Shown here piece by piece: positions 1 through 64,000 of a stretch of DNA of 64,000 bases. The DNA is from Halorubrum sp. 2020YC2 (GTDB taxonomy: Archaea; Halobacteriota; Halobacteria; Halobacteriales; Haloferacaceae): NCBI RefSeq assembly GCF_018623055.1, contig NZ_CP076019.1:1860001-1924000 (forward strand), in the 5' to 3' direction. The notes under the pieces were generated by a model, which was given only the letters and a program-made list of their open reading frames with translations, was not told the DNA's origin and searched no databases. The position numbers and the translations under genes are program-made. Position 1 is the first letter of the stretch. Each line of letters starts with the position of its first letter.

Positions 1-817
1 GCCGCGGGATCGCGAAGGCGATCCCGATGCCGACCGCGGCCGCGGGCGGGATGAGCGCCACCGCGATCATCACGCCCACGAGCGTCGCGGAGACGCCGGT
101 CATCAGCGAGACGATGCCCGCGACGCCGGCGCCGACCGCGACGACGAGGACGAGGACGTTCGGCGCGAGCCGCTCTGACACCTCCGCGAGTTCGAGCGGG
201 TCGAGTCCGGGCGGGACCAAGGCGAGCGAGCGCAACGCGAACGCGAACAGCGTGGCCGCGAGGACCGCGACCGCGACCCCCAGTATCTGCATCCGCACTC
301 CCCGCCTGAACAGCGCCTCGTCGTCGACGACGGTGCCGATCGCGGCCGACATCGCCGGCCCGATGAGCGGCGCGATCACCATCGACCCGACCACGGTCGC
401 GGGCGAGTCGAGCAGCAGCCCGGCCGTCGCGATCACCGCCGAGATGACGGTCATCAGCACGTACGTCCCCAACCCCGAGGCGAGTCCCTCCGCCTTCGCC
501 TGTAGCTCCTCGCGGGAGATGTGGTCGCCGCCGCGCTCGGCGTCCTCCTCGTACCGCTCTTCGAGCGCCTCGAACCGCCGCGAGATGACCGTCTCGGCCG
601 CGACGATGACCGTGTAGGTGCTCTCGTCGATGCCCGCCTCCCGCAGGCGGTCGAGGACCGGCTCGACGGCGGCCGTCGGGAGCGGGAACGTCGCGACCGC
701 GGTGTACTCCCGGCCGCTCGTCTCGTCGCTGACGACGTAGTCGACCCCCTCGTCGTCGAGCGCGCGGACGACCGCGGCCCGCTTGCCCGCCGGAATCATG
801 ACCTGAACGAGTCGCAC
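1..817 (-). CDS. DUF389 (TIGR00341-type) membrane protein, 3' end outside window
   Basis: The reading frame on the minus strand is open from a GTG at 817 to the window edge, so the C-terminus is missing. The GTG gives MRLVQVMIPAGKRAAV, the usual opening of haloarchaeal DUF389 proteins; an ATG six codons later (799) is the alternative. Residues 1 to about 75 form a soluble alpha/beta part. After a charged linker come several hydrophobic helices with the small-residue segments typical of DUF389 (for example VVGSMVIAPLIGPAMSA). DUF389 proteins are integral membrane proteins of unknown function. The gene reads away from the small membrane protein gene at 925, with about 100 bp of shared upstream DNA. 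Confidence 0.85.
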   Translation of the reverse strand, partial: MRLVQVMIPAGKRAAVVRALDDEGVDYVVSDETSGREYTAVATFPLPTAAVEPVLDRLREAGIDESTYTVIVAAETVISRRFEALEERYEEDAERGGDHISREELQAKAEGLASGLGTYVLMTVISAVIATAGLLLDSPATVVGSMVIAPLIGPAMSAAIGTVVDDEALFRRGVRMQILGVAVAVLAATLFAFALRSLALVPPGLDPLELAEVSERLAPNVLVLVVAVGAGVAGIVSLMTGVSATLVGVMIAVALIPPAAAVGIGIAFAIPR

Positions 818-924
818 GGTCGCCGGTCGCACCGGCGGCCCTTATAAGGTCGGCACGCGGTCGCCGGCCCGGGCCGCGAGAAACGGAACTTTAATGCGCG
901 AATCGCTCGGACCTTCGGCCAAGA

Positions 925-1173
925 ATGCTCTCGCCGCTGGTCATCGACACGTTCCTGCTCAACTACCACCTCGGGCACATCATCCTGTTCGGGCTCCTCG
1001 TGTCGCTTCTGGGTGCCGCGCCGCTGAAGTCCCAGAAGATCATCGCGTCGATTCTGGCCGTCTTCGGAGTCATCTTCCTGATGGCGCCGTACACGACGAT
1101 GCCGCCGACGTTCATCCTCCTCGGCATCCCGCTCGTCTTAGTCGGCACGCTGCTGTGGACGATGGCGCGCTGA
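925..1173 (+). CDS. Small hydrophobic membrane protein, conserved hypothetical
   Basis: This 82-residue ORF starts MLSPLVIDTFLLNYHLGHII and consists almost wholly of three hydrophobic stretches (about residues 15-32, 38-55 and 60-78), with a short basic loop KSQK near residue 36. It should be a small membrane protein with two or three helices. A CTTTAATG box near 890 sits roughly 30 nt before the ATG, which fits a leaderless haloarchaeal promoter. I do not recognise a named family and no function can be read from the sequence. It is divergent from the DUF389 gene and lies 150 bp before thrB. Confidence 0.7.
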   Translation: MLSPLVIDTFLLNYHLGHIILFGLLVSLLGAAPLKSQKIIASILAVFGVIFLMAPYTTMPPTFILLGIPLVLVGTLLWTMAR

Positions 1174-1324
1174 CGCGCCCGAACGACGCCGGACGAAGCG
1201 CCCGACCGAACCGCCCTCGACACGTTCTCTCCTCTCTCCCTCCGCCGACCGCGACCGCTTCCGTCGCCCTCTCGTCATCTGTTCGATCCCGCTCCTTTTT
1301 GCCCCCCGGGAGACACTCCCCGCC

Positions 1325-2206
1325 ATGGTAACGGTACGGGCCCCCGCGACGAGCGCGAACCTCGGGAGCGGCTTCGACGTGTTCGGGGCGGCCCTCTCGC
1401 GGCCGGCGGACGTCGTCACCGTCGAGAAGGCGCCCGAGACGACGATAGAGGTCACGGGCGTCGGCGCGCAGTACATCCCGGAGGACCCGGAGAAGAACAC
1501 CGTCGGCGCCGTCGTCGAGGCGCTCGACGCGCCCGCGCGCATCCACATCGACAAGGGCGTCCGGCCGGCCTCGGGGCTGGGCTCCTCGGCCGCGAGCGCC
1601 GCGGGCGCCGCCGTCGCGCTCAACCGGCTGTACGACCGCGGCCTCTCCCGCGAGGAGCTGGTCCCGATCGCCGCGGAGGGCGAGGCGGTCGTCTCCGGCG
1701 TCGCGCACTCCGATAACGTCGCCCCCTCGATCCTCGGCGGCTTCACCGTGACGACCGCCGAGGGGACCTCTTCGGTCGACGCCGCGATCCCCCTCGTCGT
1801 CTGCCTGCCCGACGTAGCGGTCTCGACCCGCGACGCCCGGCGGGTCGTCCCCGAGACCGCCTCGATGGAGGAGTTGGTCGAGACGGTCGGCAACGCGGCG
1901 ACGCTCGCGATCGGGATGTGCCGCTCGGACCCGGACCTCGTCGGTCTCGGCATGGACGACCCCGTGGTCACGCCCGAGCGCGCCCGCCTGATCACCGGCT
2001 ACGACGACGTCCGCGAGCGCGCCTTCGACGCGGGCGCGACCGGCGTCACCGTCAGCGGCGCCGGCCCGGCGGTGATCGCCGCCTGCCGGGAGCGCGACCG
2101 CCGCGAGGTCGCCGCCGAGATGCTCGACGCCTTCGCCGGCGCCGGCATCGAGGCGCGCGCGTACCAGACCCGGATCGGCCGGGGGTCGACCGTCCTCGAA
2201 GGGTAG
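1325..2206 (+). CDS. thrB: Homoserine kinase
   Basis: The protein has 293 residues and belongs to the GHMP kinase superfamily. It phosphorylates homoserine to O-phosphohomoserine, the step before threonine synthase. The N-terminus MVTVRAPATSANLGSGFDVF is diagnostic of homoserine kinase. The glycine/serine-rich GHMP ATP loop PASGLGSSAASAAG is at about residues 80-93, and the C-terminal GHMP motif TGVTVSGAGPAV is near residue 240. Length is normal and there is no fusion. The gene stands alone, with an HTTM gene convergent at its 3' end and 30 bp between the two stops. Confidence 0.95.
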   Translation: MVTVRAPATSANLGSGFDVFGAALSRPADVVTVEKAPETTIEVTGVGAQYIPEDPEKNTVGAVVEALDAPARIHIDKGVRPASGLGSSAASAAGAAVALNRLYDRGLSREELVPIAAEGEAVVSGVAHSDNVAPSILGGFTVTTAEGTSSVDAAIPLVVCLPDVAVSTRDARRVVPETASMEELVETVGNAATLAIGMCRSDPDLVGLGMDDPVVTPERARLITGYDDVRERAFDAGATGVTVSGAGPAVIAACRERDRREVAAEMLDAFAGAGIEARAYQTRIGRGSTVLEG

Positions 2207-2236
2207 GCGCTCGGCGGACCCGCGACCCGCCGGCGG

Positions 2237-3949
2237 TCACTCGTTTTGAACGAACTCGCCCGAGCAGTCGTACTCGATCACCTCGAACTCGTTCGCGGCC
2301 TCGACGGTCCCGTTGGAGGGGTGGATCCGCTCGTACGCCCGGTGGACGGTCACGCTCTCGACGCCCGTCTCGTGGGTGCGGTTCCAGTCCCCGCAGAGGT
2401 AGTTCGCGAGGTACGAACGGTGGGCCTCGTTGTCGGCGCCGTAGACGTTGTTGAGGTACTTCCGCCAGCGCGAGGTCCGGTAGGTGGTCTCCGCGCGCGC
2501 CGGCCGGTCGAAGTCGACCGCCGAGTCCCGTAGCACGTCCCGCTCGGTCCCGTCTTCGAGCGTCCCGGCCGCGACGAACCACCGAGTCGTGTGGATCGGG
2601 TCGGGCGCGAACATCTGCCACGACTGCTGCATGTCGACGGCGTCCAAGGCGTCGTCGGCGGGCTCGGGGACCTCGGCGTAGCCGACCGACCCGGCGCTCG
2701 ACAGGAGGATCAACACGAGGAAGGCGTACGGCAGGACCGTCGAGAAGAGGACGCGCCCGCGCGAGAGACCCGCGAGCCCCGCGCCTCGGAGCCGGGCGAG
2801 GCGCTCCGACGCGGCCGAGGGAGCGGGCGACCCGCCGGGCGCGTCGGGCGAGCGACCCGTCCCGAAGGGCGGCCGGAGGCGCTCTCGCGGGCGCGCGAGC
2901 GGGGTCGACCCGCCCGGGCGGTCGACGGCGCGCTCGACGGCGTCCCAGACCGGCGTCTGGAAGAAGAGGAGGAGGCCGACGACGGCGACGAGCGGGAAGA
3001 GGCCGACGCCTATCGTGACCGCCATCCCGAGGTGCATCCCGACGAAGAGCGAGGCGAGCGCGGCGCGCGCGGTCCCGGTGAGCAGGAGCAGCAGCGGCGA
3101 CGCGAACAGCAGCGCGACCCACAGGACCGTGAACGCGCGGAGGAGGCCGGTGAACCCGGCGAGGTGGTTGCCGAGGAGGTAGGTGAACTGGTCGGCCTGC
3201 ATGACGTACGCGACCGCCTCACCGCCCATCCAGAGGTCGCTGTCGTACTTGTGGACGGCGTTGGTCAGGTACATCAACAGCACCTGTACCAGCACCGCCA
3301 TCGTGGCGACGGTCGCCACGGCGCTCCCGCTCGGCCCGAGTGTCGCGGATCCGGCGTCGTCGCCGGTCTCGGGACGGCCGTCGTCGCCCGTCTCGCGGTC
3401 GGCACCGGTGGCGTCGGCGGCCCCGTCGGGTTCGGTGCCGCTCGCCCGGTCCGCCCGCCTGACGGCGTCGACCGACCAGCGCGCGCCGAGCGGGAGGAAG
3501 ACGCTCCAGAAGAGCAGCATGCGGAGCAGCGCGTCGCCCGAGTTCAACACCATCGGGTTCCGGGCGTGCAAGGAGAGCAGCAGCAGCCACGAGACGAGCG
3601 CCGCGAGCCGCGTCCGGTACCCGACGAGCAGCGCGAGGGCGACCGCCGCCGCGAGCGCGAACAGCAGGGCCGCGGCCCACGGCTCGCCGGAGAGCGCGTA
3701 CAGCGAGTGGCTCGTCGAGTAGTCCGCGGAGAACGCGCGGAGGGGAAGCACGCCGTCGTCGGTGTAGAAGGCGGTCAGCGAGCGCGAGCGGAGGAGCAGG
3801 TCGGCTATCAGCAGCGCGCCGAGTCCGACCCGGAAGGCGGCGAGCGCGCGCGGGTCGACGGCGGCCCTCGCGGCGACCGCAGCCGAGAGGCGGCGAACGG
3901 CGGCCGAGAGGCGCGACCGAACACTCGACGCGGAGGGAGTTCCAGCCAT
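2237..3949 (-). CDS. HTTM domain membrane protein (vitamin K gamma-carboxylase-like)
   Basis: This 570-residue protein begins with a short basic segment, then the horizontally transferred transmembrane (HTTM) domain starting AAFRVGLGALLIADLLLRSR around residue 38, with several helices to about residue 300. An acidic low-complexity insert (about 165-205, rich in D, G and T) lies between helices. A proline/arginine-rich linker and one more helix (about 390-410) lead to a soluble tail with WQMFAPDPIHTTRWFV. HTTM is the membrane part shared with vitamin K-dependent gamma-carboxylase, but the archaeal reaction is unknown. The gene is divergent from a DCC thiol-oxidoreductase gene. A CTTATA box near 3990-3995 on this strand could serve it. 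Confidence 0.85.
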   Translation of the reverse strand: MAGTPSASSVRSRLSAAVRRLSAAVAARAAVDPRALAAFRVGLGALLIADLLLRSRSLTAFYTDDGVLPLRAFSADYSTSHSLYALSGEPWAAALLFALAAAVALALLVGYRTRLAALVSWLLLLSLHARNPMVLNSGDALLRMLLFWSVFLPLGARWSVDAVRRADRASGTEPDGAADATGADRETGDDGRPETGDDAGSATLGPSGSAVATVATMAVLVQVLLMYLTNAVHKYDSDLWMGGEAVAYVMQADQFTYLLGNHLAGFTGLLRAFTVLWVALLFASPLLLLLTGTARAALASLFVGMHLGMAVTIGVGLFPLVAVVGLLLFFQTPVWDAVERAVDRPGGSTPLARPRERLRPPFGTGRSPDAPGGSPAPSAASERLARLRGAGLAGLSRGRVLFSTVLPYAFLVLILLSSAGSVGYAEVPEPADDALDAVDMQQSWQMFAPDPIHTTRWFVAAGTLEDGTERDVLRDSAVDFDRPARAETTYRTSRWRKYLNNVYGADNEAHRSYLANYLCGDWNRTHETGVESVTVHRAYERIHPSNGTVEAANEFEVIEYDCSGEFVQNE

Positions 3950-4100
3950 GCGCTAGTGGTCCGACTTGTGGGAGACGCGGAGGAGCCGGTATAAGTTTTC
4001 CGTGCGCCGGAGCGGGCGTCTCCCGCTCGGGCCCCGGTGCGAGGCCCGACTCGGTCCACCGGAATCCTGAACTGCGGCGACCGCGTACGCGAGACAGGTG

Positions 4101-4517
4101 ATGGACGAGGACATCCCGGAGGACGCCGCGATAGTTCTCTTCGACGGCGTCTGCAACCTCTGTAGCGGGTTCGTACAGTTCGTCTTCCCCCGCGACCCGG
4201 AGGGCAAGTACCGGTTCGCCTCGCTCCAGTCCGACGTGGGGCAGTCGCTCCTGGCCGAACACGACCTCCCGACCGATGAACTGGAGTCGATCGTCCTCAT
4301 TGAGGACGGAGAGAGCTACGTGAAGTCCGCGGCGGTCATCCGGATCGCGACCGGACTCGGCGGCGCCTATCGGCTGCTCTCTCCGTTCCGGCACGTCCCC
4401 GCGTCGGTCCGCGACCGCGCCTACGACTTCGTCGCCGACCACCGGTACCGGTGGTTCGGGAAGAAAGACCGGTGTATGGTGCCGTCCGGCGACGTCGAGT
4501 CGCGCTTTTTGGAGTGA
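4101..4517 (+). CDS. DCC family thiol-disulfide oxidoreductase-like protein (DUF393)
   Basis: The protein has 138 residues from the ATG at 4101 (a GTG directly before it adds one residue). The family signature IVLFDGVCNLCSGFVQFV, with the CxxC-like pair in GVCNLC, is at residues 11-28; this motif gives the DCC family its name and suggests redox chemistry. The following FASLQSDVGQSLL and the C-terminal VADHRYRWFGKKD are also typical of DUF393. It is divergent from the HTTM gene across a 150 bp spacer. HTTM and DUF393 domains recur together elsewhere, so a joint role at the membrane is a reasonable inference, but the substrate is unknown. Confidence 0.9.
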   Translation: MDEDIPEDAAIVLFDGVCNLCSGFVQFVFPRDPEGKYRFASLQSDVGQSLLAEHDLPTDELESIVLIEDGESYVKSAAVIRIATGLGGAYRLLSPFRHVPASVRDRAYDFVADHRYRWFGKKDRCMVPSGDVESRFLE

Positions 4518-4553
4518 GCCGTCGGGGGCGGGCGGGACCCGCTTCCCGGCGAC

Positions 4554-5117
4554 TCAGCGCTCGCCGCGCCGCTCGTAGGTGACGAACGCGAGGTCGCCGT
4601 CGGTCTCGCGCTCGCGCTCGACCCACGCCTCGGGGTCCCGGTCGGGGAAGCGCGTGTCGCCGTCGGGCCGCTCTGGGATCTCCGTGATCACCAGCCGGTC
4701 CGCGCGGCCGAGGTACGCCTCGTAGACGGTCGCCCCGCCGATGACGTAGACGGCGTCGACGCCGCGGTCGGCGGCGTCCGCGGTCGCGCGGACGAGCGCC
4801 GAGTCGGCGTCGTGCGCGACGACCGCACCGTCGGGGAGGTCGCCGTCGTCGATCGCTCGGGTGGTCAACACGACGCTCGTCCGGTCGGGGAGGGGACCGC
4901 CGATCCGGTCGGCGATACCCTCGTACGTCTTCCGGCCGACGACCACCGGGTGACCGGTCGTCAGCCGCTTGAAGTGCGCGAGATCCGCGGAGTAGTGCCA
5001 GGGCATCCCGTCGTCGGCACCGATCACGCCGTTCTCCGCGACCGCGGCGACGAGGACGACGTCGGGGTCGCCGGGCCTGTCGTCGGAGTCCCCGCCGCCG
5101 GAGTCGGGACCGCCCAT
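4554..5117 (-). CDS. folA: Dihydrofolate reductase
   Basis: The protein has 187 residues and reduces dihydrofolate to tetrahydrofolate with NADPH. After an acidic lead of about 17 residues comes VVLVAAVAENGVIGADDGMP, the strand A/Met20 loop region, then WHYSADLAHFKRLT with the folate-binding acidic residue. GHPVVVGRKTYEGI gives the NADPH-binding GRKT motif, and DAVYVIGGATVYEAYL the second dinucleotide-binding glycine pair. The start at 5117 is set by the overlap with thyA: the thyA TGA and this ATG share one base (TGATG). This couples the two genes, as expected because thymidylate synthase makes the dihydrofolate that this enzyme recycles. The frame stays open far upstream inside thyA, but only this start fits the family. 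Confidence 0.95.
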   Translation of the reverse strand: MGGPDSGGGDSDDRPGDPDVVLVAAVAENGVIGADDGMPWHYSADLAHFKRLTTGHPVVVGRKTYEGIADRIGGPLPDRTSVVLTTRAIDDGDLPDGAVVAHDADSALVRATADAADRGVDAVYVIGGATVYEAYLGRADRLVITEIPERPDGDTRFPDRDPEAWVERERETDGDLAFVTYERRGER

Positions 5118-6145
5118 CACTCCGCGACCGCGAACGAGATGCCGTCCGCGGAGTCGTAGTCGACGACCTCGACGTCGTCGTACGTCAGTTCGTCGAGCGG
5201 CTTGTCCGCGATCTCGATCCGCGGGCGCTCGCGCGGGGTCCGCGAGAGCTGTTCGAGCAGGCCGGGGACGTGGTCGTACCCCTCCTGCCCGTTCGGCTCG
5301 TCGGGGGCGGTGCGCTCGACCCAGCTTTTCACGTCGAGGTACTCCGCTTTGCTCTCGACGTTCGCGAGCCGCTCTTGCACGTACCGGAGGTTGTTGGCGT
5401 ACCACTTCCCGCGGTCGCCGCGGCCGCAGTAGACGTGCGCGTCGACGACGGTGTGGCCGAACTCGCCCACCTCGAACCCGGCCCGCTGGGCCAAGGCGTT
5501 CGCGAGCAGCGCGTACGCCGCGATGTTGAACGGGACGCCGAGCGCGATGTCGCCCGAGCGCTGCGTGAGGTGGAGGTTGAGCCGGCCGTCCTGAACGTTC
5601 ACCACGAAGGTGTAGTGGCAGGGCGGCAGCGTCGAGACGGCGGCGTTCGCCGGGTGCCACGCGTTCACGACCATCCGGCGGGAGTGGGGGTTCTCTTCGA
5701 GCGTGTCGAGGACGTACCGGATCTGGTCAAACGTGCGGCGCCGTGTCCCGTCGGCGTCCTCCTCGACGGTGACCCAGCGGTCGGCGTCGTCGGGCCACGT
5801 CTCGCCGGGGAGTTCGGCGGGCGACTCCGGCACCGGGTAGCGCCGCCAGAACCGACCGTACGCGGTGTCGAGCTTTCCCTCCTCGTCGGCCCACGCGTCC
5901 CAGATCTTCGTCTCCTCGCGGAGATTCCGGATGTGCTCCTCGCCGGAAAGGTACCACAGCACCTCGTGAATGAGCGAGTTCCAGCGGTAGCCGTCCATCT
6001 TCTTCGTGGTCAGGAGGGGGAACCCCTCCGCGAGGTCGACGGTGTACTGCCCGCTGAACGTCGCGATGGTGTCGACGCCGGTTCGGTTCGGCTTGTACGT
6101 GCCCGTCGAGAGCGCGTCGTCGACGAGGTCGAGGTACTGTTGCAT
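5117..6145 (-). CDS. thyA: Thymidylate synthase
   Basis: The protein has 342 residues and methylates dUMP to dTMP with methylenetetrahydrofolate. MQQYLDLVDDALSTGTYKPN followed by NRTG is the normal ThyA beginning, so the ATG at 6145 is preferred over an in-frame ATG about 31 codons upstream. The catalytic cysteine is in STLPPCHYTF, near residue 176. LNLHLTQRSGDIALGVPFNI holds the dUMP- and folate-contacting residues, and VVDAHVYC is in the usual place. It is longer than the bacterial enzyme of about 264 residues because of acidic inserts around residues 90-130, common in halophiles. It overlaps folA by one base and probably shares its transcript. Confidence 0.96.
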   Translation of the reverse strand: MQQYLDLVDDALSTGTYKPNRTGVDTIATFSGQYTVDLAEGFPLLTTKKMDGYRWNSLIHEVLWYLSGEEHIRNLREETKIWDAWADEEGKLDTAYGRFWRRYPVPESPAELPGETWPDDADRWVTVEEDADGTRRRTFDQIRYVLDTLEENPHSRRMVVNAWHPANAAVSTLPPCHYTFVVNVQDGRLNLHLTQRSGDIALGVPFNIAAYALLANALAQRAGFEVGEFGHTVVDAHVYCGRGDRGKWYANNLRYVQERLANVESKAEYLDVKSWVERTAPDEPNGQEGYDHVPGLLEQLSRTPRERPRIEIADKPLDELTYDDVEVVDYDSADGISFAVAE

Positions 6146-6241
6146 GGTGGGTTCGACGCGCCGGGACGGGAGGTCGCCGGCGCGGACTGTTACCGGATGA
6201 AACGAGGCGGGGCACCTAATAACATTGATCCGGCCCACCGG

Positions 6242-6841
6242 TTACCGGTACCGCTCGGGGAGGTAGGGATCGAACGCCTCGGGGAGCAGCGGGACCACGG
6301 CCGCCGCGATCTCCGCGAGCCGCCGGCGGAGGGCGGTGTACACGACCGCGACCGCGATCGTGCCGACCACGACCGCGCGGAGCGGGGGATCGACCAAGAC
6401 GAGGAGCGGGACCGACAGCCCGACGGAGAGCGCGAGGTCCTCGACTGCGCCGTCGTACCGGACGCCGCGCCGCGGGGCGACCCACTCCTCCCGGTGGTGG
6501 TCGTACACCGCCCGGTCGGAGTTCCCCTCCCACGGCCGGAGCTCCAAGCCGCCGCCGAACATGTCAGCGACGCTGTGGAGCGCCGCACCGAGGAGAAAGA
6601 GCGCGACCGCGACGGTGAGCGCCGAGGGGGCGACCACCGCCGCGAGGAGCGCCGGGAGCGAGAGGAGGGAGTAGTAGACGGGGTAGTGGAGCGTCTTCCG
6701 GTGGCCGGTGTACATGTCGAGGTCCGGAAACAGCCCGCCGAGGAAGCCGGCGGCGAACCCGACCGGCGCGAGTTCCGGCGCCGCCTGTACCAGCGGGGCC
6801 GCGAGCAGCATCCCCGCCAGCACGTGGGTCGGAAGCATCAT
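6242..6841 (-). CDS. Membrane-bound metal-dependent hydrolase family protein (DUF457/YdjM-like)
   Basis: This 199-residue membrane protein begins MMLPTHVLAGMLLAAPL. The early THVLAG, FPDLDMYTGHRKTLHYPVYY and LHSVADMFGGGLELRPW supply the His and Asp residues that define the membrane-bound metal-dependent hydrolase family. Four or five hydrophobic stretches alternate with these motifs. No substrate is known. A TATA-like AAATATATG near 6864-6872 read on this strand lies about 25 nt before the start, supporting the ATG at 6841 (a second ATG follows at 6838) over an upstream in-frame ATG at 6913. The gene is divergent from the aminotransferase gene. Confidence 0.85.
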   Translation of the reverse strand: MMLPTHVLAGMLLAAPLVQAAPELAPVGFAAGFLGGLFPDLDMYTGHRKTLHYPVYYSLLSLPALLAAVVAPSALTVAVALFLLGAALHSVADMFGGGLELRPWEGNSDRAVYDHHREEWVAPRRGVRYDGAVEDLALSVGLSVPLLVLVDPPLRAVVVGTIAVAVVYTALRRRLAEIAAAVVPLLPEAFDPYLPERYR

Positions 6842-6863
6842 CCTACCGGAACGCAGGCGACAG

Positions 6864-6872
6864 AAATATATG
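6864..6872 (-). promoter_or_regulatory. TATA-like box for the membrane hydrolase gene
   Basis: The AT-rich CATATATTT read on the minus strand stands out in GC-rich DNA and lies about 25-30 nt before the ATG at 6841, the spacing of a leaderless haloarchaeal promoter. Confidence 0.5.
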
Positions 6873-6922
6873 AGCGTGTCGGGGCGGCGGTCGGCGCGAG
6901 GTCGATATGCCATCCGCGGACC

Positions 6923-6929
6923 GTTTATG
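6923..6929 (+). promoter_or_regulatory. TATA box of the class V aminotransferase gene
   Basis: GTTTATG lies 30 nt upstream of the ATG at 6953. The same GTTTAT-ATG spacing recurs at many starts in this window, so a leaderless transcript is likely. Confidence 0.55.
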
Positions 6930-6952
6930 TGCGACCGGCCGAACCGGGGCGT

Positions 6953-8035
6953 ATGCTCATGACGCCGGGACCGACCGCGGTCCCCGAGCCGGTGCGCGAC
7001 GCGATGTCCCGCGAGCTGATCAACCCCGACGTGGACCCGCGGTTCCGGGAGATATACGAGCGGCTCACGGACCGGCTCGCGGCGGTGTACGGCGTCGAAA
7101 CCGACGGGTCGTCGGAGGACGCTCGCGACGTCGTCGCCCTCGGCGGCGAGGGAATCTTAGGGCTGGAGGCCGCGGTCGCCTCGCTGGTCGAACCCGGCAC
7201 CGAGGTCCTGTGTCTGTCGAACGGGCGCTACGGCGAGGGGTTCGCCGACTTCGTCGAGTCGTACGGCGGCGAGGCGACGCCGGTCGCCGCGGAGCGCGAC
7301 GAACCGCTGCCGCTCGACGCGCTCGACGAGGCGTTAGCGGCCGACGGGAGCGACTTCGACGTCGCGACGATGGTCCACTGCGAGACGCCCACGGGGACGC
7401 TCAACGACGTCGAGAGCGCGGTCGACCGGATCGAGGCGGCCGACGCGGAGATACTCACGGTCGTCGACGCCGTCTCCTCGCTCGGCGGCGTCCCGGTGCC
7501 GACCGACCGGATCGACGTGTGTCTCGGCGCCTCACAGAAGTGTTTCAGCGCGCCGCCGGGGCTCGCGACCGCCGCGGTGAGCGACCGCGCGTGGGCCGCG
7601 ATGGAGGCGCGCGACCCGCACTCGCTGTACGCGAACTTCCTCCCGTTCCGCGACGTGAACGACGGGTTCCCGTACACGCACCTGACGACCGAGGTCGTCG
7701 CGCTCGACGCGGCGCTCGGCCTCCTGCTCGACGAGGGGCTCGACGCGGTCCGGGAGCGACACGCGGCGGCCGCGGCGCGCTGTCGCGAGCGCGGCGCGGA
7801 GCTGGGATTAGAGCCGGTTCCGGACCCCGAGCGCAGTTCCCCGACGGTGACCGCCTTCGAGGTCCCCGGGCGGGCCGCGGCGCTACAGGAGCGACTGCGT
7901 GAGGAGCACGACGTGATCCTCGCGACCGGGCTGGGCGAGGACGCCGTGGACGTGCTTCGGGTGGGTCACATGGGCCACAACGCACGCGTCGAGCGCGTCG
8001 AGGAGACGATGGACGCGCTCGCAGACGTTTTATAA
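6953..8035 (+). CDS. Class V aminotransferase, alanine/serine-glyoxylate type
   Basis: The protein has 360 residues and is a fold-type I PLP enzyme. MLMTPGPTAVPEPVRDAM is the standard start of alanine-glyoxylate and serine-pyruvate aminotransferases. HCETPTGTLND (about residues 142-152) and VVDAVSSLGGVPV place the cofactor-contacting Asp. The PLP lysine is in SQKCFSAPPG, residue 196. YTHLTTEVVALDAALGLLL and the C-terminal VLRVGHMGH also fit. The start follows a GTTTATG box by 30 nt; the frame is open far upstream but that is antisense to thyA. The last codons and the stop overlap a TTTATAA box of the tail of repeat copy A, so the gene end is embedded in the repeat. The amino donor cannot be told from sequence. 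Confidence 0.9.
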   Translation: MLMTPGPTAVPEPVRDAMSRELINPDVDPRFREIYERLTDRLAAVYGVETDGSSEDARDVVALGGEGILGLEAAVASLVEPGTEVLCLSNGRYGEGFADFVESYGGEATPVAAERDEPLPLDALDEALAADGSDFDVATMVHCETPTGTLNDVESAVDRIEAADAEILTVVDAVSSLGGVPVPTDRIDVCLGASQKCFSAPPGLATAAVSDRAWAAMEARDPHSLYANFLPFRDVNDGFPYTHLTTEVVALDAALGLLLDEGLDAVRERHAAAAARCRERGAELGLEPVPDPERSSPTVTAFEVPGRAAALQERLREEHDVILATGLGEDAVDVLRVGHMGHNARVERVEETMDALADVL

Positions 8036-8437
8036 ATAGCGGACCGCGAATCACCGGCGAACATCACCAAAGCCCCAGCCGCTCACTTATAAATGACGGA
8101 TAGTTGATCGACGACGGACACCTCCAAAGCCCCAGTCGCGAGGGCGGCGCACGCTCGCTGTCGTTCGAAAGGCGCGCAGCGCCTTTCGTGATGTCGTCAG
8201 AACGCTTCGCGTTCTGATTGGCTCACGAGAGCTCCGCTCTCGTGAACGCCTGCGCCGCCCTCGCGACTCCCCCTTTGAGTCCCGCCCCGACCGCACAGCA
8301 CCGCAGCCTCACGCCTCCCCAGCCTCGTCGGTGGCCCTCCGCTTCGCTCCGGACCACCGACTCCCTCGCGCGTGCTGGCTCACGGCCGCCGATGGCGGCC
8401 GCTCGCAGGCACGCGCCACCGCATCTCTTTTTATAAG
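8030..8437 (-). repeat. Repeat copy A: full-length modular structured repeat (about 400 bp)
   Basis: Read on the minus strand, it runs from a TTATAAAAAG box (8437-8428) through GTGGCGCGTGCC, an inner GCGGCCGCC/GGCGGCCG hairpin, and a second hairpin at 8361-8327 with a GGAGCGAAGCG loop. Next come the core GAGGCTGGGGAGGCGTGAGG and GACTCAAAGGGG, then a perfect 18 bp stem (arms 8268-8251 and 8151-8134) that encloses three further hairpins. The end is two tail units beginning CTGGGGCTTTGG at 8135 and 8078, each with TTTATAA 42 nt later. It fills the gap between the aminotransferase and aldo/keto reductase genes and has no convincing ORF. Confidence 0.85.
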
Positions 8438-8516
8438 TAGCAGTCGGTCGGACGGGCTCCCCGACCGCGCCGCCTCCGGAACGCCCTTGCGTCCGTCCGA
8501 ACAACGTCCGGCCGAC

Positions 8517-9503
8517 ATGAACCATCGCGAACTCGGCGGCGTGGGCGAGGTCAGCGAGGTCGGGTACGGGTCGTGGCAGATCGGGAGCGACTGGGGCGAG
8601 GTCACGGAAGACGAGGCGGTCGAGGCCGTCGAGACCGCCCGCGACGCCGGGATCGACTTCTTCGACACCGCCGACGTGTACGGCGACGGACGCTCGGAGC
8701 GGATCCTCGGGGAGGTTCTGGCCGACGACATCGCGGCCGACGAGGTGACCGTCGCGACGAAGGCCGGGCGACGGCTCGACCCGCACGAGCCCGACGGCTA
8801 CACGGCGGCGAACCTCCGGCGGTTCGTCGACCGCTCGCGGGAGAACCTCGGGGTCGAGACGCTGGATCTGGTGCAGCTTCACTGCCCGCCGACGGACGTC
8901 TACTACCGGCCGGAGACGTTCGACGCGCTGGCGACGCTCGTCGAGGAGGGCCGGATCGCGGGCTACGGCGTCAGCGTCGAGCGCGTCGAGGAGGGGCTGA
9001 AGGCGATGGCGTACCCCGGCGTCGAGTCGGTCCAGATCATCTTCAACCCGTTCCGGCAGCGGCCCGCTGAGCTGTTCTTGGAGGAGGCCGCCGCGCGCGA
9101 CGTGGGCGTGATCTGTCGGGTCCCGCTCGCGTCCGGCCTGCTGACGGGCGCGCTCTCGCGCGACGCGGAGTTCCCCGAGGACGACCACCGCAACTACAAC
9201 CGCGAGGGCGACGCGTTCGACGTGGGCGAGACGTTCGCGGGCGTCCCCTTCGAGGCCGGGCTCGACGCGGTCGACGCGCTGGCGGAGCGCCTCCCCGACG
9301 ACCGCCCGCTACCCGAGTTCGCGCTGCGTTGGATCCTCGACCACGACGCCGTCTCGACGGTGATCCCGGGGTCGACGACGCCCGAACACGTCCGCGCGAA
9401 CGCGGCCGCGAGCGAGGCCGCCCCCCTCTCCGACGCCGAGCGCGCGGCCGCGAACGACGCCTACGACGAACGCGTCCGCGAGCACGTCCACCAGCGCTGG
9501 TGA
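8517..9503 (+). CDS. Aldo/keto reductase
   Basis: The protein has 328 residues and is an NAD(P)H-dependent TIM-barrel oxidoreductase. The catalytic tetrad can be followed: Asp and Tyr in FFDTADVYGDGRSE (about residues 46-59), Lys in TVATKAGRR, and His in DLVQLHCPPTD. The C-terminal STVIPGSTTPEHVRANAAA is the cofactor-binding segment of the family. The ATG at 8517 gives MNHRELGGVGEVSEVGYGSW, the usual first strand; an upstream in-frame start would lie inside repeat copy A. The physiological substrate is unknown. Confidence 0.93.
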   Translation: MNHRELGGVGEVSEVGYGSWQIGSDWGEVTEDEAVEAVETARDAGIDFFDTADVYGDGRSERILGEVLADDIAADEVTVATKAGRRLDPHEPDGYTAANLRRFVDRSRENLGVETLDLVQLHCPPTDVYYRPETFDALATLVEEGRIAGYGVSVERVEEGLKAMAYPGVESVQIIFNPFRQRPAELFLEEAAARDVGVICRVPLASGLLTGALSRDAEFPEDDHRNYNREGDAFDVGETFAGVPFEAGLDAVDALAERLPDDRPLPEFALRWILDHDAVSTVIPGSTTPEHVRANAAASEAAPLSDAERAAANDAYDERVREHVHQRW

Positions 9504-9599
9504 GCGGCGGGCGCGGGCGGACGGCCCAGTAGGCTCGGTGTCGACGACGAAACGCGTCCCTTTTTCCGCGGGATCGCGACCGAACGGGCAGAGACGACC

Positions 9600-11174
9600 G
9601 TGGAGGACGAACCCGACGGAACGGCGAGCGACTCCGACGCCGCGACCCCCGACGGCGACGCGATCCCCGACGACGAGCGCGAGGCGCTGGAGACGATAGC
9701 GCACGGCGCCGTGCTCACCTCCGGCGGGGTCGCCGGCCAGCGGGCGCTGATCGCGGCCACCGAGTTCGCGCTGACGCGCGGGCTCGGCCCGACCGCCTAC
9801 GGTGTCTACGCGCTGGCGTGGCGGATCGCACAGCTTCTCTCACGGCTCGTGACGTTCGGTAGCGTCCCCGCCATCCAGCGTTACCTCCCGGAGTACGCGG
9901 GGGACTCGAATCGGCAGGGCGCGGTGGCCGGCCTCGCGTACGCGACGACGGTCGGGTTCGGCGTCGCCATCGCGGCCGGGGTCTGGCTCGCGGCGCCGGC
10001 GATAAACGCCCGCACCGTCACCGAGCCGGCGTTCGCGGGGACGATGCGCGCGTTCGGCGGGCTCGTCGGCGCGCTCGGCGTGGTGATGGTGGCGTCCGCG
10101 CTCTTCCGCGCGGTCGGGTCGGCCCGCGGCGAGGTCCTCTTCAACAAGCTGTTGCGCCCGGGCGTCAGGCTCGTCGGCGCGCTCGGCGCGCTCGCGCTCG
10201 GCTACTCCGTCGTCGGCGTCGCCGGCGCGATCGTCGCCGCGACCGCGGCGCTCGCGGCGGCCGCAGTCCCCCTCTCGGCGTCCGTCACGGGCGTCCGCCC
10301 GTCGCTCCGGGGCGCCCGCGCGGAGGCCCGACGGTTCTACGACCACGCGGCCCCGGTCGCGATGAGCAGCCTCGGGAAGGTGTTCCAGAACCGCGTGGAC
10401 GTGCTGCTCGTCGGCGCGCTGCTGACGGCGACCGCGGCGGGCGTGTACAACGTCGTCCTCGTGGTGATCTCGGTGGCGTGGATCCCCCTCCTCTCTTTCA
10501 ACCAACTGCTCCCGCCGGTCGCCTCCGACCTGTACGCGAGCGACCGGACGGCGACGCTCAACGAGGTGTACGGCTCCGTCACGCGGCAGATCGTCACGAC
10601 GGTCACCCCGATCCTCGCCGCCTTGGCGGTGTTCGGGCGGGAGATACTCGGGCTGTTCGGCGCCCCGTACGTCGCGGGGTACGTCCCCCTCGTCGTCTAC
10701 CTCGGCGGCGTCTTCGTGGGGAGCGCCGTCGGCGCGACCGGGTGGCTCCTGATGATGACCGACCACCAGTACGCGCGGATGGCGCTCGACTGGCTGCTCG
10801 CGGCCCTTAACGTCGGGCTGACCTACACGTTCGTCGCGCGGTACGGACTCGTCGGCGCCGCGCTCGGCACGTCGCTCGCGATCGCGGTCCAGAACGGGAT
10901 CCAAGTCCTCCTCCTGCGCCGATTCGAGGGGCTGTGGCCGTTCGACCGCACGTTCCTCCCGCCGCTCGCGGCCGGGGTCGTCGCTGTCGGCGCGATGTAC
11001 GCCGTTCGGACGCTCCTGACGGGGCTCGCGGCAGTTCCCGCGGGCGTGGCGGTCGGACTCGCCGCCTACGCGGCGTCGCTCTCGGTCCTCGGCGTCGACC
11101 CCCGCGACCGCTTCGTCGCGCGCCGGCTGGCGCGGCGGTACCGGGTCGCGCTCGCGGAGCGGTTCGGGCGGTGA
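9600..11174 (+). CDS. Polysaccharide/oligosaccharide flippase (Wzx/MOP superfamily)
   Basis: This 524-residue protein starts with GTG. An acidic N-terminal tail of about 30 residues is followed by about 12-14 hydrophobic helices. The first contains the family-like GGVAGQRALIAATEFALTR and LGPTAYGVYALAWRIAQLL, typical of membrane exporters that move lipid-linked sugars (RfbX/Wzx). The helices are regularly spaced and the C-terminus is basic (RRLARRYR). No glycosyltransferase is adjacent, so the glycan is unknown; a part in S-layer or archaellin glycosylation is an inference. Confidence 0.88.
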   Translation: MEDEPDGTASDSDAATPDGDAIPDDEREALETIAHGAVLTSGGVAGQRALIAATEFALTRGLGPTAYGVYALAWRIAQLLSRLVTFGSVPAIQRYLPEYAGDSNRQGAVAGLAYATTVGFGVAIAAGVWLAAPAINARTVTEPAFAGTMRAFGGLVGALGVVMVASALFRAVGSARGEVLFNKLLRPGVRLVGALGALALGYSVVGVAGAIVAATAALAAAAVPLSASVTGVRPSLRGARAEARRFYDHAAPVAMSSLGKVFQNRVDVLLVGALLTATAAGVYNVVLVVISVAWIPLLSFNQLLPPVASDLYASDRTATLNEVYGSVTRQIVTTVTPILAALAVFGREILGLFGAPYVAGYVPLVVYLGGVFVGSAVGATGWLLMMTDHQYARMALDWLLAALNVGLTYTFVARYGLVGAALGTSLAIAVQNGIQVLLLRRFEGLWPFDRTFLPPLAAGVVAVGAMYAVRTLLTGLAAVPAGVAVGLAAYAASLSVLGVDPRDRFVARRLARRYRVALAERFGR

Positions 11175-11254
11175 GCGGCGGCGTCCCGCGGGCGCGGGCG
11201 GCGAACCGACCTGCGGGCGCGGGAGGCGAACCACGGTCGACCGCGGACCGCGAC

Positions 11255-11263
11255 GATTTATTG
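11255..11263 (+). promoter_or_regulatory. TATA box of the AstE/aspartoacylase-like gene
   Basis: GATTTATTG lies 31 nt before the ATG at 11287, the spacing of a leaderless promoter. Confidence 0.5.
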
Positions 11264-11286
11264 CCGGACCGCGACGTACTGACAGT

Positions 11287-12234
11287 ATGCAAACGATCGA
11301 CCGCGACTCGGCGGGGTCGGCCCGCGTCGCGATCGTCGGCGGGATCCACGGCGACGAGCCCGCCGGCGTGCGGATAGTGAGGCGCCTCGCGGACGAACTC
11401 GACCCCCTCGACGCGGCCGGCGACGACGGGACCGCCGACGGCGACGGTTCCGGCAATGCGGGGTCCGGAGGACTCGTCCGGCTGATCCTCGCCAACGAGC
11501 CGGCCATCGAGGCCGGGACGCGCTACACGGACGCCGACCTCAACCGGGCGTTCCCGGGCGACGCCGACAGCGACGAGTACGAGCGGGCACTCGCGCCGCG
11601 GCTCACGGCCGAGTTGGAGGGGTTCGACGCCGTGCTCGCGCTCCACACCTCCCACAGCGCGCCGCCGCCGTTCGCCATTTTCAGCGACCTCACGGAGTCG
11701 GTCCGCCGCACGGTCACCGGGCTCCCGGTCGACCACGTCGTCGACGCGAGCGGGCTGCGGTCGACGACGCTCGACTCCACGATCCCCCACACAGTCTCCG
11801 TAGAGGTGGGTCGTCAGGGCAGCGAGGAGGCCGTCGAGTTCGGCTACGAGGCGTGTCTCGCCTTCCTCCGTGTCCACGGCGCGCTCCCGGACGAGCCGCC
11901 GACGTTCTCGGAGACGGTCGTGGCGAAGGGCAGCGAGGAGGTGCCGAAGGGCGGCGGCGAGCCGCACGTCCACTTCGCGAACTTCGAGGCGATCCCCGAG
12001 GGCGCGGTGTTCGCGGAGGACGACGTGTACACCCACCGAGTCGAGGAGCCGGGTGTAGTCCCGATCCTCGCGAGCGAGGACGGGTACGACGACATCTTCG
12101 GCATATACGGTCGCGTCACCGGCGTGGTGAAACCGCCGGGCGAGGGCGACCTGCGGGTGTACCCGCGCGGCGAGGGGGACGGGAACGGCGACCGAGACGA
12201 GCGTCGCGACTCGGGAGCGGGCGGGAACGACTGA
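11287..12234 (+). CDS. Succinylglutamate desuccinylase/aspartoacylase family zinc hydrolase
   Basis: The protein has 315 residues in the M14-like carboxypeptidase fold. VAIVGGIHGDEPAGVRIVRR (about residues 14-33) carries the zinc His and Glu. TDADLNRAFPGD supplies the arginine that holds the substrate carboxylate, VLALHTSHS the second zinc His, and HTVSVEVGRQG the catalytic Glu region. An acidic glycine-rich insert sits at about residues 45-60. The tail after residue 215 and the final acidic stretch are less conserved. Family members remove acyl groups from amino acids; the substrate here is unknown. Confidence 0.87.
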   Translation: MQTIDRDSAGSARVAIVGGIHGDEPAGVRIVRRLADELDPLDAAGDDGTADGDGSGNAGSGGLVRLILANEPAIEAGTRYTDADLNRAFPGDADSDEYERALAPRLTAELEGFDAVLALHTSHSAPPPFAIFSDLTESVRRTVTGLPVDHVVDASGLRSTTLDSTIPHTVSVEVGRQGSEEAVEFGYEACLAFLRVHGALPDEPPTFSETVVAKGSEEVPKGGGEPHVHFANFEAIPEGAVFAEDDVYTHRVEEPGVVPILASEDGYDDIFGIYGRVTGVVKPPGEGDLRVYPRGEGDGNGDRDERRDSGAGGND

Positions 12235-12290
12235 GAGAACGGCGCGAACCGACTTGCGCGCGCGGACCGACTACGTTTCGGCCGAGACCG

Positions 12291-12667
12291 TCACTTCGCG
12301 GTCGGCGTGATGTCACCGACGGCGTCCATCACCTGGACCGCCGCGCTGGCGGCCAGGCCGCGGGCGACCTCGTCGGTGTCGGACTCCGCTATCCCGGCGT
12401 CCAAGTCCTCCGGGTCGGGGTGAAGCCAGCCGAGACGGGGTGGCCGGCCGGAGGGTTGACCGCGACGGTCGCCTGCGGGCCCTCGGCGCCGACGGACAGC
12501 TCGGAGCCGACGGCGTAGCTGTTCGGGAGATACGACTCCGTGCGCGATACGATTCCGGCGACCGCGCGCCGAAGCTGTCGTTCCTGGTCCGGAGAGAGGT
12601 CGACGGCCGCGGGCGAGCCCGCGTCCGTCACACCCGGTGCCCCGGCGTACGGGTTGTTGCCGTTCAT
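12291..12667 (-). pseudogene. DUF5811-type haloarchaeal protein, one frameshift
   Basis: Two frames together make one protein of about 125 residues. The first (from the ATG at 12667) reads MNGNNPYAGAPGVTDAGSPA and runs through SYAVGSELSVGAEGPQATVA to GHPVSAGFTP. It then loses frame near 12415, where a neighbouring frame continues DPEDLDAGIAESDTDEVARG to ITPTAK and the stop at 12291. One missing C in the CCCC run near 12415 would restore the frame. The composite matches the haloarchaeal DUF5811 family of unknown function as I know it. The gene lies just downstream of pdaD, same strand. It is the first of many indels in the 12.4-24.6 kb stretch, so a sequence error is more likely than a real mutation. 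Confidence 0.75.
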
Positions 12668-12760
12668 TCGAAGACACGTCTCGTACGCGGAGCCGAGTCA
12701 AAAAGGCGTCGGCGGCGGCGACCGCGGGGCCGGCGCGCCGCGTCGCCCGTCTCGGGGGTC

Positions 12761-13306
12761 CTAGAGGATCGGCTCGGACTCGCCGTACGCGGCGATGACG
12801 ACCGCCGTCGCGTACCGGTCCGGCTCGGCGGCGACCGTCTCGACGCGGGTCTCGCGGTCCGGAAGCTCCCAGTCGCGGAGGTCGGCGCCGGCGTCGAGGC
12901 CCGCCTCGATCCGCCCGCGGACGTCGTCGGCGTCCTCGCCGGTCACCTCGTAGAAGAGCCCCGGTCCGGGACCGGTCGCCCAGCCCAGCCCCGCGACCGC
13001 GTCGGGGTGGCGGCGGGGCGCGCGCTTCGACTCGGCGCCCTCGGCGCCCGACCGCCCGCCCTCGCGGAAGTCCACCTCGTCGCCCGGCCCTATCGTCCGA
13101 CGCGCCTCGACGACGGTGAGCCGATTCCCCGCGGGACCCAACTCCGGCGCCTCCGGGACCGCCTCGACGGTCGCCTCGGCGGGGACGACGGAGGAGACCG
13201 CCACGAGGTTGTAGTTGTGGAGGTTCGCGTCCGCGAGCGCGGCGTCGTAGGAGGCCATCGCCGTGTCGGCGACCCCGACGCCGCCGGCGACGTGGATGGT
13301 GTTCAT
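12761..13306 (-). CDS. pdaD: Pyruvoyl-dependent arginine decarboxylase
   Basis: The protein has 181 residues. It converts arginine to agmatine, the precursor of the polyamines and of agmatidine in archaeal tRNA-Ile. The enzyme cleaves itself between two serines to form a pyruvoyl group; the expected pair is in NLVAVSSVVPAEA near residue 38. GVGVADTAMASYDAAL at the start and ATAVVIAAYGESEPIL at the end match the family. A Gly/Glu/Arg-rich insert (about residues 82-98) is a halophilic elaboration. The frame is intact, unlike both neighbours. Repeat copy B begins about 70 bp upstream in the divergent direction. Confidence 0.93.
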   Translation of the reverse strand: MNTIHVAGGVGVADTAMASYDAALADANLHNYNLVAVSSVVPAEATVEAVPEAPELGPAGNRLTVVEARRTIGPGDEVDFREGGRSGAEGAESKRAPRRHPDAVAGLGWATGPGPGLFYEVTGEDADDVRGRIEAGLDAGADLRDWELPDRETRVETVAAEPDRYATAVVIAAYGESEPIL

Positions 13307-13378
13307 TGACGAAGAAGCGAGGGCGAGCGCGGTAAGGAGTTACGAACCCGACTGCCGCCGCCAGCAATATAAACCGCA

Positions 13379-13728
13379 TATAAAAAGGCAGTGGCGCGTG
13401 CCTGCGAGCGGCCGCCCCCGGCGGCCGCGAGGAGCACGCGCGAGGGAGTCAGTCGCCGGAGCGAAGCGACGGCGACTGACGAGGCTGGGGAGGCGTGAGG
13501 TGCGGTCGCGGTGCTGTGCGGGCGGGACTCAAAGGGGCAGCCGCGAGGGTCGCGCAGACGACGTAAGCACCGCAGCGAGCAACGCGAGCGAGGAGCGCAG
13601 CGAGTGTGCGTGGCCCTCGCGGCTGGGGCTTTGGAGGTGGTCGCTATCGATCCACCGTTAATCATTTATAAACGAGCAACTGGGGCTTTGGCGGTGGTCA
13701 CTGCCGATCCTCTGTCAGTTATTTATAA
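13379..13728 (+). repeat. Repeat copy B: full-length modular structured repeat (about 350 bp)
   Basis: The order is a TATAAAAA box at 13379-13386, then GTGGCGCGTGCC and the GCGGCCGCC/GGCGGCCGC hairpin. A second hairpin at 13448-13480 has arms GTCAGTCGCC/GGCGACTGAC and loop GGAGCGAAGCGAC. The core GAGGCTGGGGAGGCGTGAGG and GACTCAAAGGGG follow. The 19 bp long stem has left arm 13538-13556 and right arm 13607-13625; it pairs fully only if two G-U wobbles are allowed, which favours RNA. Two tail units start CTGGGGCTTTGG at 13623 and 13680, each with TTTATAA 42 nt later. There is no credible ORF. It lies between pdaD and pan. Confidence 0.87.
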
Positions 13729-13818
13729 CTGATCGGCTGAAATTCCAGCCGAGATAACCGATTGTACACTCCCTCCGAAAACCGAGACGTCGATCACGTA
13801 GTCGCCCCTGTAGTCGCC

Positions 13819-15027
13819 TCAGTACTGGTAGTTGATGACCTGCTCGTCCTCTTTGTCCGCGTCCTGAAGCTTGTCGCGGGCCTGCTCGAAGTCCGCCTGC
13901 GAGACCTCGGTGCGACCGTCGCGGATGGCGAACATCCCGGCCTCGGTCGCGAGCGACGCGATGTCCGCGCCGCTGTACCCGTCGAGGTCGCGGGCGACGA
14001 CGCCGAGGTCGACCCCGTCCGCGACGTTCATGTCCTGCGTGTGGATCTCGAGGATGCGCTCGCGGCCCTCGGGGCCCGGCTCGGGCACCTCGATGAGGCG
14101 GTCGAAGCGGCCGGGGCGCAGGATGGCCTCGTCGAGCATGTCGAAGCGGTTGGTCGCGGCCATGATCCGGATCTCGCCGCGGTCGTCGAAGCCGTCCATC
14201 TCGGAGAGCAGCTGCATCATCGTCCGCTGCACCTCGGCGTCGCCCGACGTCTTCGAGTCCGTGCGCTTGGCCGCGACGGCGTCGATCTCGTCGATGAAGA
14301 TGACGGCCGGCTCGCGCTCGGCGGCGAGTTCGAAGAGGTCGCGGACGAGCCGCGCGCCCTCACCGATGAACTTCCGGACCAGCTCGGAGCCGGCCATCTT
14401 GATGAAGGTGGCGTCGGACTCGTTGGCGACGGCCTTCGCGAGCATCGTCTTCCCGGTGCCCGGCGGGCCGTGGACGCCGCTCGGCGGCTCGACGCCGACC
14501 TTCTCGAACTGCTCGGGTTTCGGGGGTCCTCGACGGCCTCGCGGACCTCCCGGATCTGGTCGTCGATCCCGCCGATGTCGGCGTACTCGACGTCCGGGGA
14601 CTCGGTGACCTCCATCGCCTGCGCCGGGAGTCGGTCTCGTCGTCGAGCACCTGCTGGACCGCGAAGGAGTCGTTGATCGCGACGCGGTCGCCGGGGCGGA
14701 GGTCCTCGTCGAGCCGCGAGGCGGCCTGCGTGAGCACCTCCTGGTTGTTGCCGTGCTGTTTGATCACGACGCCGTCGTCGGTGATCTCCTCGACGGAGGC
14801 GATGTACAGCGAGGAGGTCTTCAACACCTCGTTCTCGCGTTTCAGCTGTTCGACGTCGTCTTTCAGCTCGCCGCGGCGCCCTCGGCGTCCGCGAGCCGAT
14901 CTTCCAGTTCCGTTCACCTGAACGATCCGCCGGAAGTGCTGACGGATCGCCTCCAGCCGCTCCGCGTCGCTCATCTCGGGTCGAGCTCCAACCGCGGGCG
15001 GTCGGGCAGTGAGGGGCTGTGAGACAT
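13819..15027 (-). pseudogene. pan: Proteasome-activating nucleotidase, frame broken at several points
   Basis: The pieces assemble to a full PAN AAA+ ATPase, which unfolds proteins for the archaeal 20S proteasome. The start at 15027 gives MSHSPSLPDRPRLELDP; frame is lost near 14977 before EMSDAERLEAIRQHF. Two compensating indels flank ELEDRLADAE (about 14918 and 14885). The OB-fold part LKTSSLYIASVEEITDDGVV is intact. Shifts near 14620 and 14525 lead to the AAA core: [16 protein letters not shown] (Walker A), [16 protein letters not shown] (Walker B), [20 protein letters not shown], and the C-terminal VINYQY, whose end has the HbYX proteasome-docking motif (hydrophobic-Tyr-any). The two residues usually before HGPPG (LL) are also missing in frame. 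So many hits in a housekeeping gene suggest sequence errors. Confidence 0.85.
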
Positions 15028-15052
15028 TCGTTGTTCACGGATAGGACACGGG

Positions 15053-15060
15053 CGTAAATG
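15053..15060 (-). promoter_or_regulatory. Possible TATA box of pan
   Basis: CATTTACG on the minus strand is about 26-33 nt upstream of the pan start at 15027, the usual distance. The rest of 15060-15323 holds only weak AT-rich matches such as GTTTTAACG near 15215 and no gene that I can support. Confidence 0.4.
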
Positions 15061-15323
15061 TGCCTTTGGGTCACGGAGAGACCGTTGGGTCGGTGAACCG
15101 AGAACGCGGACGATCGCACGGCGGGAGTCGACGATCCCTCCGCGAGCGCCCGGGATCGCGATCGAACGGTCACGTTCGACACCTTCGGTATCAGTACTGA
15201 TAACGGGGTGTCAACGTTTTAACGATGCGTGGACGAACCGAGTCGTATGGACGCACGAACGGCGGGCGGACGCGCCGGTCCGGCGCTCGCAGACCGCGAG
15301 ACGCGGACCCGGAGGCCACGCCC

Positions 15324-15858
15324 ATGAGCGGAACCCCGGACGCGACCGTCCTCGCGGTCGACGACGAGCCGGACCTCGCAGAGCTGTACCGGGTTCCGGA
15401 TCGCGACCGGCGGCGAGGAGGCGATCGACGCGATGGACGAGGCCGTCGACGTCGTCCTCCTCGACCGACGGATGCCCGACATGTCGGGCCACGAGGTGTT
15501 AGACGCGATCCGCGGCGAGGGGTACGACGCCCGCGTGGCGATGCTGACCGCGGTCGAGCCGGACGTCGACATCGTCGAGATGCCGTTCGACGACTACAAG
15601 ACGAAGCCGGTCACCAAGGAGGACCTGCTCACGCTCGTCGAGGTGCTCCTCCACCGCGCCGCGTTCGACGAGCAGAGCCAGGAGTTCTTCGCGCTCGCCT
15701 CGAAGAAGGCGGCGCTGGAGGCGGCCGGCACGACGAACTCCGACGAGTACGAGGAGCTGATCGATCGGATAGAGTCCGTCCGGCTCGAAGTCGACGACAC
15801 GCTGGACCGCCTCTCCGCGCGCGACGCGTTCGTCGAGGTCCCCGGCGAAGTGCCGTAG
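15324..15858 (+). pseudogene. HalX-domain response regulator, frameshift with short deletion
   Basis: The N-terminal frame from the ATG at 15324 reads MSGTPDATVLAVDDEPDLAE and LYR, the acidic pocket of a receiver domain. The frame changes near 15400 to IATGGEEAIDAMDEAVDVVL and LDRRMPDMSG, where the Asp in LLDRRMPD is the phosphoacceptor. FDDYKTKPVTKEDLL has the conserved Lys. The last 75 residues, FDEQSQEFFALASKKAALEA to the end, are the HalX helical domain found only in haloarchaeal regulators. Compared with relatives about seven residues are missing between LYR and IATGGEEA, so more than a single base is lost. No histidine kinase is adjacent. Confidence 0.8.
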
Positions 15859-15896
15859 CGCGGGACGCGACCGCCGACGGGCGCCGAGCGCGCCGA

Positions 15897-16181
15897 CTAC
15901 TCGATCTCTAACTCGCCGTCAGCGCCGCCGTCGCCGCCGTCTTCGTCCCACTCCAACTCGAACTCGACGCTCAGTTCGCCCGGTCCATCGGCCGGGCCTT
16001 CCCGCTCCGCTTTCACCTCGAAGGTCGGTCGCGCGGGCGGCTCCAGCGTCGTCGACTCGTCGCCGCGCGTGAGCGTGATCGCGTTGCCCGCGTCGAGCGA
16101 GTCCGCGACCGTCCGCAGGTAGGCGGCGATCTCCGCGCGGCTCCGACGGCTCTCCGACTTGAACAGGACTTCTTCTGGCAT
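15897..16181 (-). CDS. Amphi-Trp domain-containing protein
   Basis: This 94-residue acidic protein starts MPEEVLFKSESRRSRAEIAA, where the frame-setting ATG at 16181 is better than an in-frame start 33 codons upstream. AAYLRTVADSLDAGNAITLT, then short strands (STTLEPPARPTFEVKAERE and ELSVEFELEWDED), give the amphipathic domain with the conserved Trp that names the family. Function is not known. An acidic Gly/Asp tail ends the protein. It is convergent with the HalX regulator gene. Confidence 0.85.
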   Translation of the reverse strand: MPEEVLFKSESRRSRAEIAAYLRTVADSLDAGNAITLTRGDESTTLEPPARPTFEVKAEREGPADGPGELSVEFELEWDEDGGDGGADGELEIE

Positions 16182-16279
16182 ACGTCCCCGTACGCGCCCC
16201 GAGGGGATAAAACACCGCCGCGGCGGGGTGTCGACCCCGTTCCCCGGACCGTTTTGTGGCCCGCCCGAACTCACGCGCA

Positions 16280-16677
16280 ATGTCCGTCCCCGACTCGCTC
16301 CGCACGGTCGTCGCCGTCGCCGTCTACTGGACGGCGATCGCGCTCGGGGGGAGGTCCTCCTGCCCGATCCGACGAGTCCGCTCGTCGCGGTCCCGGTCCT
16401 CGGCGGCGGCGCGGTCGTCGCGCACGCGGCGCGTACCGATCGACTGGTTCCGCTCGGCTACGCGGTGGGGACGATGTGGGTCGCCGTGCTCGCGCTGTCG
16501 ATCGGCACCGGCGTCGTCGACGTCTTCGCCGTCCCCGACGGGCGGATCGCGCCGCTGGCGGACTACCCGGAGGCCTCCGCGGTCGGCACGGTCGGGCTAC
16601 TGGCCGTCCTCGTCGTCGCGTACGGCGCGTTCGTCCGCCGGAACAGCGAACGCGGTGAATCCGCCGAGTCGGGGTAA
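16280..16677 (+). pseudogene. Small membrane protein, conserved hypothetical, one frameshift
   Basis: The ATG at 16280 opens MSVPDSLRTVVAVAVYWTAI followed by ALGG. The frame is lost in a run of six Gs near 16350 and a neighbouring frame continues GEVLLPDPTSPLVAVPVLGG to GAFVRRNSERGESAESG. The joined protein has about 132 residues and four hydrophobic stretches (about 8-25, 35-55, 62-85 and 98-118). One missing base in the G run explains the break. I do not recognise a family and no function can be assigned. It is convergent with the M29 aminopeptidase gene, with 10 bp between stops. Confidence 0.65.
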
Positions 16678-16686
16678 CGACCGCCC

Positions 16687-17765
16687 TCAGAACCCGTCCT
16701 CGAAGACGAACGTCCCGTTCCGCTGGACGACCTCGCCGTCGACCTCGATGACGGAGTCCTCGCTCATGTCGACGATCATGTCGACGTGCTCGGCCGATTC
16801 GTTGACGTCGTTCTCTCCGCCGACCGTCTCCGGGTACGCGGAGCCGACCGCCATGTGGACGGTGTCGCCCATCTTTTCGTCGAACAGCATGTTGTAGGTG
16901 AACCGGTCGATCTGGCGGTTCATCCCGATGCCGAGCTCCCGAGGTGCCGCGAGCCCTCGTCGGTGTCGAGGATGCCGGAGAGCAGGTCCTCGTTGCGCTC
17001 GGCGGAGTGGGAGACGACCTCGCCGTCCTCGAACCGCAGCCGGACGCCGTCGATCTCGCGGCCGTAGCGGTACAGCGGGAGATCGAAGTGGACCTCGCCG
17101 TCGACGCCGTCGCGCGTCGGCGCGGTGAACACCTCGCCGCCGGGGAGGTTCGCCTCGCCGTAGTCGTTGAGCGTCGAGTTGCCCGACACGTCGAGCGTGA
17201 GGTCGGTCTCCTCGCCCGACGTAATTCGGACCTCGTCGGCGTCGTCCAGAATCTCGACCATGTTCGACTGGAACTCGCGCTGTTCGTCCCAGTTCAGCGA
17301 GACGGCGTCCCAGACGAAGTTCTCGTACGCCTCGGTGCTCATCCCGGCCAACTGGGCGTGGCTCGCGGTCGGGTACTGCGTGAGACACCAGGTCTTCGAG
17401 AGCCGGGTGCGCTTGACCTCCTCCATCGCGCGGTTGTACGCGGCGTTGGTGTCGGGGTCGACGTCGGCGTCCTCGGTGGCGTTCGCGCCGCCGCGCGCGA
17501 TGACGAAGACGTCGGCCTCCTCGTAGAGCGCGCGCCGGTGGCTCGGCTCCGTGAACTCCTCGGCGGAGCGCTTGAACGCGCGCTGGGCGCGCTTCGAGTA
17601 GTTGAGGTAGACCGGGTTGGCGCCGCGGTCGCCGCAGACCTCGTGGAGCGCGACCGCGAGGTCCTCGGCCTCCTTGGGCATCTGGATGACCACGTCGTCG
17701 CCCGACTCGATGCCGGTGGCGTGGTCGGCGATTATCTCGGCGTGTTCGCGGACGCGTGCGTCCAT
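16687..17765 (-). pseudogene. M29-family aminopeptidase, one frameshift
   Basis: The frame from the ATG at 17765 (MDARVREHAEIIADHATGIE) is open for about 272 residues through DVFVIARGGANATEDADVDP and NLPGGEVFTAPTRDGVDGEV, the metal-binding Glu region of M29 metallopeptidases. It breaks near 16945 after ILDTDEGSRHLG. The next frame continues ELGIGMNRQIDRFTYNMLFD and AEHVDMIVDMSEDSVIEVDG, which holds the zinc/cobalt His and Asp ligands. The composite of about 360 residues has normal length. The enzyme removes N-terminal amino acids from peptides in the cytoplasm. A single lost base near the junction would repair it. Confidence 0.85.
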
Positions 17766-17896
17766 GTTCTCGAGTTTCGCGGCCGGGGAATTACCGCTTT
17801 TCCTTCCGGCGTGGCGGGTGGGGGAAGACAGCGACGGCGACCGCCGCGACCGCCCCGGCCGCAACGCGTTTGCCCCGCCGTCGCGTACTTTCGAAC

Positions 17897-18690
17897 ATGT
17901 CTCGGCTCGCGTTCCGCGCGGCCGCGGCGGTCGTCGGCGTCGCCCTGCTCGCCGCCTCCCTGACTGCGGCGCTGTTCGTCGCGGACCTGCTGCGCGCGGC
18001 CTGGGCCGCCCGCCCCGACCTCCCGGTCCTCCTCGCGCTGCTGGCCGCGGGCGCGCTCGGGTCGGCGTACCTCAGCTACCGGCTCGGCACCGCGCAGATC
18101 CTCGCGAACCTGCGCAGCGACCGCGTCCCCCGGGAGCGGGCGCCGGACCTCCACCGCCGGATCGACTCGCTCGCGGCCCGGATGAACGTCGCGCGCCCGG
18201 ACCTCTACGTCACCGACGCGCGCGCGCCGAACGCGTTCGCGGTCGGCGGCGGGGAGACGGCGGCGCGCTGGTGATAGATCGGTCCCTGTTCCGGCTGCTC
18301 TCCCCGCGCGAGACGGAGGCGATCCTCGCGCACGAGTTGGCGCACTTGGAGGGGAACGACGGGTTCGCGATCGCGATGGCCGACGGGGTCGGGCGCTCGC
18401 TGGTGGGAATCGCCACGGTCGTCGCGCGCGCTCGCGCTCTCCGGACTCGCCGCCGCCTCGGCCTGGGTCCGCGGGCGACCGGGCGACCGCTCTGGCCCGT
18501 TCGCGCGCCTTCGCCGGGCGCTCGCGGGCGCGCTGTTCGGCGGGTTCGTCCTCGCGACGCTCGTCTCCCGGTCGCGGTCGCGGAAGCGGGAGTTCGCGGC
18601 CGACGACCGCGCGGCCGAGGTGACCGGCGACCCGATAGCGCTCGCGCGGGCGCTCCGCCGGATCGAGCGCGCGACTGAGCCGTCGTGCCG
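17897..18690 (+). pseudogene. HtpX-like M48 membrane metalloprotease, frameshifts and probable missing C-terminus
   Basis: The N-terminal frame from 17897 has two membrane helices (AAAVVGVALLAASLTAALFV and LPVLLALLAAGALGSAYLSY), then PDLYVTDARAPNAFAVGGG. After a frame change near 18270 comes ALVIDRSLFRLLSPRETEAI and AHELAHLEGND, the HExxH zinc motif. After another near 18430 comes LFGGFVLATLVSRSRSRKRE and FAADDRAAEVTG, with the third ligand Glu region. The chain then stops resembling M48 after ALRRIERATEP near 18690, so about 30-60 residues of the usual end seem lost. The family degrades misfolded membrane proteins. Confidence 0.75.
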
Positions 18691-19173
18691 GTCGCGACCG
18701 CCGCCCTCGGATTCGCCCTCACGCCGGTCGGGCGCGGGTACACGGCGGTCGCGCTCGGCCTCCTCGCGTACCGCTACCGGGAGCCGACCCGCGAGCGCCT
18801 CCTCACCGCGCCGGGCCGCCGCGGTCGCCGCGCTCGCGCTCCCGGTCGCGCTCGTCGGCACCGCCGTATTCGAGACCGGGTCGCCCTCCCGGTTCGTCAC
18901 CGGCCCCGCGAGCGCGGCGGTCGTCGCGACCGGCGTCGTCGCCGGCGTGCTCGTCGCCCGGCGGCGGTGGCTCGCGCTCGCCGGCGTGACGGTCGGCGTC
19001 GGACTGCTCGCCGCGGCGACGATCGCGGGCGCGCTCGGGGTCGTCGGGCTGGTGTTCGGGCCGCTCGCGGTGCTGTTCGGCGTCGTCACCGGTGTCGTGC
19101 CGTTCGGCTACGGCTACTGGTTCGCGCGGCCCGCGCCGGGGAGTCGGCCGGGCAGGCCGAGGCGGACGGCTGA
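18688..19173 (+). pseudogene. Membrane protein fragment of unknown family, frameshifted
   Basis: The frame from 18688 reads VATAALGFALTPVGRGYTAV and LGLLAYRYREPTRERLLT. After a shift near 18805 it continues AVAALALPVALVGTAVFETG, three more helices with a RRRW turn, and GYGYWFARPAP. A last shift near 19140 gives GESAGQAEADG and the TGA at 19173. It would be a protein with five or six helices that lacks its own start. It may be the next gene after htpX whose beginning was removed together with the end of htpX. I cannot assign a function. The following 200 bp up to 19373 contain a 7 bp inverted repeat TTCAGGC/GCCTGAA (19209-19225) and no gene. Confidence 0.5.
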
Positions 19174-19373
19174 ATCGAAATCACCGCATATAACCGGTCT
19201 GCGCCGGTTTCAGGCGTGGCCTGAACCCCCGTTCAACACCGCCCCGAACTCGTTCAGCCGGCGAAATACAAGGACCGTAGAGGTACTCGTGTCGGTATCT
19301 CCAGCACGGAGTTCGTCACTATGACAGCGACACGCGCACGCTATCGATTCGTACAGTTGACGGAGGGACAGGT

Positions 19374-22300
19374 ATGACGCGGCCCCGAGTACGCGCGGCC
19401 GCGCTGGCCGCGATCATGCTCGCGTCGATGGTCGCGGTCGGCGCCGGGTTCGCGGGGAGTGCGGCCGCAGAAGATCACACGATTGTAGTCTCCGACGACC
19501 CCGGAGACGGCCAATACGCGTCGATTCCGGCTGCCCTTGACGCAGCCGCACCCGGAGACACGATCTCCGTACAGGACGACCAAGTAATCACGTCCCCCGA
19601 CAACAGAATTGTTGTCGATACGAACGCATCCGGAGCGTCGCTTGAGGGTGTGAGCATCGTCGCTGACGGCGATGTAACCGTCCGGTACGAACAGCCGGAC
19701 GAAGAAGCACCGGGCGTGAATCCGGGTTATCCCACCTTCGACGTACAAGCTGATAATGTGACGATTTCCGGGTTCACCATCGAACTTGATACGAACGACG
19801 TCTACGACGGTAGCGAGCGCAGCGCGCAAGCGATCAAGGTCGGAGGGTTCCAGGCTTCTGGTGGATCCGGCGTCGAAGTTACTGATAACAACATCTCCTT
19901 TGTGGGAGCGGATAACGACAAGATCGCCACTACTGGTGTCGGCCTTATTGACCCGAACGAAGGAGGCCAGCTTGCTGGCGCGACGGTGTCGGGCAACTCC
20001 ATAGAGGTATTCAATACCGGTTTGTTCGCATTCACGACTGATGACGGCCTAACTGGCGATTTCGACGTTTCAGACAACGAATTCCAGAACAACGGGGTTC
20101 AGTACCTCGATAACTCCGAGCAGGTAGATGGAGGTGCTGTCTTCGAAAAAAACAGCTTCAACAAGGCCGCGTTCCCAGTAATCCCGCAAATCTGGACGAC
20201 GTAATCCACTCCTCAGTCCAGAGCGCTGTAGACAGCTCGCAGTCCGATGCGACCGTCATGGTCGACTCCGGCACGTACGCGGAGAACGTGACGGTCGACA
20301 CCGGTGGGCTCTCTTTAGAAGGACCGAACGCCGGAACTCCCGGTCACGACGGCGACCGTGAGTCCGAAGCGACGGTGGAGGGTCAGGTCGTCGTGTCGGC
20401 CGATAACGTCGTGTTCGACGGGTTTGACGTTTCCCCGCCGAACGCGAGTAGCGGTGCCGAGGCTCTGCGAGTAAGCGATAGTACGGATAGCGTCATTGTT
20501 CGGAACAACGTTGTCCGTGACTTCAGTGAAGATGAGCTTCCGCAGTGGGAAGGCATAGACGGAATCAACGTCTTTGGGAATGACGCATCAGACGAAGTAA
20601 GTAACGTCACGGTCGCCGACAACCTCGTTGAAAAAGTATCTGGCCGCTCCACCGACGGTGGTGCTGCCGGTATTTCCGTCCAAGGTAATGTTGAGGGTGC
20701 GGATATCAACGACAACGTCGTGCGCGACATTGGTCAGGAAGATACTGCTTGGGCGTTCGGAATCGTCGTGCGAGGGACCGAAAACCACGGTGAAACTCCT
20801 AGCGAAGTTGATGTCATCGAAAATAACATCGCAACTGTTCAGTCGAACCCCACTACTGACACGGCCGGTGTCGGTCTTGGTATCGAAAGTGGAGATGAAA
20901 TCGCAGTCACCTTCGAGGACAACACGCTGAGCAGTACCGAATATCTCTTAGAGGACAAGACAGCGACTGTCAATCTCACAGCCTTCGCTGACAGCAATAC
21001 GCTTGACCGAGGAGTTCTGCTCGAAGAGGCACAAATCAGCGACGACACTCGAAATGTCGTCTTCAACAGCGTTCAGGACGGCTTGAACTCGGTCTCGGAA
21101 AACCAGACGATTTCGCTCTTACCTGGGACGTACGACAGTTCGGCCACCGTCGATACCGCGGGAGTGACGATCGAGGGACCGAACGCAGATCGAGACGGCA
21201 GTAGTGACACGCGGACTGCCGAGTCGATTATCTCGGACAAGTCGACATCGATGCGCCAAACGTGACCGTCTCCGGGATTCAGGCATCTCCCGGTACCGAG
21301 ACATTCGAAGACAAACCGCTGCCGCAGTATACATCTCTGAGGGCGATGCTACCGTTGAGAACACGCGGGTGGCCGACTTCGGTGTCAACATTACCGAAAT
21401 CGGTGTCAGTTCCGTTCAGGGGATCCATATCTACTCGGCAGACGCTGAATTGACCGACATCTCGGTCCGGAATAACGCCGTACACAATGTCAGTTACGAC
21501 GGAAGCTCGCAGGCACCGGAAGGTGGCTTCGGGGATGATTACGGGAACCTCTATGGAGTTCACGTACAGGGTGAGATTAGCGATGCGGTAGTCCGCGGCA
21601 ACTCGCTGAGTAACCTCCACTCAGACGGATACGTTCTCGGAGCAGCCGTGAGTGGCACAGGTTCGAACCCGGAGGCGACCCCGGAGAGCGTCACAGTCGA
21701 ACGGAACACGTTCGAGGACCTTTCCGCTGAAGGCGCTCCGGCGACCGCTTCGTCGTGAGTAGTGACAGGGTGGATGTCAGTTCCCTCTCAATCTCCGGAA
21801 ATACGTTCGAAACTCCTATCGCGGTGGCTAGTGGTGCCTCCGAGACCGTCAACGCCACGCTCAACTACTTCGGCAACACGACGCCCACCGTTCAGGGCGA
21901 TGTCACCTACGACCCCTTCCTGACGGTCGAACCCGACGAGGTAGACGCCGACTCGCTCGACGAGACGACGCAGTTCGGGCACGACCTCGTCGTGCCCGCC
22001 GACGGCACGCCGCACTCGGTCGCGTTCCCGGCGCCGGTGAACGACACCGTCACCGAGGTGTTCGGTGCGTTCAACGGCACCGTCTACGCGTACGACGGGA
22101 CGGCTGGGAGAGCGGCGGGGAGATAGCCGACCGGAACGTCGGCGCGCTTGACGCGTTCGTCGTCGAGGTCGACGAGGACGAGGCCGACCTCCGGGTCGTT
22201 TCGAATACGCGAGTTCGGACGCCCAGTACCCGACGAGCGCGGACCTCGGAACGGGCTGGAACTTCGTCGGCGCGCCCGACTCCGGCACGTCGAACGAGGC

Positions 22301-22526
22301 GTTCGACGTCACGACGACGGACATCGCGACCGTCTCGCACATCAACGCGGGCGCGGGGTCACAGCCCTACGGCGTGACCGCCACCGCGCCGTTCGCGACG
22401 AACCCGGACGACGTCAGCCCGTTCCAGGGCTACTGGGTGTTCGTGACCGACGACGGCGAACTCGGCGCGACGGTACCGGTCGGGCCGACGCAGTCGAACG
22501 AGGAAGGCGCGGTCGCGGGGAACTGA
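19374..22526 (+). pseudogene. Large exported right-handed beta-helix surface protein, multiple frameshifts
   Basis: The ATG at 19374 begins a Sec signal peptide (MTRPRVRAAALAAIMLASMV, cleavage near SAAAEDHT). Then follow many repeats such as DNVTISGFTIELDTNDVYDG and NLVEKVSGRS, each coil with an N-rich turn, typical of NosD-like/pectate-lyase parallel beta-helices on archaeal surfaces. Three coils begin with LEGPNA. Frame breaks lie near 20185, 21240, 21315, 21740, 22110 and 22200; after repair one ORF of about 1,050 residues runs to the TGA at 22526. It ends in a domain GWNFVGAPDSGTSNEAFDVT to FQGYWVFVTDDGELG. Much of 19.4-21.8 kb uses more A/T-rich codons than its neighbours. The ligand is unknown. 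Confidence 0.75.
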
Positions 22527-22530
22527 CGCC

Positions 22531-23954
22531 ATGAACGTCCGACACCTGCTCGGGATCGCGGCGCTGACCGTGCTCGTCGCCGGCCTCGTCGCGAGCGGGG
22601 CGGCGGTCAGCGGCGCGGCAGCACAAGACGGTCCGCCGCAGACGCCCGCAGCTACGGCGAAGTCACGGCCGACGGCGAGCCGATTGACGGCGTCACCGTC
22701 GAGGCGGTCGTCGACGGCGAGGTCCGCGACGCGATCGAGACCGACGCCGGGGGGCGGTTCGGCGGGCCGGGCGCGTTCGACGAGAAGCTCACCGTCGAGG
22801 GGCCGGCCGACGAGGTGTCGTTCCGCGTCGCCGGCTCGCAGGCCGGCACGGCGGGATGGGAGTCGGGCGCGAACGAGCGAGTCGACCTCTCGCTGGACGA
22901 GGCGCCGACCCCGCCGGACGGGGGCGACGGCGACGAGACGCCCGACGACGACCCGACGACCGACCCCGGCGACGGCACCACCGACTCCGGCGACGGGGCC
23001 GACGGCGGCGACGGCACCGCACCGGGCGGCGCTCCCGGCGGCGCCGGCGGCGCACCCGGGGGCGACGCCGGTGACGACGCCCCCGGCGGCGAGGGATCCG
23101 GCGACGACCCGACCGACCCGCCGGCGGCAGAGGACGTCCTCGACCTGCCCGCGGGCGCGTCGACGACCGGTGCGGAGACCGCGACGGCCGCGGTCGACGA
23201 GGCGACCGGGACGAGCTCGGTGACGTTCACCGGGCAGACGTCGGTCGAGGGCATCACCTTCGACGGGGCGGTCGAGGGCGCGGTCGGCGTCGCAGAGTAC
23301 GAGTCCGCGCCCGCGGCCGCGGGACCGCCGCCCGGCGCGTCGGTCTCGGTCGTCGAGATTTCGGTCCCGGAGTCCGCGACGGACGCGCCGGCGACGATCC
23401 GGACGCGCGTCTCCGCGGACCGGGTCGGGGCGACCGGCGCCGACCCCGAGGACCTCCGGCTCTCGCGGTTCGTCGACGGCGAGTGGCGGGGCCTGGAGAC
23501 GACGCTCGTCGACGAGAGCGGTGACGCGGTCGTGTTGGAGGCCGAAACGCCCGGGTTCTCGTCGTTCGCCGTCTCGGCGGTGAGCGAGCCCGACGCGGCG
23601 ATCACGGTGCCCGTCGAGACGCTCGACCCCGGCGAGACGGTGACGCTGTCGGGGCTCCGGTCCAGCGACGAGTACGGCGAGGTCGTCGCCTACGACTGGT
23701 CGGTCGACGGCGACGCCGCGACCGGCAGCACGACCGACGTGTCGTTCGCTTCCCCCGGCGAGTACGAGGTGACGCTCACGGTGACGAACGACGCGGGCGA
23801 GCGTGACACCGCGACGGCGACGGTGGCGGTCGCCGCGGACGACGCCCCGGTCGAGGAGCCGGGACTGCTGTCCGCGCGCGCGCTCGGCGCCCTGGCCGTC
23901 GCGGTCGCGGCCGCGCTGGTCGCGGTCCTCGTCGTCCGCCGTTACGACCGCTGA
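22531..23954 (+). pseudogene. Exported protein with PGF-pre-PGF-like and PKD domains and a C-terminal anchor, one frameshift
   Basis: The start 4 bp after the beta-helix gene implies one operon. MNVRHLLGIAALTVLVAGLV and ASGAAVSGAAAQ is a signal peptide. One frame break near 22650 separates it from SYGEVTADGEPIDGVTVEAV, a carboxypeptidase-regulatory-like strand set. A long Asp/Gly/Thr linker (about residues 125-200) follows. Then comes a domain ending DPEDLRLSRFVDGEWRGLE and VVLEAETPGFSSFAVSAVS, which resembles PGF-pre-PGF (TIGR04213). A PKD domain (ETLDPGETVTLSGL to AGERDTATATVAVA) and a last helix with RRYDR complete it. It is probably a membrane-anchored partner of the preceding surface protein. 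Confidence 0.75.
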
Positions 23955-24054
23955 CCCGGCGCCGCGGCCCGTTTCGCGTACTCGGTTTCGAGTTGGCGAA
24001 AATACCCCCGCGTGAGGTATCTTTTTTCATAGAAAAGCGTGATAGATACGCTAT

Positions 24055-24568
24055 ATGACAGACGTGACCCTGCGTCGCACGCAGCTCGCGACGCCCGCGA
24101 GCGACGAGAAGATGATGCACTCAGCGGCCGACAGCGACGCCGACGAGGTGTTCCTCGACTTGGAGGACTCCGTGGCGCCGAACGCCAAGCCGGACGCCCG
24201 CGAGCCGCTCATCGAGGCCGCCCGCGAGGAGGACTGGAGCGACATGGTCCTCAGCTTCCGGATGAACGGCATCGACACGAAGTGGTGGTACGACGACGTG
24301 ATCACCGTCGTCGGCGAGGCGGGCGAGTTCATCGACGACATCATCGTCCCGAAGGTGAAGTCCGCCAGCGACGTCCACACCGTCGAGACCTGCTCGCGCA
24401 GGTCGAAGAGAACAACGGGCTGGAGGCCTCGGGCGGGATCACGGTCGAGACCGCCCCGGACTACGCCGCGACCGGCGTGGACGTGATCTCGATGGGGAGC
24501 CTCACGCACTCCGCGCCCGCGCTCGACCTCTCCTTCCGGACGGGGACGGCGCCTCCCGGACCGAGTGA
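24055..24568 (+). pseudogene. Chimeric remnant: N-terminus of CitE-like CoA lyase joined to C-terminus of NadC
   Basis: The first 120 residues (MTDVTLRRTQLATPASDEKM, DEVFLDLEDSVAPNAKPDAR, DDIIVPKVKSASDVHTVET) are the start of a HpcH/HpaI-CitE-type malyl-CoA lyase. After a frame change near 24395, LLAQVEENNGLEASGG still fits CitE. It then becomes ITVETAPDYAATGVDVISMG and SLTHSAPALDLSFRTG, the end of nicotinate-nucleotide pyrophosphorylase (NadC). The join falls at LEASGG, where both families have similar residues. More than 200 residues of each enzyme are absent. The frame then reads on to the next gene; a stop in another frame is at 24568. A deletion or misassembly at a short homology is the likely cause. 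Confidence 0.7.
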
Positions 24569-24630
24569 CGACAGCGGGGGGCCGCGCCCGCGCGGCGGCC
24601 GCCGCTCTGAGAATCCGAGAGAGCGTGGTT

Positions 24631-24637
24631 TTTATAA
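24631..24637 (+). promoter_or_regulatory. TATA box of the DUF6293 regulator gene
   Basis: TTTATAA is 29 nt before the ATG at 24660. It shows that this gene has its own promoter although the upstream frame is open, and it fixes the start. Confidence 0.6.
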
Positions 24638-24659
24638 ACGCCGCCACGTCGTCGGACGT

Positions 24660-25622
24660 ATGCAGACCCACATCGTTCCGGTCGGGTTCGACTACGACCG
24701 GATGATCGCCCCGCTCATCCGGGACCAGTTCGACGTCGACCGGGTGATCCTGTTGGAGGGGACGGTCGGCAGCGAGGCCAACGTCGAGTACTCGCGCAAC
24801 ATCGCGCGCAAGCTCGAACAGGACTTCCAGAACCTCCTCGGCGCCGAGACGGTCCGCGAGCAGTTGACCGACGTGTACGACTACGACGCCGCCTTCGAGC
24901 GCGCGTTCGACCTGATCAACGCAGAACTCGATCGGAATGAGGGAGTCGACGACGCCGACGAGCGCGAGGTGTGGGTGAACCTCTGTTCGATGCCCCGCCC
25001 CGTCTCGTTCGCGTTCGCGACCGCGGCCCACTCGATCATGGTCGAGCGGCAGGCGGACCGCGACCGGATTCACACCTACTACACGGCCCCCGAGAAGTAC
25101 CTGGAGACCGAACTCGCGGAGGAGCTGCGCGCCACGCGCGACCTCCTCCGCGACCTCGACGATGGCAGCGGCGACGAGGCCATCGCCGAGGCGGGTGTCG
25201 ACCCCGAGCGCGTCGCGGACCGGCTGGCGAGCACCACGGACCTCCTCGCGGAGTTCGACGAGCGCGGCACCACCATCGGCGCGAAAAAAATCGGCGACCG
25301 CCACGTGATCGAACTGCCGGTCGCCTCCTTCCAGAACGTCAAGCCGTTCGAGGAGCTGGTGCTGTTCACGCTGGGCGAACACGGCGAGTTCGAGTCCGTC
25401 TCCGAGCTGGCCGAGACGCTCGCGGCCGAACTCAACGAGGAGTACACCGACTCGTTCCGCTCGAAGGTGATTTATAATGTGGACCGGCTGGGTCCCGGCG
25501 GTAAGGGGTACATCGAGCGCGAGGAGCACGGGAAGTCCTACCGGACGAGCCTCTCGCGAATCGGAAAGCTGTGGGTGCGTTCGCACGCCGACGAGGACCG
25601 AGACTACCGGGATCTGGCGTGA
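24660..25622 (+). CDS. HFX_2341/DUF6293-type transcriptional regulator
   Basis: This 320-residue protein starts MQTHIVPVGFDYDRMIAPLI. The N-terminal half (to about residue 150) has strand-helix repeats with VILLEGTVGSEANVEYSRNI and REVWVNLCSMPRPVSFAFAT, resembling a CARF-like Rossmann sensor. The C-terminal half has ELVLFTLGEHGEFESVSELA, then SFRSKVIYNVDRLGPGGKGY and LSRIGKLWVRSHA, a winged helix. This is the arrangement of the haloarchaeal HFX_2341 regulator family (DUF6293). If the sensor domain is CARF-like it may bind a nucleotide signal, but the ligand is not known. The frame is open for 200 codons upstream through the nadC remnant; the TATA box at 24631 decides the start. Confidence 0.82.
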   Translation: MQTHIVPVGFDYDRMIAPLIRDQFDVDRVILLEGTVGSEANVEYSRNIARKLEQDFQNLLGAETVREQLTDVYDYDAAFERAFDLINAELDRNEGVDDADEREVWVNLCSMPRPVSFAFATAAHSIMVERQADRDRIHTYYTAPEKYLETELAEELRATRDLLRDLDDGSGDEAIAEAGVDPERVADRLASTTDLLAEFDERGTTIGAKKIGDRHVIELPVASFQNVKPFEELVLFTLGEHGEFESVSELAETLAAELNEEYTDSFRSKVIYNVDRLGPGGKGYIEREEHGKSYRTSLSRIGKLWVRSHADEDRDYRDLA

Positions 25623-25642
25623 ACGATACCGGGATATAGCGA

Positions 25643-26350
25643 TTAGTCTGACGTGACTGGGCGGAAATCGACTGACAGTTCGGGATAGACTTCACTATCT
25701 GATTTCTCTTGTTCAAGTTGATCGAGGTAGTCTGCCAGCGTTTCGAGTTCGGGTATCTCGGTTGTGTCCGCGTATCGGTCTATGAGGTACCCAGCAACCG
25801 TAACGAAGAGCATTGAGTAATTGGGACTTCCCTGATAGTGGTGCCCAAGGTGTGCCAAGTTGTTCCGCTTTTTTCTGGCTAATTTGAGAGTTGCTTCGAT
25901 TTCATCTACATGGCCGTTAGGAACATCCCGGCGCAAGTCTTTCTTTAAGATATTCTCTGAATCGTTAATATGTGGTGTGTTCCCACCTTTGTTTGACATA
26001 TAAGTGAGGTAGTTTCGTGAGTTCAGTTTGAGGTGAACTGCTGATACTATCAGTTCTAATGCGACCCCATAGAACAAGTCCGCAGCCATGTGTCTAGACC
26101 AATCTCGTCGCGAAAGCCGGTTTGTAGACACGTCGCGGTTTTTCCACTCGTCTCCCGGCGCACCCACCTTCGTAATGGCCATATCAATGTACGCCGCAGC
26201 CTGCTTGAATTGTTGATCGTGGGGTGGACTCCCGTATTTAGAAACTTCTGGCTCATGGTAGTACGCCCAGATCTCGTACGTCGCTGCTCGATAGTGCTCA
26301 CCAACCTCCTGCTGGTACTGTCGTATTTGCTCCAAAGTATTCTGTCTCAT
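25643..26350 (-). CDS. HEPN-like protein in an AT-rich island
   Basis: This 235-residue protein has much less acidic composition and more A/T-rich codons (AAT, ATA, TTT) than its neighbours. RKKRNNLAHLGHHY contains R162-N-N-L-A-H167, the Rx4H motif with Asn after Arg that marks catalytic HEPN RNase domains. The helices before and after (about 85-115 and 145-200) fit a HEPN bundle; the N-terminal 70 residues include YEIWAYYHEPEVSKYGSPPH. HEPN RNases act in toxin-antitoxin, abortive infection and CRISPR systems. No partner gene is present. The atypical base composition and position between a regulator and repeat copy C suggest recent transfer. The HEPN assignment rests on one motif and secondary structure. 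Confidence 0.6.
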   Translation of the reverse strand: MRQNTLEQIRQYQQEVGEHYRAATYEIWAYYHEPEVSKYGSPPHDQQFKQAAAYIDMAITKVGAPGDEWKNRDVSTNRLSRRDWSRHMAADLFYGVALELIVSAVHLKLNSRNYLTYMSNKGGNTPHINDSENILKKDLRRDVPNGHVDEIEATLKLARKKRNNLAHLGHHYQGSPNYSMLFVTVAGYLIDRYADTTEIPELETLADYLDQLEQEKSDSEVYPELSVDFRPVTSD

Positions 26351-26432
26351 GATAGTTTTCGTTGAGAGCTATGCTATTGAAATCGGGGTCCAATGAGACT
26401 GGGCAGTTATTTGCTTCTCTCTGTAGGCAACA

Positions 26433-26609
26433 CCCCAAAGCCCCTTTGAGTCCCGCGCACGGTAACCGCGCCTCACACCTCCCCAGCCTCGTCGGCCGGC
26501 CTTCGCTTCGCTCCGGCCGGCCGACTCCCTCGCGCGTGCTGTCTCGCGGCCGCCGAGGGCGGCCGCTCGCAGGCACGCGCCACCGCGGTTTCCAGTATCC
26601 GCTTATCAA
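26433..26609 (-). repeat. Repeat copy C: truncated member lacking the long-stem module
   Basis: On the minus strand it has a weak TTGATAAGC box (26609-26601), GTGGCGCGTGCC from 26583, the GCGGCCGCC/GGCGGCCGC hairpin, and a second hairpin at 26525-26491 with perfect 11 bp arms (GTCGGCCGGCC/GGCCGGCCGAC) and loop GGAGCGAAGCGAA. The core GAGGCTGGGGAGGTGTGAGG follows. GACTCAAAGGGGCTTTGGGG then fuses the pre-stem box to the tail box (junction 26437-26446), so the long stem is absent. The AT-rich HEPN island starts directly after it. Confidence 0.85.
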
Positions 26610-26663
26610 TCGTAGCTGTCTCGACCCGCCCGTTTATCAGGATGGAACCGGGAGCGTTAGGGG

Positions 26664-28115
26664 ATGAGTTCGGGGGGCAGTTCCGGCGCGAGCGGGGCAG
26701 ACGGCGGGGGATCGGAGAGCGACGCGAACGAGTTCGACTTCGCGACGCCCGCGACCGACGGGTCGTTCGAGAACGCGCTCGCGAAGGCCCGCGACGGGAC
26801 GCGGCTCTCGGTCGACGACGCGACCGAACTGCTCGCCACCGGCACGGAGTCGTCCGGGATCGACCCCGTCCGCAAGGAGGCGGTGCTGGAGGCGGCCGAC
26901 CGGCGGCGGCGCGAGGCGGTGGGCGACGAGGTCACGTTCGTCGCCAACCTCAACAACAACGTCACCACGGCGTGTAACACCGGCTGCCTGTTCTGTAACT
27001 TCAAGGACTCCGCGCACGCCTTCGAAGCCGACAGCGACGTCGAACACGCCGGGTTCACCAAGACGCCGGCGGAGTCTCGCGAAGTCGTCGAGGACGCCCT
27101 CGACATGGGCGTCTACGAGGTCTGTTCCGTCTCGGGGCTCCACCCGGCGTTCGCGCTGAACGGGGAGCACCACGAGATCCTCGCGGGACACGACGACCCC
27201 GCGAGCGAGGTGAACTACAAGCCGCCCGAGGCGTACGCGACCGATCCGGGCACCTACGTCGAGCAGATGGAGGCGATGTCGGTCGGCGGCGTCCACCTCC
27301 ACTCGATGACCCCGGAGGAGGCGTACCACGCCTCGCGCGGCACCGACTGGGAGTACGAGGCCGTCTACCGCGAACTGGCCGACGCCGGACTCGACTCCGC
27401 GCCGGGCACCGCGGCCGAGATCCTCGTCGACGAGGTCCGCGACGTGATCTGCCCGGGGAAGATCCGCACCGACGACTGGGTCGCGGCGATGGAGGGCGCG
27501 GCCGCCGCCGGCTTAGACGTCACCTCGACGATGATGTACGGTCACGTCGAGACGGTCGAACACCGCGCGGAGCACCTGAAGGTGATCCGCGACCTCCAAG
27601 ACCGCACGGGCGCCATCACGGAGTTCGTCCCCCTCTCTTTCATCCACCAGAACACGCCCCTCTACCGTCGCGGCGTCGTCGACTCGGGGCCCTCGCACGC
27701 CGAGGACGAACTCGTGGTCGCGGTCGCGCGGCTCTTCTTGGACAACGTCGACCACGTTCAGGCCTCGTGGGTGAAGTCGGGCGACGCCCACGGCCTGAAG
27801 CTGCTCAACTGCGGCGCCGACGACTTCATGGGCACCATCCTCTCGGAGGAGATCACCAGCCGCGCGGGCGGCGAGTACGGCGAGTACCGCTCGTTCGACG
27901 ACTACGTCGAGATGATAACGGCGATCGGCCGCACCCCAGTCGAGCGCTCGACCGACTACCGCACCCGGCGCCGGATCGATCCCGACGACGGCCCGCACGG
28001 CCCGCGGCTCGGCCCGCGCGCCGACGGGACCCCATTGCTGCCGGACCGCTCGTCCGACGGCGGGAGAGCCGCCGGCGACGCGGCCGGGACGCCGCCCGCC
28101 GACGCTGACGACTGA
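26664..28115 (+). CDS. cofH: FO synthase subunit 2, radical SAM (coenzyme F420 pathway)
   Basis: The protein has 483 residues. With CofG it makes 7,8-didemethyl-8-hydroxy-5-deazariboflavin, the F420 chromophore, from tyrosine and a flavin precursor. The radical SAM iron-sulfur motif CNTGCLFC (CxxxCxxC) is near residue 107 in NNNVTTACNTGCLFCNFKD. GGVHLHSMTPEEAYHASRG, CPGKIRTDDWV and STMMYGHVETVEHRAEHL are typical of CofH/MqnC. EFVPLSFIHQNTPL also fits CofH. The first 40 residues (Gly/Ser, acidic) and the last 45 are low-complexity extensions. CofG is not in the window. The upstream neighbour, divergent, is repeat copy C. Confidence 0.93.
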   Translation: MSSGGSSGASGADGGGSESDANEFDFATPATDGSFENALAKARDGTRLSVDDATELLATGTESSGIDPVRKEAVLEAADRRRREAVGDEVTFVANLNNNVTTACNTGCLFCNFKDSAHAFEADSDVEHAGFTKTPAESREVVEDALDMGVYEVCSVSGLHPAFALNGEHHEILAGHDDPASEVNYKPPEAYATDPGTYVEQMEAMSVGGVHLHSMTPEEAYHASRGTDWEYEAVYRELADAGLDSAPGTAAEILVDEVRDVICPGKIRTDDWVAAMEGAAAAGLDVTSTMMYGHVETVEHRAEHLKVIRDLQDRTGAITEFVPLSFIHQNTPLYRRGVVDSGPSHAEDELVVAVARLFLDNVDHVQASWVKSGDAHGLKLLNCGADDFMGTILSEEITSRAGGEYGEYRSFDDYVEMITAIGRTPVERSTDYRTRRRIDPDDGPHGPRLGPRADGTPLLPDRSSDGGRAAGDAAGTPPADADD

Positions 28116-28235
28116 TCTCACCGGGACGCCGCCCGCCGACGCCGACCGATACGACCTCCGGGAGGAACGGTTAGCCACCGAACACGTTCCGCCGAGCGAC
28201 GGCGACTCCCAGCGAGTGGGAACCGCCGGTGTCCC

Positions 28236-28242
28236 CTTTATC
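28236..28242 (+). promoter_or_regulatory. TATA box of the winged-helix gene
   Basis: CTTTATC is 31 nt before the ATG at 28267, which favours that start over an in-frame ATG at 28243. Confidence 0.5.
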
Positions 28243-28266
28243 ATGGTACGCGTCACCACGTGTAAG

Positions 28267-28584
28267 ATGACCGCACCCGACGCGCAGCCGACCGACCGTC
28301 CGACGGGTGGGTCCGACGCGGGGGACGGCGACGCGCTCGATCCGGACCGCCCGTCGCTCACGCGCTCCGACGAGCGGCTGCTCTCGTACCTGGCCGACGT
28401 CGGCGCCGACTACCAGGCGTTCGTCGCCGGGAACACCGGGCTCTACGACGACCACGTGGAGTCCCGGCTGACCGCGCTGGCGGGCGCCGGCCTCGTCGAG
28501 CGCGTCTCCGGCGAGGCGATGTACCGGATCACCGACGCGGGGCGGGAGGCGCTCCGCGACGACTGCCCGCGCTGGTCCGATTGA
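28267..28584 (+). CDS. Small winged-helix DNA-binding protein
   Basis: This 105-residue protein has an acidic/Thr-rich lead of about 32 residues followed by one winged-helix domain: SLTRSDERLLSYLADVGADY, GLYDDHVESRLTALAGAGLV (recognition helix region) and the wing ERVSGEAMYRITDAGREAL. This is the small haloarchaeal phage-repressor/MarR-like type. No second domain is present, so it probably binds DNA as a dimer. The target is unknown. It is convergent with hmgA, with 18 bp between the stops. Confidence 0.72.
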   Translation: MTAPDAQPTDRPTGGSDAGDGDALDPDRPSLTRSDERLLSYLADVGADYQAFVAGNTGLYDDHVESRLTALAGAGLVERVSGEAMYRITDAGREALRDDCPRWSD

Positions 28585-28602
28585 GAAGAGCGTTCGCGGC
28601 GC

Positions 28603-29826
28603 TTACCGGCCGAGCTCCTCGTGCGCCGACGAGAGGTGTCGCGAGCCGAGTGCCGCGAGCAGGTTCAGCTCGCCCGCGAGGGCGCAGACCGCGATCGATT
28701 CCGCGAGCGCGTCGGCGTTGCTCCCGGCCGGGTCGCCGCCGCCCGCCACGCCGAGGATCTCGAGGCTCGCGCGCTGCGTCGGGAGTTTCGTCCCGCCGCC
28801 GACCGTCCCCACTTCGAGGCTCGCCAGCGAGACGGAGACGTAGAGGTCGCCGTCGGCGGTCGTCTCGGCGGTCGTGATCGCGTTCGCGCCCTCGACCACC
28901 TGCGCCTCGTCCTGCCCGGTCGCGAGGAACATCGCCGCGACGGCGTTGGCGACGTGCGCGTTGAAGCCGAGCGCGCCCGCCTTCGCGGAGCCGACGAGGT
29001 TCTTCCGCGTGTTGATCTCCGCGACCGCTTCCGGGGTCGTGCGGAGGCGCTCCTCAACGACCTCGCGCGGGATCGTCGCGTCCGCGACGACCGAGCGCCC
29101 GCGCCCCTCGACCGCGTTGATCGCGGCCGGCTTCTTGTCCGAACAGAGGTTGCCCGACAGCGCGACGAGCGACGCGTCCGTCTCCGCCTCGACCACGTCA
29201 CAGGCCTCTCGGGTCGCGATGGTGGCCATGTTCATTCCCATCGCGTCCTTCGTGTCGTAGCGGAACCGGCAGAAGACGTTGTTGCCCACGACGTAGGGGG
29301 TCACGTCGAGCAGTTCGCCGTGGCTCGTCGTCGACTCCGCCGCCTCGCGTAACGCGGGCACGTTGTCGCGCACCCAGTCGACGAGCGCCTCGGCCTCCGC
29401 GACCCCGGCGACCCGGAACACGGGCGCGCGGGTCATCCCGCTCTTGGTCACGCGGGCGGTCGCGCCGCCGCCGCCGTCGATGGCCGAGCAGCCGCGGTTG
29501 ATCGACGCGACCAGCGCGCCCTCGGTGGTCGCCAGCGGGAGGTAGCGCTCGCCCGAGGCCGCGCCGCCGTCGATCGTTACGGGGCCGGCGACGCCGACCG
29601 GGACCTGAACGCCCCCGAGGGTGTTCTCGATGTTCGAGCCGTGGACCGCCTCGGCGTCGAAGGCGTACTCGCCCAGCGGGCCGAGGTCGGCGTCGGTCGC
29701 CTCCGCGACGAGCAGCCGGCGCGCGGCGGTCGCGACGTCGGCGTCGGCGTGGTCTTCCAGCTCGTGGAAGCGGAGGTCGCCGTCGCGGACCCGGGTCGCG
29801 AGGTCCGCGGGAGTCGGTTGCGACAT
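28603..29826 (-). CDS. hmgA: Hydroxymethylglutaryl-CoA reductase (NADPH)
   Basis: The protein has 407 residues and makes mevalonate for archaeal isoprenoid lipids. NIENTLGGVQVPVGVAGPVT is the substrate-binding ENxxG-type segment with the catalytic Glu near residue 66. RYDTKDAMGMNMATIATREA contains the DAMGMNM NADPH-binding motif. LCSDKKPAAINAVEGRGRSV holds the catalytic Lys, and GTVGGGTKLPTQRASLEILG the second dinucleotide motif. The catalytic His is in ALGSRHLSSAHEELGR at the C-terminus. Length and motifs are those of archaeal class I enzymes, the target of statins in haloarchaea. A likely monocistronic gene. Confidence 0.96.
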   Translation of the reverse strand: MSQPTPADLATRVRDGDLRFHELEDHADADVATAARRLLVAEATDADLGPLGEYAFDAEAVHGSNIENTLGGVQVPVGVAGPVTIDGGAASGERYLPLATTEGALVASINRGCSAIDGGGGATARVTKSGMTRAPVFRVAGVAEAEALVDWVRDNVPALREAAESTTSHGELLDVTPYVVGNNVFCRFRYDTKDAMGMNMATIATREACDVVEAETDASLVALSGNLCSDKKPAAINAVEGRGRSVVADATIPREVVEERLRTTPEAVAEINTRKNLVGSAKAGALGFNAHVANAVAAMFLATGQDEAQVVEGANAITTAETTADGDLYVSVSLASLEVGTVGGGTKLPTQRASLEILGVAGGGDPAGSNADALAESIAVCALAGELNLLAALGSRHLSSAHEELGR

Positions 29827-29907
29827 GCCGTCTCCTCCTCGCGGCGGGCGGTAATTACTGTCGGTTCCCCGGCCGTCGCGAACCGCGCGCGGCGGGCGAA
29901 GGCGGGC

Positions 29908-30381
29908 CTACCGGCCGACGAACCCGGAGAGGCGCTCGCGGATCGACTCCCCGCCTAGCTTGAGGTAGTAGGCGTCGCCGCCGTCCTCGTAGTAGTCGTC
30001 GATGCGGCGGATCACCTCGAAGCCGAGGTGCTCGTAGAAGCCGAGCGCCTGCCGGTTGGTCGTGCGGGCGTGGCAGGTGACCGACCGGTGCTCCTCCGCG
30101 ACGTCGGCGATGAGCCGCTCGGCGTAGCCGCGGCCGCGGTGGTCGGGGTGGACGGCGAGAAAGAGGATGTAGCCGTCGCGGCGGACCGAGGCGAACGCGA
30201 CGAGCCGGTCGTTCTCGACGAGCAGGTGGGCGGTCGACCGGCGGTACGCGTCCACGAAGAAGCCGCGTCGCTGTCGGAGGACGCCCTCTACGGACCGGAT
30301 GCGCTCTTTGAGCTCCCACGCGGCGGTCGCGTAGTCGGACTCGCCGGGCGGGTCGGTCCGCTTTTCGACGTTGACGCTCAC
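29908..30381 (-). CDS. GNAT family N-acetyltransferase
   Basis: This 157-residue protein carries the acetyl-CoA pyrophosphate loop in LFLAVHPDHRGRGYAERLIA (residues about 92-111, RGRGYA). RTTNRQALGFYEHLGFEVIR is the motif that follows in RimI-like acetyltransferases. The N-terminal ELKERIRSVEGVLRQRRGFF helices lie where the acceptor binds. The fold is that of GNAT enzymes acting on protein N-termini or small amines. The substrate is not predictable. It sits 80 bp upstream of hmgA on the same strand, and is divergent from the DUF502 gene. Confidence 0.87.
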   Translation of the reverse strand: MSVNVEKRTDPPGESDYATAAWELKERIRSVEGVLRQRRGFFVDAYRRSTAHLLVENDRLVAFASVRRDGYILFLAVHPDHRGRGYAERLIADVAEEHRSVTCHARTTNRQALGFYEHLGFEVIRRIDDYYEDGGDAYYLKLGGESIRERLSGFVGR

Positions 30382-30566
30382 TGCGATGATCTAACACGCC
30401 AGCGGAATATAACTCCACCGCCAGCGGGGACGGTTGCGGGCGGCTCCGCCGCTCGACGAGTCGATGTCGGTCGGCTCCGGAACGGAGACGGTAACAGCGA
30501 GAGGGAGACGGAACCGCCGAGACCGCGACGGAAACGTTTTGTCGCGCTCGGGCGTGAACGCCGATA

Positions 30567-31379
30567 ATGACCGACGAGTCGTCGGGAGCCGAACTGCTCC
30601 GACGGGCGTTCCTCTCGGGCGTCGCCGTGGTCGTCCCCGCCGTCATCACGCTGGTCGTCCTCGCCGTCGCGTTCAACGCGGTGTACAACTACCTCGAGGC
30701 GTTCTCGTCGGCGGTCGTCGCCGTGTCGCCGGGCCTCGGACTGCCGGTGGTCGGGGCGGTCCCTCGAGAACTCGCAATCGAGGTCGCGACCCCGGTCGTG
30801 TTCGTGGCCGTCATCCTCCTCCTCGGCGCCGTCGTCGAGTCCTCGCGGTACGGCGAACGCGCGGTCGATTACGTCGACGAGGCGGTCGAGCGGGTGCCGG
30901 GCGTCGGCTCCGTCTACCAGGGGTTCCGGCAGATGAGCGACGCCATGCTGGAGTCGGACGGCGGGAACTTCCGCGAGGTGGTCCTCGTGGAGTTCCCGAC
31001 CGAGGGCACCTACACCCTCGCGTTCGTCACGAGCGAGACCCCGGAGGTAGTCGCGGACCACGCGGACAGCGACGGGGACGGCATGCGGACGCTGTTCATG
31101 CCGATGGCGCCGAACCCGGTGATGGGCGGCCACGTCGTCTTCGTCCCGGAGCGCCGGATCGTCGACGTCGAACTCTCCGTCGACGAGGGGGTCCGCGCGC
31201 TGGTGACGAGCGGCGTCGCCTTAGAGGAGGTCGCCGCCGACCTCGACGACGTCGACCCGGCGGATCTTCGCGACGGCGCGCCGGAGCGAACGGTCGACGC
31301 GCGGTTCCAGACCGACGAGCGACCGGAAACCGACGGGGCGTCCCGTGACGGGAGCAGCGGGGGGAGCGGCGACCGATGA
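30567..31379 (+). CDS. DUF502 membrane protein
   Basis: This 270-residue protein has two hydrophobic helices at LSGVAVVVPAVITLVVLAVA (about 17-36) and VATPVVFVAVILLLGAVVES (about 73-92). VPGVGSVYQGFRQMSDAML and the soluble beta-rich part REVVLVEFPTEGTYTLAFVT, MRTLFMPMAPNPVMGGHVVF and SVDEGVRALVTSGVALEEV match DUF502. The role is unknown. Its stop overlaps the archease start (ATGA), so the two are translated from one message. A Ser/Gly/Asp tail ends the protein. Confidence 0.9.
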   Translation: MTDESSGAELLRRAFLSGVAVVVPAVITLVVLAVAFNAVYNYLEAFSSAVVAVSPGLGLPVVGAVPRELAIEVATPVVFVAVILLLGAVVESSRYGERAVDYVDEAVERVPGVGSVYQGFRQMSDAMLESDGGNFREVVLVEFPTEGTYTLAFVTSETPEVVADHADSDGDGMRTLFMPMAPNPVMGGHVVFVPERRIVDVELSVDEGVRALVTSGVALEEVAADLDDVDPADLRDGAPERTVDARFQTDERPETDGASRDGSSGGSGDR

Positions 31380-31822
31380 GTTACGAACTTCGCGACCACA
31401 CCGCCGACGTCGCCGTCGAGGCGACCGCCGACACGCTCTCGGCGCTGTTCGCGGCGGTCGCGGACGGACTGACCGCCGCCAGCGCGGAGTCGGTGCCGGA
31501 AACGCGGGGCGACCGGTTCGAACTCGAGGTCGCCGCCGAGGGCCGCGAGGCGCTGCTGTTCGACTACCTCGACCGGCTGATCTACGAGCGCGACGTGCGG
31601 CTCGTCCTCCCGGCCGACCACCGCTGTTCGGTCGTCGAACCGGGCGATGGGAAGGGCGGCGGGGCGACCGCCGATCCGGACGAGTGGCGGCTCACGGCCG
31701 GCGCGCGCGGCGTCCCCCTCGACGCGGTGGCCGCGCGGGAGGTCAAGGCGGTCACCTACTCCGAGATGTCGCTCGAACGCCGCGGCGACGGGTGGTACGC
31801 GTACGTCGTGTTCGACGTGTGA
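31376..31822 (+). CDS. Archease, RtcB RNA-ligase cofactor
   Basis: This 148-residue protein has the start YELRDHTADVAVEATADTLS typical of archease, with the metal-ligand Asp and His in RDHTADVA. EALLFDYLDRLIYERDVRLV and the C-terminal VKAVTYSEMSLERRGDG, with the second Asp ligand in VFDV at the end, complete the family. Archease speeds multiple turnover of RtcB by helping its guanylation. The rtcB gene is 0.7 kb downstream on the same strand, with one membrane protein gene between. Translation is coupled to DUF502 by an ATGA overlap. Confidence 0.93.
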   Translation: MSYELRDHTADVAVEATADTLSALFAAVADGLTAASAESVPETRGDRFELEVAAEGREALLFDYLDRLIYERDVRLVLPADHRCSVVEPGDGKGGGATADPDEWRLTAGARGVPLDAVAAREVKAVTYSEMSLERRGDGWYAYVVFDV

Positions 31823-31866
31823 GGTCGCGACGCGCGCCCCGCCGACGGTATGTGATAAACCGTTAT

Positions 31867-31873
31867 ATTTATC
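31867..31873 (+). promoter_or_regulatory. TATA box of the four-helix membrane protein gene
   Basis: ATTTATC within an AT-rich stretch (31858-31874) is about 24 nt before the ATG at 31891. It suggests that this gene is transcribed separately from archease. Confidence 0.45.
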
Positions 31874-31890
31874 GAGTGCGTTGGTAACGT

Positions 31891-32433
31891 ATGTCGCACT
31901 CCGATCGGAACGACGGGAGCGAACCGGCGAGCGCGGCCCGGCGGTGGCGCGCGGGGGCGGTCGGCGGGCTGGTCGCCGGCGCCGCGATGGGCGCCGTGTT
32001 ACACCTCGGTCTCGGACTGATGCCGACGATCGGCGCGCTGGTCGGGACCGAGACGGTCCTCGCCGGGTGGGCCGTCCACCTGTTCAACAGCACCCTCTTC
32101 GGCGGGCTGTTCGTCGCCGTCTTCGACCGCCCGTTCTTCGCGGACCTGCGCGGTGACGTCGGCGGCTGCCTCTCGCTCGGCGTCGTCCACTCCGCCGCGC
32201 TGGGGATGCTCACCGGCGGCCTGCTGTTGCCGGCCGCGATCGCGATCGAGGGCGCGACGTCGCTGCCGGTGCCGACGCTGCCGGTGCCAGGGCTGACCGC
32301 CAGCTTCGAGTTCGGCGCGGTGATCGCGGTCGCACACCTGCTGTACGGGCTCGTGCTCGGGCGGGTGTTCGCCGCGTTCACGCTCGCGGAGGGCGACATC
32401 GGCTGGCTTCCGGTCGACCCGGTGGACCGGTGA
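31891..32433 (+). CDS. Haloarchaeal membrane protein of unknown function, four helices
   Basis: This 180-residue protein has four hydrophobic stretches: AGAVGGLVAGAAMGAVLHLG, VLAGWAVHLFNSTLFGGLFV, LGVVHSAALGMLTGGLLLPA and FGAVIAVAHLLYGLVLGRVF. Histidines recur inside or next to helices (VLHLG, WAVHLFN, VVHSAA, VAHLLYG), which could ligate a metal or cofactor, but this is only suggestive. The helix pattern is like an internally duplicated bundle. It lies between archease and rtcB. I do not recognise a named family. Confidence 0.65.
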   Translation: MSHSDRNDGSEPASAARRWRAGAVGGLVAGAAMGAVLHLGLGLMPTIGALVGTETVLAGWAVHLFNSTLFGGLFVAVFDRPFFADLRGDVGGCLSLGVVHSAALGMLTGGLLLPAAIAIEGATSLPVPTLPVPGLTASFEFGAVIAVAHLLYGLVLGRVFAAFTLAEGDIGWLPVDPVDR

Positions 32434-32531
32434 CCGGTCGCGGTCGGGCGACGGCGGTCGTCCCGGCGGGACCCGACGGCGCCTCCGCCCGCTGACGCAA
32501 CGCCCTTCTCCCCCCGCGCCGAACCCCGGGT

Positions 32532-34040
32532 ATGACCACGCGCGAGTTCGACGGGATCCGACTGGAGAAGGTGCGCGAGCACGTCTGGGAGATCCCCCGC
32601 GAGGGCGACATGAACGTCCCCGCGCGGGTCCTCGCCAGCGAGAGCCTACTGGAGGAGATAGGCGACGACGACTCGCTCCAGCAGCTGAAAAACGCCACCC
32701 ACCTGCCCGGGATGGTAGAACCCGCGCTCTGTATGCCCGACGGCCACCAGGGGTACGGCTTCCCGGTCGGCGGCGTCGGCGCGATCGACGCGCGAAACGG
32801 CTGTATCTCTCCCGGAGCGGTCGGTTACGACATAAATTGCGGCGTTCGTATGGTGAAAACTAATCTCACCTACGACGACGTGCGCGGCCGGGAGGAGGAA
32901 CTGGTCGACGCGCTGTTCGAGGCGATCCCCTCCGGACTGGGCGGCGGCGGGGTGATCGACGGCGACGCCGACGCGATCGAGGGCGCCCTCGAACGCGGCG
33001 TCGAGTGGGCGGTCGAAGAGGGGTACGGGATCGAGAGCGACCTCGCGCGCTGCGAGGACGAGGGGCGCCGCCCCGACGCCCGTCCGGAGTACGTCTCCCA
33101 GAAGGCGATGGACCGCGGACGCAACCAGATGGGGTCGCTCGGCTCGGGCAACCACTTCCTCGAGGTCCAGCGCGTCACGGACGTGTTCCGCGAGGGCGTC
33201 GCGGAGGCGTACGGGTTAGAAGAGGACGGGATCGTCGTCCTGATCCACTGCGGGAGCCGCGGGCTGGGCCACCAGACGTGCAACGACTACCTCCGCCGGA
33301 TCGAACAGGAGCACGGCGACCTGCTCGACGACCTGCCGGACAAGGAGCTGGCGGCCGCGCCCGCCGGCTCAGAGCTGGCCGACGAGTACTACGGCGCGAT
33401 GGGCGCGTGCATCAACTTCGCGTGGGTGAACCGCCAGCTGATCACCCATCAGGCCCGCGAGACGTTCGGTGAGGTGTTCGACGCCGACCCGATCGAGGAC
33501 CTCGGGATGGAGCTCCTGTACGACGTGGCACACAACATCGCGAAGAGGGAGACCCACGAGGTCGACGTCGACGCCGAGGGGCGCCCCGCGGTGGGCGACG
33601 AGGCGGTCGACCGCGCGGAGCGCGAACTGTACGTCCACCGTAAGGGCGCGACGCGGGCGTTCCCGGCGGGCCACGAGGACGTGCCCGAGACCTACCGCGG
33701 CGTCGGCCAGCCCGTGATCATCCCCGGCAGCATGGGCGCGGGGTCGTACGTCCTCCGGGGCGGCGACGAGTCGATGTCGGTCTCGTTCGGCTCCACCGCC
33801 CACGGCGCCGGCCGGCTGATGAGCCGGACGCAGGCGAAACAGGAGTTCTGGGGCGGCGACGTGCAAGACGACCTCGAGGACGGCCAGCGGATCTACGTGA
33901 AGGCACAGTCCGGCGCCACCATCGCGGAGGAGGCGCCCGGCGTCTACAAGGACATCGACGAGGTGATCCGCGTCAGCGACGAACTCGGCATCGGCGACAA
34001 GGTCGCGCGGACGTTCCCCGTCTGTAACATCAAGGGATAG
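32532..34040 (+). CDS. rtcB: tRNA-splicing RNA ligase RtcB
   Basis: The protein has 502 residues and joins tRNA exons (2',3'-cyclic phosphate to 5'-OH) with GTP and manganese. Family blocks are all present: PGMVEPALCMPDGHQGYGFP, GAVGYDINCGVRMVKTNLTY (metal Cys), MGSLGSGNHFLEVQ, HCGSRGLGHQTCNDYL, and FGSTAHGAGRLMSRTQAKQE with the guanylated His. The C-terminal VFPVCNIKG is also conserved. There is no intein, although archaeal rtcB often has one. It works downstream of the splicing endonuclease encoded at 50145 and with archease at 31376. Confidence 0.96.
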   Translation: MTTREFDGIRLEKVREHVWEIPREGDMNVPARVLASESLLEEIGDDDSLQQLKNATHLPGMVEPALCMPDGHQGYGFPVGGVGAIDARNGCISPGAVGYDINCGVRMVKTNLTYDDVRGREEELVDALFEAIPSGLGGGGVIDGDADAIEGALERGVEWAVEEGYGIESDLARCEDEGRRPDARPEYVSQKAMDRGRNQMGSLGSGNHFLEVQRVTDVFREGVAEAYGLEEDGIVVLIHCGSRGLGHQTCNDYLRRIEQEHGDLLDDLPDKELAAAPAGSELADEYYGAMGACINFAWVNRQLITHQARETFGEVFDADPIEDLGMELLYDVAHNIAKRETHEVDVDAEGRPAVGDEAVDRAERELYVHRKGATRAFPAGHEDVPETYRGVGQPVIIPGSMGAGSYVLRGGDESMSVSFGSTAHGAGRLMSRTQAKQEFWGGDVQDDLEDGQRIYVKAQSGATIAEEAPGVYKDIDEVIRVSDELGIGDKVARTFPVCNIKG

Positions 34041-34109
34041 CGTCTCGTCGCCCGGCCTCTCTCCGCTCCCGATCGCTTATCACCCATACCGGGACCACTC
34101 CTCGTCGAG

Positions 34110-34799
34110 ATGTCGAGCCACTCGCGGGACGGCGACGCGCACGGAGGACCGACCAGACGATCGCTGCTCGCCGGCGGGGTCGCCGTCACCATCGGGAGCC
34201 TCACCGGTCTCGGCGCCCTCGCCGCGTCGAGCCGACCGGCGGCCGCGATCGACGGCGATCCGGCGGCGTTCGAGGCTGGCGACGCGCCGACGGTCACCGC
34301 GAACGACGGCCGGATAGAGTCGGTGTACCTCTCTCCCGCCGTCGAGGCGTCGTGGACCGACTTCTCCGACGGCGTCGAGCGCGTGACGCTCACCCTCGCC
34401 GTCGGGAGCGACGCGGGCGTCGACGAGGTGTACCGAGAGACCCTGACGGCCGCGGACCCGGACGCGACGCCCGGAGACGTCGCGTCGGTTGGGACTCCCG
34501 GAGAGAGCGGGTCCGACGAGCCTCCGACGTTCGACGCCGTCGACGGCGGGGTCGCGGCGGCGTTCCGGCGCGTCGACGCGACGGAGCGCGGTGACGCCGT
34601 GACGAGCGAGTCGCTGAGCGCGCCGGGCCTCGGCGGCGGCGAGACGGCGGCGACGACGCTCGACCTCGTGCTCCGCGCGGACGTCGCCGGCGGCGGCGAC
34701 GAGGCGACCGTCGTGCGGACGACGACCGTCGACGTCGCGGTCGAGAACCCCGACGGGGACGCGACCGCCGGCGGTAGCGTGGGAGTCGACAGCGCGTGA
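34110..34799 (+). CDS. Tat-exported protein of unknown function
   Basis: This 229-residue protein has a twin-arginine signal: TRRSLLAGGVAVTIGSLTGL and GALAASS, with probable cleavage around SRPAAAID. The mature part is acidic, Thr/Val-rich and beta-like (ESVYLSPAVEASWTDFSDGV, ERVTLTLAVGSDAGVDEVYR, TTTVDVAVENPDGD). Such short exported beta proteins are common in haloarchaea, often as glycoprotein or fibre subunits. No lipobox or C-terminal anchor is visible. It follows rtcB by 70 bp but probably has its own promoter. Confidence 0.7.
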   Translation: MSSHSRDGDAHGGPTRRSLLAGGVAVTIGSLTGLGALAASSRPAAAIDGDPAAFEAGDAPTVTANDGRIESVYLSPAVEASWTDFSDGVERVTLTLAVGSDAGVDEVYRETLTAADPDATPGDVASVGTPGESGSDEPPTFDAVDGGVAAAFRRVDATERGDAVTSESLSAPGLGGGETAATTLDLVLRADVAGGGDEATVVRTTTVDVAVENPDGDATAGGSVGVDSA

Positions 34800-34841
34800 C
34801 GCGAGGCGCCGCGGCGACGCCGCCAGCGCGCCCGCCGCCCG

Positions 34842-35153
34842 TCAGCGCTCCCGCCTCGCCTCCCGACCGAGGTGGTCCTCGACCGCCTCGACCTTCTCTC
34901 CGGCCGTCCCGTCGCTCGTCCGCTTGTCGTCGATTTTTAGTACCGTCGAGACGCGGTCGCCGTCGACCGCCTCGTGGGCGGCCGCCGCGGCCGCGAACAG
35001 CGTCTCCGCGTCGTCCGCCTCGATCACGGTCCCCATCGGGTTCGTCTCGTAGCTCACGTCGAACTCGTCGAGGGCGGCGACGGCCTCCGCCACCTCCTCG
35101 GCCATGCTCTCTTCGATCACCGGCGCGACGCTCAACATCGCGATCGCTGTCAT
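34842..35153 (-). CDS. MTH1187-family thiamine-binding protein (YqgV-like, DUF77)
   Basis: This 103-residue protein opens MTAIAMLSVAPVIEESMAEE and continues FDVSYETNPMGTVIEADDAE and STVLKIDDKRTSDGTAGEKV, the conserved blocks of the MTH1187/YkoF-like ferredoxin-fold family that binds thiamine. It may handle thiamine or a precursor in the cytoplasm. The C-terminus is basic (LGREARRER). It is convergent with the Tat-exported protein gene. Confidence 0.88.
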   Translation of the reverse strand: MTAIAMLSVAPVIEESMAEEVAEAVAALDEFDVSYETNPMGTVIEADDAETLFAAAAAAHEAVDGDRVSTVLKIDDKRTSDGTAGEKVEAVEDHLGREARRER

Positions 35154-35215
35154 GTCCGGGACTGTGCTGCGAACTCACTTAAGCAGTCGCGAGGAGCAGG
35201 GTTCCGAGCGATCCC

Positions 35216-36151
35216 CTATTCGAGCGCGTCCCGGAGGAAGGAGAGCTGGTGGCCGACCGCGCCCTCGAACTCCTCGCCCAGCACCGAGAAGTGGTCCGCG
35301 GGCATGGTGACGACCGTGCCCCGCGAGAGCCGCTCGCCGGCGGTCGCGACCGAGTCGGCGTCGACGATCGCGTCGTCGGTGCCGGCGAGGAGCAGGGTCG
35401 GGGCGTCGACCTCGTCGAGCCGCGTCACCGGCCGATAGCGGACGAGCCCGAGCAGCGAGCGCGCGGGCGTCTCGTTGCGCCACGCCGACTCGCGGTCGAC
35501 GAGGTCGACGTACTTCCGCTTCGTCCCCGGCTCCGTGATCGCGGCGCACTCCTCCGTGCCGCCGACGATCGGGACGGACCGGCCGCGACCGATCCGATGA
35601 CCGAGCAGGTCGCGGAGGCCGACCGCCCCGGAGCGCAGGAGGTACCGCCCACCGCGTCGCGCGGCGATCGCGCGCCCGTCGAGCATCGGGACCAGCCCCA
35701 CGACCGCGTCGACGTCGCGACGCTCCGCGGCCAGCGTGAGGACGTGCGCGGCCGACAGCGACGCGCCCCACAAGACGAGGTCGCCGCCGACGGCGTCGAC
35801 GCGCTTCGCGCGGTCGATCGCGGCCGCGTACGCCGCGCGCTGGCGTTCGAGGTCGACCGCCTGCGAGTCGCCGTCGGACTCCCCGAACTCCGGGTGATCG
35901 AACAGGAGAGCGGCGTAGCCCGCGTCCGCGAACCGCTCCGCGACGGCGGGGTAGCCGAAGGTGCGCTCCGCGCCGAGTCCCGGCGCCATCACGACGACGG
36001 GCGGGTCGTCCGCGTCGCCGCCGGGCAGGTACAGCGTCCCGCGGCAGGTCGCGCCGTCGACGTCGAACGCGACCGCGCGGGTGGCGAACCGCTCGCGGGC
36101 CGGCCGCGAGAGCCGTCGCTGCGCCCGGTTGACCGGGTCGCGGCGGGTCAC
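35216..36151 (-). CDS. Alpha/beta hydrolase
   Basis: This 311-residue protein starts with a GTG at 36151 that overlaps the stop of the upstream gene (GTGA). ARPVVVMAPGLGAERTFGYP-like residues (VVVMAPGLGAERTFGYP) give the oxyanion strand. LVLWGASLSAAHVLTLAAER is the nucleophile elbow, with Ser where most family members have the last Gly (GASLS). PTLLLAGTDDAIVDADSVAT holds the catalytic Asp, and VVTMPADHFSVLG the His. This is the peptidase S9/dienelactone hydrolase-like class; the substrate is unknown. The in-frame extension upstream lies inside the preceding gene and is not used. Confidence 0.85.
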   Translation of the reverse strand: MTRRDPVNRAQRRLSRPARERFATRAVAFDVDGATCRGTLYLPGGDADDPPVVVMAPGLGAERTFGYPAVAERFADAGYAALLFDHPEFGESDGDSQAVDLERQRAAYAAAIDRAKRVDAVGGDLVLWGASLSAAHVLTLAAERRDVDAVVGLVPMLDGRAIAARRGGRYLLRSGAVGLRDLLGHRIGRGRSVPIVGGTEECAAITEPGTKRKYVDLVDRESAWRNETPARSLLGLVRYRPVTRLDEVDAPTLLLAGTDDAIVDADSVATAGERLSRGTVVTMPADHFSVLGEEFEGAVGHQLSFLRDALE

Positions 36152-36552
36152 GGGTCGGCCTCCGCGTCGGTCTCGGATCCGGCGTCGCGTCCGTCTCCGG
36201 CCCCGGGCTCGTGGCTGACGGTCTCCAGCACCCGACTCGAGAACTCCGTCTCGGATATCTCGTAGCCAATGAGCGCCTCGAACCAGTCGGCCTCGGCGTG
36301 CCACGTCCCGAGGACGTCCCCGGGCGATCGGACGACCGTCCCCTCGACGCGGACCGGGTCCCACTCGTCGGCCTCCGCGCGGTCGATGAGCGCGTTGAGC
36401 GCGCGCCCGATCTCGCCGCGGTGGATCTCGCGGCCGGGGAACGCCGTCATGTACGTCAGCTCCAGCGGCTCGCCGGGGTCGATCGATTCGACGCTGACGC
36501 CGTAGCTGCGGAGCGCCGGCTCCACGTCGGCCGTCCGCTCGTCGCCGGTCAT
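36148..36552 (-). CDS. Conserved haloarchaeal hypothetical protein
   Basis: This 134-residue acidic protein is a single small domain: ALRSYGVSVESIDPGEPLEL, TYMTAFPGREIHRGEIGRAL and TWHAEADWFEALIGYEISET. A low-complexity Gly/Asp/Glu tail follows. I recognise it as a protein common in haloarchaea but with no assigned function. It is translationally coupled to the alpha/beta hydrolase by the GTGA overlap. A TTTATCC box at about 36574-36580 on this strand lies 25-30 nt before the ATG at 36552. Confidence 0.7.
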   Translation of the reverse strand: MTGDERTADVEPALRSYGVSVESIDPGEPLELTYMTAFPGREIHRGEIGRALNALIDRAEADEWDPVRVEGTVVRSPGDVLGTWHAEADWFEALIGYEISETEFSSRVLETVSHEPGAGDGRDAGSETDAEADP

Positions 36553-36573
36553 ACCTGATCCGTCGGCGGGGCG

Positions 36574-36580
36574 GGATAAA
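36574..36580 (-). promoter_or_regulatory. TATA box for the hypothetical/alpha-beta hydrolase pair
   Basis: TTTATCC on the minus strand is about 25 nt upstream of the start at 36552. The rest of the gap to 36799 has a second AT-rich spot (ACATAAACG, 36743-36751) and nothing else that I can support. Confidence 0.5.
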
Positions 36581-36766
36581 TCGGTACCGGCACGCGACGG
36601 CGACGCCGCTGGCGGGAAGCGAAGGACGAGTCGTCGAACGAAAGCCGCGGACGGGGATGCGACCGCCCGACGGGCGGTCGCGGGAAGGTTGTCAGAGGCA
36701 CACGATTATCCCGCGCGGCCGACCGACTCTATCCCGCGAAGCAACATAAACGCTCGGGCCGGGGAC

Positions 36767-36773
36767 CTTTATG
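36767..36773 (+). promoter_or_regulatory. TATA box of the DUF4013 gene
   Basis: CTTTATG lies 33 nt before the ATG at 36800. It supports that start over an in-frame ATG at 36689. Confidence 0.5.
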
Positions 36774-36799
36774 CGGCTCCCGTCCCTGTGTCGAGTCAC

Positions 36800-37930
36800 A
36801 TGCTTACCGCGGCCGCGACGGCACTGAAGCGAACCGACGACGCCGCCGGCGTCGTGCTCGTCGGCGGGTTGGTGGCCCTGCTCGCGTGGGTCCTGACGCC
36901 GCTGTGGCTCGGTAGCGTCCTGTTCGTCAGCCCGGCCTTCGTCGTGGCGGCCCCCGTCGCGCTCGCGCCGTGGCTCGTCGCGCGCGGCTACTTCGTCCGC
37001 GTGACGCGCAACGCGATCCAGACCGGAGAGGCGACGGGCGCGCCGTCGCTCGTCGCGTGGGGGGAGTTGCTCAGGGACGGTCTCAAGTCCGCGCTGCTGT
37101 CCGCCGCCCTCCTCGCGCCGCTCGCGGGCGGCCTCGCGGTCGGCGGCGTCGCCGCCGCCGCGCTCGTCGCCGGGCCGGCCGATCCAGCGGCTGTCGCGGC
37201 CGCCGTCGAGTCCGCGCTCGGTCCGAACGGCCCGGCCGCCGTCGCCGCCACGGGCGTCGGCGTCGTCCTCGCGCTCGTCGGCGCGTACCTCCTCGCGTTC
37301 GCGTACCTCCGGCCCGCGGCGCTCGCGACGTTCGCGGAGTCCGGGCGGCTTAGGGACGGGCTGAACCCACGGACGGTGGTCGGTGTCGCCGCGACCGGTC
37401 CGTACGCAACCGGGTGGACCCTCGGCGTCGGCGCGCTCGCGGTCGGCTACGCCGTCGCGGCGCCCACGGCGCCGCTCGTCGTCGGCGTCGCGGTCGCGTT
37501 CGCCGTCCGGGTCGTCGCACACGGTCTCTACGGGCGAGGCGCGGCGGGCGCCCTGCGGGGAGACCCGAGCGCGGACGCGGGTCCGCGCCCGTCGGGCAAC
37601 GCGACCCGGAACGGGGCGAGTCCCGATGTCGGAACGGCGCGCGGCGTCGACGCGGTCCGCGACCGGGACCGCCCGCGCGGCGACGCGCCGACCCCCGTCG
37701 TGTCGGGCGACGGCGGCCAGCCGATGCGGAGCGAGCCGCCGGCCACGGTCCAAGTCGGCCGCGACGTTCCGGTGGGCGACCAGAGAGACGCGACCGACGC
37801 CGTTGACGCGACCGGCGGCGGCGACGGGACTAGTCCGGCCGACGCGGCCGACGGCGGCGACGCGGACGGTGACCCGGAGGGCGGCTTCGAGTGGGGGCCC
37901 GCGCTCTCCGAGGCGGAAGACAAGAGTTGA
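36800..37930 (+). CDS. DUF4013 domain membrane protein
   Basis: This 376-residue protein starts [20 protein letters not shown]. About six hydrophobic helices fill residues 15-245, including [20 protein letters not shown] between helices, a motif of DUF4013. The C-terminal 130 residues are a hydrophilic, disordered-looking acidic tail ([20 protein letters not shown]) with no repeats or motifs. DUF4013 proteins are predicted permease-like and of unknown function. The gene ends 25 bp before pelota and may be cotranscribed. Confidence 0.85.
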
Positions 37931-37955
37931 TACGGGCGCGAGCGAACGGCCGGAC

Positions 37956-39023
37956 ATGCGCATCTCCGAGCGGGGGTACGGCGAGGAGGGCCGGGAGCGG
38001 CTCACGCTGGTCCCCGAGAACGTGGACGACCTCTGGCACCTCGCGCACGTCCTCGAACCCGGGGACCTCGTCGAGGGCGACACCACCAGACGGATCCAGC
38101 GGAACGACGACCAGATGCGGGACACCGGCGGGCAGCGCGAGCACATCTTCGTCACGCTGGAGGTCGACGACGTGGAGTTCGCGCGGTTCGCCAACCGCCT
38201 CCGCGTCGGCGGTGTCATCGTCGGCTGCTCGCGGGAGGACCAGCTCAACGCCCACCACACGCTCAACGTCGAGGAGCACGACGAGATAACCGTCGAGAAG
38301 CACTTCAAGCCGGACCAGACCGAGCGACTCGAAGAGGCCACCGAGGCCGCGGAGAACCCCGACGTGGCCATCGCCACCGTCGAGGAGGGCGCCGCCTACG
38401 TCCACACGGTCCAGCAGTACGGCACCGAAGAGTACGCCTCGTTCACGAAGTCGACCGGGAAAGACGAGTACGCCCAGCCCCGCGAGTCGCTGTTCGCGGA
38501 GCTGGGCGAGGCGCTCGCGCACCTCGACGCCGACGCCGTCATCCTCGCCGGCCCGGGGTTCACGAAGAACGACGCGCTCGACTACATCGAGGAGGAGTAC
38601 CGCGACCTGGCCGACCAGATCAGCACGGTCGACACCTCCGCGGTGGGCGACCGCGGCGTCCACGAGGTGCTCAAGCGCGGCGCGGTCGACGAGGTGCAAA
38701 AGGAGACCCGCATCTCGAAGGAGGCGAGCCTCATCGACGAGCTGACGGAGAACATCGCCACGGAGGCGAAAGCGACGTACGGGCCGGACGACACCGCCGA
38801 GGCCGCCGAGTTCGGCGCGGTCGAGACGCTGCTCGTCGTGGACGAGCGCCTCCGCACCGAGCGGCAGGGCGACGGCGACTGGAACATCGACGTCAACGAG
38901 GTGATCGAGTCGGTCGAGCAGCAGGGCGGCGACGTGGTCGTCTTCTCCTCGGAGTTCGCCCCCGGCGAGCAGCTCGCCAACCTCGGCGGCATCGCCGCCA
39001 TCCTCCGCTACCGGCTCCAGTGA
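37956..39023 (+). CDS. pelA: mRNA surveillance protein pelota (Dom34)
   Basis: The protein has 355 residues. It recognises stalled ribosomes with an empty A site and, with ABCE1, splits them. The N-terminal Lsm-like domain reads [39 protein letters not shown]. The central domain follows ([20 protein letters not shown]). The C-terminal L7Ae-like domain has [18 protein letters not shown] and [20 protein letters not shown]. The catalytic GGQ of release factors is absent, as expected for pelota. The ATG at 37956 fits the family; the frame is open upstream inside the DUF4013 gene. Repeat copy D begins 19 bp after the stop. Confidence 0.95.
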
Positions 39024-39041
39024 GCGGCTGACGGTCGAAAT

Positions 39042-39420
39042 GCGGTGGCGCGTGCCTGCGAGCGGCCGCCATCGGCGGCCGCGAGGAGCACGCGCGAGGG
39101 AGTCGGTGGCGGTCGAGCGAAGCGAAGACCGCCAGCGACGAGGCTGGGGAGGTGTGAGGCGCGGGCTGTGCGGGGCGGGACTCGAAGGGGCAGCCGTGAG
39201 GCCTCCTGAGGTGACGCAAGTACCACAGCGAGTGAGCGGAGTGAACGAGCGAGGAGCGCAGCGAGCGTCAGGAGGCCTCACGGCTGGGGCTTCGGCGGTC
39301 GTGTTCAGGTCGGTGATCGCGTATCGCCTCGCGGCTGGGGCTTCGGCGGGGTTCGTGTCGATCGTCGATTTATAAGTGCCACTTTCGTACAGCCGTGCGG
39401 CTGGGGCTTCGGCGGGCTCG
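39042..39420 (+). repeat. Repeat copy D: full-length modular structured repeat (about 380 bp)
   Basis: The order is GCGGTGGCGCGTGCC, the GCGGCCGCC/GGCGGCCGC hairpin, and a second hairpin at 39102-39139 (arms GTCGGTGGCGGTC/GACCGCCAGCGAC, one mismatch; loop GAGCGAAGCGAA). The core GAGGCTGGGGAGGTGTGAGG and GACTCGAAGGGG follow. The long stem has arms CAGCCGTGAGGCCTCCTGA (39191-39209) and TCAGGAGGCCTCACGGCTG (39268-39286): a perfect 19 bp with a sequence quite different from the other copies. Three tail boxes CTGGGGCTTCGGCGG start at 39284, 39334 and 39401 (spacing 50 and 67), with one TTTATAA at 39369. No TATA box precedes it; it abuts the pelota stop. Confidence 0.85.
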
Positions 39421-39468
39421 GTCCACGGGTCGTCCGCGACGAAAACGGTCACCTACAGCGGCCGTGAC

Positions 39469-39476
39469 CTTATGAG
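39469..39476 (+). promoter_or_regulatory. TATA-like box of the C-terminally anchored protein gene
   Basis: CCTTATGA is 31 nt before the ATG at 39500, the usual leaderless spacing. Confidence 0.45.
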
Positions 39477-39499
39477 AGCGCGTCGCCAACTCCGGATCG

Positions 39500-40078
39500 A
39501 TGGCGGACCGATCCGGCGGTGACGAGGGCGTCTCGACGACCGCCGACCGCGAAAGCGCCGACGACATCGGCGGCGATCCGATATCGGACGACGACGCCGA
39601 CCCCCTCCCCGACGACCTCGACGCCGGCGTCGACGAGGAGGTGAAACGCCGGCTCCGCGAGGCGTACCTCAACGACGAGGAGAACGCGCTGATCGTCACG
39701 GAGGTGCGCTCCGTCGGCGACCGCGTCGCCGTCGAGATGCGCCCCCCGCACGGCGACGCGACCCACACCGAGCGGTTCGACGCCCCCCGCGACGGCTCGC
39801 TCCAAGAGTCCGAGGCGTTCTTAGCGTTCTTGGAGGCCGCGGGCGTCTCGCCGCTCGACGTCGACGAATTCGTCGGCGCGCGCGTCCCCGCGACGTACGA
39901 CTCGGAGACGGGCTGGCGGGTCGACGCCGCGTACCGCGCCGAGTCGGAGTCGGCCGGCGAGAACCGGTTCGCGAGCGCCCGCGAGTGGCTCTGGAACTAC
40001 CGGACGTGGCTGCTCGCGGCGCTCCTCGTCGGCGGAGAATTGGCGTTTGTCGCCGTGATTATTCTGGTGTACGGGTGA
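39500..40078 (+). CDS. C-terminally membrane-anchored haloarchaeal hypothetical protein
   Basis: This 192-residue protein has an acidic N-terminal tail of about 45 residues. A small mixed domain follows: EVKRRLREAYLNDEENALIV, VEVRSVGDRVAVEMRPPHGD-like strands, and SEAFLAFLEAAGVSPLDVDE. It ends with one C-terminal helix (NYRTWLLAALLVGGELAFVA). The soluble part should face the cytoplasm. I recognise no named domain. It is convergent with infB, with 65 bp between. Confidence 0.65.
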   Translation: MADRSGGDEGVSTTADRESADDIGGDPISDDDADPLPDDLDAGVDEEVKRRLREAYLNDEENALIVTEVRSVGDRVAVEMRPPHGDATHTERFDAPRDGSLQESEAFLAFLEAAGVSPLDVDEFVGARVPATYDSETGWRVDAAYRAESESAGENRFASAREWLWNYRTWLLAALLVGGELAFVAVIILVYG

Positions 40079-40142
40079 CCCTCGGAGGCGTCCGTCGGGC
40101 CGAGTAGAAGATGGTCCGGAACAGGTGCGACGGGAGAACCGG

Positions 40143-41936
40143 CTACTTCCCCCAGAACGGGTCGCGCTTCCGACGCGTCTCCAGGTACCCCTGAAGCGCC
40201 TCGCGCTCGTCGGCGGTGATCTCCTCTTTTAACTCCTGTTCTAAGATCTTCGCGTGCTTCTCGGGCACATCGGTCCAGAGCGTGTCGCCCTCCTCGATGT
40301 CGCGGCCGACGGTCGGCCCGTCGATGGCGATGCTGACGCGCTCGCCGGCGCGCGCCTCGTCGACGTCGTCGCCCTGCTTTTGAATCCCGGAGAGGCCGCC
40401 GACGCGCTCGAACTCGTTGCCCTCGAAGTAGCCGACGTTGCGGTTGTTCTGAAGCGTGCCGGAGATTATCTCGACGCCGACGACCGCGGGGTCGTTCTGT
40501 CGGAACGTGTGGTCGGGAAGGATACGGAAGCGGGCCGGGCGCACGACCTTGTCCAGCACCGTCTCCTGTTGTGCGCGCTGTTTCTCCTCGACGTAGCGCT
40601 CGTAGTCCTCGACCAACTGGTAGATGACCTCGTTCTTGAACAGCTTCACGTCGGCGTTCTCTAAGTCCGACTCCGCGTTCTGGAGGAGGTCGACGTTGAA
40701 GCCGAGGATGGCCTTGTGTTCGTCCTGATTCGCGGTCTCCGCGACGGCGATGTCGCGCGGCGCGATGTCCCCGACCTCGGCGCGGAGGATAGGGACTTCG
40801 GCCTCGCGGAGGGCGTTCGCCATCGCCTCCAGCGAGCCGAGCGTGTCCGCCTTGACGACGACGCCGTTCTCGGCCGTCTCGACCTCGATCTCCGCGAGTT
40901 CCGCCTTCACTTCCTCAACGACCTCGTCGACGGTGCGGTCGCGGACGACCCGGACCGGCGCGCCCGCCATCGCCTGATCGAGGTCGGGCGCGGCGATCTT
41001 CACGCCCGCCGCGGCGCCGATCTCTCCGACCTTCTCGAACTCCTTTTCCGTGCGGATCTCCGCGAGCGGGCGGGGGCGGAGCAGCGCGCGGATCTCGGTG
41101 ACGATCGGCTCGTTCTGGCCGCCCACGACGACGGTGTCGCCGTTGCGGATCACGCCGTCGTAGACGACGGTGTCGACGGTGGCGCCGAACCCGCGCTCGT
41201 CTTTCACCTCGAGGACCGTCCCCTCGCCCGGGCCCGTGACGTCGATCGCCATCTCCTCTTTCATGAACCGCTGGGAGAGGCCCATCAGAACCGTGAGGAG
41301 GTCCGGGACGCCCTCGCCGGTGAGCGCCGACAGCGGGACGACGCCGATGTTCTTCTGGAAGTCCTGGACGCGCCAGTAGAGGTCGGCCGAGAAGCCGGCG
41401 TCGGACAGCTGGCCGATGATCTCGTAGAGGTTCTCGTCGAGCATCGACTTCGCGCGCTCGGACTGCGCCTCCATGCTCTTCTGGATCGGCTCGCCGTCCT
41501 GCGGGTTCCAGCCGGGCGTCGTGTCGGCCTTGTTGGCCGCGACGACGAAGGGGGTCCCCGTCCGCCGGAGGATGTCTATCGCCTCCTCCGTCTGCGGCTG
41601 GAAGCCGTCGTTCACGTCGACGACGAGCACCGCGATGTCGGCCAGCGCGCCGCCGCGGGCGCGCAGCGTCGAGAAGGAGTGGTGCCCCGGCGTGTCGATG
41701 AACAACAGCCCCGGCAGATCGAAGTCCGACGGGTCGATCAGCTCCCCGGCCATCCCGGAGATGGTGTCGAGCGGGATGTCCGTCGCCCCGATGTGTTGGG
41801 TGATCGCGCCGGCCTCGCCCTCGCTGACGGCGGAGCCGCGGATCGTGTCGAGCAGGCTCGTCTTGCCGTGGTCGACGTGGCCCAGCACGGCGACGATTGG
41901 GGTTCGCAGGGTGTCCGCGTGTGTGTGGTCGGTCAT
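40143..41936 (-). CDS. infB: Translation initiation factor IF-2 (aIF5B)
   Basis: The protein has 597 residues and promotes subunit joining as a GTPase. The G motifs are clear: [20 protein letters not shown] (G1), [20 protein letters not shown] (G3) and [20 protein letters not shown] (G4). [20 protein letters not shown] is the G5 region. Domain II and the rest ([20 protein letters not shown] and [20 protein letters not shown]) are typical of archaeal/eukaryotic 5B. The long bacterial N-terminal extension is absent, as in archaea. There is no intein. The C-terminal [13 protein letters not shown] is as expected. Confidence 0.97.
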
Positions 41937-42065
41937 ATGTGATCGCCCCGAGAAGGTTATACCCTCTCTTCCGCCCGGCCGTCAGTTAAGCCTTTCAAAA
42001 TGCCGCGACGAACCGCGGCGGCGAGCCCGACGTCCGCGTCCGTCGCCCGTCCGACGGCCCGTGGC

Positions 42066-42072
42066 GTTTAAT
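42066..42072 (+). promoter_or_regulatory. TATA box of the PRC-barrel/nob1 operon
   Basis: GTTTAAT is 31 nt before the ATG at 42097. There is no other promoter-like sequence before nob1, so the two genes probably share it. Confidence 0.5.
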
Positions 42073-42096
42073 ACCGTCGCCCGGAACCGTGGGGGT

Positions 42097-42342
42097 ATGG
42101 TCGACATCCTCGCGGAGAACCTCTCCGGGAAGGCGGTGATGAGCTCCGACGGCACGGAGCTCGGGGACCTGTACAACATCACGATGAACCTCGAGTCGGG
42201 CGAGCTGAACCACCTGCTGGTCAGCCCGCACGAGCAGCTCAGACCCGAGCGCGTCGACTTCGAGGTCGACGAGATGGGGCGGCTCCGAGTGCCGGTCGCG
42301 AACGTGCAGGCGGTGAAAGACTACATCGTCGTCGCCCGCTGA
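42097..42342 (+). CDS. PRC-barrel domain protein
   Basis: This 81-residue protein is one PRC-barrel: [40 protein letters not shown] and [20 protein letters not shown]. In archaea such short PRC-barrel proteins are often encoded beside RNA-processing genes and are proposed to be RNA-associated. Its stop overlaps the start of nob1 (TGATG), so a shared role in ribosomal RNA maturation is a reasonable inference but not shown. Confidence 0.9.
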
Positions 42343-42800
42343 TGCAGGTCCTCGACTCGTCCGCGTTTATCCACGAGTACACGACCGACGACGACGTGGT
42401 CTCCATCCCGGCGGTCCACGAGGAGCTGACCGGCGAGGTGGCCCTCCGCTTCGACGCGATGGAGGGCTCTGGAATGACCGTCCACGTGCCGGCGCCGGAG
42501 GCGGTCGACCGGGTCCGCCGGGCCGCGAAGGGGTCGGGCGACGCCGCGGAGCTGTCCGACACCGACATCCGGCTGATCGCGACGGCCTTAGAGCTTCACG
42601 CGACCCTCGTCACCGACGACTACGCGATGCAGAACGTCGCGGAGCGGCTCGACCTCCCGGTCGAGGCCATCGCCCGCGACGGCATCTCCGAGGAGCGGGA
42701 GTGGCGCTTCCAGTGCGTCGGCTGTAACCGCACCTTCGACGAGGACAAGGAGCGGTGTCCGATCTGCGGCAGCGACCTGACGCGGAAGAACCCGGCGTAG
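42342..42800 (+). CDS. nob1: rRNA maturation endonuclease Nob1 (PIN domain plus zinc ribbon)
   Basis: The protein has 152 residues and matures the 3' end of 16S rRNA. The PIN domain starts [20 protein letters not shown] with the first catalytic Asp (residue 5). ELSDTDIRLIATALELHATL has a further acidic pair, and VTDDYAMQNVAERLDLPVEA the last. The C-terminal zinc ribbon has two CxxC pairs: QCVGCNRTF and CPICGSDL. This architecture is that of archaeal Nob1. It overlaps the PRC-barrel gene by one base. Confidence 0.94.
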   Translation: MQVLDSSAFIHEYTTDDDVVSIPAVHEELTGEVALRFDAMEGSGMTVHVPAPEAVDRVRRAAKGSGDAAELSDTDIRLIATALELHATLVTDDYAMQNVAERLDLPVEAIARDGISEEREWRFQCVGCNRTFDEDKERCPICGSDLTRKNPA

Positions 42801-42881
42801 CGGACCCGAGAGAACGCTTCTCCGTGCCACCGTCCCGCACGGGACCGACCGATTGAACAGGCGCCCCGCGGACCCTCCGGT

Positions 42882-43982
42882 ATGGACGCCTTCGAGGACA
42901 TTTCGCCCGACGCGCTCCGCGCCGGACGGGCGGACGCGATGGACGACGCGGTCGCGACGGCGCTGGCCGCCCACCCGCTCGACGGGGTCGAGACCGAGTA
43001 CCCGCACTATCAGGGGGTTGCGGAGGGACCCGAGGCGCCGCCGCGTCCCGCCGAGACCCACCCCGTCTTCTACGGCTGCTTCGATTGGCACTCGGCGGTT
43101 CACAGCCACTGGGCGCTCGTGCGCGCCCTGCGGCTCGTTCCGGACCACCCGGACGAGGCCGCGATCGTAACCGGCATCGACGAGCGGCTCACCCCCGAGA
43201 ACGTCGCTCGCGAGGTCGCGTACCTCGACGAGAACCCCGGCTTCGAGGAGCCGTACGGCCGGTCGTGGCTGCTCCGGTTCGCCGCCGAACTCGAACTGTG
43301 GGACGACCCGCGCGCCGACGCGTGGCGCGAGACGCTCCGCCCGCTCGAACACCGGGTCCGGCGCGGGACCCGCGAGTCGTTCCTCGGCGTCGACCGCCCG
43401 CAGCGCGTGGGCAGCCACGGCAACACCGCGTTCGCGCTCGCCGGCGTCCTCGACTACGCGCGGGTCGTCGGAGACGACGACCTCGAATCGGCGGCCGAGG
43501 CGACGGCGCGCCGCCTCTACGCCGACGACACCGCCGCGGTCGTCGGGGCGGAGCCGGTCGGCTGGGACTTCGTCTCGCCCGCGCTCGTTGAGGCCGACCT
43601 CATGCGCCGCGTCCTCGACCCTAGCCCGTTCGCGGCGTGGCTCGACGGCTTCCTCCCGGACCTCACCGCGCCGCCCCACGACGCGCTGCTCGCGCCCGTC
43701 GACGTCGAGCCCGAGGAGGGCGACGGCGCCGCGATGCACCTGATCGGGCTCAACGTCTCCCGCGCGTGGTGTCTCGCCGGACTGGCTGACGCGCTGGCGG
43801 GTCGTGAGGGACCGGCGGCGACCCGGCTTCGGGAGCCGCTGGAGACCGCGGCCCGCCGCCACGCCGAGGCGGGGGCGGCGGACGTGCTCACCGACGACTA
43901 CGCCGGCTCACACTGGCTCTCGTCGTTCGCGCTGTACCTGCTGACGCGGAACGAGGGAGGAATCGCGCCGGACGCCGCCTAG
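42882..43982 (+). CDS. DUF2891 domain protein
   Basis: This 366-residue protein fits DUF2891: HPVFYGCFDWHSAVHSHWAL, EEPYGRSWLLRFAAELELWD and GNTAFALAGVLDYARVVGDD are conserved blocks. GWDFVSPALVEADLMRRVLD and the late DDYAGSHWLSSFALYLLTR also match. The many helical pairs with aromatic/His/Asp-lined loops suggest an (alpha/alpha) toroid and possibly a sugar-active enzyme, but function is unknown. Its TAG stop shares CTAG with the uppS stop on the other strand, so the genes overlap tail to tail. Confidence 0.88.
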   Translation: MDAFEDISPDALRAGRADAMDDAVATALAAHPLDGVETEYPHYQGVAEGPEAPPRPAETHPVFYGCFDWHSAVHSHWALVRALRLVPDHPDEAAIVTGIDERLTPENVAREVAYLDENPGFEEPYGRSWLLRFAAELELWDDPRADAWRETLRPLEHRVRRGTRESFLGVDRPQRVGSHGNTAFALAGVLDYARVVGDDDLESAAEATARRLYADDTAAVVGAEPVGWDFVSPALVEADLMRRVLDPSPFAAWLDGFLPDLTAPPHDALLAPVDVEPEEGDGAAMHLIGLNVSRAWCLAGLADALAGREGPAATRLREPLETAARRHAEAGAADVLTDDYAGSHWLSSFALYLLTRNEGGIAPDAA

Positions 43983-44974
43983 TCGGCTCCCGGCGAGTCC
44001 GTGGCGTCGCCGTCGACCGGACCGGCGGAGTCGCCGTCGACCGGGCCGACGGAATCGCCCTCGGCGCCGCCGAGGGCGTCGTCGGAGAGATGGGTACCGT
44101 CGAGCCGCGGGACCCGGTCCCGGAGCCGAACGGCGGCGGAGCGGGCCTCCGCGAACTCCACCTCGGCCAGCGCGCGCACCAGCGCGGCGGCCCGCTCCGC
44201 CCGGGCGCGCTGCCACGACTCCTCGCGCGACTCGTAGGTGCGGATCGCGCGCAGGAAGTCCGCCTCGGAGAACTCCGGCCAGTACGGCGCACAGAAGTAG
44301 ACGGCGGCCTCGTTGCCGTTGGCGTGCCACGGGAGGAAGTTCGAGGTGCGCTCGTCGCCGCCGGTGCGGACGATCAGGTCCACGTCGCGGATCGGCCGGT
44401 CGTACAGCCGCGACTCGACGGTCTCGACGTCGACGTCCTCGGGCGCCATCTCTCCGGCATCGACGTCGCGGGCGATGGCGCGCGCGGCGTCGAGCAGTTC
44501 GGTCCGGCCGCCGTACGCCAGCGCGACGTTGAGCGTGAAGCGGTCGTTTTCGGCGGTGCGCCGCTCCGCGTACTCGACCGCGTCGCGGACGCGCGGCGGG
44601 AGGCGAGGCACGTCACCGATGGCGCGGACGCGCACGCCCTGCTCGTGGACGCGGTCGGCGTCCGCGAACTCCCGGAGCTTTCCTTCCAACAGGTCGAAGA
44701 GGGGTTCGAGCTCCTCGTCGGGGCGCTCGAAGTTCTCTGTGGAGAAGGCGTAGAGGGTGAGCTCCGAGACGCCGAGGTCGGCGCACCAGTCGAGGACGCG
44801 CTCGGTGGTGTCCGCGCCCGCGCGGTGGCCGTCGGGGGCGTCGTCGCCGCGCTCGCGGGCGTACCGGCGGTTCCCGTCCTGGATGACGGCGACGTGGTCG
44901 GGGACGTCGTCGATCTCGCGGCGGAGGTGTCGTCGGTACGCGCGCCCGACGAGGCCGCGGAGTCGCTGCCACAT
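43979..44974 (-). CDS. uppS: Cis-prenyltransferase (UppS/DHDDS family)
   Basis: The protein has 331 residues and makes long-chain polyprenyl diphosphate, the dolichol-type carrier for glycosylation. HVAVIQDGNRRYARERGDDA has the catalytic Asp (DGNRR). LTLYAFSTENFERPDEELEP is the second family block. DLIVRTGGDERTSNFLPWHA, with AAVYFCAPYWPEFSEADFLR, ends the core. The last 50 residues are a low-complexity acidic tail that contains GPVDGDS/GPVDGDA twice. The start at 44974 (MWQRLRGLVGRAYRRHLRRE) is preferred to an in-frame start 21 codons upstream. Confidence 0.94.
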   Translation of the reverse strand: MWQRLRGLVGRAYRRHLRREIDDVPDHVAVIQDGNRRYARERGDDAPDGHRAGADTTERVLDWCADLGVSELTLYAFSTENFERPDEELEPLFDLLEGKLREFADADRVHEQGVRVRAIGDVPRLPPRVRDAVEYAERRTAENDRFTLNVALAYGGRTELLDAARAIARDVDAGEMAPEDVDVETVESRLYDRPIRDVDLIVRTGGDERTSNFLPWHANGNEAAVYFCAPYWPEFSEADFLRAIRTYESREESWQRARAERAAALVRALAEVEFAEARSAAVRLRDRVPRLDGTHLSDDALGGAEGDSVGPVDGDSAGPVDGDATDSPGAD

Positions 44975-45004
44975 GCTCTGAGGCCACGACCCCGAGCGGT
45001 ATAC

Positions 45005-45011
45005 CTTTATG
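45005..45011 (+). promoter_or_regulatory. TATA box of the LWR-salt gene
   Basis: CTTTATG is 31 nt before the ATG at 45036. The same heptamer serves the DUF4013 gene. Confidence 0.5.
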
Positions 45012-45035
45012 GGTCGGTCCGGGGACGAGCGATCC

Positions 45036-45419
45036 ATGGAGGCCGCCTACGTCTTCCGCGTCGCATTTCGACTTGACCCGCCGGACGCCGCCGTCGACCC
45101 CGACCGCTTCGAGACGACGATGGAACTTCCCGCGGCCGAGCCGGGGACCGACGGGTGGCTGTTCTTCCGCGACCGCCTGTGGCGCGGCGAGATCGGCGAC
45201 GAGCCGGCGTTCCGCCGACTGGCAGAGGCGCGGCTGGGTCTCGCGGACGCCGGGAGCGTCGAGGTCGTCGCCGCCGACTTCCGGGAACTGCGCACCGACG
45301 AGGCGCACCTCGACGCGCTGACGGAGTCGATCGCCGCGGATCTGGACCGCTTCAACGCCGACTCGGTGGACGAGGTCCTCCGCAAGTACCTCGGCTCGTC
45401 GGTCCACGTTCGAGAGTGA
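45036..45419 (+). CDS. LWR-salt protein (haloarchaeal family)
   Basis: This 127-residue acidic protein contains WLFFRDRLWRGEIGDEPAFR, the Leu-Trp-Arg motif that gives the haloarchaeal LWR-salt family its name. AAYVFRVAFRLDPPDAAVDP and DADSVDEVLRKYLGSS-like ends (NADSVDEVLRKYLGSSVHV) also fit. It is a small single-domain protein of unknown function. It is divergent from uppS. Confidence 0.83.
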   Translation: MEAAYVFRVAFRLDPPDAAVDPDRFETTMELPAAEPGTDGWLFFRDRLWRGEIGDEPAFRRLAEARLGLADAGSVEVVAADFRELRTDEAHLDALTESIAADLDRFNADSVDEVLRKYLGSSVHVRE

Positions 45420-45514
45420 CCCGGTAGGAGAGAGTCTCGGTCGTTCCGCCGCCGTACGTCGCGCCGGGGACCGCTTCACAACCCACTTATCCGGTGCCGA
45501 CGAAGCGTCACCGA

Positions 45515-46204
45515 ATGCGGATAGCCGACTACGACTTCCACCTGTTCGACCTCGACGGGACCCTCGTCGACGCCGAGTGGGAGTACACTCGGGGGGTGTT
45601 CGACCGCGTCGGCGCCCGACTGGGCCGCGAGTTCTCTGACCGGGAGGCGTACGTCCTCTGGAACGGGCTGGGCGGCCCGCGCGGGGAGACCCTCCGCGAC
45701 ATCGGCGTCGACCCCGACGCGTTCTGGCCGGCGTTCCACGCTGTGGAGGACCCGGTCGCCCGCGCGGAGGCGACGTTCCTCCACGACGACGCCGCGCGCC
45801 TGCTCGACCGCGTGAGCGAGGTCGGCGGACCGACCGGACTCGTCACCCACTGTCAGGAGTTCCTCGCGGAGCCGGTCCTCGACCGCGTCGACCTCGACGG
45901 CCGCTTCGACGCGGTCGTCTGCTGCACCGACGAGACGGGGTGGAAACCGGACCCCGACCCGATCGAGACCGCGATGGAGTCGCTCGGGGTCGACCCGGGC
46001 CGGCACCGCGGCTACTACGCCGGCGACGGCGAGAGCGACGTGGCGGCCGCCTGGAACGCCGGACTCGACGCGGTCCACGTCGAGCGCGTCGGCCACGACG
46101 ACCGCGGCCGGTGTATCCTCGGCGACCGGCGAGTCGACCGCCTCGACGAACTGGTCGACGGCGACGCGCGCGCCGGCGTCGGCGGCGCGGGAGACGCGTC
46201 GTGA
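45515..46204 (+). CDS. HAD-superfamily hydrolase
   Basis: This 229-residue protein has the nucleophile motif DYDFHLFDLDGTLVDAEWEY (DxDGT) at residues 5-24. GPTGLVTHCQEFLAEPVLDR has the motif II Thr/His position. GWKPDPDPIETAMESLGVDP supplies the motif III Lys, and GYYAGDGESDVAAAWNAGLD the motif IV acidic pair. The cap of about 75 residues follows motif I. This is the phosphoglycolate phosphatase-like subfamily; the substrate is unknown. The gene ends 34 bp before the PadR-like gene and may share its transcript. Confidence 0.88.
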   Translation: MRIADYDFHLFDLDGTLVDAEWEYTRGVFDRVGARLGREFSDREAYVLWNGLGGPRGETLRDIGVDPDAFWPAFHAVEDPVARAEATFLHDDAARLLDRVSEVGGPTGLVTHCQEFLAEPVLDRVDLDGRFDAVVCCTDETGWKPDPDPIETAMESLGVDPGRHRGYYAGDGESDVAAAWNAGLDAVHVERVGHDDRGRCILGDRRVDRLDELVDGDARAGVGGAGDAS

Positions 46205-46238
46205 GCGATTTATCCCTCCTCGGAGCGACTCGCTATCC

Positions 46239-46658
46239 ATGACGAAGTGGTTCCACAGCGGCCGGCGCCGCGACCTCTGCGCGCTGCTGTACGACCACGG
46301 CGAACTGCGCGCGCAGTCGGCCAAGAGCCGGCTCGAATCGCACTACGACGAGCGGATCGACCCCGGGTCCTTCTACGGCACCCTCACCGCGCTCGTCGAG
46401 GCCGGCTACCTCGACCGGCACACCGAGGGCATCGCGGACGTGTACGCGCTCACCGAGGCCGGCGAGACCGCGCTGCTCGACCACTACGCGTGGCTCGGAG
46501 ATAGGATCGAGGGCGGTGGCGGGGGAGCGGAATGCGGCGAGACCGAGGGAGGCGACGGAAGCGGGAGAGGCGGCGAGACCGAGGGAATCGACTGGGACGA
46601 GAGAGGCAGCAGGCCGGAACGCGGACCGAAGCGCGACAGTCCGGACCTCAAGGATTAA
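46239..46658 (+). CDS. PadR-like winged-helix regulator
   Basis: This 139-residue protein has one winged-helix: RDLCALLYDHGELRAQSAKS, DPGSFYGTLTALVEAGYLDR (recognition helix) and EGIADVYALTEAGETALLDH (wing). This is the PadR/haloarchaeal short form. The rest (about residues 90-139) is an acidic Gly/Glu/Arg tail without a dimerisation helix. It lies 25 bp upstream of nikR, and a GATTAACAA box for nikR overlaps its last codons. A role in metal control is only suggested by that neighbour. Confidence 0.75.
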   Translation: MTKWFHSGRRRDLCALLYDHGELRAQSAKSRLESHYDERIDPGSFYGTLTALVEAGYLDRHTEGIADVYALTEAGETALLDHYAWLGDRIEGGGGGAECGETEGGDGSGRGGETEGIDWDERGSRPERGPKRDSPDLKD

Positions 46659-46683
46659 CAACTTTGCCGGCGTGGATTAATAC

Positions 46684-47211
46684 ATGACAGTCGTCAGCGT
46701 GTCCATGCCGGAGGAGTTACTCGATCGGATCGACCACTTCGCGGACGAACACGGGTACACCGGCCGCAGCGAGGTCGTCCGCGAGGCCTCCCGGAACCTC
46801 CTCGGGGAGTTCGAGGACGCCAAGCTGGAGGACCGGGCGCTGATGGCCGTCGTGACGGTCCTGTTCAACTACGAGACGACGAGCGTCGAGGAGCGGATGA
46901 TGCGGCTGCGACACGAACAGGAGGGGATCGTCGCCTCCAACTTCCACAGCCACGTCGGGTCGCAGTACTGCATGGAGCTGTTCGTGCTGGAGGGCGAACT
47001 GGCCGAGATATCGACGTTCGTCGGGAAGGTCCGCGCGACGAAGGACACCCTCACGGTCGATTACAGCGTCACGCCCGTCGACGAGTTCGGCGCCGGCGCG
47101 CTGGGGGAGGCGCACGCGCACGCCGGTCACGGCGCAGAGCGATCCGAGGAGAGCGGCTCCGGGGACGGCCCGGAGGCGGCCGCGACGGACGAGGGCGCGG
47201 AGGGGAGCTGA
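46684..47211 (+). CDS. nikR: NikR-like nickel-responsive ribbon-helix-helix regulator
   Basis: This 175-residue protein has an N-terminal ribbon-helix-helix ([36 protein letters not shown]). The ACT-type ligand domain contains the four nickel ligands of NikR in the same spacing: His in RLRHEQEG, two His in ASNFHSHVG and Cys in QYCMEL. These correspond to His76, His87, His89 and Cys95 of the E. coli protein. The C-terminal tail is His-rich (EAHAHAGHG) and then acidic, which could add metal binding. NikR represses nickel uptake when nickel is high. Two GGATTAA motifs at 46651-46680 before the start might be promoter or operator elements. Confidence 0.9.
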
Positions 47212-47242
47212 CCGAGCCCGCGTCGGGCGCTCGGACCCGAAT

Positions 47243-49483
47243 TCAGGCGGTCTCGGGGCGGACGGATTCGAGCGCCGCGTCGAAGTCCTCGCCGGTGATC
47301 CCGACCTCGTCGGCGTGGTCGTTGGCCGCCTCGCCGTGCTCGTCCGCGACGCGCTCGATGGCGCGCATCGCGGCCGCCCGGGACAGCGCGGCGATCTCCG
47401 CGCCGGAGTACCCCTCCGTCTCGTCGGCGAGGCGCTCCAAGTCGACCTCGTCGACCAGCGGCTTCTCTCGCATGTGGACCTCCAGAATCTTGCGGCGCGC
47501 CTCGCGGTCCGGCTCGGGCACCTCGACGTGGGTCTCCAAGCGGCCGGGACGGAGCAGCGCCGGGTCGAGCGCGTTCCGCCGGTTGGTCGCCGCGAGGACG
47601 ACGAGGTTCGGGTTGTCGCTGGCGCGGTCTAGCTCCGTGAGCAGCTGCGAGACCACCCGCTCGCCCACGCCGGAGCCGTCGCCGCCGGCGGCGTCGCGGT
47701 CGGTCGCGACCGCGTCGATCTCGTCGAAGAAGATGATCGCGGGCGCCGCCTGCCGAGCGCGGTCGAACAGCTCCCGGACCGCTTTCTCGGACTCACCGAC
47801 GTACCGGTCGAGGAGTTCGGGACCGGCGACCTGAATGAAGTTCACGCCGCTCTCGCCCGCGATGCCGCGCGCGAGCAGCGTCTTCCCGGTCCCCGGCGGC
47901 CCGTGGAGGAGGACCCCGGTCGGGGGGTCGGCGCCGGCGGCGTCGAACAGCGGCCCGTACGACAGCGGCCACGTCACCGCGCGTTCGAGTTCCTCCTTCG
48001 CCTCGTCGAGGCCGCCGACGTCGGTGAAGTCGGTGGTCGGCTGCTCGGCCACGTACTCGCGCATCGCGCTCGGCTCGACGTTCGCGTGGGCGGCCTCGAA
48101 GTCCGCCTTGCCGACGGTCACGTCGTTCAGCGCCCGGGAGTCGGACTCGCGGGCGCGCCGGAGCGCGGTCATCGCCGCCTCCTGTGCCAGCCCTTCGATG
48201 TCGGCGCCGACGAACCCGTGGGTGCGGTTCGCGATGCGGTCTAAGTCCACGTCGTCCGCGAGCGGCATCCGGCGCGTGTGGACGTCGAGGATCTGCCGCC
48301 GGCCCGCCTCGCCGGGGACGCCGATCTCGATCTCGCGGTCGAAGCGGCCGCCGCGGCGGAGCGCCGGGTCGATGGTGTCGACGCGGTTGGTCGCGCCGAT
48401 GACGATCACGTCGCCGCGGGCGTCGAGCCCGTCCATCAGCGAGAGCAGCTGGCCGACGACGCGGTTCTCCACGTCGCCGCCGTCGTCGCGCTTGCCCGCG
48501 ATCGAGTCGATCTCGTCGAAGAAGACGATCGCCGGGGCGTCCTCGCTCGCGCGCTCGAACACCTCGCGCAGGCGCTCCTCGGACTCCCCTTTGTACTTCG
48601 ACATGATCTCCGGGCCGTCGACGGTGATGAACGTCGCGTCGACCTCGTTGGCGACGGCGCGGGCGATGAGCGTCTTCCCGGTCCCCGGCGGCCCGTGGAG
48701 GAGGACGCCCTTCGGCGGGTCGATGCCGAGCCGGGTGAACACCTCCGGCTCGGAGAGCGGGAGTTCGATCGTCTCCCGGACCAGCTCTAGCTCCTCGTCT
48801 AACCCGCCGATGTCCTCGTAGGTCGCGCCCGCGGTGCGCTCGGCGGGCGGAGCGTCGGCGGCCTTCGGCTCCGCGTCGGTCGCCGGCGGCGCGCCGTCGG
48901 ACCCGGTCGACTTCCCGACGTCATCGTCCGAGCGCCGGGGCGGCGCGTCGACGCGGTCGTTCGCGGTCCCCGCGTCGTCCTCGTACTCGACCGAGACGTC
49001 GGTCGAAGCGGCGATTCGGACGGTCCCCGCGGGCGCCGTCCGAGCGACGACGAACCGGAGGCCGCCCAGCCGCTCGACGTGGACGGCCTCGCCCTCCGTG
49101 ACGGGGCGGTCGCGCAGTTCGCGGGAGAGCGCGCGCTCGACCACCTCGCGGCTCACGTCCACCTCCGCGAGGCGGCCGGGCGCGGAAAGCGTCACGCGAT
49201 CGGCGTCGGAGACGTCGACCGGGGCGACCGTCACGGTGTCGCCCACCTTCACGCCGGCGTTCGCGCGGGTGTCGGCGTCGATGAGGACGGAGCCGTCGGC
49301 GGCGTCGGGACCGCCCGGCCACACCTTCGCGACGGCGGTGCGCTCGCCGCGCACCTCGACCGTGTCGCCGCTGAGGAGGGCGAGCCGCTTGCGGGCCGAC
49401 TCGGGGAGCCTGGCGATGCCCCGGCCCGCGTCCCGCTTCTCGGCGGCACGCACCGTGAGCCGGAGCCCTGCGGTGTCGTTCAT
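47243..49483 (-). CDS. cdc48: AAA+ ATPase, Cdc48/VCP family
   Basis: The protein has 746 residues. An N-terminal double-psi barrel (RLTVRAAEKRDAGRGIARLP, RANAGVKVGDTVTVAPVDVS) is followed by an acidic linker (about 185-235) and two AAA domains. Walker A motifs are in [20 protein letters not shown] and [20 protein letters not shown]. Walker B motifs are in APAIVFFDEIDSIAGKRDDG and APAIIFFDEIDAVATDR. Arginine-finger regions are RRGGRFDREIEIG and RPGRLETHVEVPE. It unfolds ubiquitin-like (SAMP) or other tagged proteins in archaea and may feed the proteasome. The start at 49483 gives MNDTAGLRLTVRA; the frame is open upstream into repeat copy E. Confidence 0.94.
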   Translation of the reverse strand: MNDTAGLRLTVRAAEKRDAGRGIARLPESARKRLALLSGDTVEVRGERTAVAKVWPGGPDAADGSVLIDADTRANAGVKVGDTVTVAPVDVSDADRVTLSAPGRLAEVDVSREVVERALSRELRDRPVTEGEAVHVERLGGLRFVVARTAPAGTVRIAASTDVSVEYEDDAGTANDRVDAPPRRSDDDVGKSTGSDGAPPATDAEPKAADAPPAERTAGATYEDIGGLDEELELVRETIELPLSEPEVFTRLGIDPPKGVLLHGPPGTGKTLIARAVANEVDATFITVDGPEIMSKYKGESEERLREVFERASEDAPAIVFFDEIDSIAGKRDDGGDVENRVVGQLLSLMDGLDARGDVIVIGATNRVDTIDPALRRGGRFDREIEIGVPGEAGRRQILDVHTRRMPLADDVDLDRIANRTHGFVGADIEGLAQEAAMTALRRARESDSRALNDVTVGKADFEAAHANVEPSAMREYVAEQPTTDFTDVGGLDEAKEELERAVTWPLSYGPLFDAAGADPPTGVLLHGPPGTGKTLLARGIAGESGVNFIQVAGPELLDRYVGESEKAVRELFDRARQAAPAIIFFDEIDAVATDRDAAGGDGSGVGERVVSQLLTELDRASDNPNLVVLAATNRRNALDPALLRPGRLETHVEVPEPDREARRKILEVHMREKPLVDEVDLERLADETEGYSGAEIAALSRAAAMRAIERVADEHGEAANDHADEVGITGEDFDAALESVRPETA

Positions 49484-49591
49484 ACCCGTTGTTCTCGCCG
49501 GCGGCTCTTTACGCTTGTCCGGCGCCGTCGTGAGCCGGTTCTCGACCGTGGAGGTCGGTCCAAAATGGCCGTGAGAGAAGGCGGCGACCGG

Positions 49592-50060
49592 TTTTAAAAG
49601 CGGTTGCGGTGGCGCGAGTCGCACGCGCGAGGTCGCCGGCGGCAAAGCCGCCGGCTGCCAGAGAATCTTCGATTCTCGCTGGACGCGGCGACCGGAGCGA
49701 AGCGAAGGGAGCCGCGAGGCTGGGGAGGCGTGAGGCTGCGGTGCTGTGCGGTGGGAGGCGGGACTCAAAGGGGCAGCCGGGAGGGCCGCGCAGACGACGT
49801 AAGCACCGCAGGGAGCGAACGGAGTGAGCGACCGAGGAGCGTGGTTCGAGAGAGCTTCGCCGTTTCGTCATCGCCGGAAATCTTTGATTTCCGGCTAGCA
49901 GTCAGAACGCTTCGCGTTCTGACGACATCACGAGACGCCTTCGGCGTCTCGAACGACAGCGAGCGTGCGCGGCCCTCCCGGCTGGGGCTTTGGAGGTGTT
50001 CGTCGCAGCGTCACCGATTGTTTATAAATAGTCGACGGCAACACCGGCCTCCACTTATAA
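49592..50060 (+). repeat. Repeat copy E: full-length modular structured repeat with extra hairpins (about 470 bp)
   Basis: TTTTAAAA (49592-49599) is followed by GCGGTGGCGCG and a different 5' module: GGTCGCC (49631-49637) pairs with GGCGACC (49687-49693) around two hairpins. Then come GGAGCGAAGCGAA, the core GAGGCTGGGGAGGCGTGAGG and GACTCAAAGGGG. The long stem is CAGCCGGGAGGGCCGCGCA (49774-49792) and TGCGCGGCCCTCCCGGCTG (49966-49984), perfect 19 bp. It encloses three hairpins, two linked by GACGACATCACGA as in copy A, one with a C(TTCG)G loop. The tail box CTGGGGCTTTGGAGG is at 49982 with TTTATAA at 50021 and a second CTTATAAA near 50054. It lies between cdc48 and endA. Confidence 0.85.
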
Positions 50061-50144
50061 ACGACTTCCTTCCCGATCAGAGACACCACTGTATCGCCAG
50101 TACCGACCGCAACCCCCTTCCCTCGGCCGCCCGGCCCCACGGGT

Positions 50145-51329
50145 ATGCAACCGACCGGCCACCTGCGGGGCGACGCGGTCCGCGTCGGCGGGGACGCCCG
50201 CCAGCGCTTCTACGACGCCCGGGGGTACGGGCGACCGCTCGACGGCAACGAGATCGCACTCTCGCGGGTCGAGGCCGCCCACCTGCTGTTCCGCGGCGAC
50301 CTCTCGGGGATCGAACTCGGCGGCGACGCCGACGAGATCGACGCCGACCCCGTCGGCTTCGAGCGCTTCTTCGTCGCGAGCGCGGCCGCGGCCGACCGCT
50401 TCGCGGTCCGCTTCCTCGTCTACTCCGACCTCCGCGACCGCGGCTTCTACCTCTCGCCCGCCCGCGAGCCGTGGCCGGGCGGGAGCGACGCGCCGAGCGA
50501 CGCGGTCGACTTCGTCGCCTACGAGCGCGGCGAGACGCCGGATACGGGCAACGTGAAGTACCCGATCCAGGTCGTCGGCGAGCGCGAGTCGGTGGCGGCG
50601 GCGGGGCTCGCGGGACGCACCCTCGCGGTCGTCGACGAGGAGTCCGACATCACCTACTTCGCGGCCGAGGGCGGCAGGATCGACGGCGCGACCGGCTACG
50701 AGCCGCCGGGGTCGCTCGCGGGCGTGCTCCTCGCGGACCGCGTCGTCGTCTGGGACGCCCCCGAGGGGCTCTACGAGCGCGGCTTCTACGGCCGCCCGCT
50801 CACGGGCCGGGCCGCCGACGTCGAGGGCGCGCTCCAGCTCTCGCTCGTCGAGGCCGCGTCGCTGGCCGCGGACGGCCGGCTCTCGCTGTCGGCGTCGGTG
50901 GGCGGCGGGAACGCGGACGACGACCGAGACGCGGGCGACGCGCCGGCCGGCGCGGCCGCCCGGATCGTCGCCCGCGGCCGCGACGTGGAGGGCGAGCGCT
51001 TCGACCGCCGACTCGCCGTCTACCGGCGCCTCCGCGCCGCCGACGCGGTGCCGAAGACCGGCTTCAAGTTCGGCGCCGACTTCCGGACGTACCTCGACGT
51101 GGAGACGGTCGACGACCTGCCGCACTCCGAGCACCTCGTGCGCGTGGTGGGACCGGACCACGAGTTCTCCCCGCGCGAACTCTCGCTCGACGTGCGCCTC
51201 GCGGGCGGCGTCCGCAAGGAGATGGCCTTCGCGCTGACCGCGGTCGGGGACGGGCACCCCGGCGCCGACGCCGACGCGTTCCTCGACGCCGACGTCGAGT
51301 GGCTCTCAGTCGACCGGCTGACGCCCTGA
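50145..51329 (+). CDS. endA: tRNA-intron endonuclease, fused two-repeat type
   Basis: The protein has 394 residues and cuts introns at bulge-helix-bulge sites. Two EndA units are fused. The first is degenerate (RQRFYDARGYGRPLDGNEIA, SRVEAAHLLFRGDL, then AVRFLVYSDLRDRGFYLSPA). The second is complete: GLYERGFYGRPLTGRAADVE, AVYRRLRAADAVPKTGFKFG, then ADFRTY (Tyr), SEHLVRVVG (His) and GGVRKEMAFALTAVG (Lys), the catalytic triad. This is the usual haloarchaeal homodimer type. It feeds RtcB, encoded at 32532. Repeat copy E lies directly upstream, with its last TATA-like box about 90 nt before the ATG. Confidence 0.94.
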   Translation: MQPTGHLRGDAVRVGGDARQRFYDARGYGRPLDGNEIALSRVEAAHLLFRGDLSGIELGGDADEIDADPVGFERFFVASAAAADRFAVRFLVYSDLRDRGFYLSPAREPWPGGSDAPSDAVDFVAYERGETPDTGNVKYPIQVVGERESVAAAGLAGRTLAVVDEESDITYFAAEGGRIDGATGYEPPGSLAGVLLADRVVVWDAPEGLYERGFYGRPLTGRAADVEGALQLSLVEAASLAADGRLSLSASVGGGNADDDRDAGDAPAGAAARIVARGRDVEGERFDRRLAVYRRLRAADAVPKTGFKFGADFRTYLDVETVDDLPHSEHLVRVVGPDHEFSPRELSLDVRLAGGVRKEMAFALTAVGDGHPGADADAFLDADVEWLSVDRLTP

Positions 51330-51385
51330 GTCCCCTATCGAAGACGAACAGAAGCCTTTTTTGACCGCTCGCCGTCGTCGCGTCC

Positions 51386-51988
51386 ATGCCGTTTCCCTCC
51401 ACCTCAGACGCCGAGTCGAGCGCGTACGACATCTCGACCGTCGACCTCAGCGACGACCGGTACGAGGTCAAACAGTCGCTGGTCCGGAACAAGTACGCAG
51501 TCCGCGACGGCGCCGGCGACGTGATCCTCCGCGGGAAACAGAAGCTGTTCAAGTTGAAAGAGGAGTTCCCGTTCGTCACCGGCGACGGCGAGGACGCCTT
51601 CTCCGTGAAGGCGGGCGGAATCATGGACATCGCGGGCAACTACGCCATCGTCGACGCCGGCACGGGCGAGGAGGTCGTCGTCTTGGACGAGGACTACTCG
51701 CTGCTCGTCGAGAACTGGACGGTCCGCGACCCCGACACCGGCGAGGCGCTGGCGACGATTCAGTCGAAGAACAAGCTGCTGTCGGGGCTGCGCCACCTCG
51801 TCGGTGCCGCGAACCTGATCCCGAACAAGTACGAGATATTCGACGCCGCCGGCGGCCACGTCGGGGACATCGAGGGGCAGTTCTCGATGCGCGACGCCTA
51901 CACGGTCACCGTCGACGACGCGAGCGACGTGCCGAAGGAAGCGGTGGTCGCGGCCGCGTGTATCCTCGACGCCTTAGAGAACCAGTAG
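51386..51988 (+). CDS. LURP-one/scramblase-like protein
   Basis: This 200-residue protein has the LURP-one-related beta-barrel: DDRYEVKQSLVRNKYAVRDG, VILRGKQKLFKLKEEFPFVT, FSVKAGGIMDIAGNYAIVDA and ATIQSKNKLLSGLRHLVGAA. The C-terminal hydrophobic helix AVVAAACILDALE is where Tubby/scramblase family members insert. The family is widespread; function in archaea is unknown. It follows endA by 57 bp and may share its transcript. Confidence 0.85.
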   Translation: MPFPSTSDAESSAYDISTVDLSDDRYEVKQSLVRNKYAVRDGAGDVILRGKQKLFKLKEEFPFVTGDGEDAFSVKAGGIMDIAGNYAIVDAGTGEEVVVLDEDYSLLVENWTVRDPDTGEALATIQSKNKLLSGLRHLVGAANLIPNKYEIFDAAGGHVGDIEGQFSMRDAYTVTVDDASDVPKEAVVAAACILDALENQ

Positions 51989-52064
51989 CGACGCGTGCGG
52001 CGGTCTAGCGGGATCGGTCTACCCCACAGGAGACAAAAACGCGTTGTAGTGAGAGATAACCGAG

Positions 52065-52238
52065 ATGGGAACAGGAGAACACGCACGCGAGATGGTCGTT
52101 AGCCTGTACCTCAGCGAAACCATCCGCTTCGACGCGCTCGCCGAATCTGTCGGTCGACAGGACGCGGAGGCCGTTCGCACCTCGAAAGAGCTACTCGACG
52201 ACGGCGAGTCGCTCGCTGACGAGTTGGCAGATTTATAA
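52065..52238 (+). CDS. Short UPF0175-like antitoxin fragment
   Basis: This 57-residue ORF (MGTGEHAREMVVSLYLSETI, RFDALAESVGRQDAEAVRTS, KELLDDGESLADELADL) resembles the C-terminal helical part of UPF0175-type small proteins, in which LY..G.I...A.LA.SVG precedes a short helix. Most haloarchaeal members have an N-terminal ribbon-helix-helix that is missing here, and no toxin gene is adjacent. The base composition is lower in GC than the neighbours. It is probably a remnant or a truncated antitoxin. It lies next to the IS605-type end at 52278. Confidence 0.45.
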   Translation: MGTGEHAREMVVSLYLSETIRFDALAESVGRQDAEAVRTSKELLDDGESLADELADL

Positions 52239-52277
52239 GCAATCGATTGTACGCGCTCGCTCCTACCGATAAGCAAG

Positions 52278-52310
52278 GAGGGAACCCACGGCTTCAGCCG
52301 TGGGTGGATG
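52278..52310 (+). mobile_element. Solo right end of an IS200/IS605 (IS1341-type) element
   Basis: GGGAACCCACGGC-TTCA-GCCGTGGGTGG forms a perfect 9 bp hairpin (arms 52284-52292 and 52297-52305). It matches the right-end hairpin that follows tnpB in many haloarchaeal IS605-family elements. No tnpB remains upstream, so only the end is left. It lies 6 nt past the serS stop on the other strand, and may also serve as a 3'-end hairpin for serS. Confidence 0.6.
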
Positions 52311-53681
52311 TTACTCCCCGCCCAGCTTCGACTCCCCGACCGCGTCGTGGCCCTCGATGACCTCCGTCCCGCCCATGTACGGGCGCAGCGCCTCGGGGAC
52401 GGTGACGGTGCCGTCGTCGTTCTGGTAGTACTCCAAGATGGCGACGACGATCCGCGGCACCGCCAGCCCCGAGCCGTTCAGGGTGTGGAGGTACTCCGCG
52501 GACTCGTGGTGCTCCTCGCGGTACCGAATCCCGGCGCGGCGCGCCTGAAAGTCCTCGAAGTTCGAGACGGAGGAGACCTCAAGCCAGCGGCCGCCCCGTT
52601 CGGGGCCCTCGTCCATGTCGTCGGCGGGCGCCCACACCTCGACGTCGTACTTCTTCGCCTGCGTGAACCCCAGATCGCCGGTGCACATCTCTAAGATGCG
52701 GTAGGGAAGTTCGAGCCGCCGGAGCACCTCCTCGGCCTCGTCGACCAGCCCCTCGAAGCGCTCGTCGCTCTCCTCGGGCCGGACGAAGTTCACCATCTCC
52801 ACCTTGTTGAACTGGTGGACGCGGACGATGCCGCGCGTCTCGGTGCCGTGCTCGCCCGCCTCCTGCCGGAAGTTCGGCGTGTACGCCTGATACTTCAGGG
52901 GGAGGTCCTCGCCCAGCAGGATCTCGTCGCGGTGGAGGTTCGTGACGGGCACCTCCGCGGTCGGGAGCAGCCAGAGGTCGTCGTCGTCGTAGTCGTCCTC
53001 GTTCGTCCCCTCGACGCGGTAGGCGTCCTCGGTGAACTTCGGGAGCTGCCCGGTGCCGCGCATCGACGCCGAGTTGACCGGTATCGGCGGGAACACGTCC
53101 TCGTACCCCTGCTCGCGGTGCACGTCGAGCATGAACTGTATCAGCGCGTGCTCCAGCCGCGCGCCGTCGCCCTTCGCGACGTAGAAGCCCCCGCCGGCGA
53201 CCTTCGCGCCGCGCTCGAAGTCGAGTATCTCGAGGTCCTCGCCCAAGTCGTAGTGCGGCTCCACGTCTCCGGGGAGGTCCCGGAGGCCGTCGAACCCCTC
53301 GCGGCGCACCTCGACGTTCTCGGACTCGTCTTCCCCGACCGGCACGGAGTCTTGGGGGATCTGCGGGAGTTCGAGCAGCGACTCCTCCAGTTCGGCCTCC
53401 AGCTCCTCGGCGCGCTCCTCGATCTCTTGAAGCTCCGATTTGAGCTCCCCCGAGCGCTCTATCGCTTCCTGTGCCGCCTCCTCTTCGCCGGCCTGCTTCA
53501 ACTCGCCGATCTTCGAGGAGACCTCGTTGCGCTCGTGGCGCAGGTCGTCGCCGCGCTGTTTCAGCTCCCGCCACTCCTCGTCGACGTCGAGTATCCGGTC
53601 GAGGTCGACGTCGACGCCCTTGTTTTCGAGCGCCTCGCGGACGACCTCGGGGTTCTCCCGGACGAACTGTCGAGACAGCAT
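52311..53681 (-). CDS. serS: Seryl-tRNA synthetase
   Basis: The protein has 456 residues and charges tRNA-Ser. The N-terminal coiled-coil arm is visible at about residues 30-100 ([20 protein letters not shown]). Class II motifs are present: motif 2 in [20 protein letters not shown] and motif 3 in [40 protein letters not shown] is the serine/tRNA-binding block. This is the common bacterial-type SerRS rather than the methanogen rare form. The N-terminus [20 protein letters not shown] is complete. Confidence 0.96.
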
Positions 53682-53783
53682 TTGTCGGGAGTTCCGCGGG
53701 GCGACCCAAAACCGTATCGGAGCGTCGGCAACGGTTGACGCGGTAGCTCGGGCGACGGGCCACGACGCGTCGCGCGCGCCGCC

Positions 53784-54023
53784 TCAGGGGATAAAGGCGA
53801 AGTTCGCGAACACCATGAGCAGCGCGAGCGCGGCGACGACGACACCCATCACGCGCATCATAAGGATCCGCGTGTCGCTCGGTTCGATCCGCTGTGTCGA
53901 GCCGTCTGGCGAGCGCGCCTGCCACGCCGTCAGCCGCCGGGGGAACGCCGCCATCGCCAGCGCGCCCGCGCCGACGAGGAGGGGGACGGCGACGAAGAAC
54001 AGCCGGAAGGGTGCGGGGAGCAT
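53784..54023 (-). CDS. Small membrane protein, two helices, hypothetical
   Basis: This 79-residue protein starts MLPAPFRLFFVAVPLLVGAG and has two helices (about 7-28 and 58-76: VMGVVVAALALLMVFANFAF) separated by a polar loop with ARSPDGSTQRIEPSDTRILM. A start seven codons upstream is also possible. The shape is like small DUF6199-type proteins, but I do not claim that family. No function can be assigned. Confidence 0.6.
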   Translation of the reverse strand: MLPAPFRLFFVAVPLLVGAGALAMAAFPRRLTAWQARSPDGSTQRIEPSDTRILMMRVMGVVVAALALLMVFANFAFIP

Positions 54024-54095
54024 GCCCGAGTAGTTGTCGCGCAAATCAACAAAACGTTACGGTCTGTTCCGTCTGTCGCGTCGCCGCGTCGAATC

Positions 54096-54179
54096 GAAAG
54101 CCGAGACAGGGGCCCCGAAAACTGAGGCAGGGACCCCAAAAACTGAGGCAGGGACCCCGAAAGCCGAGACGGAGCCTCC
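54096..54179. repeat. Four tandem 21 bp units
   Basis: Four adjacent 21 bp units lie at 54096, 54117, 54138 and 54159. The first is GAAAGCCGAGACAGGGGCCC plus C; the middle two are nearly identical (one base differs); the last is more diverged. They lie between two small membrane protein genes, downstream of one and upstream of none. Multiple-of-three length would keep a frame open but I see no gene signal. It may be a recent duplication or protein-binding array. Confidence 0.7.
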
Positions 54180-54202
54180 GGTCGTCGACCGATCGACCCC
54201 GC

Positions 54203-54379
54203 TTAGAGGACGAACGTGACGACCGCGAGCACGACGAAGATGATGACGAGCCACTTCGCGATGTTCATGCTCAGCCCGGCGACCCCGCTGGCGCCGGCGA
54301 CCGCCGCGATGACGGCGAGGACGAGGAAGAGGACCGCCAGTTCGATCAGACCCCCGCCGAACTGGAGGGGCGTAGCCAT
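54203..54379 (-). CDS. DUF1328-like small membrane protein
   Basis: This 58-residue protein from the ATG at 54379 (or 69 residues from 54412) reads [40 protein letters not shown] and [18 protein letters not shown]. Two helices flank a short glycine turn, as in DUF1328/YtjA proteins. These are small inner-membrane proteins of unknown function. It is upstream of the 21 bp tandem array. Confidence 0.75.
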
Positions 54380-54612
54380 CACTCCGCCGTGAATCGCCTG
54401 AGTAAGGCTCATGCTCGACCGCACGACCCTCTCCACTTTAGTTAGGAGACACGTATCGGGCGCTCGCGGGAGTTCCCGGGCCGGGGGAGCGCAGTAACCG
54501 ACGGTTTCTCTCAATACCCGCCCGGCAGCGCCATTCCGACGGCGAGCGCGACCGCGACGCGCCGGACTCGAGAATCGCAACCGCGACGCGCCCGACGGCC
54601 GGAACCGCCAGC

Positions 54613-54619
54613 GTTTATC
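54613..54619 (+). promoter_or_regulatory. TATA box of pyrC
   Basis: GTTTATC is 32 nt before the ATG at 54645. Confidence 0.5.
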
Positions 54620-54644
54620 CCTCGCGCCGCGACCGGCCGACAAC

Positions 54645-56021
54645 ATGCTCATCACGGGCGCGACGCTGGCCGACGACCGGGTTCGAGACGTGCGCATCGG
54701 CGGCGACGGGCGGATCGACGCGGTCGCGGAGGGGCTGGGCGCCGACGCCGGCGAGCGCGTCGTCGAGGCCCGCGGCAGACACCTCCTGCCCGGCGCGGTC
54801 GACGTCCACGTCCACTTCCGCGAGCCGGGCGGCAGCCACAAGGAGACGTGGGCCTCGGGGTCAGAGAGCGCGGCCGCGGGCGGCGTCACGACCGTCGTCG
54901 ACCAGCCGAACACCTCGCCGCCGACCGTCGACGGCGCGGCGTTCGACGAGAAGGCCGAACTCGCGGTCGACTCGCTCGTCGACTACGGGATCAACGGCGG
55001 CGTGACTCCCGACTGGGACCCCGAGAGCCTCTTCGACCGCCCGCTGTTCGCGCTCGGGGAGGTGTTCCTCGCTGACTCCACCGGCGACATGGGGATCGAC
55101 GCCGACCTGTTCGCGGACGCCCTCGACGAGGCCGCGGCCCGCGGCGTCCCGGTCACCGTCCACGCCGAGGACGCGACGCTGTTCGACGAGTCCGCGCTCG
55201 ACGGCGACCTCGGCGGGATCGGCACCGCCGCGACCGCGGACGCGTGGTCGGCCTACCGGACGGCCGACGCGGAGGTCGCCGCGGTCGAGCGCGCGCTCGC
55301 GACGGCGGCGGACCGCGACGCGCAGGTTCACGTCGCGCACACCTCGACGCCGGAGGCGGTCGACGCCGTGGTCGAGGCGCGCGAGGACGGGTCGGAAGGG
55401 GCCGCCGGCGACGGGAGCGGAACCGACGGCGCCGCCCCGCGGGTCACCTGCGAGGTGACGCCCCACCACCTGTACCTCTCGCGCGAGCGGGCGCGGTCGC
55501 TGGGGACGTTCGGGCGGATGAACCCGCCGCTGCGGTCGGAGGAGCGCCGCGAGGCGCTGTTCGCGCGGCTCGCGGCGGGCGACGTCGACGTGGTCGCGAC
55601 CGACCACGCGCCGCACGCGGTCGCGGAGAAGCGGCGGGGCCTCGTCGACGCCCCCAGCGGGGTCCCCGGCGTCGAGACGCTGTACCCGCTGCTGCTCGAA
55701 TCGGTCCGGAAGGGCGAACTGTCGCTCGAACGCGTCCGCGACGTCGTCGCCGCGAACCCCGCCGAAATCTTCGGGCTCGACCGGAAGGGGCGGGTCGCGG
55801 AGGGGTACGACGCCGACCTCGTCCTCGTCGACACGGCCGACCCCCGCGAGATCGAGGCCGCGGCGCTCCACAGCACCTGCGCGTGGACCCCCTTCGAGGG
55901 CCTCCGCGGCGTCTTCCCGGAGGTCACGCTCGTCCGCGGCGAGGTCGTCTACGAGCGCGACCCCGCGACCGGCGCGGCGTCGTTCGGGGACGCCGTCGGC
56001 CGCAACGTCAGGGAGTCGTAG
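54645..56021 (+). CDS. pyrC: Dihydroorotase
   Basis: The protein has 458 residues and closes the dihydroorotate ring in pyrimidine synthesis. The metal motif [13 protein letters not shown] is at about residues 46-58. [20 protein letters not shown] and [17 protein letters not shown] with a further His follow. The His-Asp end is [37 protein letters not shown] and [20 protein letters not shown] are also typical of the amidohydrolase type. A short Gly/Ser/Asp insert sits near residue 250. Length is normal. Confidence 0.95.
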
Positions 56022-56047
56022 TCGCGCGGGCGAGTCCCAGCCGGAAT

Positions 56048-56092
56048 AGGGATCGCGCGTTCCGCCCCGAGCGGGGATCGCGCGTTCCGCGG
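56048..56092. repeat. Two direct copies of an 18 bp sequence in the pyrC-moxR gap
   Basis: GGGATCGCGCGTTCCGC occurs twice 26 bp apart in the 230 bp gap between pyrC and moxR, separated by CCCGAGCG. It may be a local duplication or two binding sites. Nothing else in the gap looks like a gene. Confidence 0.5.
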
Positions 56093-56250
56093 TCGGCGCC
56101 GAGACGTCGGGATCGGCCGCGACGAACGGACCACCGCCGGCGGAACGCATATGACGTTGCTCGCCTTAGCCGTGCCATATCGATGATCACGGGGAGCATT
56201 CGCACGGTCGCGTCCGGACGGGGAACCGACCCGGACGAGACCGGCCGGTC

Positions 56251-57282
56251 ATGACGGACCCCGGGGAGCCGGGACCGATCGGATCGGGTCCCGCGGAATC
56301 GGTCGACGGCGAGGGAGACCCGACGGGAGAGACGGCCGGGACCGCCGCGGCGGTCGAACCCGAGACCCCGGCGGACGTCGCCGCGCTCGCGGACCGGATC
56401 GTGGCCGAGGTCGAGGACGTGATCGTGGGCAAGCGCGACGCGGTCGAGCACGTCCTCGTCACCGTGCTGGCGCGCGGCCACCTCCTCGTCGAGGACGTGC
56501 CCGGCGTCGGGAAGACGACGCTCGCGAAGTCGGTCGCGCGCTCGATCGACGGCTCGTTCAAGCGCGTCCAGTTCACGCCGGACCTCCTTCCCTCCGACGT
56601 CACCGGCGTCAACGTGTTCAACCGCCGGACAGACGAGTTCGACTTCCAGCCCGGTCCGGTGTTCGCGAACGTCGTGCTGGGCGACGAGATCAACCGCGCC
56701 CCGCCGAAGACGCAGTCGGCGCTGTTGGAGGCGATGGAGGAAAGTCAGGTGACCACCGACGGGACGACCCGCGACCTGCCGGACCCGTTCTGCGTGATCG
56801 CGACCCAGAACGACGTGGAGCCGGGGCAGACGTACGAGCTACCGGTGGCGGAGGTCGACCGCTTCACGAAGAAGATCCGGCTCGGCTACCCGGACACAGA
56901 GGAGGAGGCCGCGATCCTCGGGCGGCTCGCCGGCGACCACCCGGTCGACTCGGTCGAGCCGGTGGCGACGATAGCCGACGTGCGGCGCGCCCGGGCGATC
57001 GTCGGAGAGATCGAGGCCTCCGAGGCGGTCCGGGAGTACGTGGCCCGGCTCGCGGTGTACACCCGTCGGAACGCCAAGCTCGGGGCGAGCCCGCGCGGGA
57101 GCCTCGCGCTGATACGGGCGTCACAGGCCCGCGCCGCGCTCGACGGCCGCGGGTACGTGGTCCCGGACGACGTTCAGGCCGAGGCGCCGACCGTGCTCTC
57201 GCATCGGATCCGAACCGAGTCGGGCGGGACCGACGGCGCCGACGTCGTCGAGGACGCGCTCGACCGGATCCGGGTGGAGTGA
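56251..57282 (+). CDS. MoxR-family AAA+ ATPase
   Basis: This 343-residue protein has Walker A in LVEDVPGVGKTTLAKSVARS (near residue 90). Walker B is in FANVVLGDEINRAPPKTQSA, and sensor/arginine-finger regions are in LPDPFCVIATQNDVEPGQTY and VDRFTKKIRLGYPDTEEEAA. The C-terminal lid ASPRGSLALIRASQARAALD and YVVPDDVQAEAPTVLSHRI completes the family. MoxR ATPases act as chaperones for the assembly of membrane or redox complexes. It heads an operon with a DUF58 protein and a transglutaminase, a widespread three-gene set. Confidence 0.92.
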   Translation: MTDPGEPGPIGSGPAESVDGEGDPTGETAGTAAAVEPETPADVAALADRIVAEVEDVIVGKRDAVEHVLVTVLARGHLLVEDVPGVGKTTLAKSVARSIDGSFKRVQFTPDLLPSDVTGVNVFNRRTDEFDFQPGPVFANVVLGDEINRAPPKTQSALLEAMEESQVTTDGTTRDLPDPFCVIATQNDVEPGQTYELPVAEVDRFTKKIRLGYPDTEEEAAILGRLAGDHPVDSVEPVATIADVRRARAIVGEIEASEAVREYVARLAVYTRRNAKLGASPRGSLALIRASQARAALDGRGYVVPDDVQAEAPTVLSHRIRTESGGTDGADVVEDALDRIRVE

Positions 57283-57313
57283 TGACCGAGACGCCGACGC
57301 GTCCCGCGCGCCG

Positions 57314-58462
57314 ATGACGACCGCACTCACCCGCCGGGGACGCGTCGCCGCCCTCGTCGGGCTCGTCGCGGCCGTCAGCGCGGTCGTCGCCGGGGGGCGC
57401 GCGCTCGACGCGGTCGTGCTCCCGGTGGCCATCGCGCTCGCCGCCGGCTACGTTCAGGTGTCGCGCGTCGACGTCCCCGCGGTCCGCCACGTGACGCCTC
57501 CCGACGGCTTCGTCGGAGAGACGCGAGACGTGCGCTTGGAGTTCGGGTCCGGCGCGACGGGGGACGGCGGCGGCGCCGGCTCGCGCTCGTTCCTCGCTGA
57601 CGTCCGTCCCCGCGTCGACGAGGGACTCGACGGGCCGACGGCGCCGATCCGAGCGTCGGTCGGGACGGAGCCGGTCTCGTACCCGGTGACGTATCGCCGG
57701 CGCGGCGAGCGGACCCTCGGGCCGATCGACCTCACCGTCACCGACGTGTTCGGCCTCTTCGAGCGCGAGATGGTCGTCGACGAGACCGCCGCGGTGACGG
57801 TGTACCCGCCCCGCGACCCGATCCCGGCCCGGTTCCGCCGGGCGCTACACGCGGTCGACGCGGTCGACGTGAGCCGGGAGCGCGAGGAGTTCGACCGGCT
57901 GCGCGAGTACACCCGCGGCGACGCGGTCCGCGACGTCCACTGGGCGACGACCGCCAAGCGCGACGAGATCGTCGTCAAGGAGTTCGCGGCCGAGACCGCG
58001 AGGAACCGGGCGTCGATCGCCGGCGGGACGGACGTCAGCGGCGGCGACGAGGTCGCGGGGTTCGGAACCGGCGACGGCGAGGCCGGCGACCGTTCCCCGG
58101 ACGCCGCGGCGGCCGACGAGCTCGCGCGGGCGACCGTCAGCCTCGCGCTGGCGCTGCTCGACGACGGCGTTCCGGTCGACGTGCGGCTGCCCGCCGGCGG
58201 CGTCTCGGCGTCGCCCGGGGGTCGCGGCCGGCGCGAGGTGCTCGAACTCGCCGCGCGGACCGGTCCGGGGGCGGTGGCCGGCGACGACGCCGACGTGACG
58301 ATCGTCGCCGGCGCGAGCGACGCTCGGTTCCGGACCGGCGACCGCTCGGTCGAGTTCGCTACCCTGCGCCGCGAGGCGACAGAGGACGGCGCCGCGCGCG
58401 GCGGCTCCGACTCGGACCCGCCCGACGAGGCGACGGACCGCCGGGAGGTGACGCCGTCGTGA
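57314..58462 (+). CDS. DUF58 domain membrane protein
   Basis: This 382-residue protein has two N-terminal helices (VAALVGLVAAVSAVVAGGRA and LDAVVLPVAIALAAGYVQVS). VSREREEFDRLREYTRGDAV followed by RDVHWATTAKRDEIVVKEFA is the DUF58 signature, near residues 190-225. The rest is VWA-like without an obvious MIDAS set. DUF58 genes usually follow moxR. The stop overlaps the transglutaminase start (GTGA). A Ser/Gly/Asp insert is at about residues 235-265. Confidence 0.9.
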   Translation: MTTALTRRGRVAALVGLVAAVSAVVAGGRALDAVVLPVAIALAAGYVQVSRVDVPAVRHVTPPDGFVGETRDVRLEFGSGATGDGGGAGSRSFLADVRPRVDEGLDGPTAPIRASVGTEPVSYPVTYRRRGERTLGPIDLTVTDVFGLFEREMVVDETAAVTVYPPRDPIPARFRRALHAVDAVDVSREREEFDRLREYTRGDAVRDVHWATTAKRDEIVVKEFAAETARNRASIAGGTDVSGGDEVAGFGTGDGEAGDRSPDAAAADELARATVSLALALLDDGVPVDVRLPAGGVSASPGGRGRREVLELAARTGPGAVAGDDADVTIVAGASDARFRTGDRSVEFATLRREATEDGAARGGSDSDPPDEATDRREVTPS

Positions 58463-60756
58463 GCCCCGACTCGTCGGTCGGGACGGGTCGCCCCCCGAGC
58501 GAACCGGGCGGAAGCGGCCGGCGGGCGACCGACCCGGCGGTCGTCGGCGTCGCGGTCGCGGCCGCGGCGTACCTCGCCGTGTTCCTCCGGGTGACGAACG
58601 TCGTCGGCGGGACGGGCCGGACCGCCGCCGTCCTCGCGGTCGCGGGGGTCGGCGGGGTCGCGCTGGCGCGGGTCGTCCGCGAGCGGACCGCGCTGTGGCT
58701 CGCCGGCGCGGTCCTCGTCGCCGGGCTGTCAGGCTATCTGCTCGCGGTCCCCGAGAGCCAGCGCGCGCTGTTCACGGTCCGGAGCGTCGCCTTAGACGTC
58801 CTCGCGCTGTCGACCGGGCTCTCCGTGCTGCGGCTGGCGCTCGCGGACGTGTGGGTGCTCGCAGTGGCGCCGGTGCCGACGTTCCTCGTCGGCTACTTCG
58901 CCGGGCGCGGGCGACACGTCGCGGCCGCGAGCGTCGCCGGCGGGACCCTCGGCTTCCTCGTGCTCACCGGCGACGCGAACACCGGCGCGGCGGTCGCGGG
59001 CGTCGTCGGGCTGGCGCTCGCCGTCGGCCTCTCGACGCTGTCGACGCCGGGGCGCCGCCGCGGGCACGCCGGCACGTTCGCGGTGGTGGTCGCGGCGATG
59101 GTTGTCGCGAGCGCGACCGTCACCGTGATCCCGGCGGGCGCGGCGGCGCCGCTGGGGCTGGACCGCGGGACGGCGACGCTGGAGTCGAGCCTGAGCGGCG
59201 ACGACGAGCTGGAGGTGATCGGCTCCACGCGGCTCTCCCCGGAGGTGCGGTACACGATCGAGAGCCCGGTCGAGCGGAACTGGCACACGGGCGCCTACGA
59301 CACCTACACCGGTGACGGCTGGGTCAGGACCGGGGAGCGGTCGGCGCTCGGCGGCTCGCTTTCCGGCCCCCCCGGGTCGAGCGAGTCCGTCTCGGTCTCG
59401 GTCACCGCGGAGACGGAGTCGACCGCGCTGCCGGCGCCGTGGAAGCCGACGACCGCGTCCGCGCCGGACGACGGGGGGGTCGAGCTGGACGAGCGCGGCA
59501 GCCTCCGGCTCGCGGAGCCGCTCGAACCGGGCGAGGAGGCGACCGTGGAGAGCCGCGTGCTCGACGCGGACCCGGCCGAACTCCGGAACGCGAGCACCGA
59601 CTACCCGACGGCCATCGAGGACCGGTACACGCAGCTCCCGGAGAGCACGCCCGACCGGATCGGCGAGCGGACCGAGGAGATAACGGCGGCGGCGGACGCC
59701 GACTCGCCGTACGAGCGGGCGGCCGCGGTCGAGGCGTACCTGCGCTCGGAGTACGAGTACTCGCTGACCGTCGAGCGGCCCGAGGGCGACATCGCGGACG
59801 CGTTCCTCTTCGAGATGGACGCCGGCTACTGCGTGTACTTCGCGACGACGATGGCGGCGATGCTCCGGTCGCAGGGGATCCCGACCCGCTTCGAGACCGG
59901 GTACACCCCGGGACAGCAGGTGGGCGACGACGAGTACGTCGTCCGGGGACAGAACGCCCACGCGTGGGTGTCTGTCTACGTGCCGGACCAGGGGTGGGTG
60001 GCGTTCGACCCGACCCCGTCCGACCCCCGCGACGAGGCCCGGGACGCCCGGCTCGCGGAGGCGCGCGCCGACGGGACGGAGGACGTCGACACCGAGTCGT
60101 CCACGCCGAACCAGACGCTCGAAGCCGGCCCCAGAACCGGCAGCCCCGACCCCACCGACGGCGACGACGCCCCCGACGCGGGCGGGAACGACTCGACCGA
60201 TCCGGAGACCGGGAGTTCGAACGAGACGAACGGGTCGACGGACGACTCGTCGGTCGATATCTCGCGCCTCGAAGGCGCGGAGGCGGAGGGCGTCGGACCG
60301 AGCGCCGAGTCGGGCGATCCCGGCGACGGCGACGGCGGCGGTGGGCTCCTCCCGACTCCGAGCGCCGAGACCGCGGTGTACTGGCTGCTCGTCGTCGCGC
60401 TCGGGGTCGCGGGCGCCCGGCGGTCCGGACTGACCGACCGCGCGAGCCGGCGGATCGGACCGGTGCTCCCGCGTCGGCGGCGCGACCCGGCCGCGGACGC
60501 CGAGCGGGCGTTCGCGGACCTCGAACGGCTGCTCGCCGGGCGGTACCGCGAGCGGCGACCGGGCGAGACGCCGCGGCGCTACGTCGACGCGCTCCGGACG
60601 CTCGGCGCGGACGAGCGGGTCGAGACCGTCGCGGCCGCCTACGAGCGCGCCGCGTACGCCGGGACGATAACCCGCGACGAGGCCGACGAGGCCCGGCGGG
60701 CGGTCCGGCGGCTCGCGCTCGAACGAGCGCCGCTCGTCGGCCGGTTCGTCCGCTGA
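58459..60756 (+). CDS. Transglutaminase-like membrane protein (DUF3488/DUF4129 type)
   Basis: This 765-residue protein has about seven N-terminal helices (residues 30-230), a large outer loop, and the transglutaminase core. The catalytic Cys is residue 458 (DAGYCVYFATTMAAMLRSQG), the His residue 501 (RGQNAHAWVSVYVPDQGW) and the Asp residue 517 (FDPTPSD). A long Asp/Gly/Thr/Asn linker leads to one more helix (AVYWLLVVALGVAGARRSGL, about 635-655) and a cytoplasmic DUF4129 end (FADLERLLAGRYRERRPGET). With MoxR and DUF58 it probably modifies or cleaves an exported protein; the substrate is unknown. The start is GTG. Confidence 0.93.
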   Translation: MSPDSSVGTGRPPSEPGGSGRRATDPAVVGVAVAAAAYLAVFLRVTNVVGGTGRTAAVLAVAGVGGVALARVVRERTALWLAGAVLVAGLSGYLLAVPESQRALFTVRSVALDVLALSTGLSVLRLALADVWVLAVAPVPTFLVGYFAGRGRHVAAASVAGGTLGFLVLTGDANTGAAVAGVVGLALAVGLSTLSTPGRRRGHAGTFAVVVAAMVVASATVTVIPAGAAAPLGLDRGTATLESSLSGDDELEVIGSTRLSPEVRYTIESPVERNWHTGAYDTYTGDGWVRTGERSALGGSLSGPPGSSESVSVSVTAETESTALPAPWKPTTASAPDDGGVELDERGSLRLAEPLEPGEEATVESRVLDADPAELRNASTDYPTAIEDRYTQLPESTPDRIGERTEEITAAADADSPYERAAAVEAYLRSEYEYSLTVERPEGDIADAFLFEMDAGYCVYFATTMAAMLRSQGIPTRFETGYTPGQQVGDDEYVVRGQNAHAWVSVYVPDQGWVAFDPTPSDPRDEARDARLAEARADGTEDVDTESSTPNQTLEAGPRTGSPDPTDGDDAPDAGGNDSTDPETGSSNETNGSTDDSSVDISRLEGAEAEGVGPSAESGDPGDGDGGGGLLPTPSAETAVYWLLVVALGVAGARRSGLTDRASRRIGPVLPRRRRDPAADAERAFADLERLLAGRYRERRPGETPRRYVDALRTLGADERVETVAAAYERAAYAGTITRDEADEARRAVRRLALERAPLVGRFVR

Positions 60757-60773
60757 TCGGGGGGTCTCCCGAC

Positions 60774-60782
60774 ACTATTTAA
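60774..60782 (+). promoter_or_regulatory. TATA-like box of the SUI1 gene
   Basis: CTATTTAAT is about 30-37 nt before the ATG at 60811. Confidence 0.45.
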
Positions 60783-60798
60783 TACGGGCGTCCTGTAG

Positions 60799-61104
<306 letters not shown>

Positions 61105-61253
61105 CCGTCACCTGACCGTCCGTCGTCGAGCGTCGATTCGAACCGCGACCGTTTTTTATCTCGCGTCCGAAAGCGACGGCCGCGCCTCCCTCGGCCGGCC
61201 GTCTGTCCCTGGCTCCCTCGGTCGACCGTCGGGCCACACCTCGCGCGCTCGCC

Positions 61254-62087
61254 TCACGCGACCACGACGATTCGCCCGACGACGAACGCCGCGGCCGCGA
61301 GGAACGTGCCGTACTTGAACCGGCGCTGCGCGGCGGCGGGGTCGGCGAAGCTCTCGTGGGTCGCGTACAGCATGACCGCGTCAGCGACCGCCACGACCGC
61401 GAGGTACGCCGCGCCGAGCGTCCCGGAGAGGTACGGCAGCGGGCTGACGGCGACGGCAATGACGAGGGCGGCCGCGCCGATCCACAGCGCGCGGCGCCGA
61501 CCGACCTCGATGGGGAGCGTGGTGAGGCCGGCCTCGCGGTCGCCGGCCACGTCCTCGACGTCTTTGATCACCTCGCGGGTGAACGTCGAGAGGCCGGCGA
61601 GGGCGGCGAGGACGAGGACGGCGCGGGGGTTCCCGACCGCGGCCCCGCCGAACAGGAACGTCGAGCCGACGAGGTAGGCGACTAAGGCGTTCCCGAGTCC
61701 GGGCGTTCCCTTGAAGAGGCTCGTGTAGGTGACCAAGGCGACGAGGTTCACCGCGGCGATGGCGACCGCGAGCAGGGGGAGGCTGACCGCGGCCGCCACC
61801 GCGACCGCGAACCAGACCGCGGCGGTCGCGAGCGCGCCCCGCGGCGAGACGGCGCCGCGCGGGATGGGGCGGTCGGGGCGGTTGACAGCGTCGACGTCGC
61901 GGTCGAAGTAGTCGTTGATCGCGTTGCCCGCGGCGACCGCGAAGGCGGTGGTGACGGCCGCGAGCGCGGTCGGGAGGAGGGCGTCGCCCGCGCCCGCGAC
62001 GAACGCGCCGGTCGCCGTGAGGGCCCCGGCGGCGACGCAGTTGCCGAGGCGCGCGAGTTCGACGATACCGCGGAGCGTGTCTCGCAC
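61254..62087 (-). CDS. UbiA prenyltransferase, probable digeranylgeranylglyceryl phosphate synthase
   Basis: The protein has 277 residues with eight or nine helices. The first prenyl-binding motif is in [20 protein letters not shown] (NDxxDxxxD, near residue 55). The second is in [20 protein letters not shown]. It starts with a GTG at 62087 ([20 protein letters not shown]), the usual start of the haloarchaeal enzyme that adds the second geranylgeranyl chain to the glycerol phosphate backbone. Menaquinone-type UbiA is the alternative. A GTTTATTCC box on the same strand is about 30 nt upstream. The frame is open for 500 more codons upstream, antisense to the actin gene. Confidence 0.88.
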
Positions 62088-62112
62088 GTCGTCCGCGTAC
62101 TCCCGCCCCCGA

Positions 62113-62121
62113 GGAATAAAC
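62113..62121 (-). promoter_or_regulatory. TATA box of the UbiA gene
   Basis: GTTTATTCC on the minus strand is about 26-34 nt upstream of the GTG at 62087, supporting that start. Confidence 0.5.
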
Positions 62122-62257
62122 GGTGCGGGATCGGGCGGAGGACGGACCGCGCCCGGTCGGCCGGAGAGGGTCCGTCCGTCCGCGCCCGGTCGGTTCGCGC
62201 CGCGTCCCGAACGTGTTCCCGCCGCCTCGGGCGTCGCTCGGCGCGTCTGCCACGAAC

Positions 62258-62264
62258 GTTTATC
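62258..62264 (+). promoter_or_regulatory. TATA box of the salactin gene
   Basis: GTTTATC is 31 nt before the ATG at 62289, which favours that start over an ATG five codons upstream at 62274. Confidence 0.55.
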
Positions 62265-62288
62265 ACGTGCGAAATGAAATACTCGCGT

Positions 62289-63338
62289 ATGGCTAAAGGC
62301 CTGGACGTCGGCACGATGAACATCCTCTCCGGACGACAGGAAGGCGCGGAGACGGTGTTCGTACAGCAGCGGAACTCGTTCGTCGAGATCGAGTACAGCG
62401 ACATGGCCGAACAGATGCTCTCCCGCAGCGAGGTCCTCCACATCCGGAAAGACGACAAGGTGTACGTCGTGGGCGACGACGCCCTGAACTTCGCGAACAT
62501 CTTCAACAAGGAGACCCGGCGACCGATGCAACACGGCATCCTCTCCAGCGAGGAGGCGTCGGCCATCCCGATGATCAAGCTCATCACCGAGCAGGTGGTC
62601 GGGGAGCCGTCGAAGCCGAACGAGCGGCTGTTCTACTCCAGCCCCGCGGACCCGATCGACTCCGGGCTGACGACGCTGTACCACGAGAAGACGCTCGAAT
62701 CGATGCTCGGTGACATGGGGTACGACCCCGAGCCGATCAACGAGGGGATGGCGGTCATCTACTCCGAACTGGCCGACAACAACTTCACCGGTCTCGGCAT
62801 CTCCTTCGGCGCGGGGATGACGAACGTCTGTCTCGCCTACTACGCGGTGCCCGTGATGAAGTTCTCCATCGCCCGCGGGGGCGACTGGATCGACGAGCAG
62901 ACCTCGCAGGCGACCGGGACGCCGGTCGACAAGGTGACGAGCATCAAGGAGGACGACTTCGAACTCGACTTCCGCACCGACGTGGGCGGCGTCGAGGGCG
63001 CGCTCGCCATCTACTACGAGAACCTGCTCGACTACGTCATCGAGAACATCACCCGCGAGGTGGACGAGGAGGACGTCGAGGAGGGCCTCGACGTGCCCGT
63101 CGTCGTCACCGGCGGCACCTCCAGCCCGAACGGCTTCGAGGACCTGTTCGCGGACCACCTCGCGGACGCGAACATCCCGTTCTCGATCAGCGGCGTGCGC
63201 TCCGCCGACGAGCCGATGTACAGCGTCGCCAGCGGCGCGCTGGTCGCCGCGCGCTCCGAGGAGGGCGAGAGCGGCGGCGACTCCGGCGGAGCCGACGAGC
63301 CGGCGGCCGAGGAGGCCGCCCCCGAGTCCGAGGACTGA
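62289..63338 (+). CDS. Salactin-type actin/MreB-like protein
   Basis: This 349-residue protein starts [20 protein letters not shown]. The phosphate-1 loop is [11 protein letters not shown], and the phosphate-2 loop [20 protein letters not shown]. The adenosine region is [40 protein letters not shown] is an MreB/Hsp70-like segment. As I know the family, this is salactin, the dynamically unstable haloarchaeal actin homologue first described in Halobacterium. An acidic Ser/Gly/Glu tail of about 25 residues follows. It probably forms filaments that act in growth or division of the cell. The neighbours (UbiA, bat-type regulator) give no further hint. Confidence 0.85.
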
Positions 63339-63424
63339 CGCGACGAGCGGCCGCGTTCCCCCGCTCCCACTCGCTTTTTCTGAACCCCCCGGACCGGTGC
63401 GCCGGATCCCGGGAATGCGCCGAA

Positions 63425-63432
63425 GGATAAAA
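63425..63432 (+). promoter_or_regulatory. TATA box of the bat-type regulator gene
   Basis: GGATAAAA is 32 nt before the ATG at 63457. Confidence 0.5.
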
Positions 63433-63456
63433 CGGGCACCCTCCGTAGCGATCGGT

Positions 63457-64000
63457 ATGTCCGACGCCGCCGGCGCCGACGGGAGCCGCCGCCTGCGGGT
63501 CGACCTCGACGTCGACCCGGCCGCCGACGGCGGCTGTCCGATCGTCACCGAGGCCGACGAGGCCGCCGACGTGGCGGTCAACGCGGCCGGCGAGGAGTGC
63601 GTCGTCGACGTGACGACCCCCGACGGGGAGGTGCGCCGCGGGACCGGCGAGGTCGACGAGGACTGCCTCTGTCACGCGTTCGGCCGACTCGGCTGCGCGC
63701 CCCACTTCCGACGCGTCGAGGACGGGACGATACTCGTGACGGCGTACGTCGACGACCGGGCCGCCGTCCGCGGTCTGGTCGAGGAGCTTCGCGGGGTCGT
63801 CGACCGGGTGCGGCTCGTCCGGCTCGCGGTCGTCAAGGGACCGAACGCGACCGAGCAGGTCACGTTCGACCTCTCCGCGCTGACCCCGAAACAGCGCCGC
63901 GGCCTCGAGCTCGCGGTCGTCCGCGGCTACTTCGACGACGACCGCGACGTGCGCCTGAGCGACCTGGCCGACGAGCTAGACATCAGCAAGTCCGCGCTCT
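63457..64000 (+). CDS. Bat-type (HTH_10) transcriptional regulator, 3' end outside window
   Basis: The ORF is open from the ATG at 63457 to the window edge (181 codons). MSDAAGADGSRRLRVDLDVD opens a cysteine-containing N-terminal domain (GGCPIV, EECVVD, EDCLCHAFGRLGC), which could bind a metal or sense redox state. From about residue 140, LTPKQRRGLELAVVRGYFDD and LSDLADELDISKSAL is the bacterio-opsin-activator HTH_10 DNA-binding domain. The last part of the helix-turn-helix and the stop are missing. The stimulus is unknown. Confidence 0.85.
   Translation, partial: MSDAAGADGSRRLRVDLDVDPAADGGCPIVTEADEAADVAVNAAGEECVVDVTTPDGEVRRGTGEVDEDCLCHAFGRLGCAPHFRRVEDGTILVTAYVDDRAAVRGLVEELRGVVDRVRLVRLAVVKGPNATEQVTFDLSALTPKQRRGLELAVVRGYFDDDRDVRLSDLADELDISKSAL

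Follow-up and report, generated by a model that had tools for sequence, protein, structure and literature searches.

Loss of the long hairpin from one copy of a modular, dispersed repeat in Halorubrum

Deletions between direct repeats of 4–20 bp are described for Haloquadratum, including core deletions in dispersed repeats, and the paper that describes these deletions proposes an undescribed repeat-mediated process (PMC3119063). Archaeal PolB and PolD slip in vitro on a hairpin template with direct repeats; the P. abyssi slippage assay, as it is described, had 27-bp direct repeats and 300-bp inverted repeats, and PCNA inhibited slippage (PMC4134008). The window analysed here, a 64,000-nucleotide stretch of the genome of Halorubrum sp. 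2020YC2, contains five copies of a repeat (A to E). Copies A, B, D, and E all carry a long stem at the point where copy C has none.

Copy C and the full copy at its locus

Copy C lies between cofH and an ORF of 235 aa.

26433..26590, minus strand: copy C, short (stem-less) copy of the repeat (sequence; blastn to other copies in the window and to at least 40 places in the genome)
26532..26580, minus strand: P1 hairpin of copy C, GCGCGTGC ... GCACGCGC (sequence; fold of copy C)
26491..26525, minus strand: P2 hairpin of copy C (sequence; fold of copy C)
26478..26490, minus strand: conserved linker GAGGCTGGGGAGG of copy C (alignment; junction search)
26440..26444, minus strand: single remaining GGGGC, the deletion junction of copy C (alignment with the full ortholog in genome G047)
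26435..26440, minus strand: CTTTGG, right side of the lost stem and start of the tail (sequence; homologous to the tail in G047)
26664..28115, plus strand: cofH (F420 biosynthesis), conserved flank for finding orthologous loci (NCBIfam NF005609 CofH, 533 bits against a cut-off of 426)
25643..26350, minus strand: ORF of 235 aa on the other side of copy C, also beside the full copy in G047 (no family match in Pfam or NCBIfam)

The minus-strand sequence of copy C, GACTCAAAGGGGCTTTGG, contains a single GGGGC at the point where the full copies have GGGGC, stem, and GGGGC. P1, which is near the 5' end of the element, P2, and the linker are retained and are followed by GACTCAAAGGGGCTTTGGGG, in agreement with the initial annotation, according to which the long-stem module had been lost while the 5' part was kept. 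Within the linker is GGCTGGGG, which the alignment and the junction search identify as the left partner of another, commoner deletion junction. By blastn, copy C pairs with copies D, E, and A of the window at 86–87% across approximately 150 bp, and at least 40 copies of the repeat were found in the genome with copy C, which indicates that its likeness to these is not due to chance.

13384..13640, plus strand: full copy A (sequence; RNA fold z-score -4.6)
49600..50005, plus strand: full copy B, in which module 1 and the stem both hold plug-in hairpins (sequence; blastn)
39038..39310, plus strand: full copy D, frame GAAG/CTTC, compensated (sequence; blastn)
8110..8427, minus strand: full copy E, frame AGTC/GACT, compensated (sequence; blastn)

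The frame of the stem that had been claimed for the full copies, AAAGGGGCAGCC on the left and GGCTGGGGCTTT on the right, is exact in copies A and B, but is GAAGGGGCAGCC and GGCTGGGGCTTCGG in D and AAAGGGGGAGTC and GACTGGGGCTTT in E. In both of the latter the pairs are kept, as the changes are compensated across the stem (A-T to G-C; AGTC with GACT), and these exceptions strengthen the reading of the frame as a helix. In the case of copy A, the stem module, the part that is removed in a C-type deletion, is at 13539–13629, and 0 of 200 shuffles are as stable as its RNA fold. Other repeated DNA in the window, at 47680–48741 and 14037–14474 (71–75% identity by blastn), is at positions outside this family.

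In the closest relative, G047 (94% CofH identity over the first 300 residues), a full element separates cofH from the same 235-aa ORF. In a pairwise alignment, copy C is without one 108-bp block, which begins directly after the first GGGGC and runs through the second, and beyond this gap the two genomes are homologous on both sides, the start of the 235-aa ORF included. It had been proposed that copy C is a full copy without everything between the two GGGGC, and that the same locus be searched for a full copy. The absence of the block and the one GGGGC that is left confirm the former, and a full copy is present in G047 and at 8 of 30 loci read upstream of cofH. There are at these loci also 1 short copy (copy C), 3 of another reduced form, and 18 with no recognised copy, in a classification that is conservative, in that it misses some copies seen by motif (L400 and L401, with short flanks) and places a stem with an insertion (L423) under "other". 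The comparison shows that copy C, as far as sequence can tell, descends from a full-length copy that has lost its long hairpin.

Distribution, structure, and probable sequence exchange of the repeat

The pattern ACTCRAAGGGG has 132 occurrences in this genome, from which 110 distinct sites were fetched and read. There are 107 true copies, the three sites left out (L011, L315, L331) being without the element. Automatic classification of the 107 gives 103 full copies, 1 short (copy C), and 3 unassigned, of which by reading L337 is stem-less and L298 and L309 keep a stem with its right base changed. The full left arm GGACTCRAAGGGGCAG is present at 2,666 places in 48 of the 52 genomes of the genus, with 118 in this genome and a maximum of 168 in G022. 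Across the class, the repeat was detected by DNA match in 211 of the 292 genomes and in 59 of the 77 genera sampled. Diverged copies are found on plasmids of Halobaculum, Halorubrum, Halorussus, and Natrinema, and a Halorubrum salinarum plasmid is among the nearest named matches to the repeat. Diverged relatives in Halobaculum and Natrinema (L271, L274, L276) carry GACTGAAAGGGGCC with GGGGGCTTTC and a longer outer helix, CTGAAAG/CTTTCAG in Natrinema, which would mean that the core of the repeat spans families. A search of phage records with the repeat gave no match, as did an Rfam search of the window, five copies included, at the gathering score, and searches of the open-access PMC literature listed no paper that was recognised as describing this repeat.

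The repeat is approximately 250–450 bp and is intergenic by a crude gene call, a called gene overlapping 1 of the 107 copies. By the same crude means, the upstream gene has the orientation of the element in 46 of the 86 cases that could be called, and the downstream gene has the opposite one in 63 of 99; these counts lend no support to cis-regulation of one neighbour by the element.

The structure was assessed in an alignment of 54 of the 107 copies, chosen as compact (without long plug-in hairpins), using 24 pairs from the outer P1, AAAG/CTTT, and the stem. Of the cells in these pairs 98.5% are paired, against 91.5% in shuffles, and for the outer P1 the figure is 99.1%. Both-sided changes are present on 9 of the 24 pairs, in 85 cells, the copies being related such that the statistics overstate their independence. 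The covariation score of 0.217 (0.080 with sd 0.006 when shuffled) was reached by 0 of 500 shuffles, which for related copies is not a strict probability, and the signal is destroyed when the partners are slid by 1–3 columns. At columns 176/306, outside the GGGGC repeats, the pair is A-U in 47 copies, G-C in 5, and G-U in 2, a compensation which indicates that the helix continues through the GGGGC repeats. A somewhat larger set of pairs contains 27 G-U and 6 A-C, an excess that would be predicted for a plus strand acting as RNA and that, given related copies, is suggestive. Taken with the both-sided changes, it points to selection as RNA, from which we infer a function. The unpaired motifs GAGGCTGGGGAGG and GACTCAAAGGGGC are nearly invariant in the alignment. 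One conceivable reading of the GGGC/GGGG internal loop would make it a component of a G-quadruplex. In 77 of 106 copies a TTATA or TTTAAA precedes the 5' start by no more than 60 nt, compared with 0 of 107 far-upstream windows, and in 62 of 105 copies such a box follows the GGGG of the right stem base at a distance of exactly 41 nt. As a hint of transcription, the upstream TATA-like boxes are only suggestive.

Most likely, the element functions as a transcribed structured RNA or is derived from one, and its copies would spread and exchange sequence. A broader reading, which can be put forward only tentatively, is that the repeat is a family of structured, multi-copy RNAs, so far undescribed, that extends across the class Halobacteria, with TATA-like flanks, a conserved core, exchangeable peripheral hairpins, and ongoing exchange between loci. 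Were this true, such RNAs would have more than 100 loci per genome in this species, and stem-less copies like C would be natural deletion mutants that mark a part dispensable for persistence. A rival reading of appreciable probability, though less than even, is that the stems are kept perfect by DNA mechanisms, such as template switching between the arms, and not by selection as RNA, the element being palindromic selfish DNA. Plug-in hairpins and near-perfect long stems are indeed the expected products of quasi-palindrome correction, and the element has no strong link to gene orientation, but a strand-symmetric DNA process would not give the asymmetry between G-U and A-C, and the near invariance of the unpaired motifs also speaks against this reading.

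Plug-in hairpins (for example GCCGGCGGCGAAGCCGCCGGC, AGAATCTTCGATTCTC, and CACGAGAGCGGAGCTCTCGTG) are seen at fixed positions in many copies as exchangeable modules (L018, L279, and L332 of this genome; 49620–49690 in the window). Tail units of approximately 57–66 bp start with GGCTGGGGCTTTGG, often end in TTTATAA, and are present in up to 6 repeats, some identical, in a VNTR-like manner (13620–13730 and 39300–39420 in the window; L004, L027). P1, P2, the stem, the plug-in hairpins, and the tail units vary or are lost separately, which supports the earlier view of the family as modular. The element appears to be a modular, dispersed repeat of Halobacteria with stems that are kept by compensatory change.

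Four further genes next to copies are, from reading of their translations and not from family searches, those that we take to be mptA, TFB, thi4, and trmY. In many species the element occupies the same locus, with full copies at 12 of 30 thi4 loci, 10 of 30 trmY loci, and 13 of 30 mptA loci. As a match to the copy in this genome, the G047 ortholog ranks 22 at cofH, 1 at thi4, 52 at mptA, and 86 at trmY (of 107–108), and at three of the four loci compared between the two genomes the best match is not the ortholog but a paralog from the same genome. The simplest reading would be that the locus is kept and the sequence is not, through exchange between copies or replacement.

Deletion junctions and the loss of the stem

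The exact pattern ACTCRAAGGGGCTTYGG is present once each in 4 of the 52 genus genomes, at four different loci: cofH in this genome, beside mptA in G010, beside the TFB gene in G001, and upstream of thi4 in G032. A search for further junctions with CTTTGG, suggested at the outset, thus finds the identical junction at three more loci, with full copies in relatives at each. Among 30 loci read for each, the full copies number 8 for cofH, 12 for thi4, 13 for mptA, and 3 for TFB, against 1 short copy each. That other species have kept full copies at each of these loci indicates deletion and not insertion. The stem-less GGGGC form is rare, with 4 junctions to the 2,666 full left arms of the 52 genomes, and stem-less copies are probably rare by-products that are without the function of the stem.

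GGGGC is not the only junction of the short forms. At the trmY locus of this genome, L337 is a stem-less copy with the junction AAAGGGGCTGGGGCTTT, which fits a GGC repeat. Another junction, CGAGGYYGGGGCTTYGG, is consistent with a deletion between two 8-bp copies of GGCTGGGG, one in the linker and one at the right base of the stem, by which the linker is lost too. This pattern has 66 matches in 32 of the 52 genus genomes; of 30 of these that were read, 23 have P1/P2 without the stem, a stem or minimal hairpin persists in 5, and P1/P2 are not recognisable in 2. The 8-bp junction is commoner than the 5-bp GGGGC junction. At thi4 there is the deeper GGCTGGGG deletion in G036 where G032 has the GGGGC deletion, in G023 the junction at TFB is by reading on GACT, and a reduced form at trmY in G033 (L434) has by eye no clear direct repeat at its junction. 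In a third reduced form (L221, L235, and L272, the last on the Halorubrum salinarum plasmid), what is left of the stem is a small hairpin with a GNRA-like loop, AGCC-GCGA-GGCT being one example. In simulated random deletions of 60–179 bp in the G047 element (16,260 cases), microhomology of at least 5 bp is present in 1.6% and of at least 8 bp in 0.17%. The junction of copy C is one of several, mostly on short direct repeats, with the longer repeat used more often, and the interpretation in the initial annotation is supported with this correction.

In all likelihood, the stem of copy C was deleted between the two GGGGC at the base of the hairpin, probably by slippage, within a modular structured repeat. 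The polymerase would stall at the base of the hairpin after copying the first GGGGC, and the nascent end would then re-anneal to the second GGGGC, such that the hairpin and one GGGGC are skipped. Slippage between short direct repeats at the hairpin base is the mechanism that fits best, and we infer it in preference to end joining.

The same deletion could have come about by a double-strand break at the hairpin, through cruciform cleavage, followed by microhomology-mediated end joining. This is the less probable course, and yet one to be taken seriously, since it would leave the same junction as slippage, the junction homologies of 3–8 bp fit it equally well, and such a resemblance is discussed for Haloquadratum in the deletion account of PMC3119063. 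An identical junction at four loci, on repeats exactly at the hairpin base, favours a template-directed event over end joining, but is not decisive. It is very improbable that short copies were spread to their sites by gene conversion from a stem-less donor in place of being deleted there. Copies do seem to exchange sequence, the G047 ortholog not being the closest match at three of four loci, but each of the 4 genomes (of 52) with the exact GGGGC junction has it at a single place, so that there is no donor with the same junction in these. An ancestral short form, into which the stem was inserted as a small inverted-repeat transposon with AGCC...GGCT ends and duplication of a GGGGC target, can hardly be credited and is rejected, for while the inverted ends and the identical 5-bp direct repeats at the flanks are those of a MITE with target duplication, full copies predominate over the 4 short ones, relatives hold full copies at every short locus, the A-U/G-C compensation at columns 176/306 carries the helix across GGGGC and places both repeats within one structure, and other loss junctions are inside the supposed transposon (GGC in L337; the minimal hairpins of L221, L235, and L272).

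With four natural deletions that share one base-precise junction, and a full copy at each locus, deletion by slippage or otherwise at the base of a hairpin becomes countable in an archaeon, and direct repeats of 3, 5, and 8 bp can be compared with how frequently each is used.

Comparison with known repeats and deletions

The deletion mechanism is a known process and the repeat family is the part worth following; indeed, this large structured family across the haloarchaea is less explained than the loss of the stem. With more than 100 copies per genome, conserved unpaired motifs, and no Rfam match, it is a candidate RNA or mobile family that annotation has passed over, and if transcribed it would, in our judgement, be an unusually repeated RNA gene for an archaeon.

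Bacterial repeats of the REP/BIME and MITE types are, like this repeat, interspersed, palindromic, intergenic, and of high copy number. They are mostly shorter and have one or two palindromes, whereas the element here has a conserved architecture, with three or more helices in approximately 250–450 bp. Visual comparison of the 5' end GCGGTGGCGCG with the tail showed no terminal inverted repeats, a trait of MITEs, and the 3' end varies in the number of tail units. At mptA in G025 and G029 (L458, L463) the sites are apparently empty, the whole intergenic stretch being absent but for tens of bases.

The PATEs of Haloquadratum, as they are described in PMC3119063, are too short for a transposase, number 177–194 per genome, and are heterogeneous, with near-terminal palindromes related to IS605-type ends. 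The repeat here appears similar in its shortness, heterogeneity, and palindromes, and has 107 copies read in this genome. In contrast to the PATEs so described, its palindromes form the arms of several helices within one structure and are accompanied by a tandem tail that carries TATA-like boxes. The repeat-mediated deletions described for Haloquadratum walsbyi resemble that of copy C, in that a segment and one short direct repeat are lost, as seen at the same locus in relatives (PMC3119063). Copy C has a relative with the sequence, short direct repeats at its flanks, and one repeat left, as do the deletions at thi4, mptA, and TFB. The core deletion described in H. walsbyi used a 22-bp repeat in HqIRS46 (PMC3119063), whereas here it is a 5-bp repeat at the base of a hairpin, in another family. 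In the slippage model, as set out in PMC4134008, the direct repeats are at the hairpin base and one of them is lost with the hairpin, as at copy C. The assay described there had repeats of 27 bp and arms of 300 bp, compared with 5 bp and an interval of approximately 100 bp in this repeat (PMC4134008).
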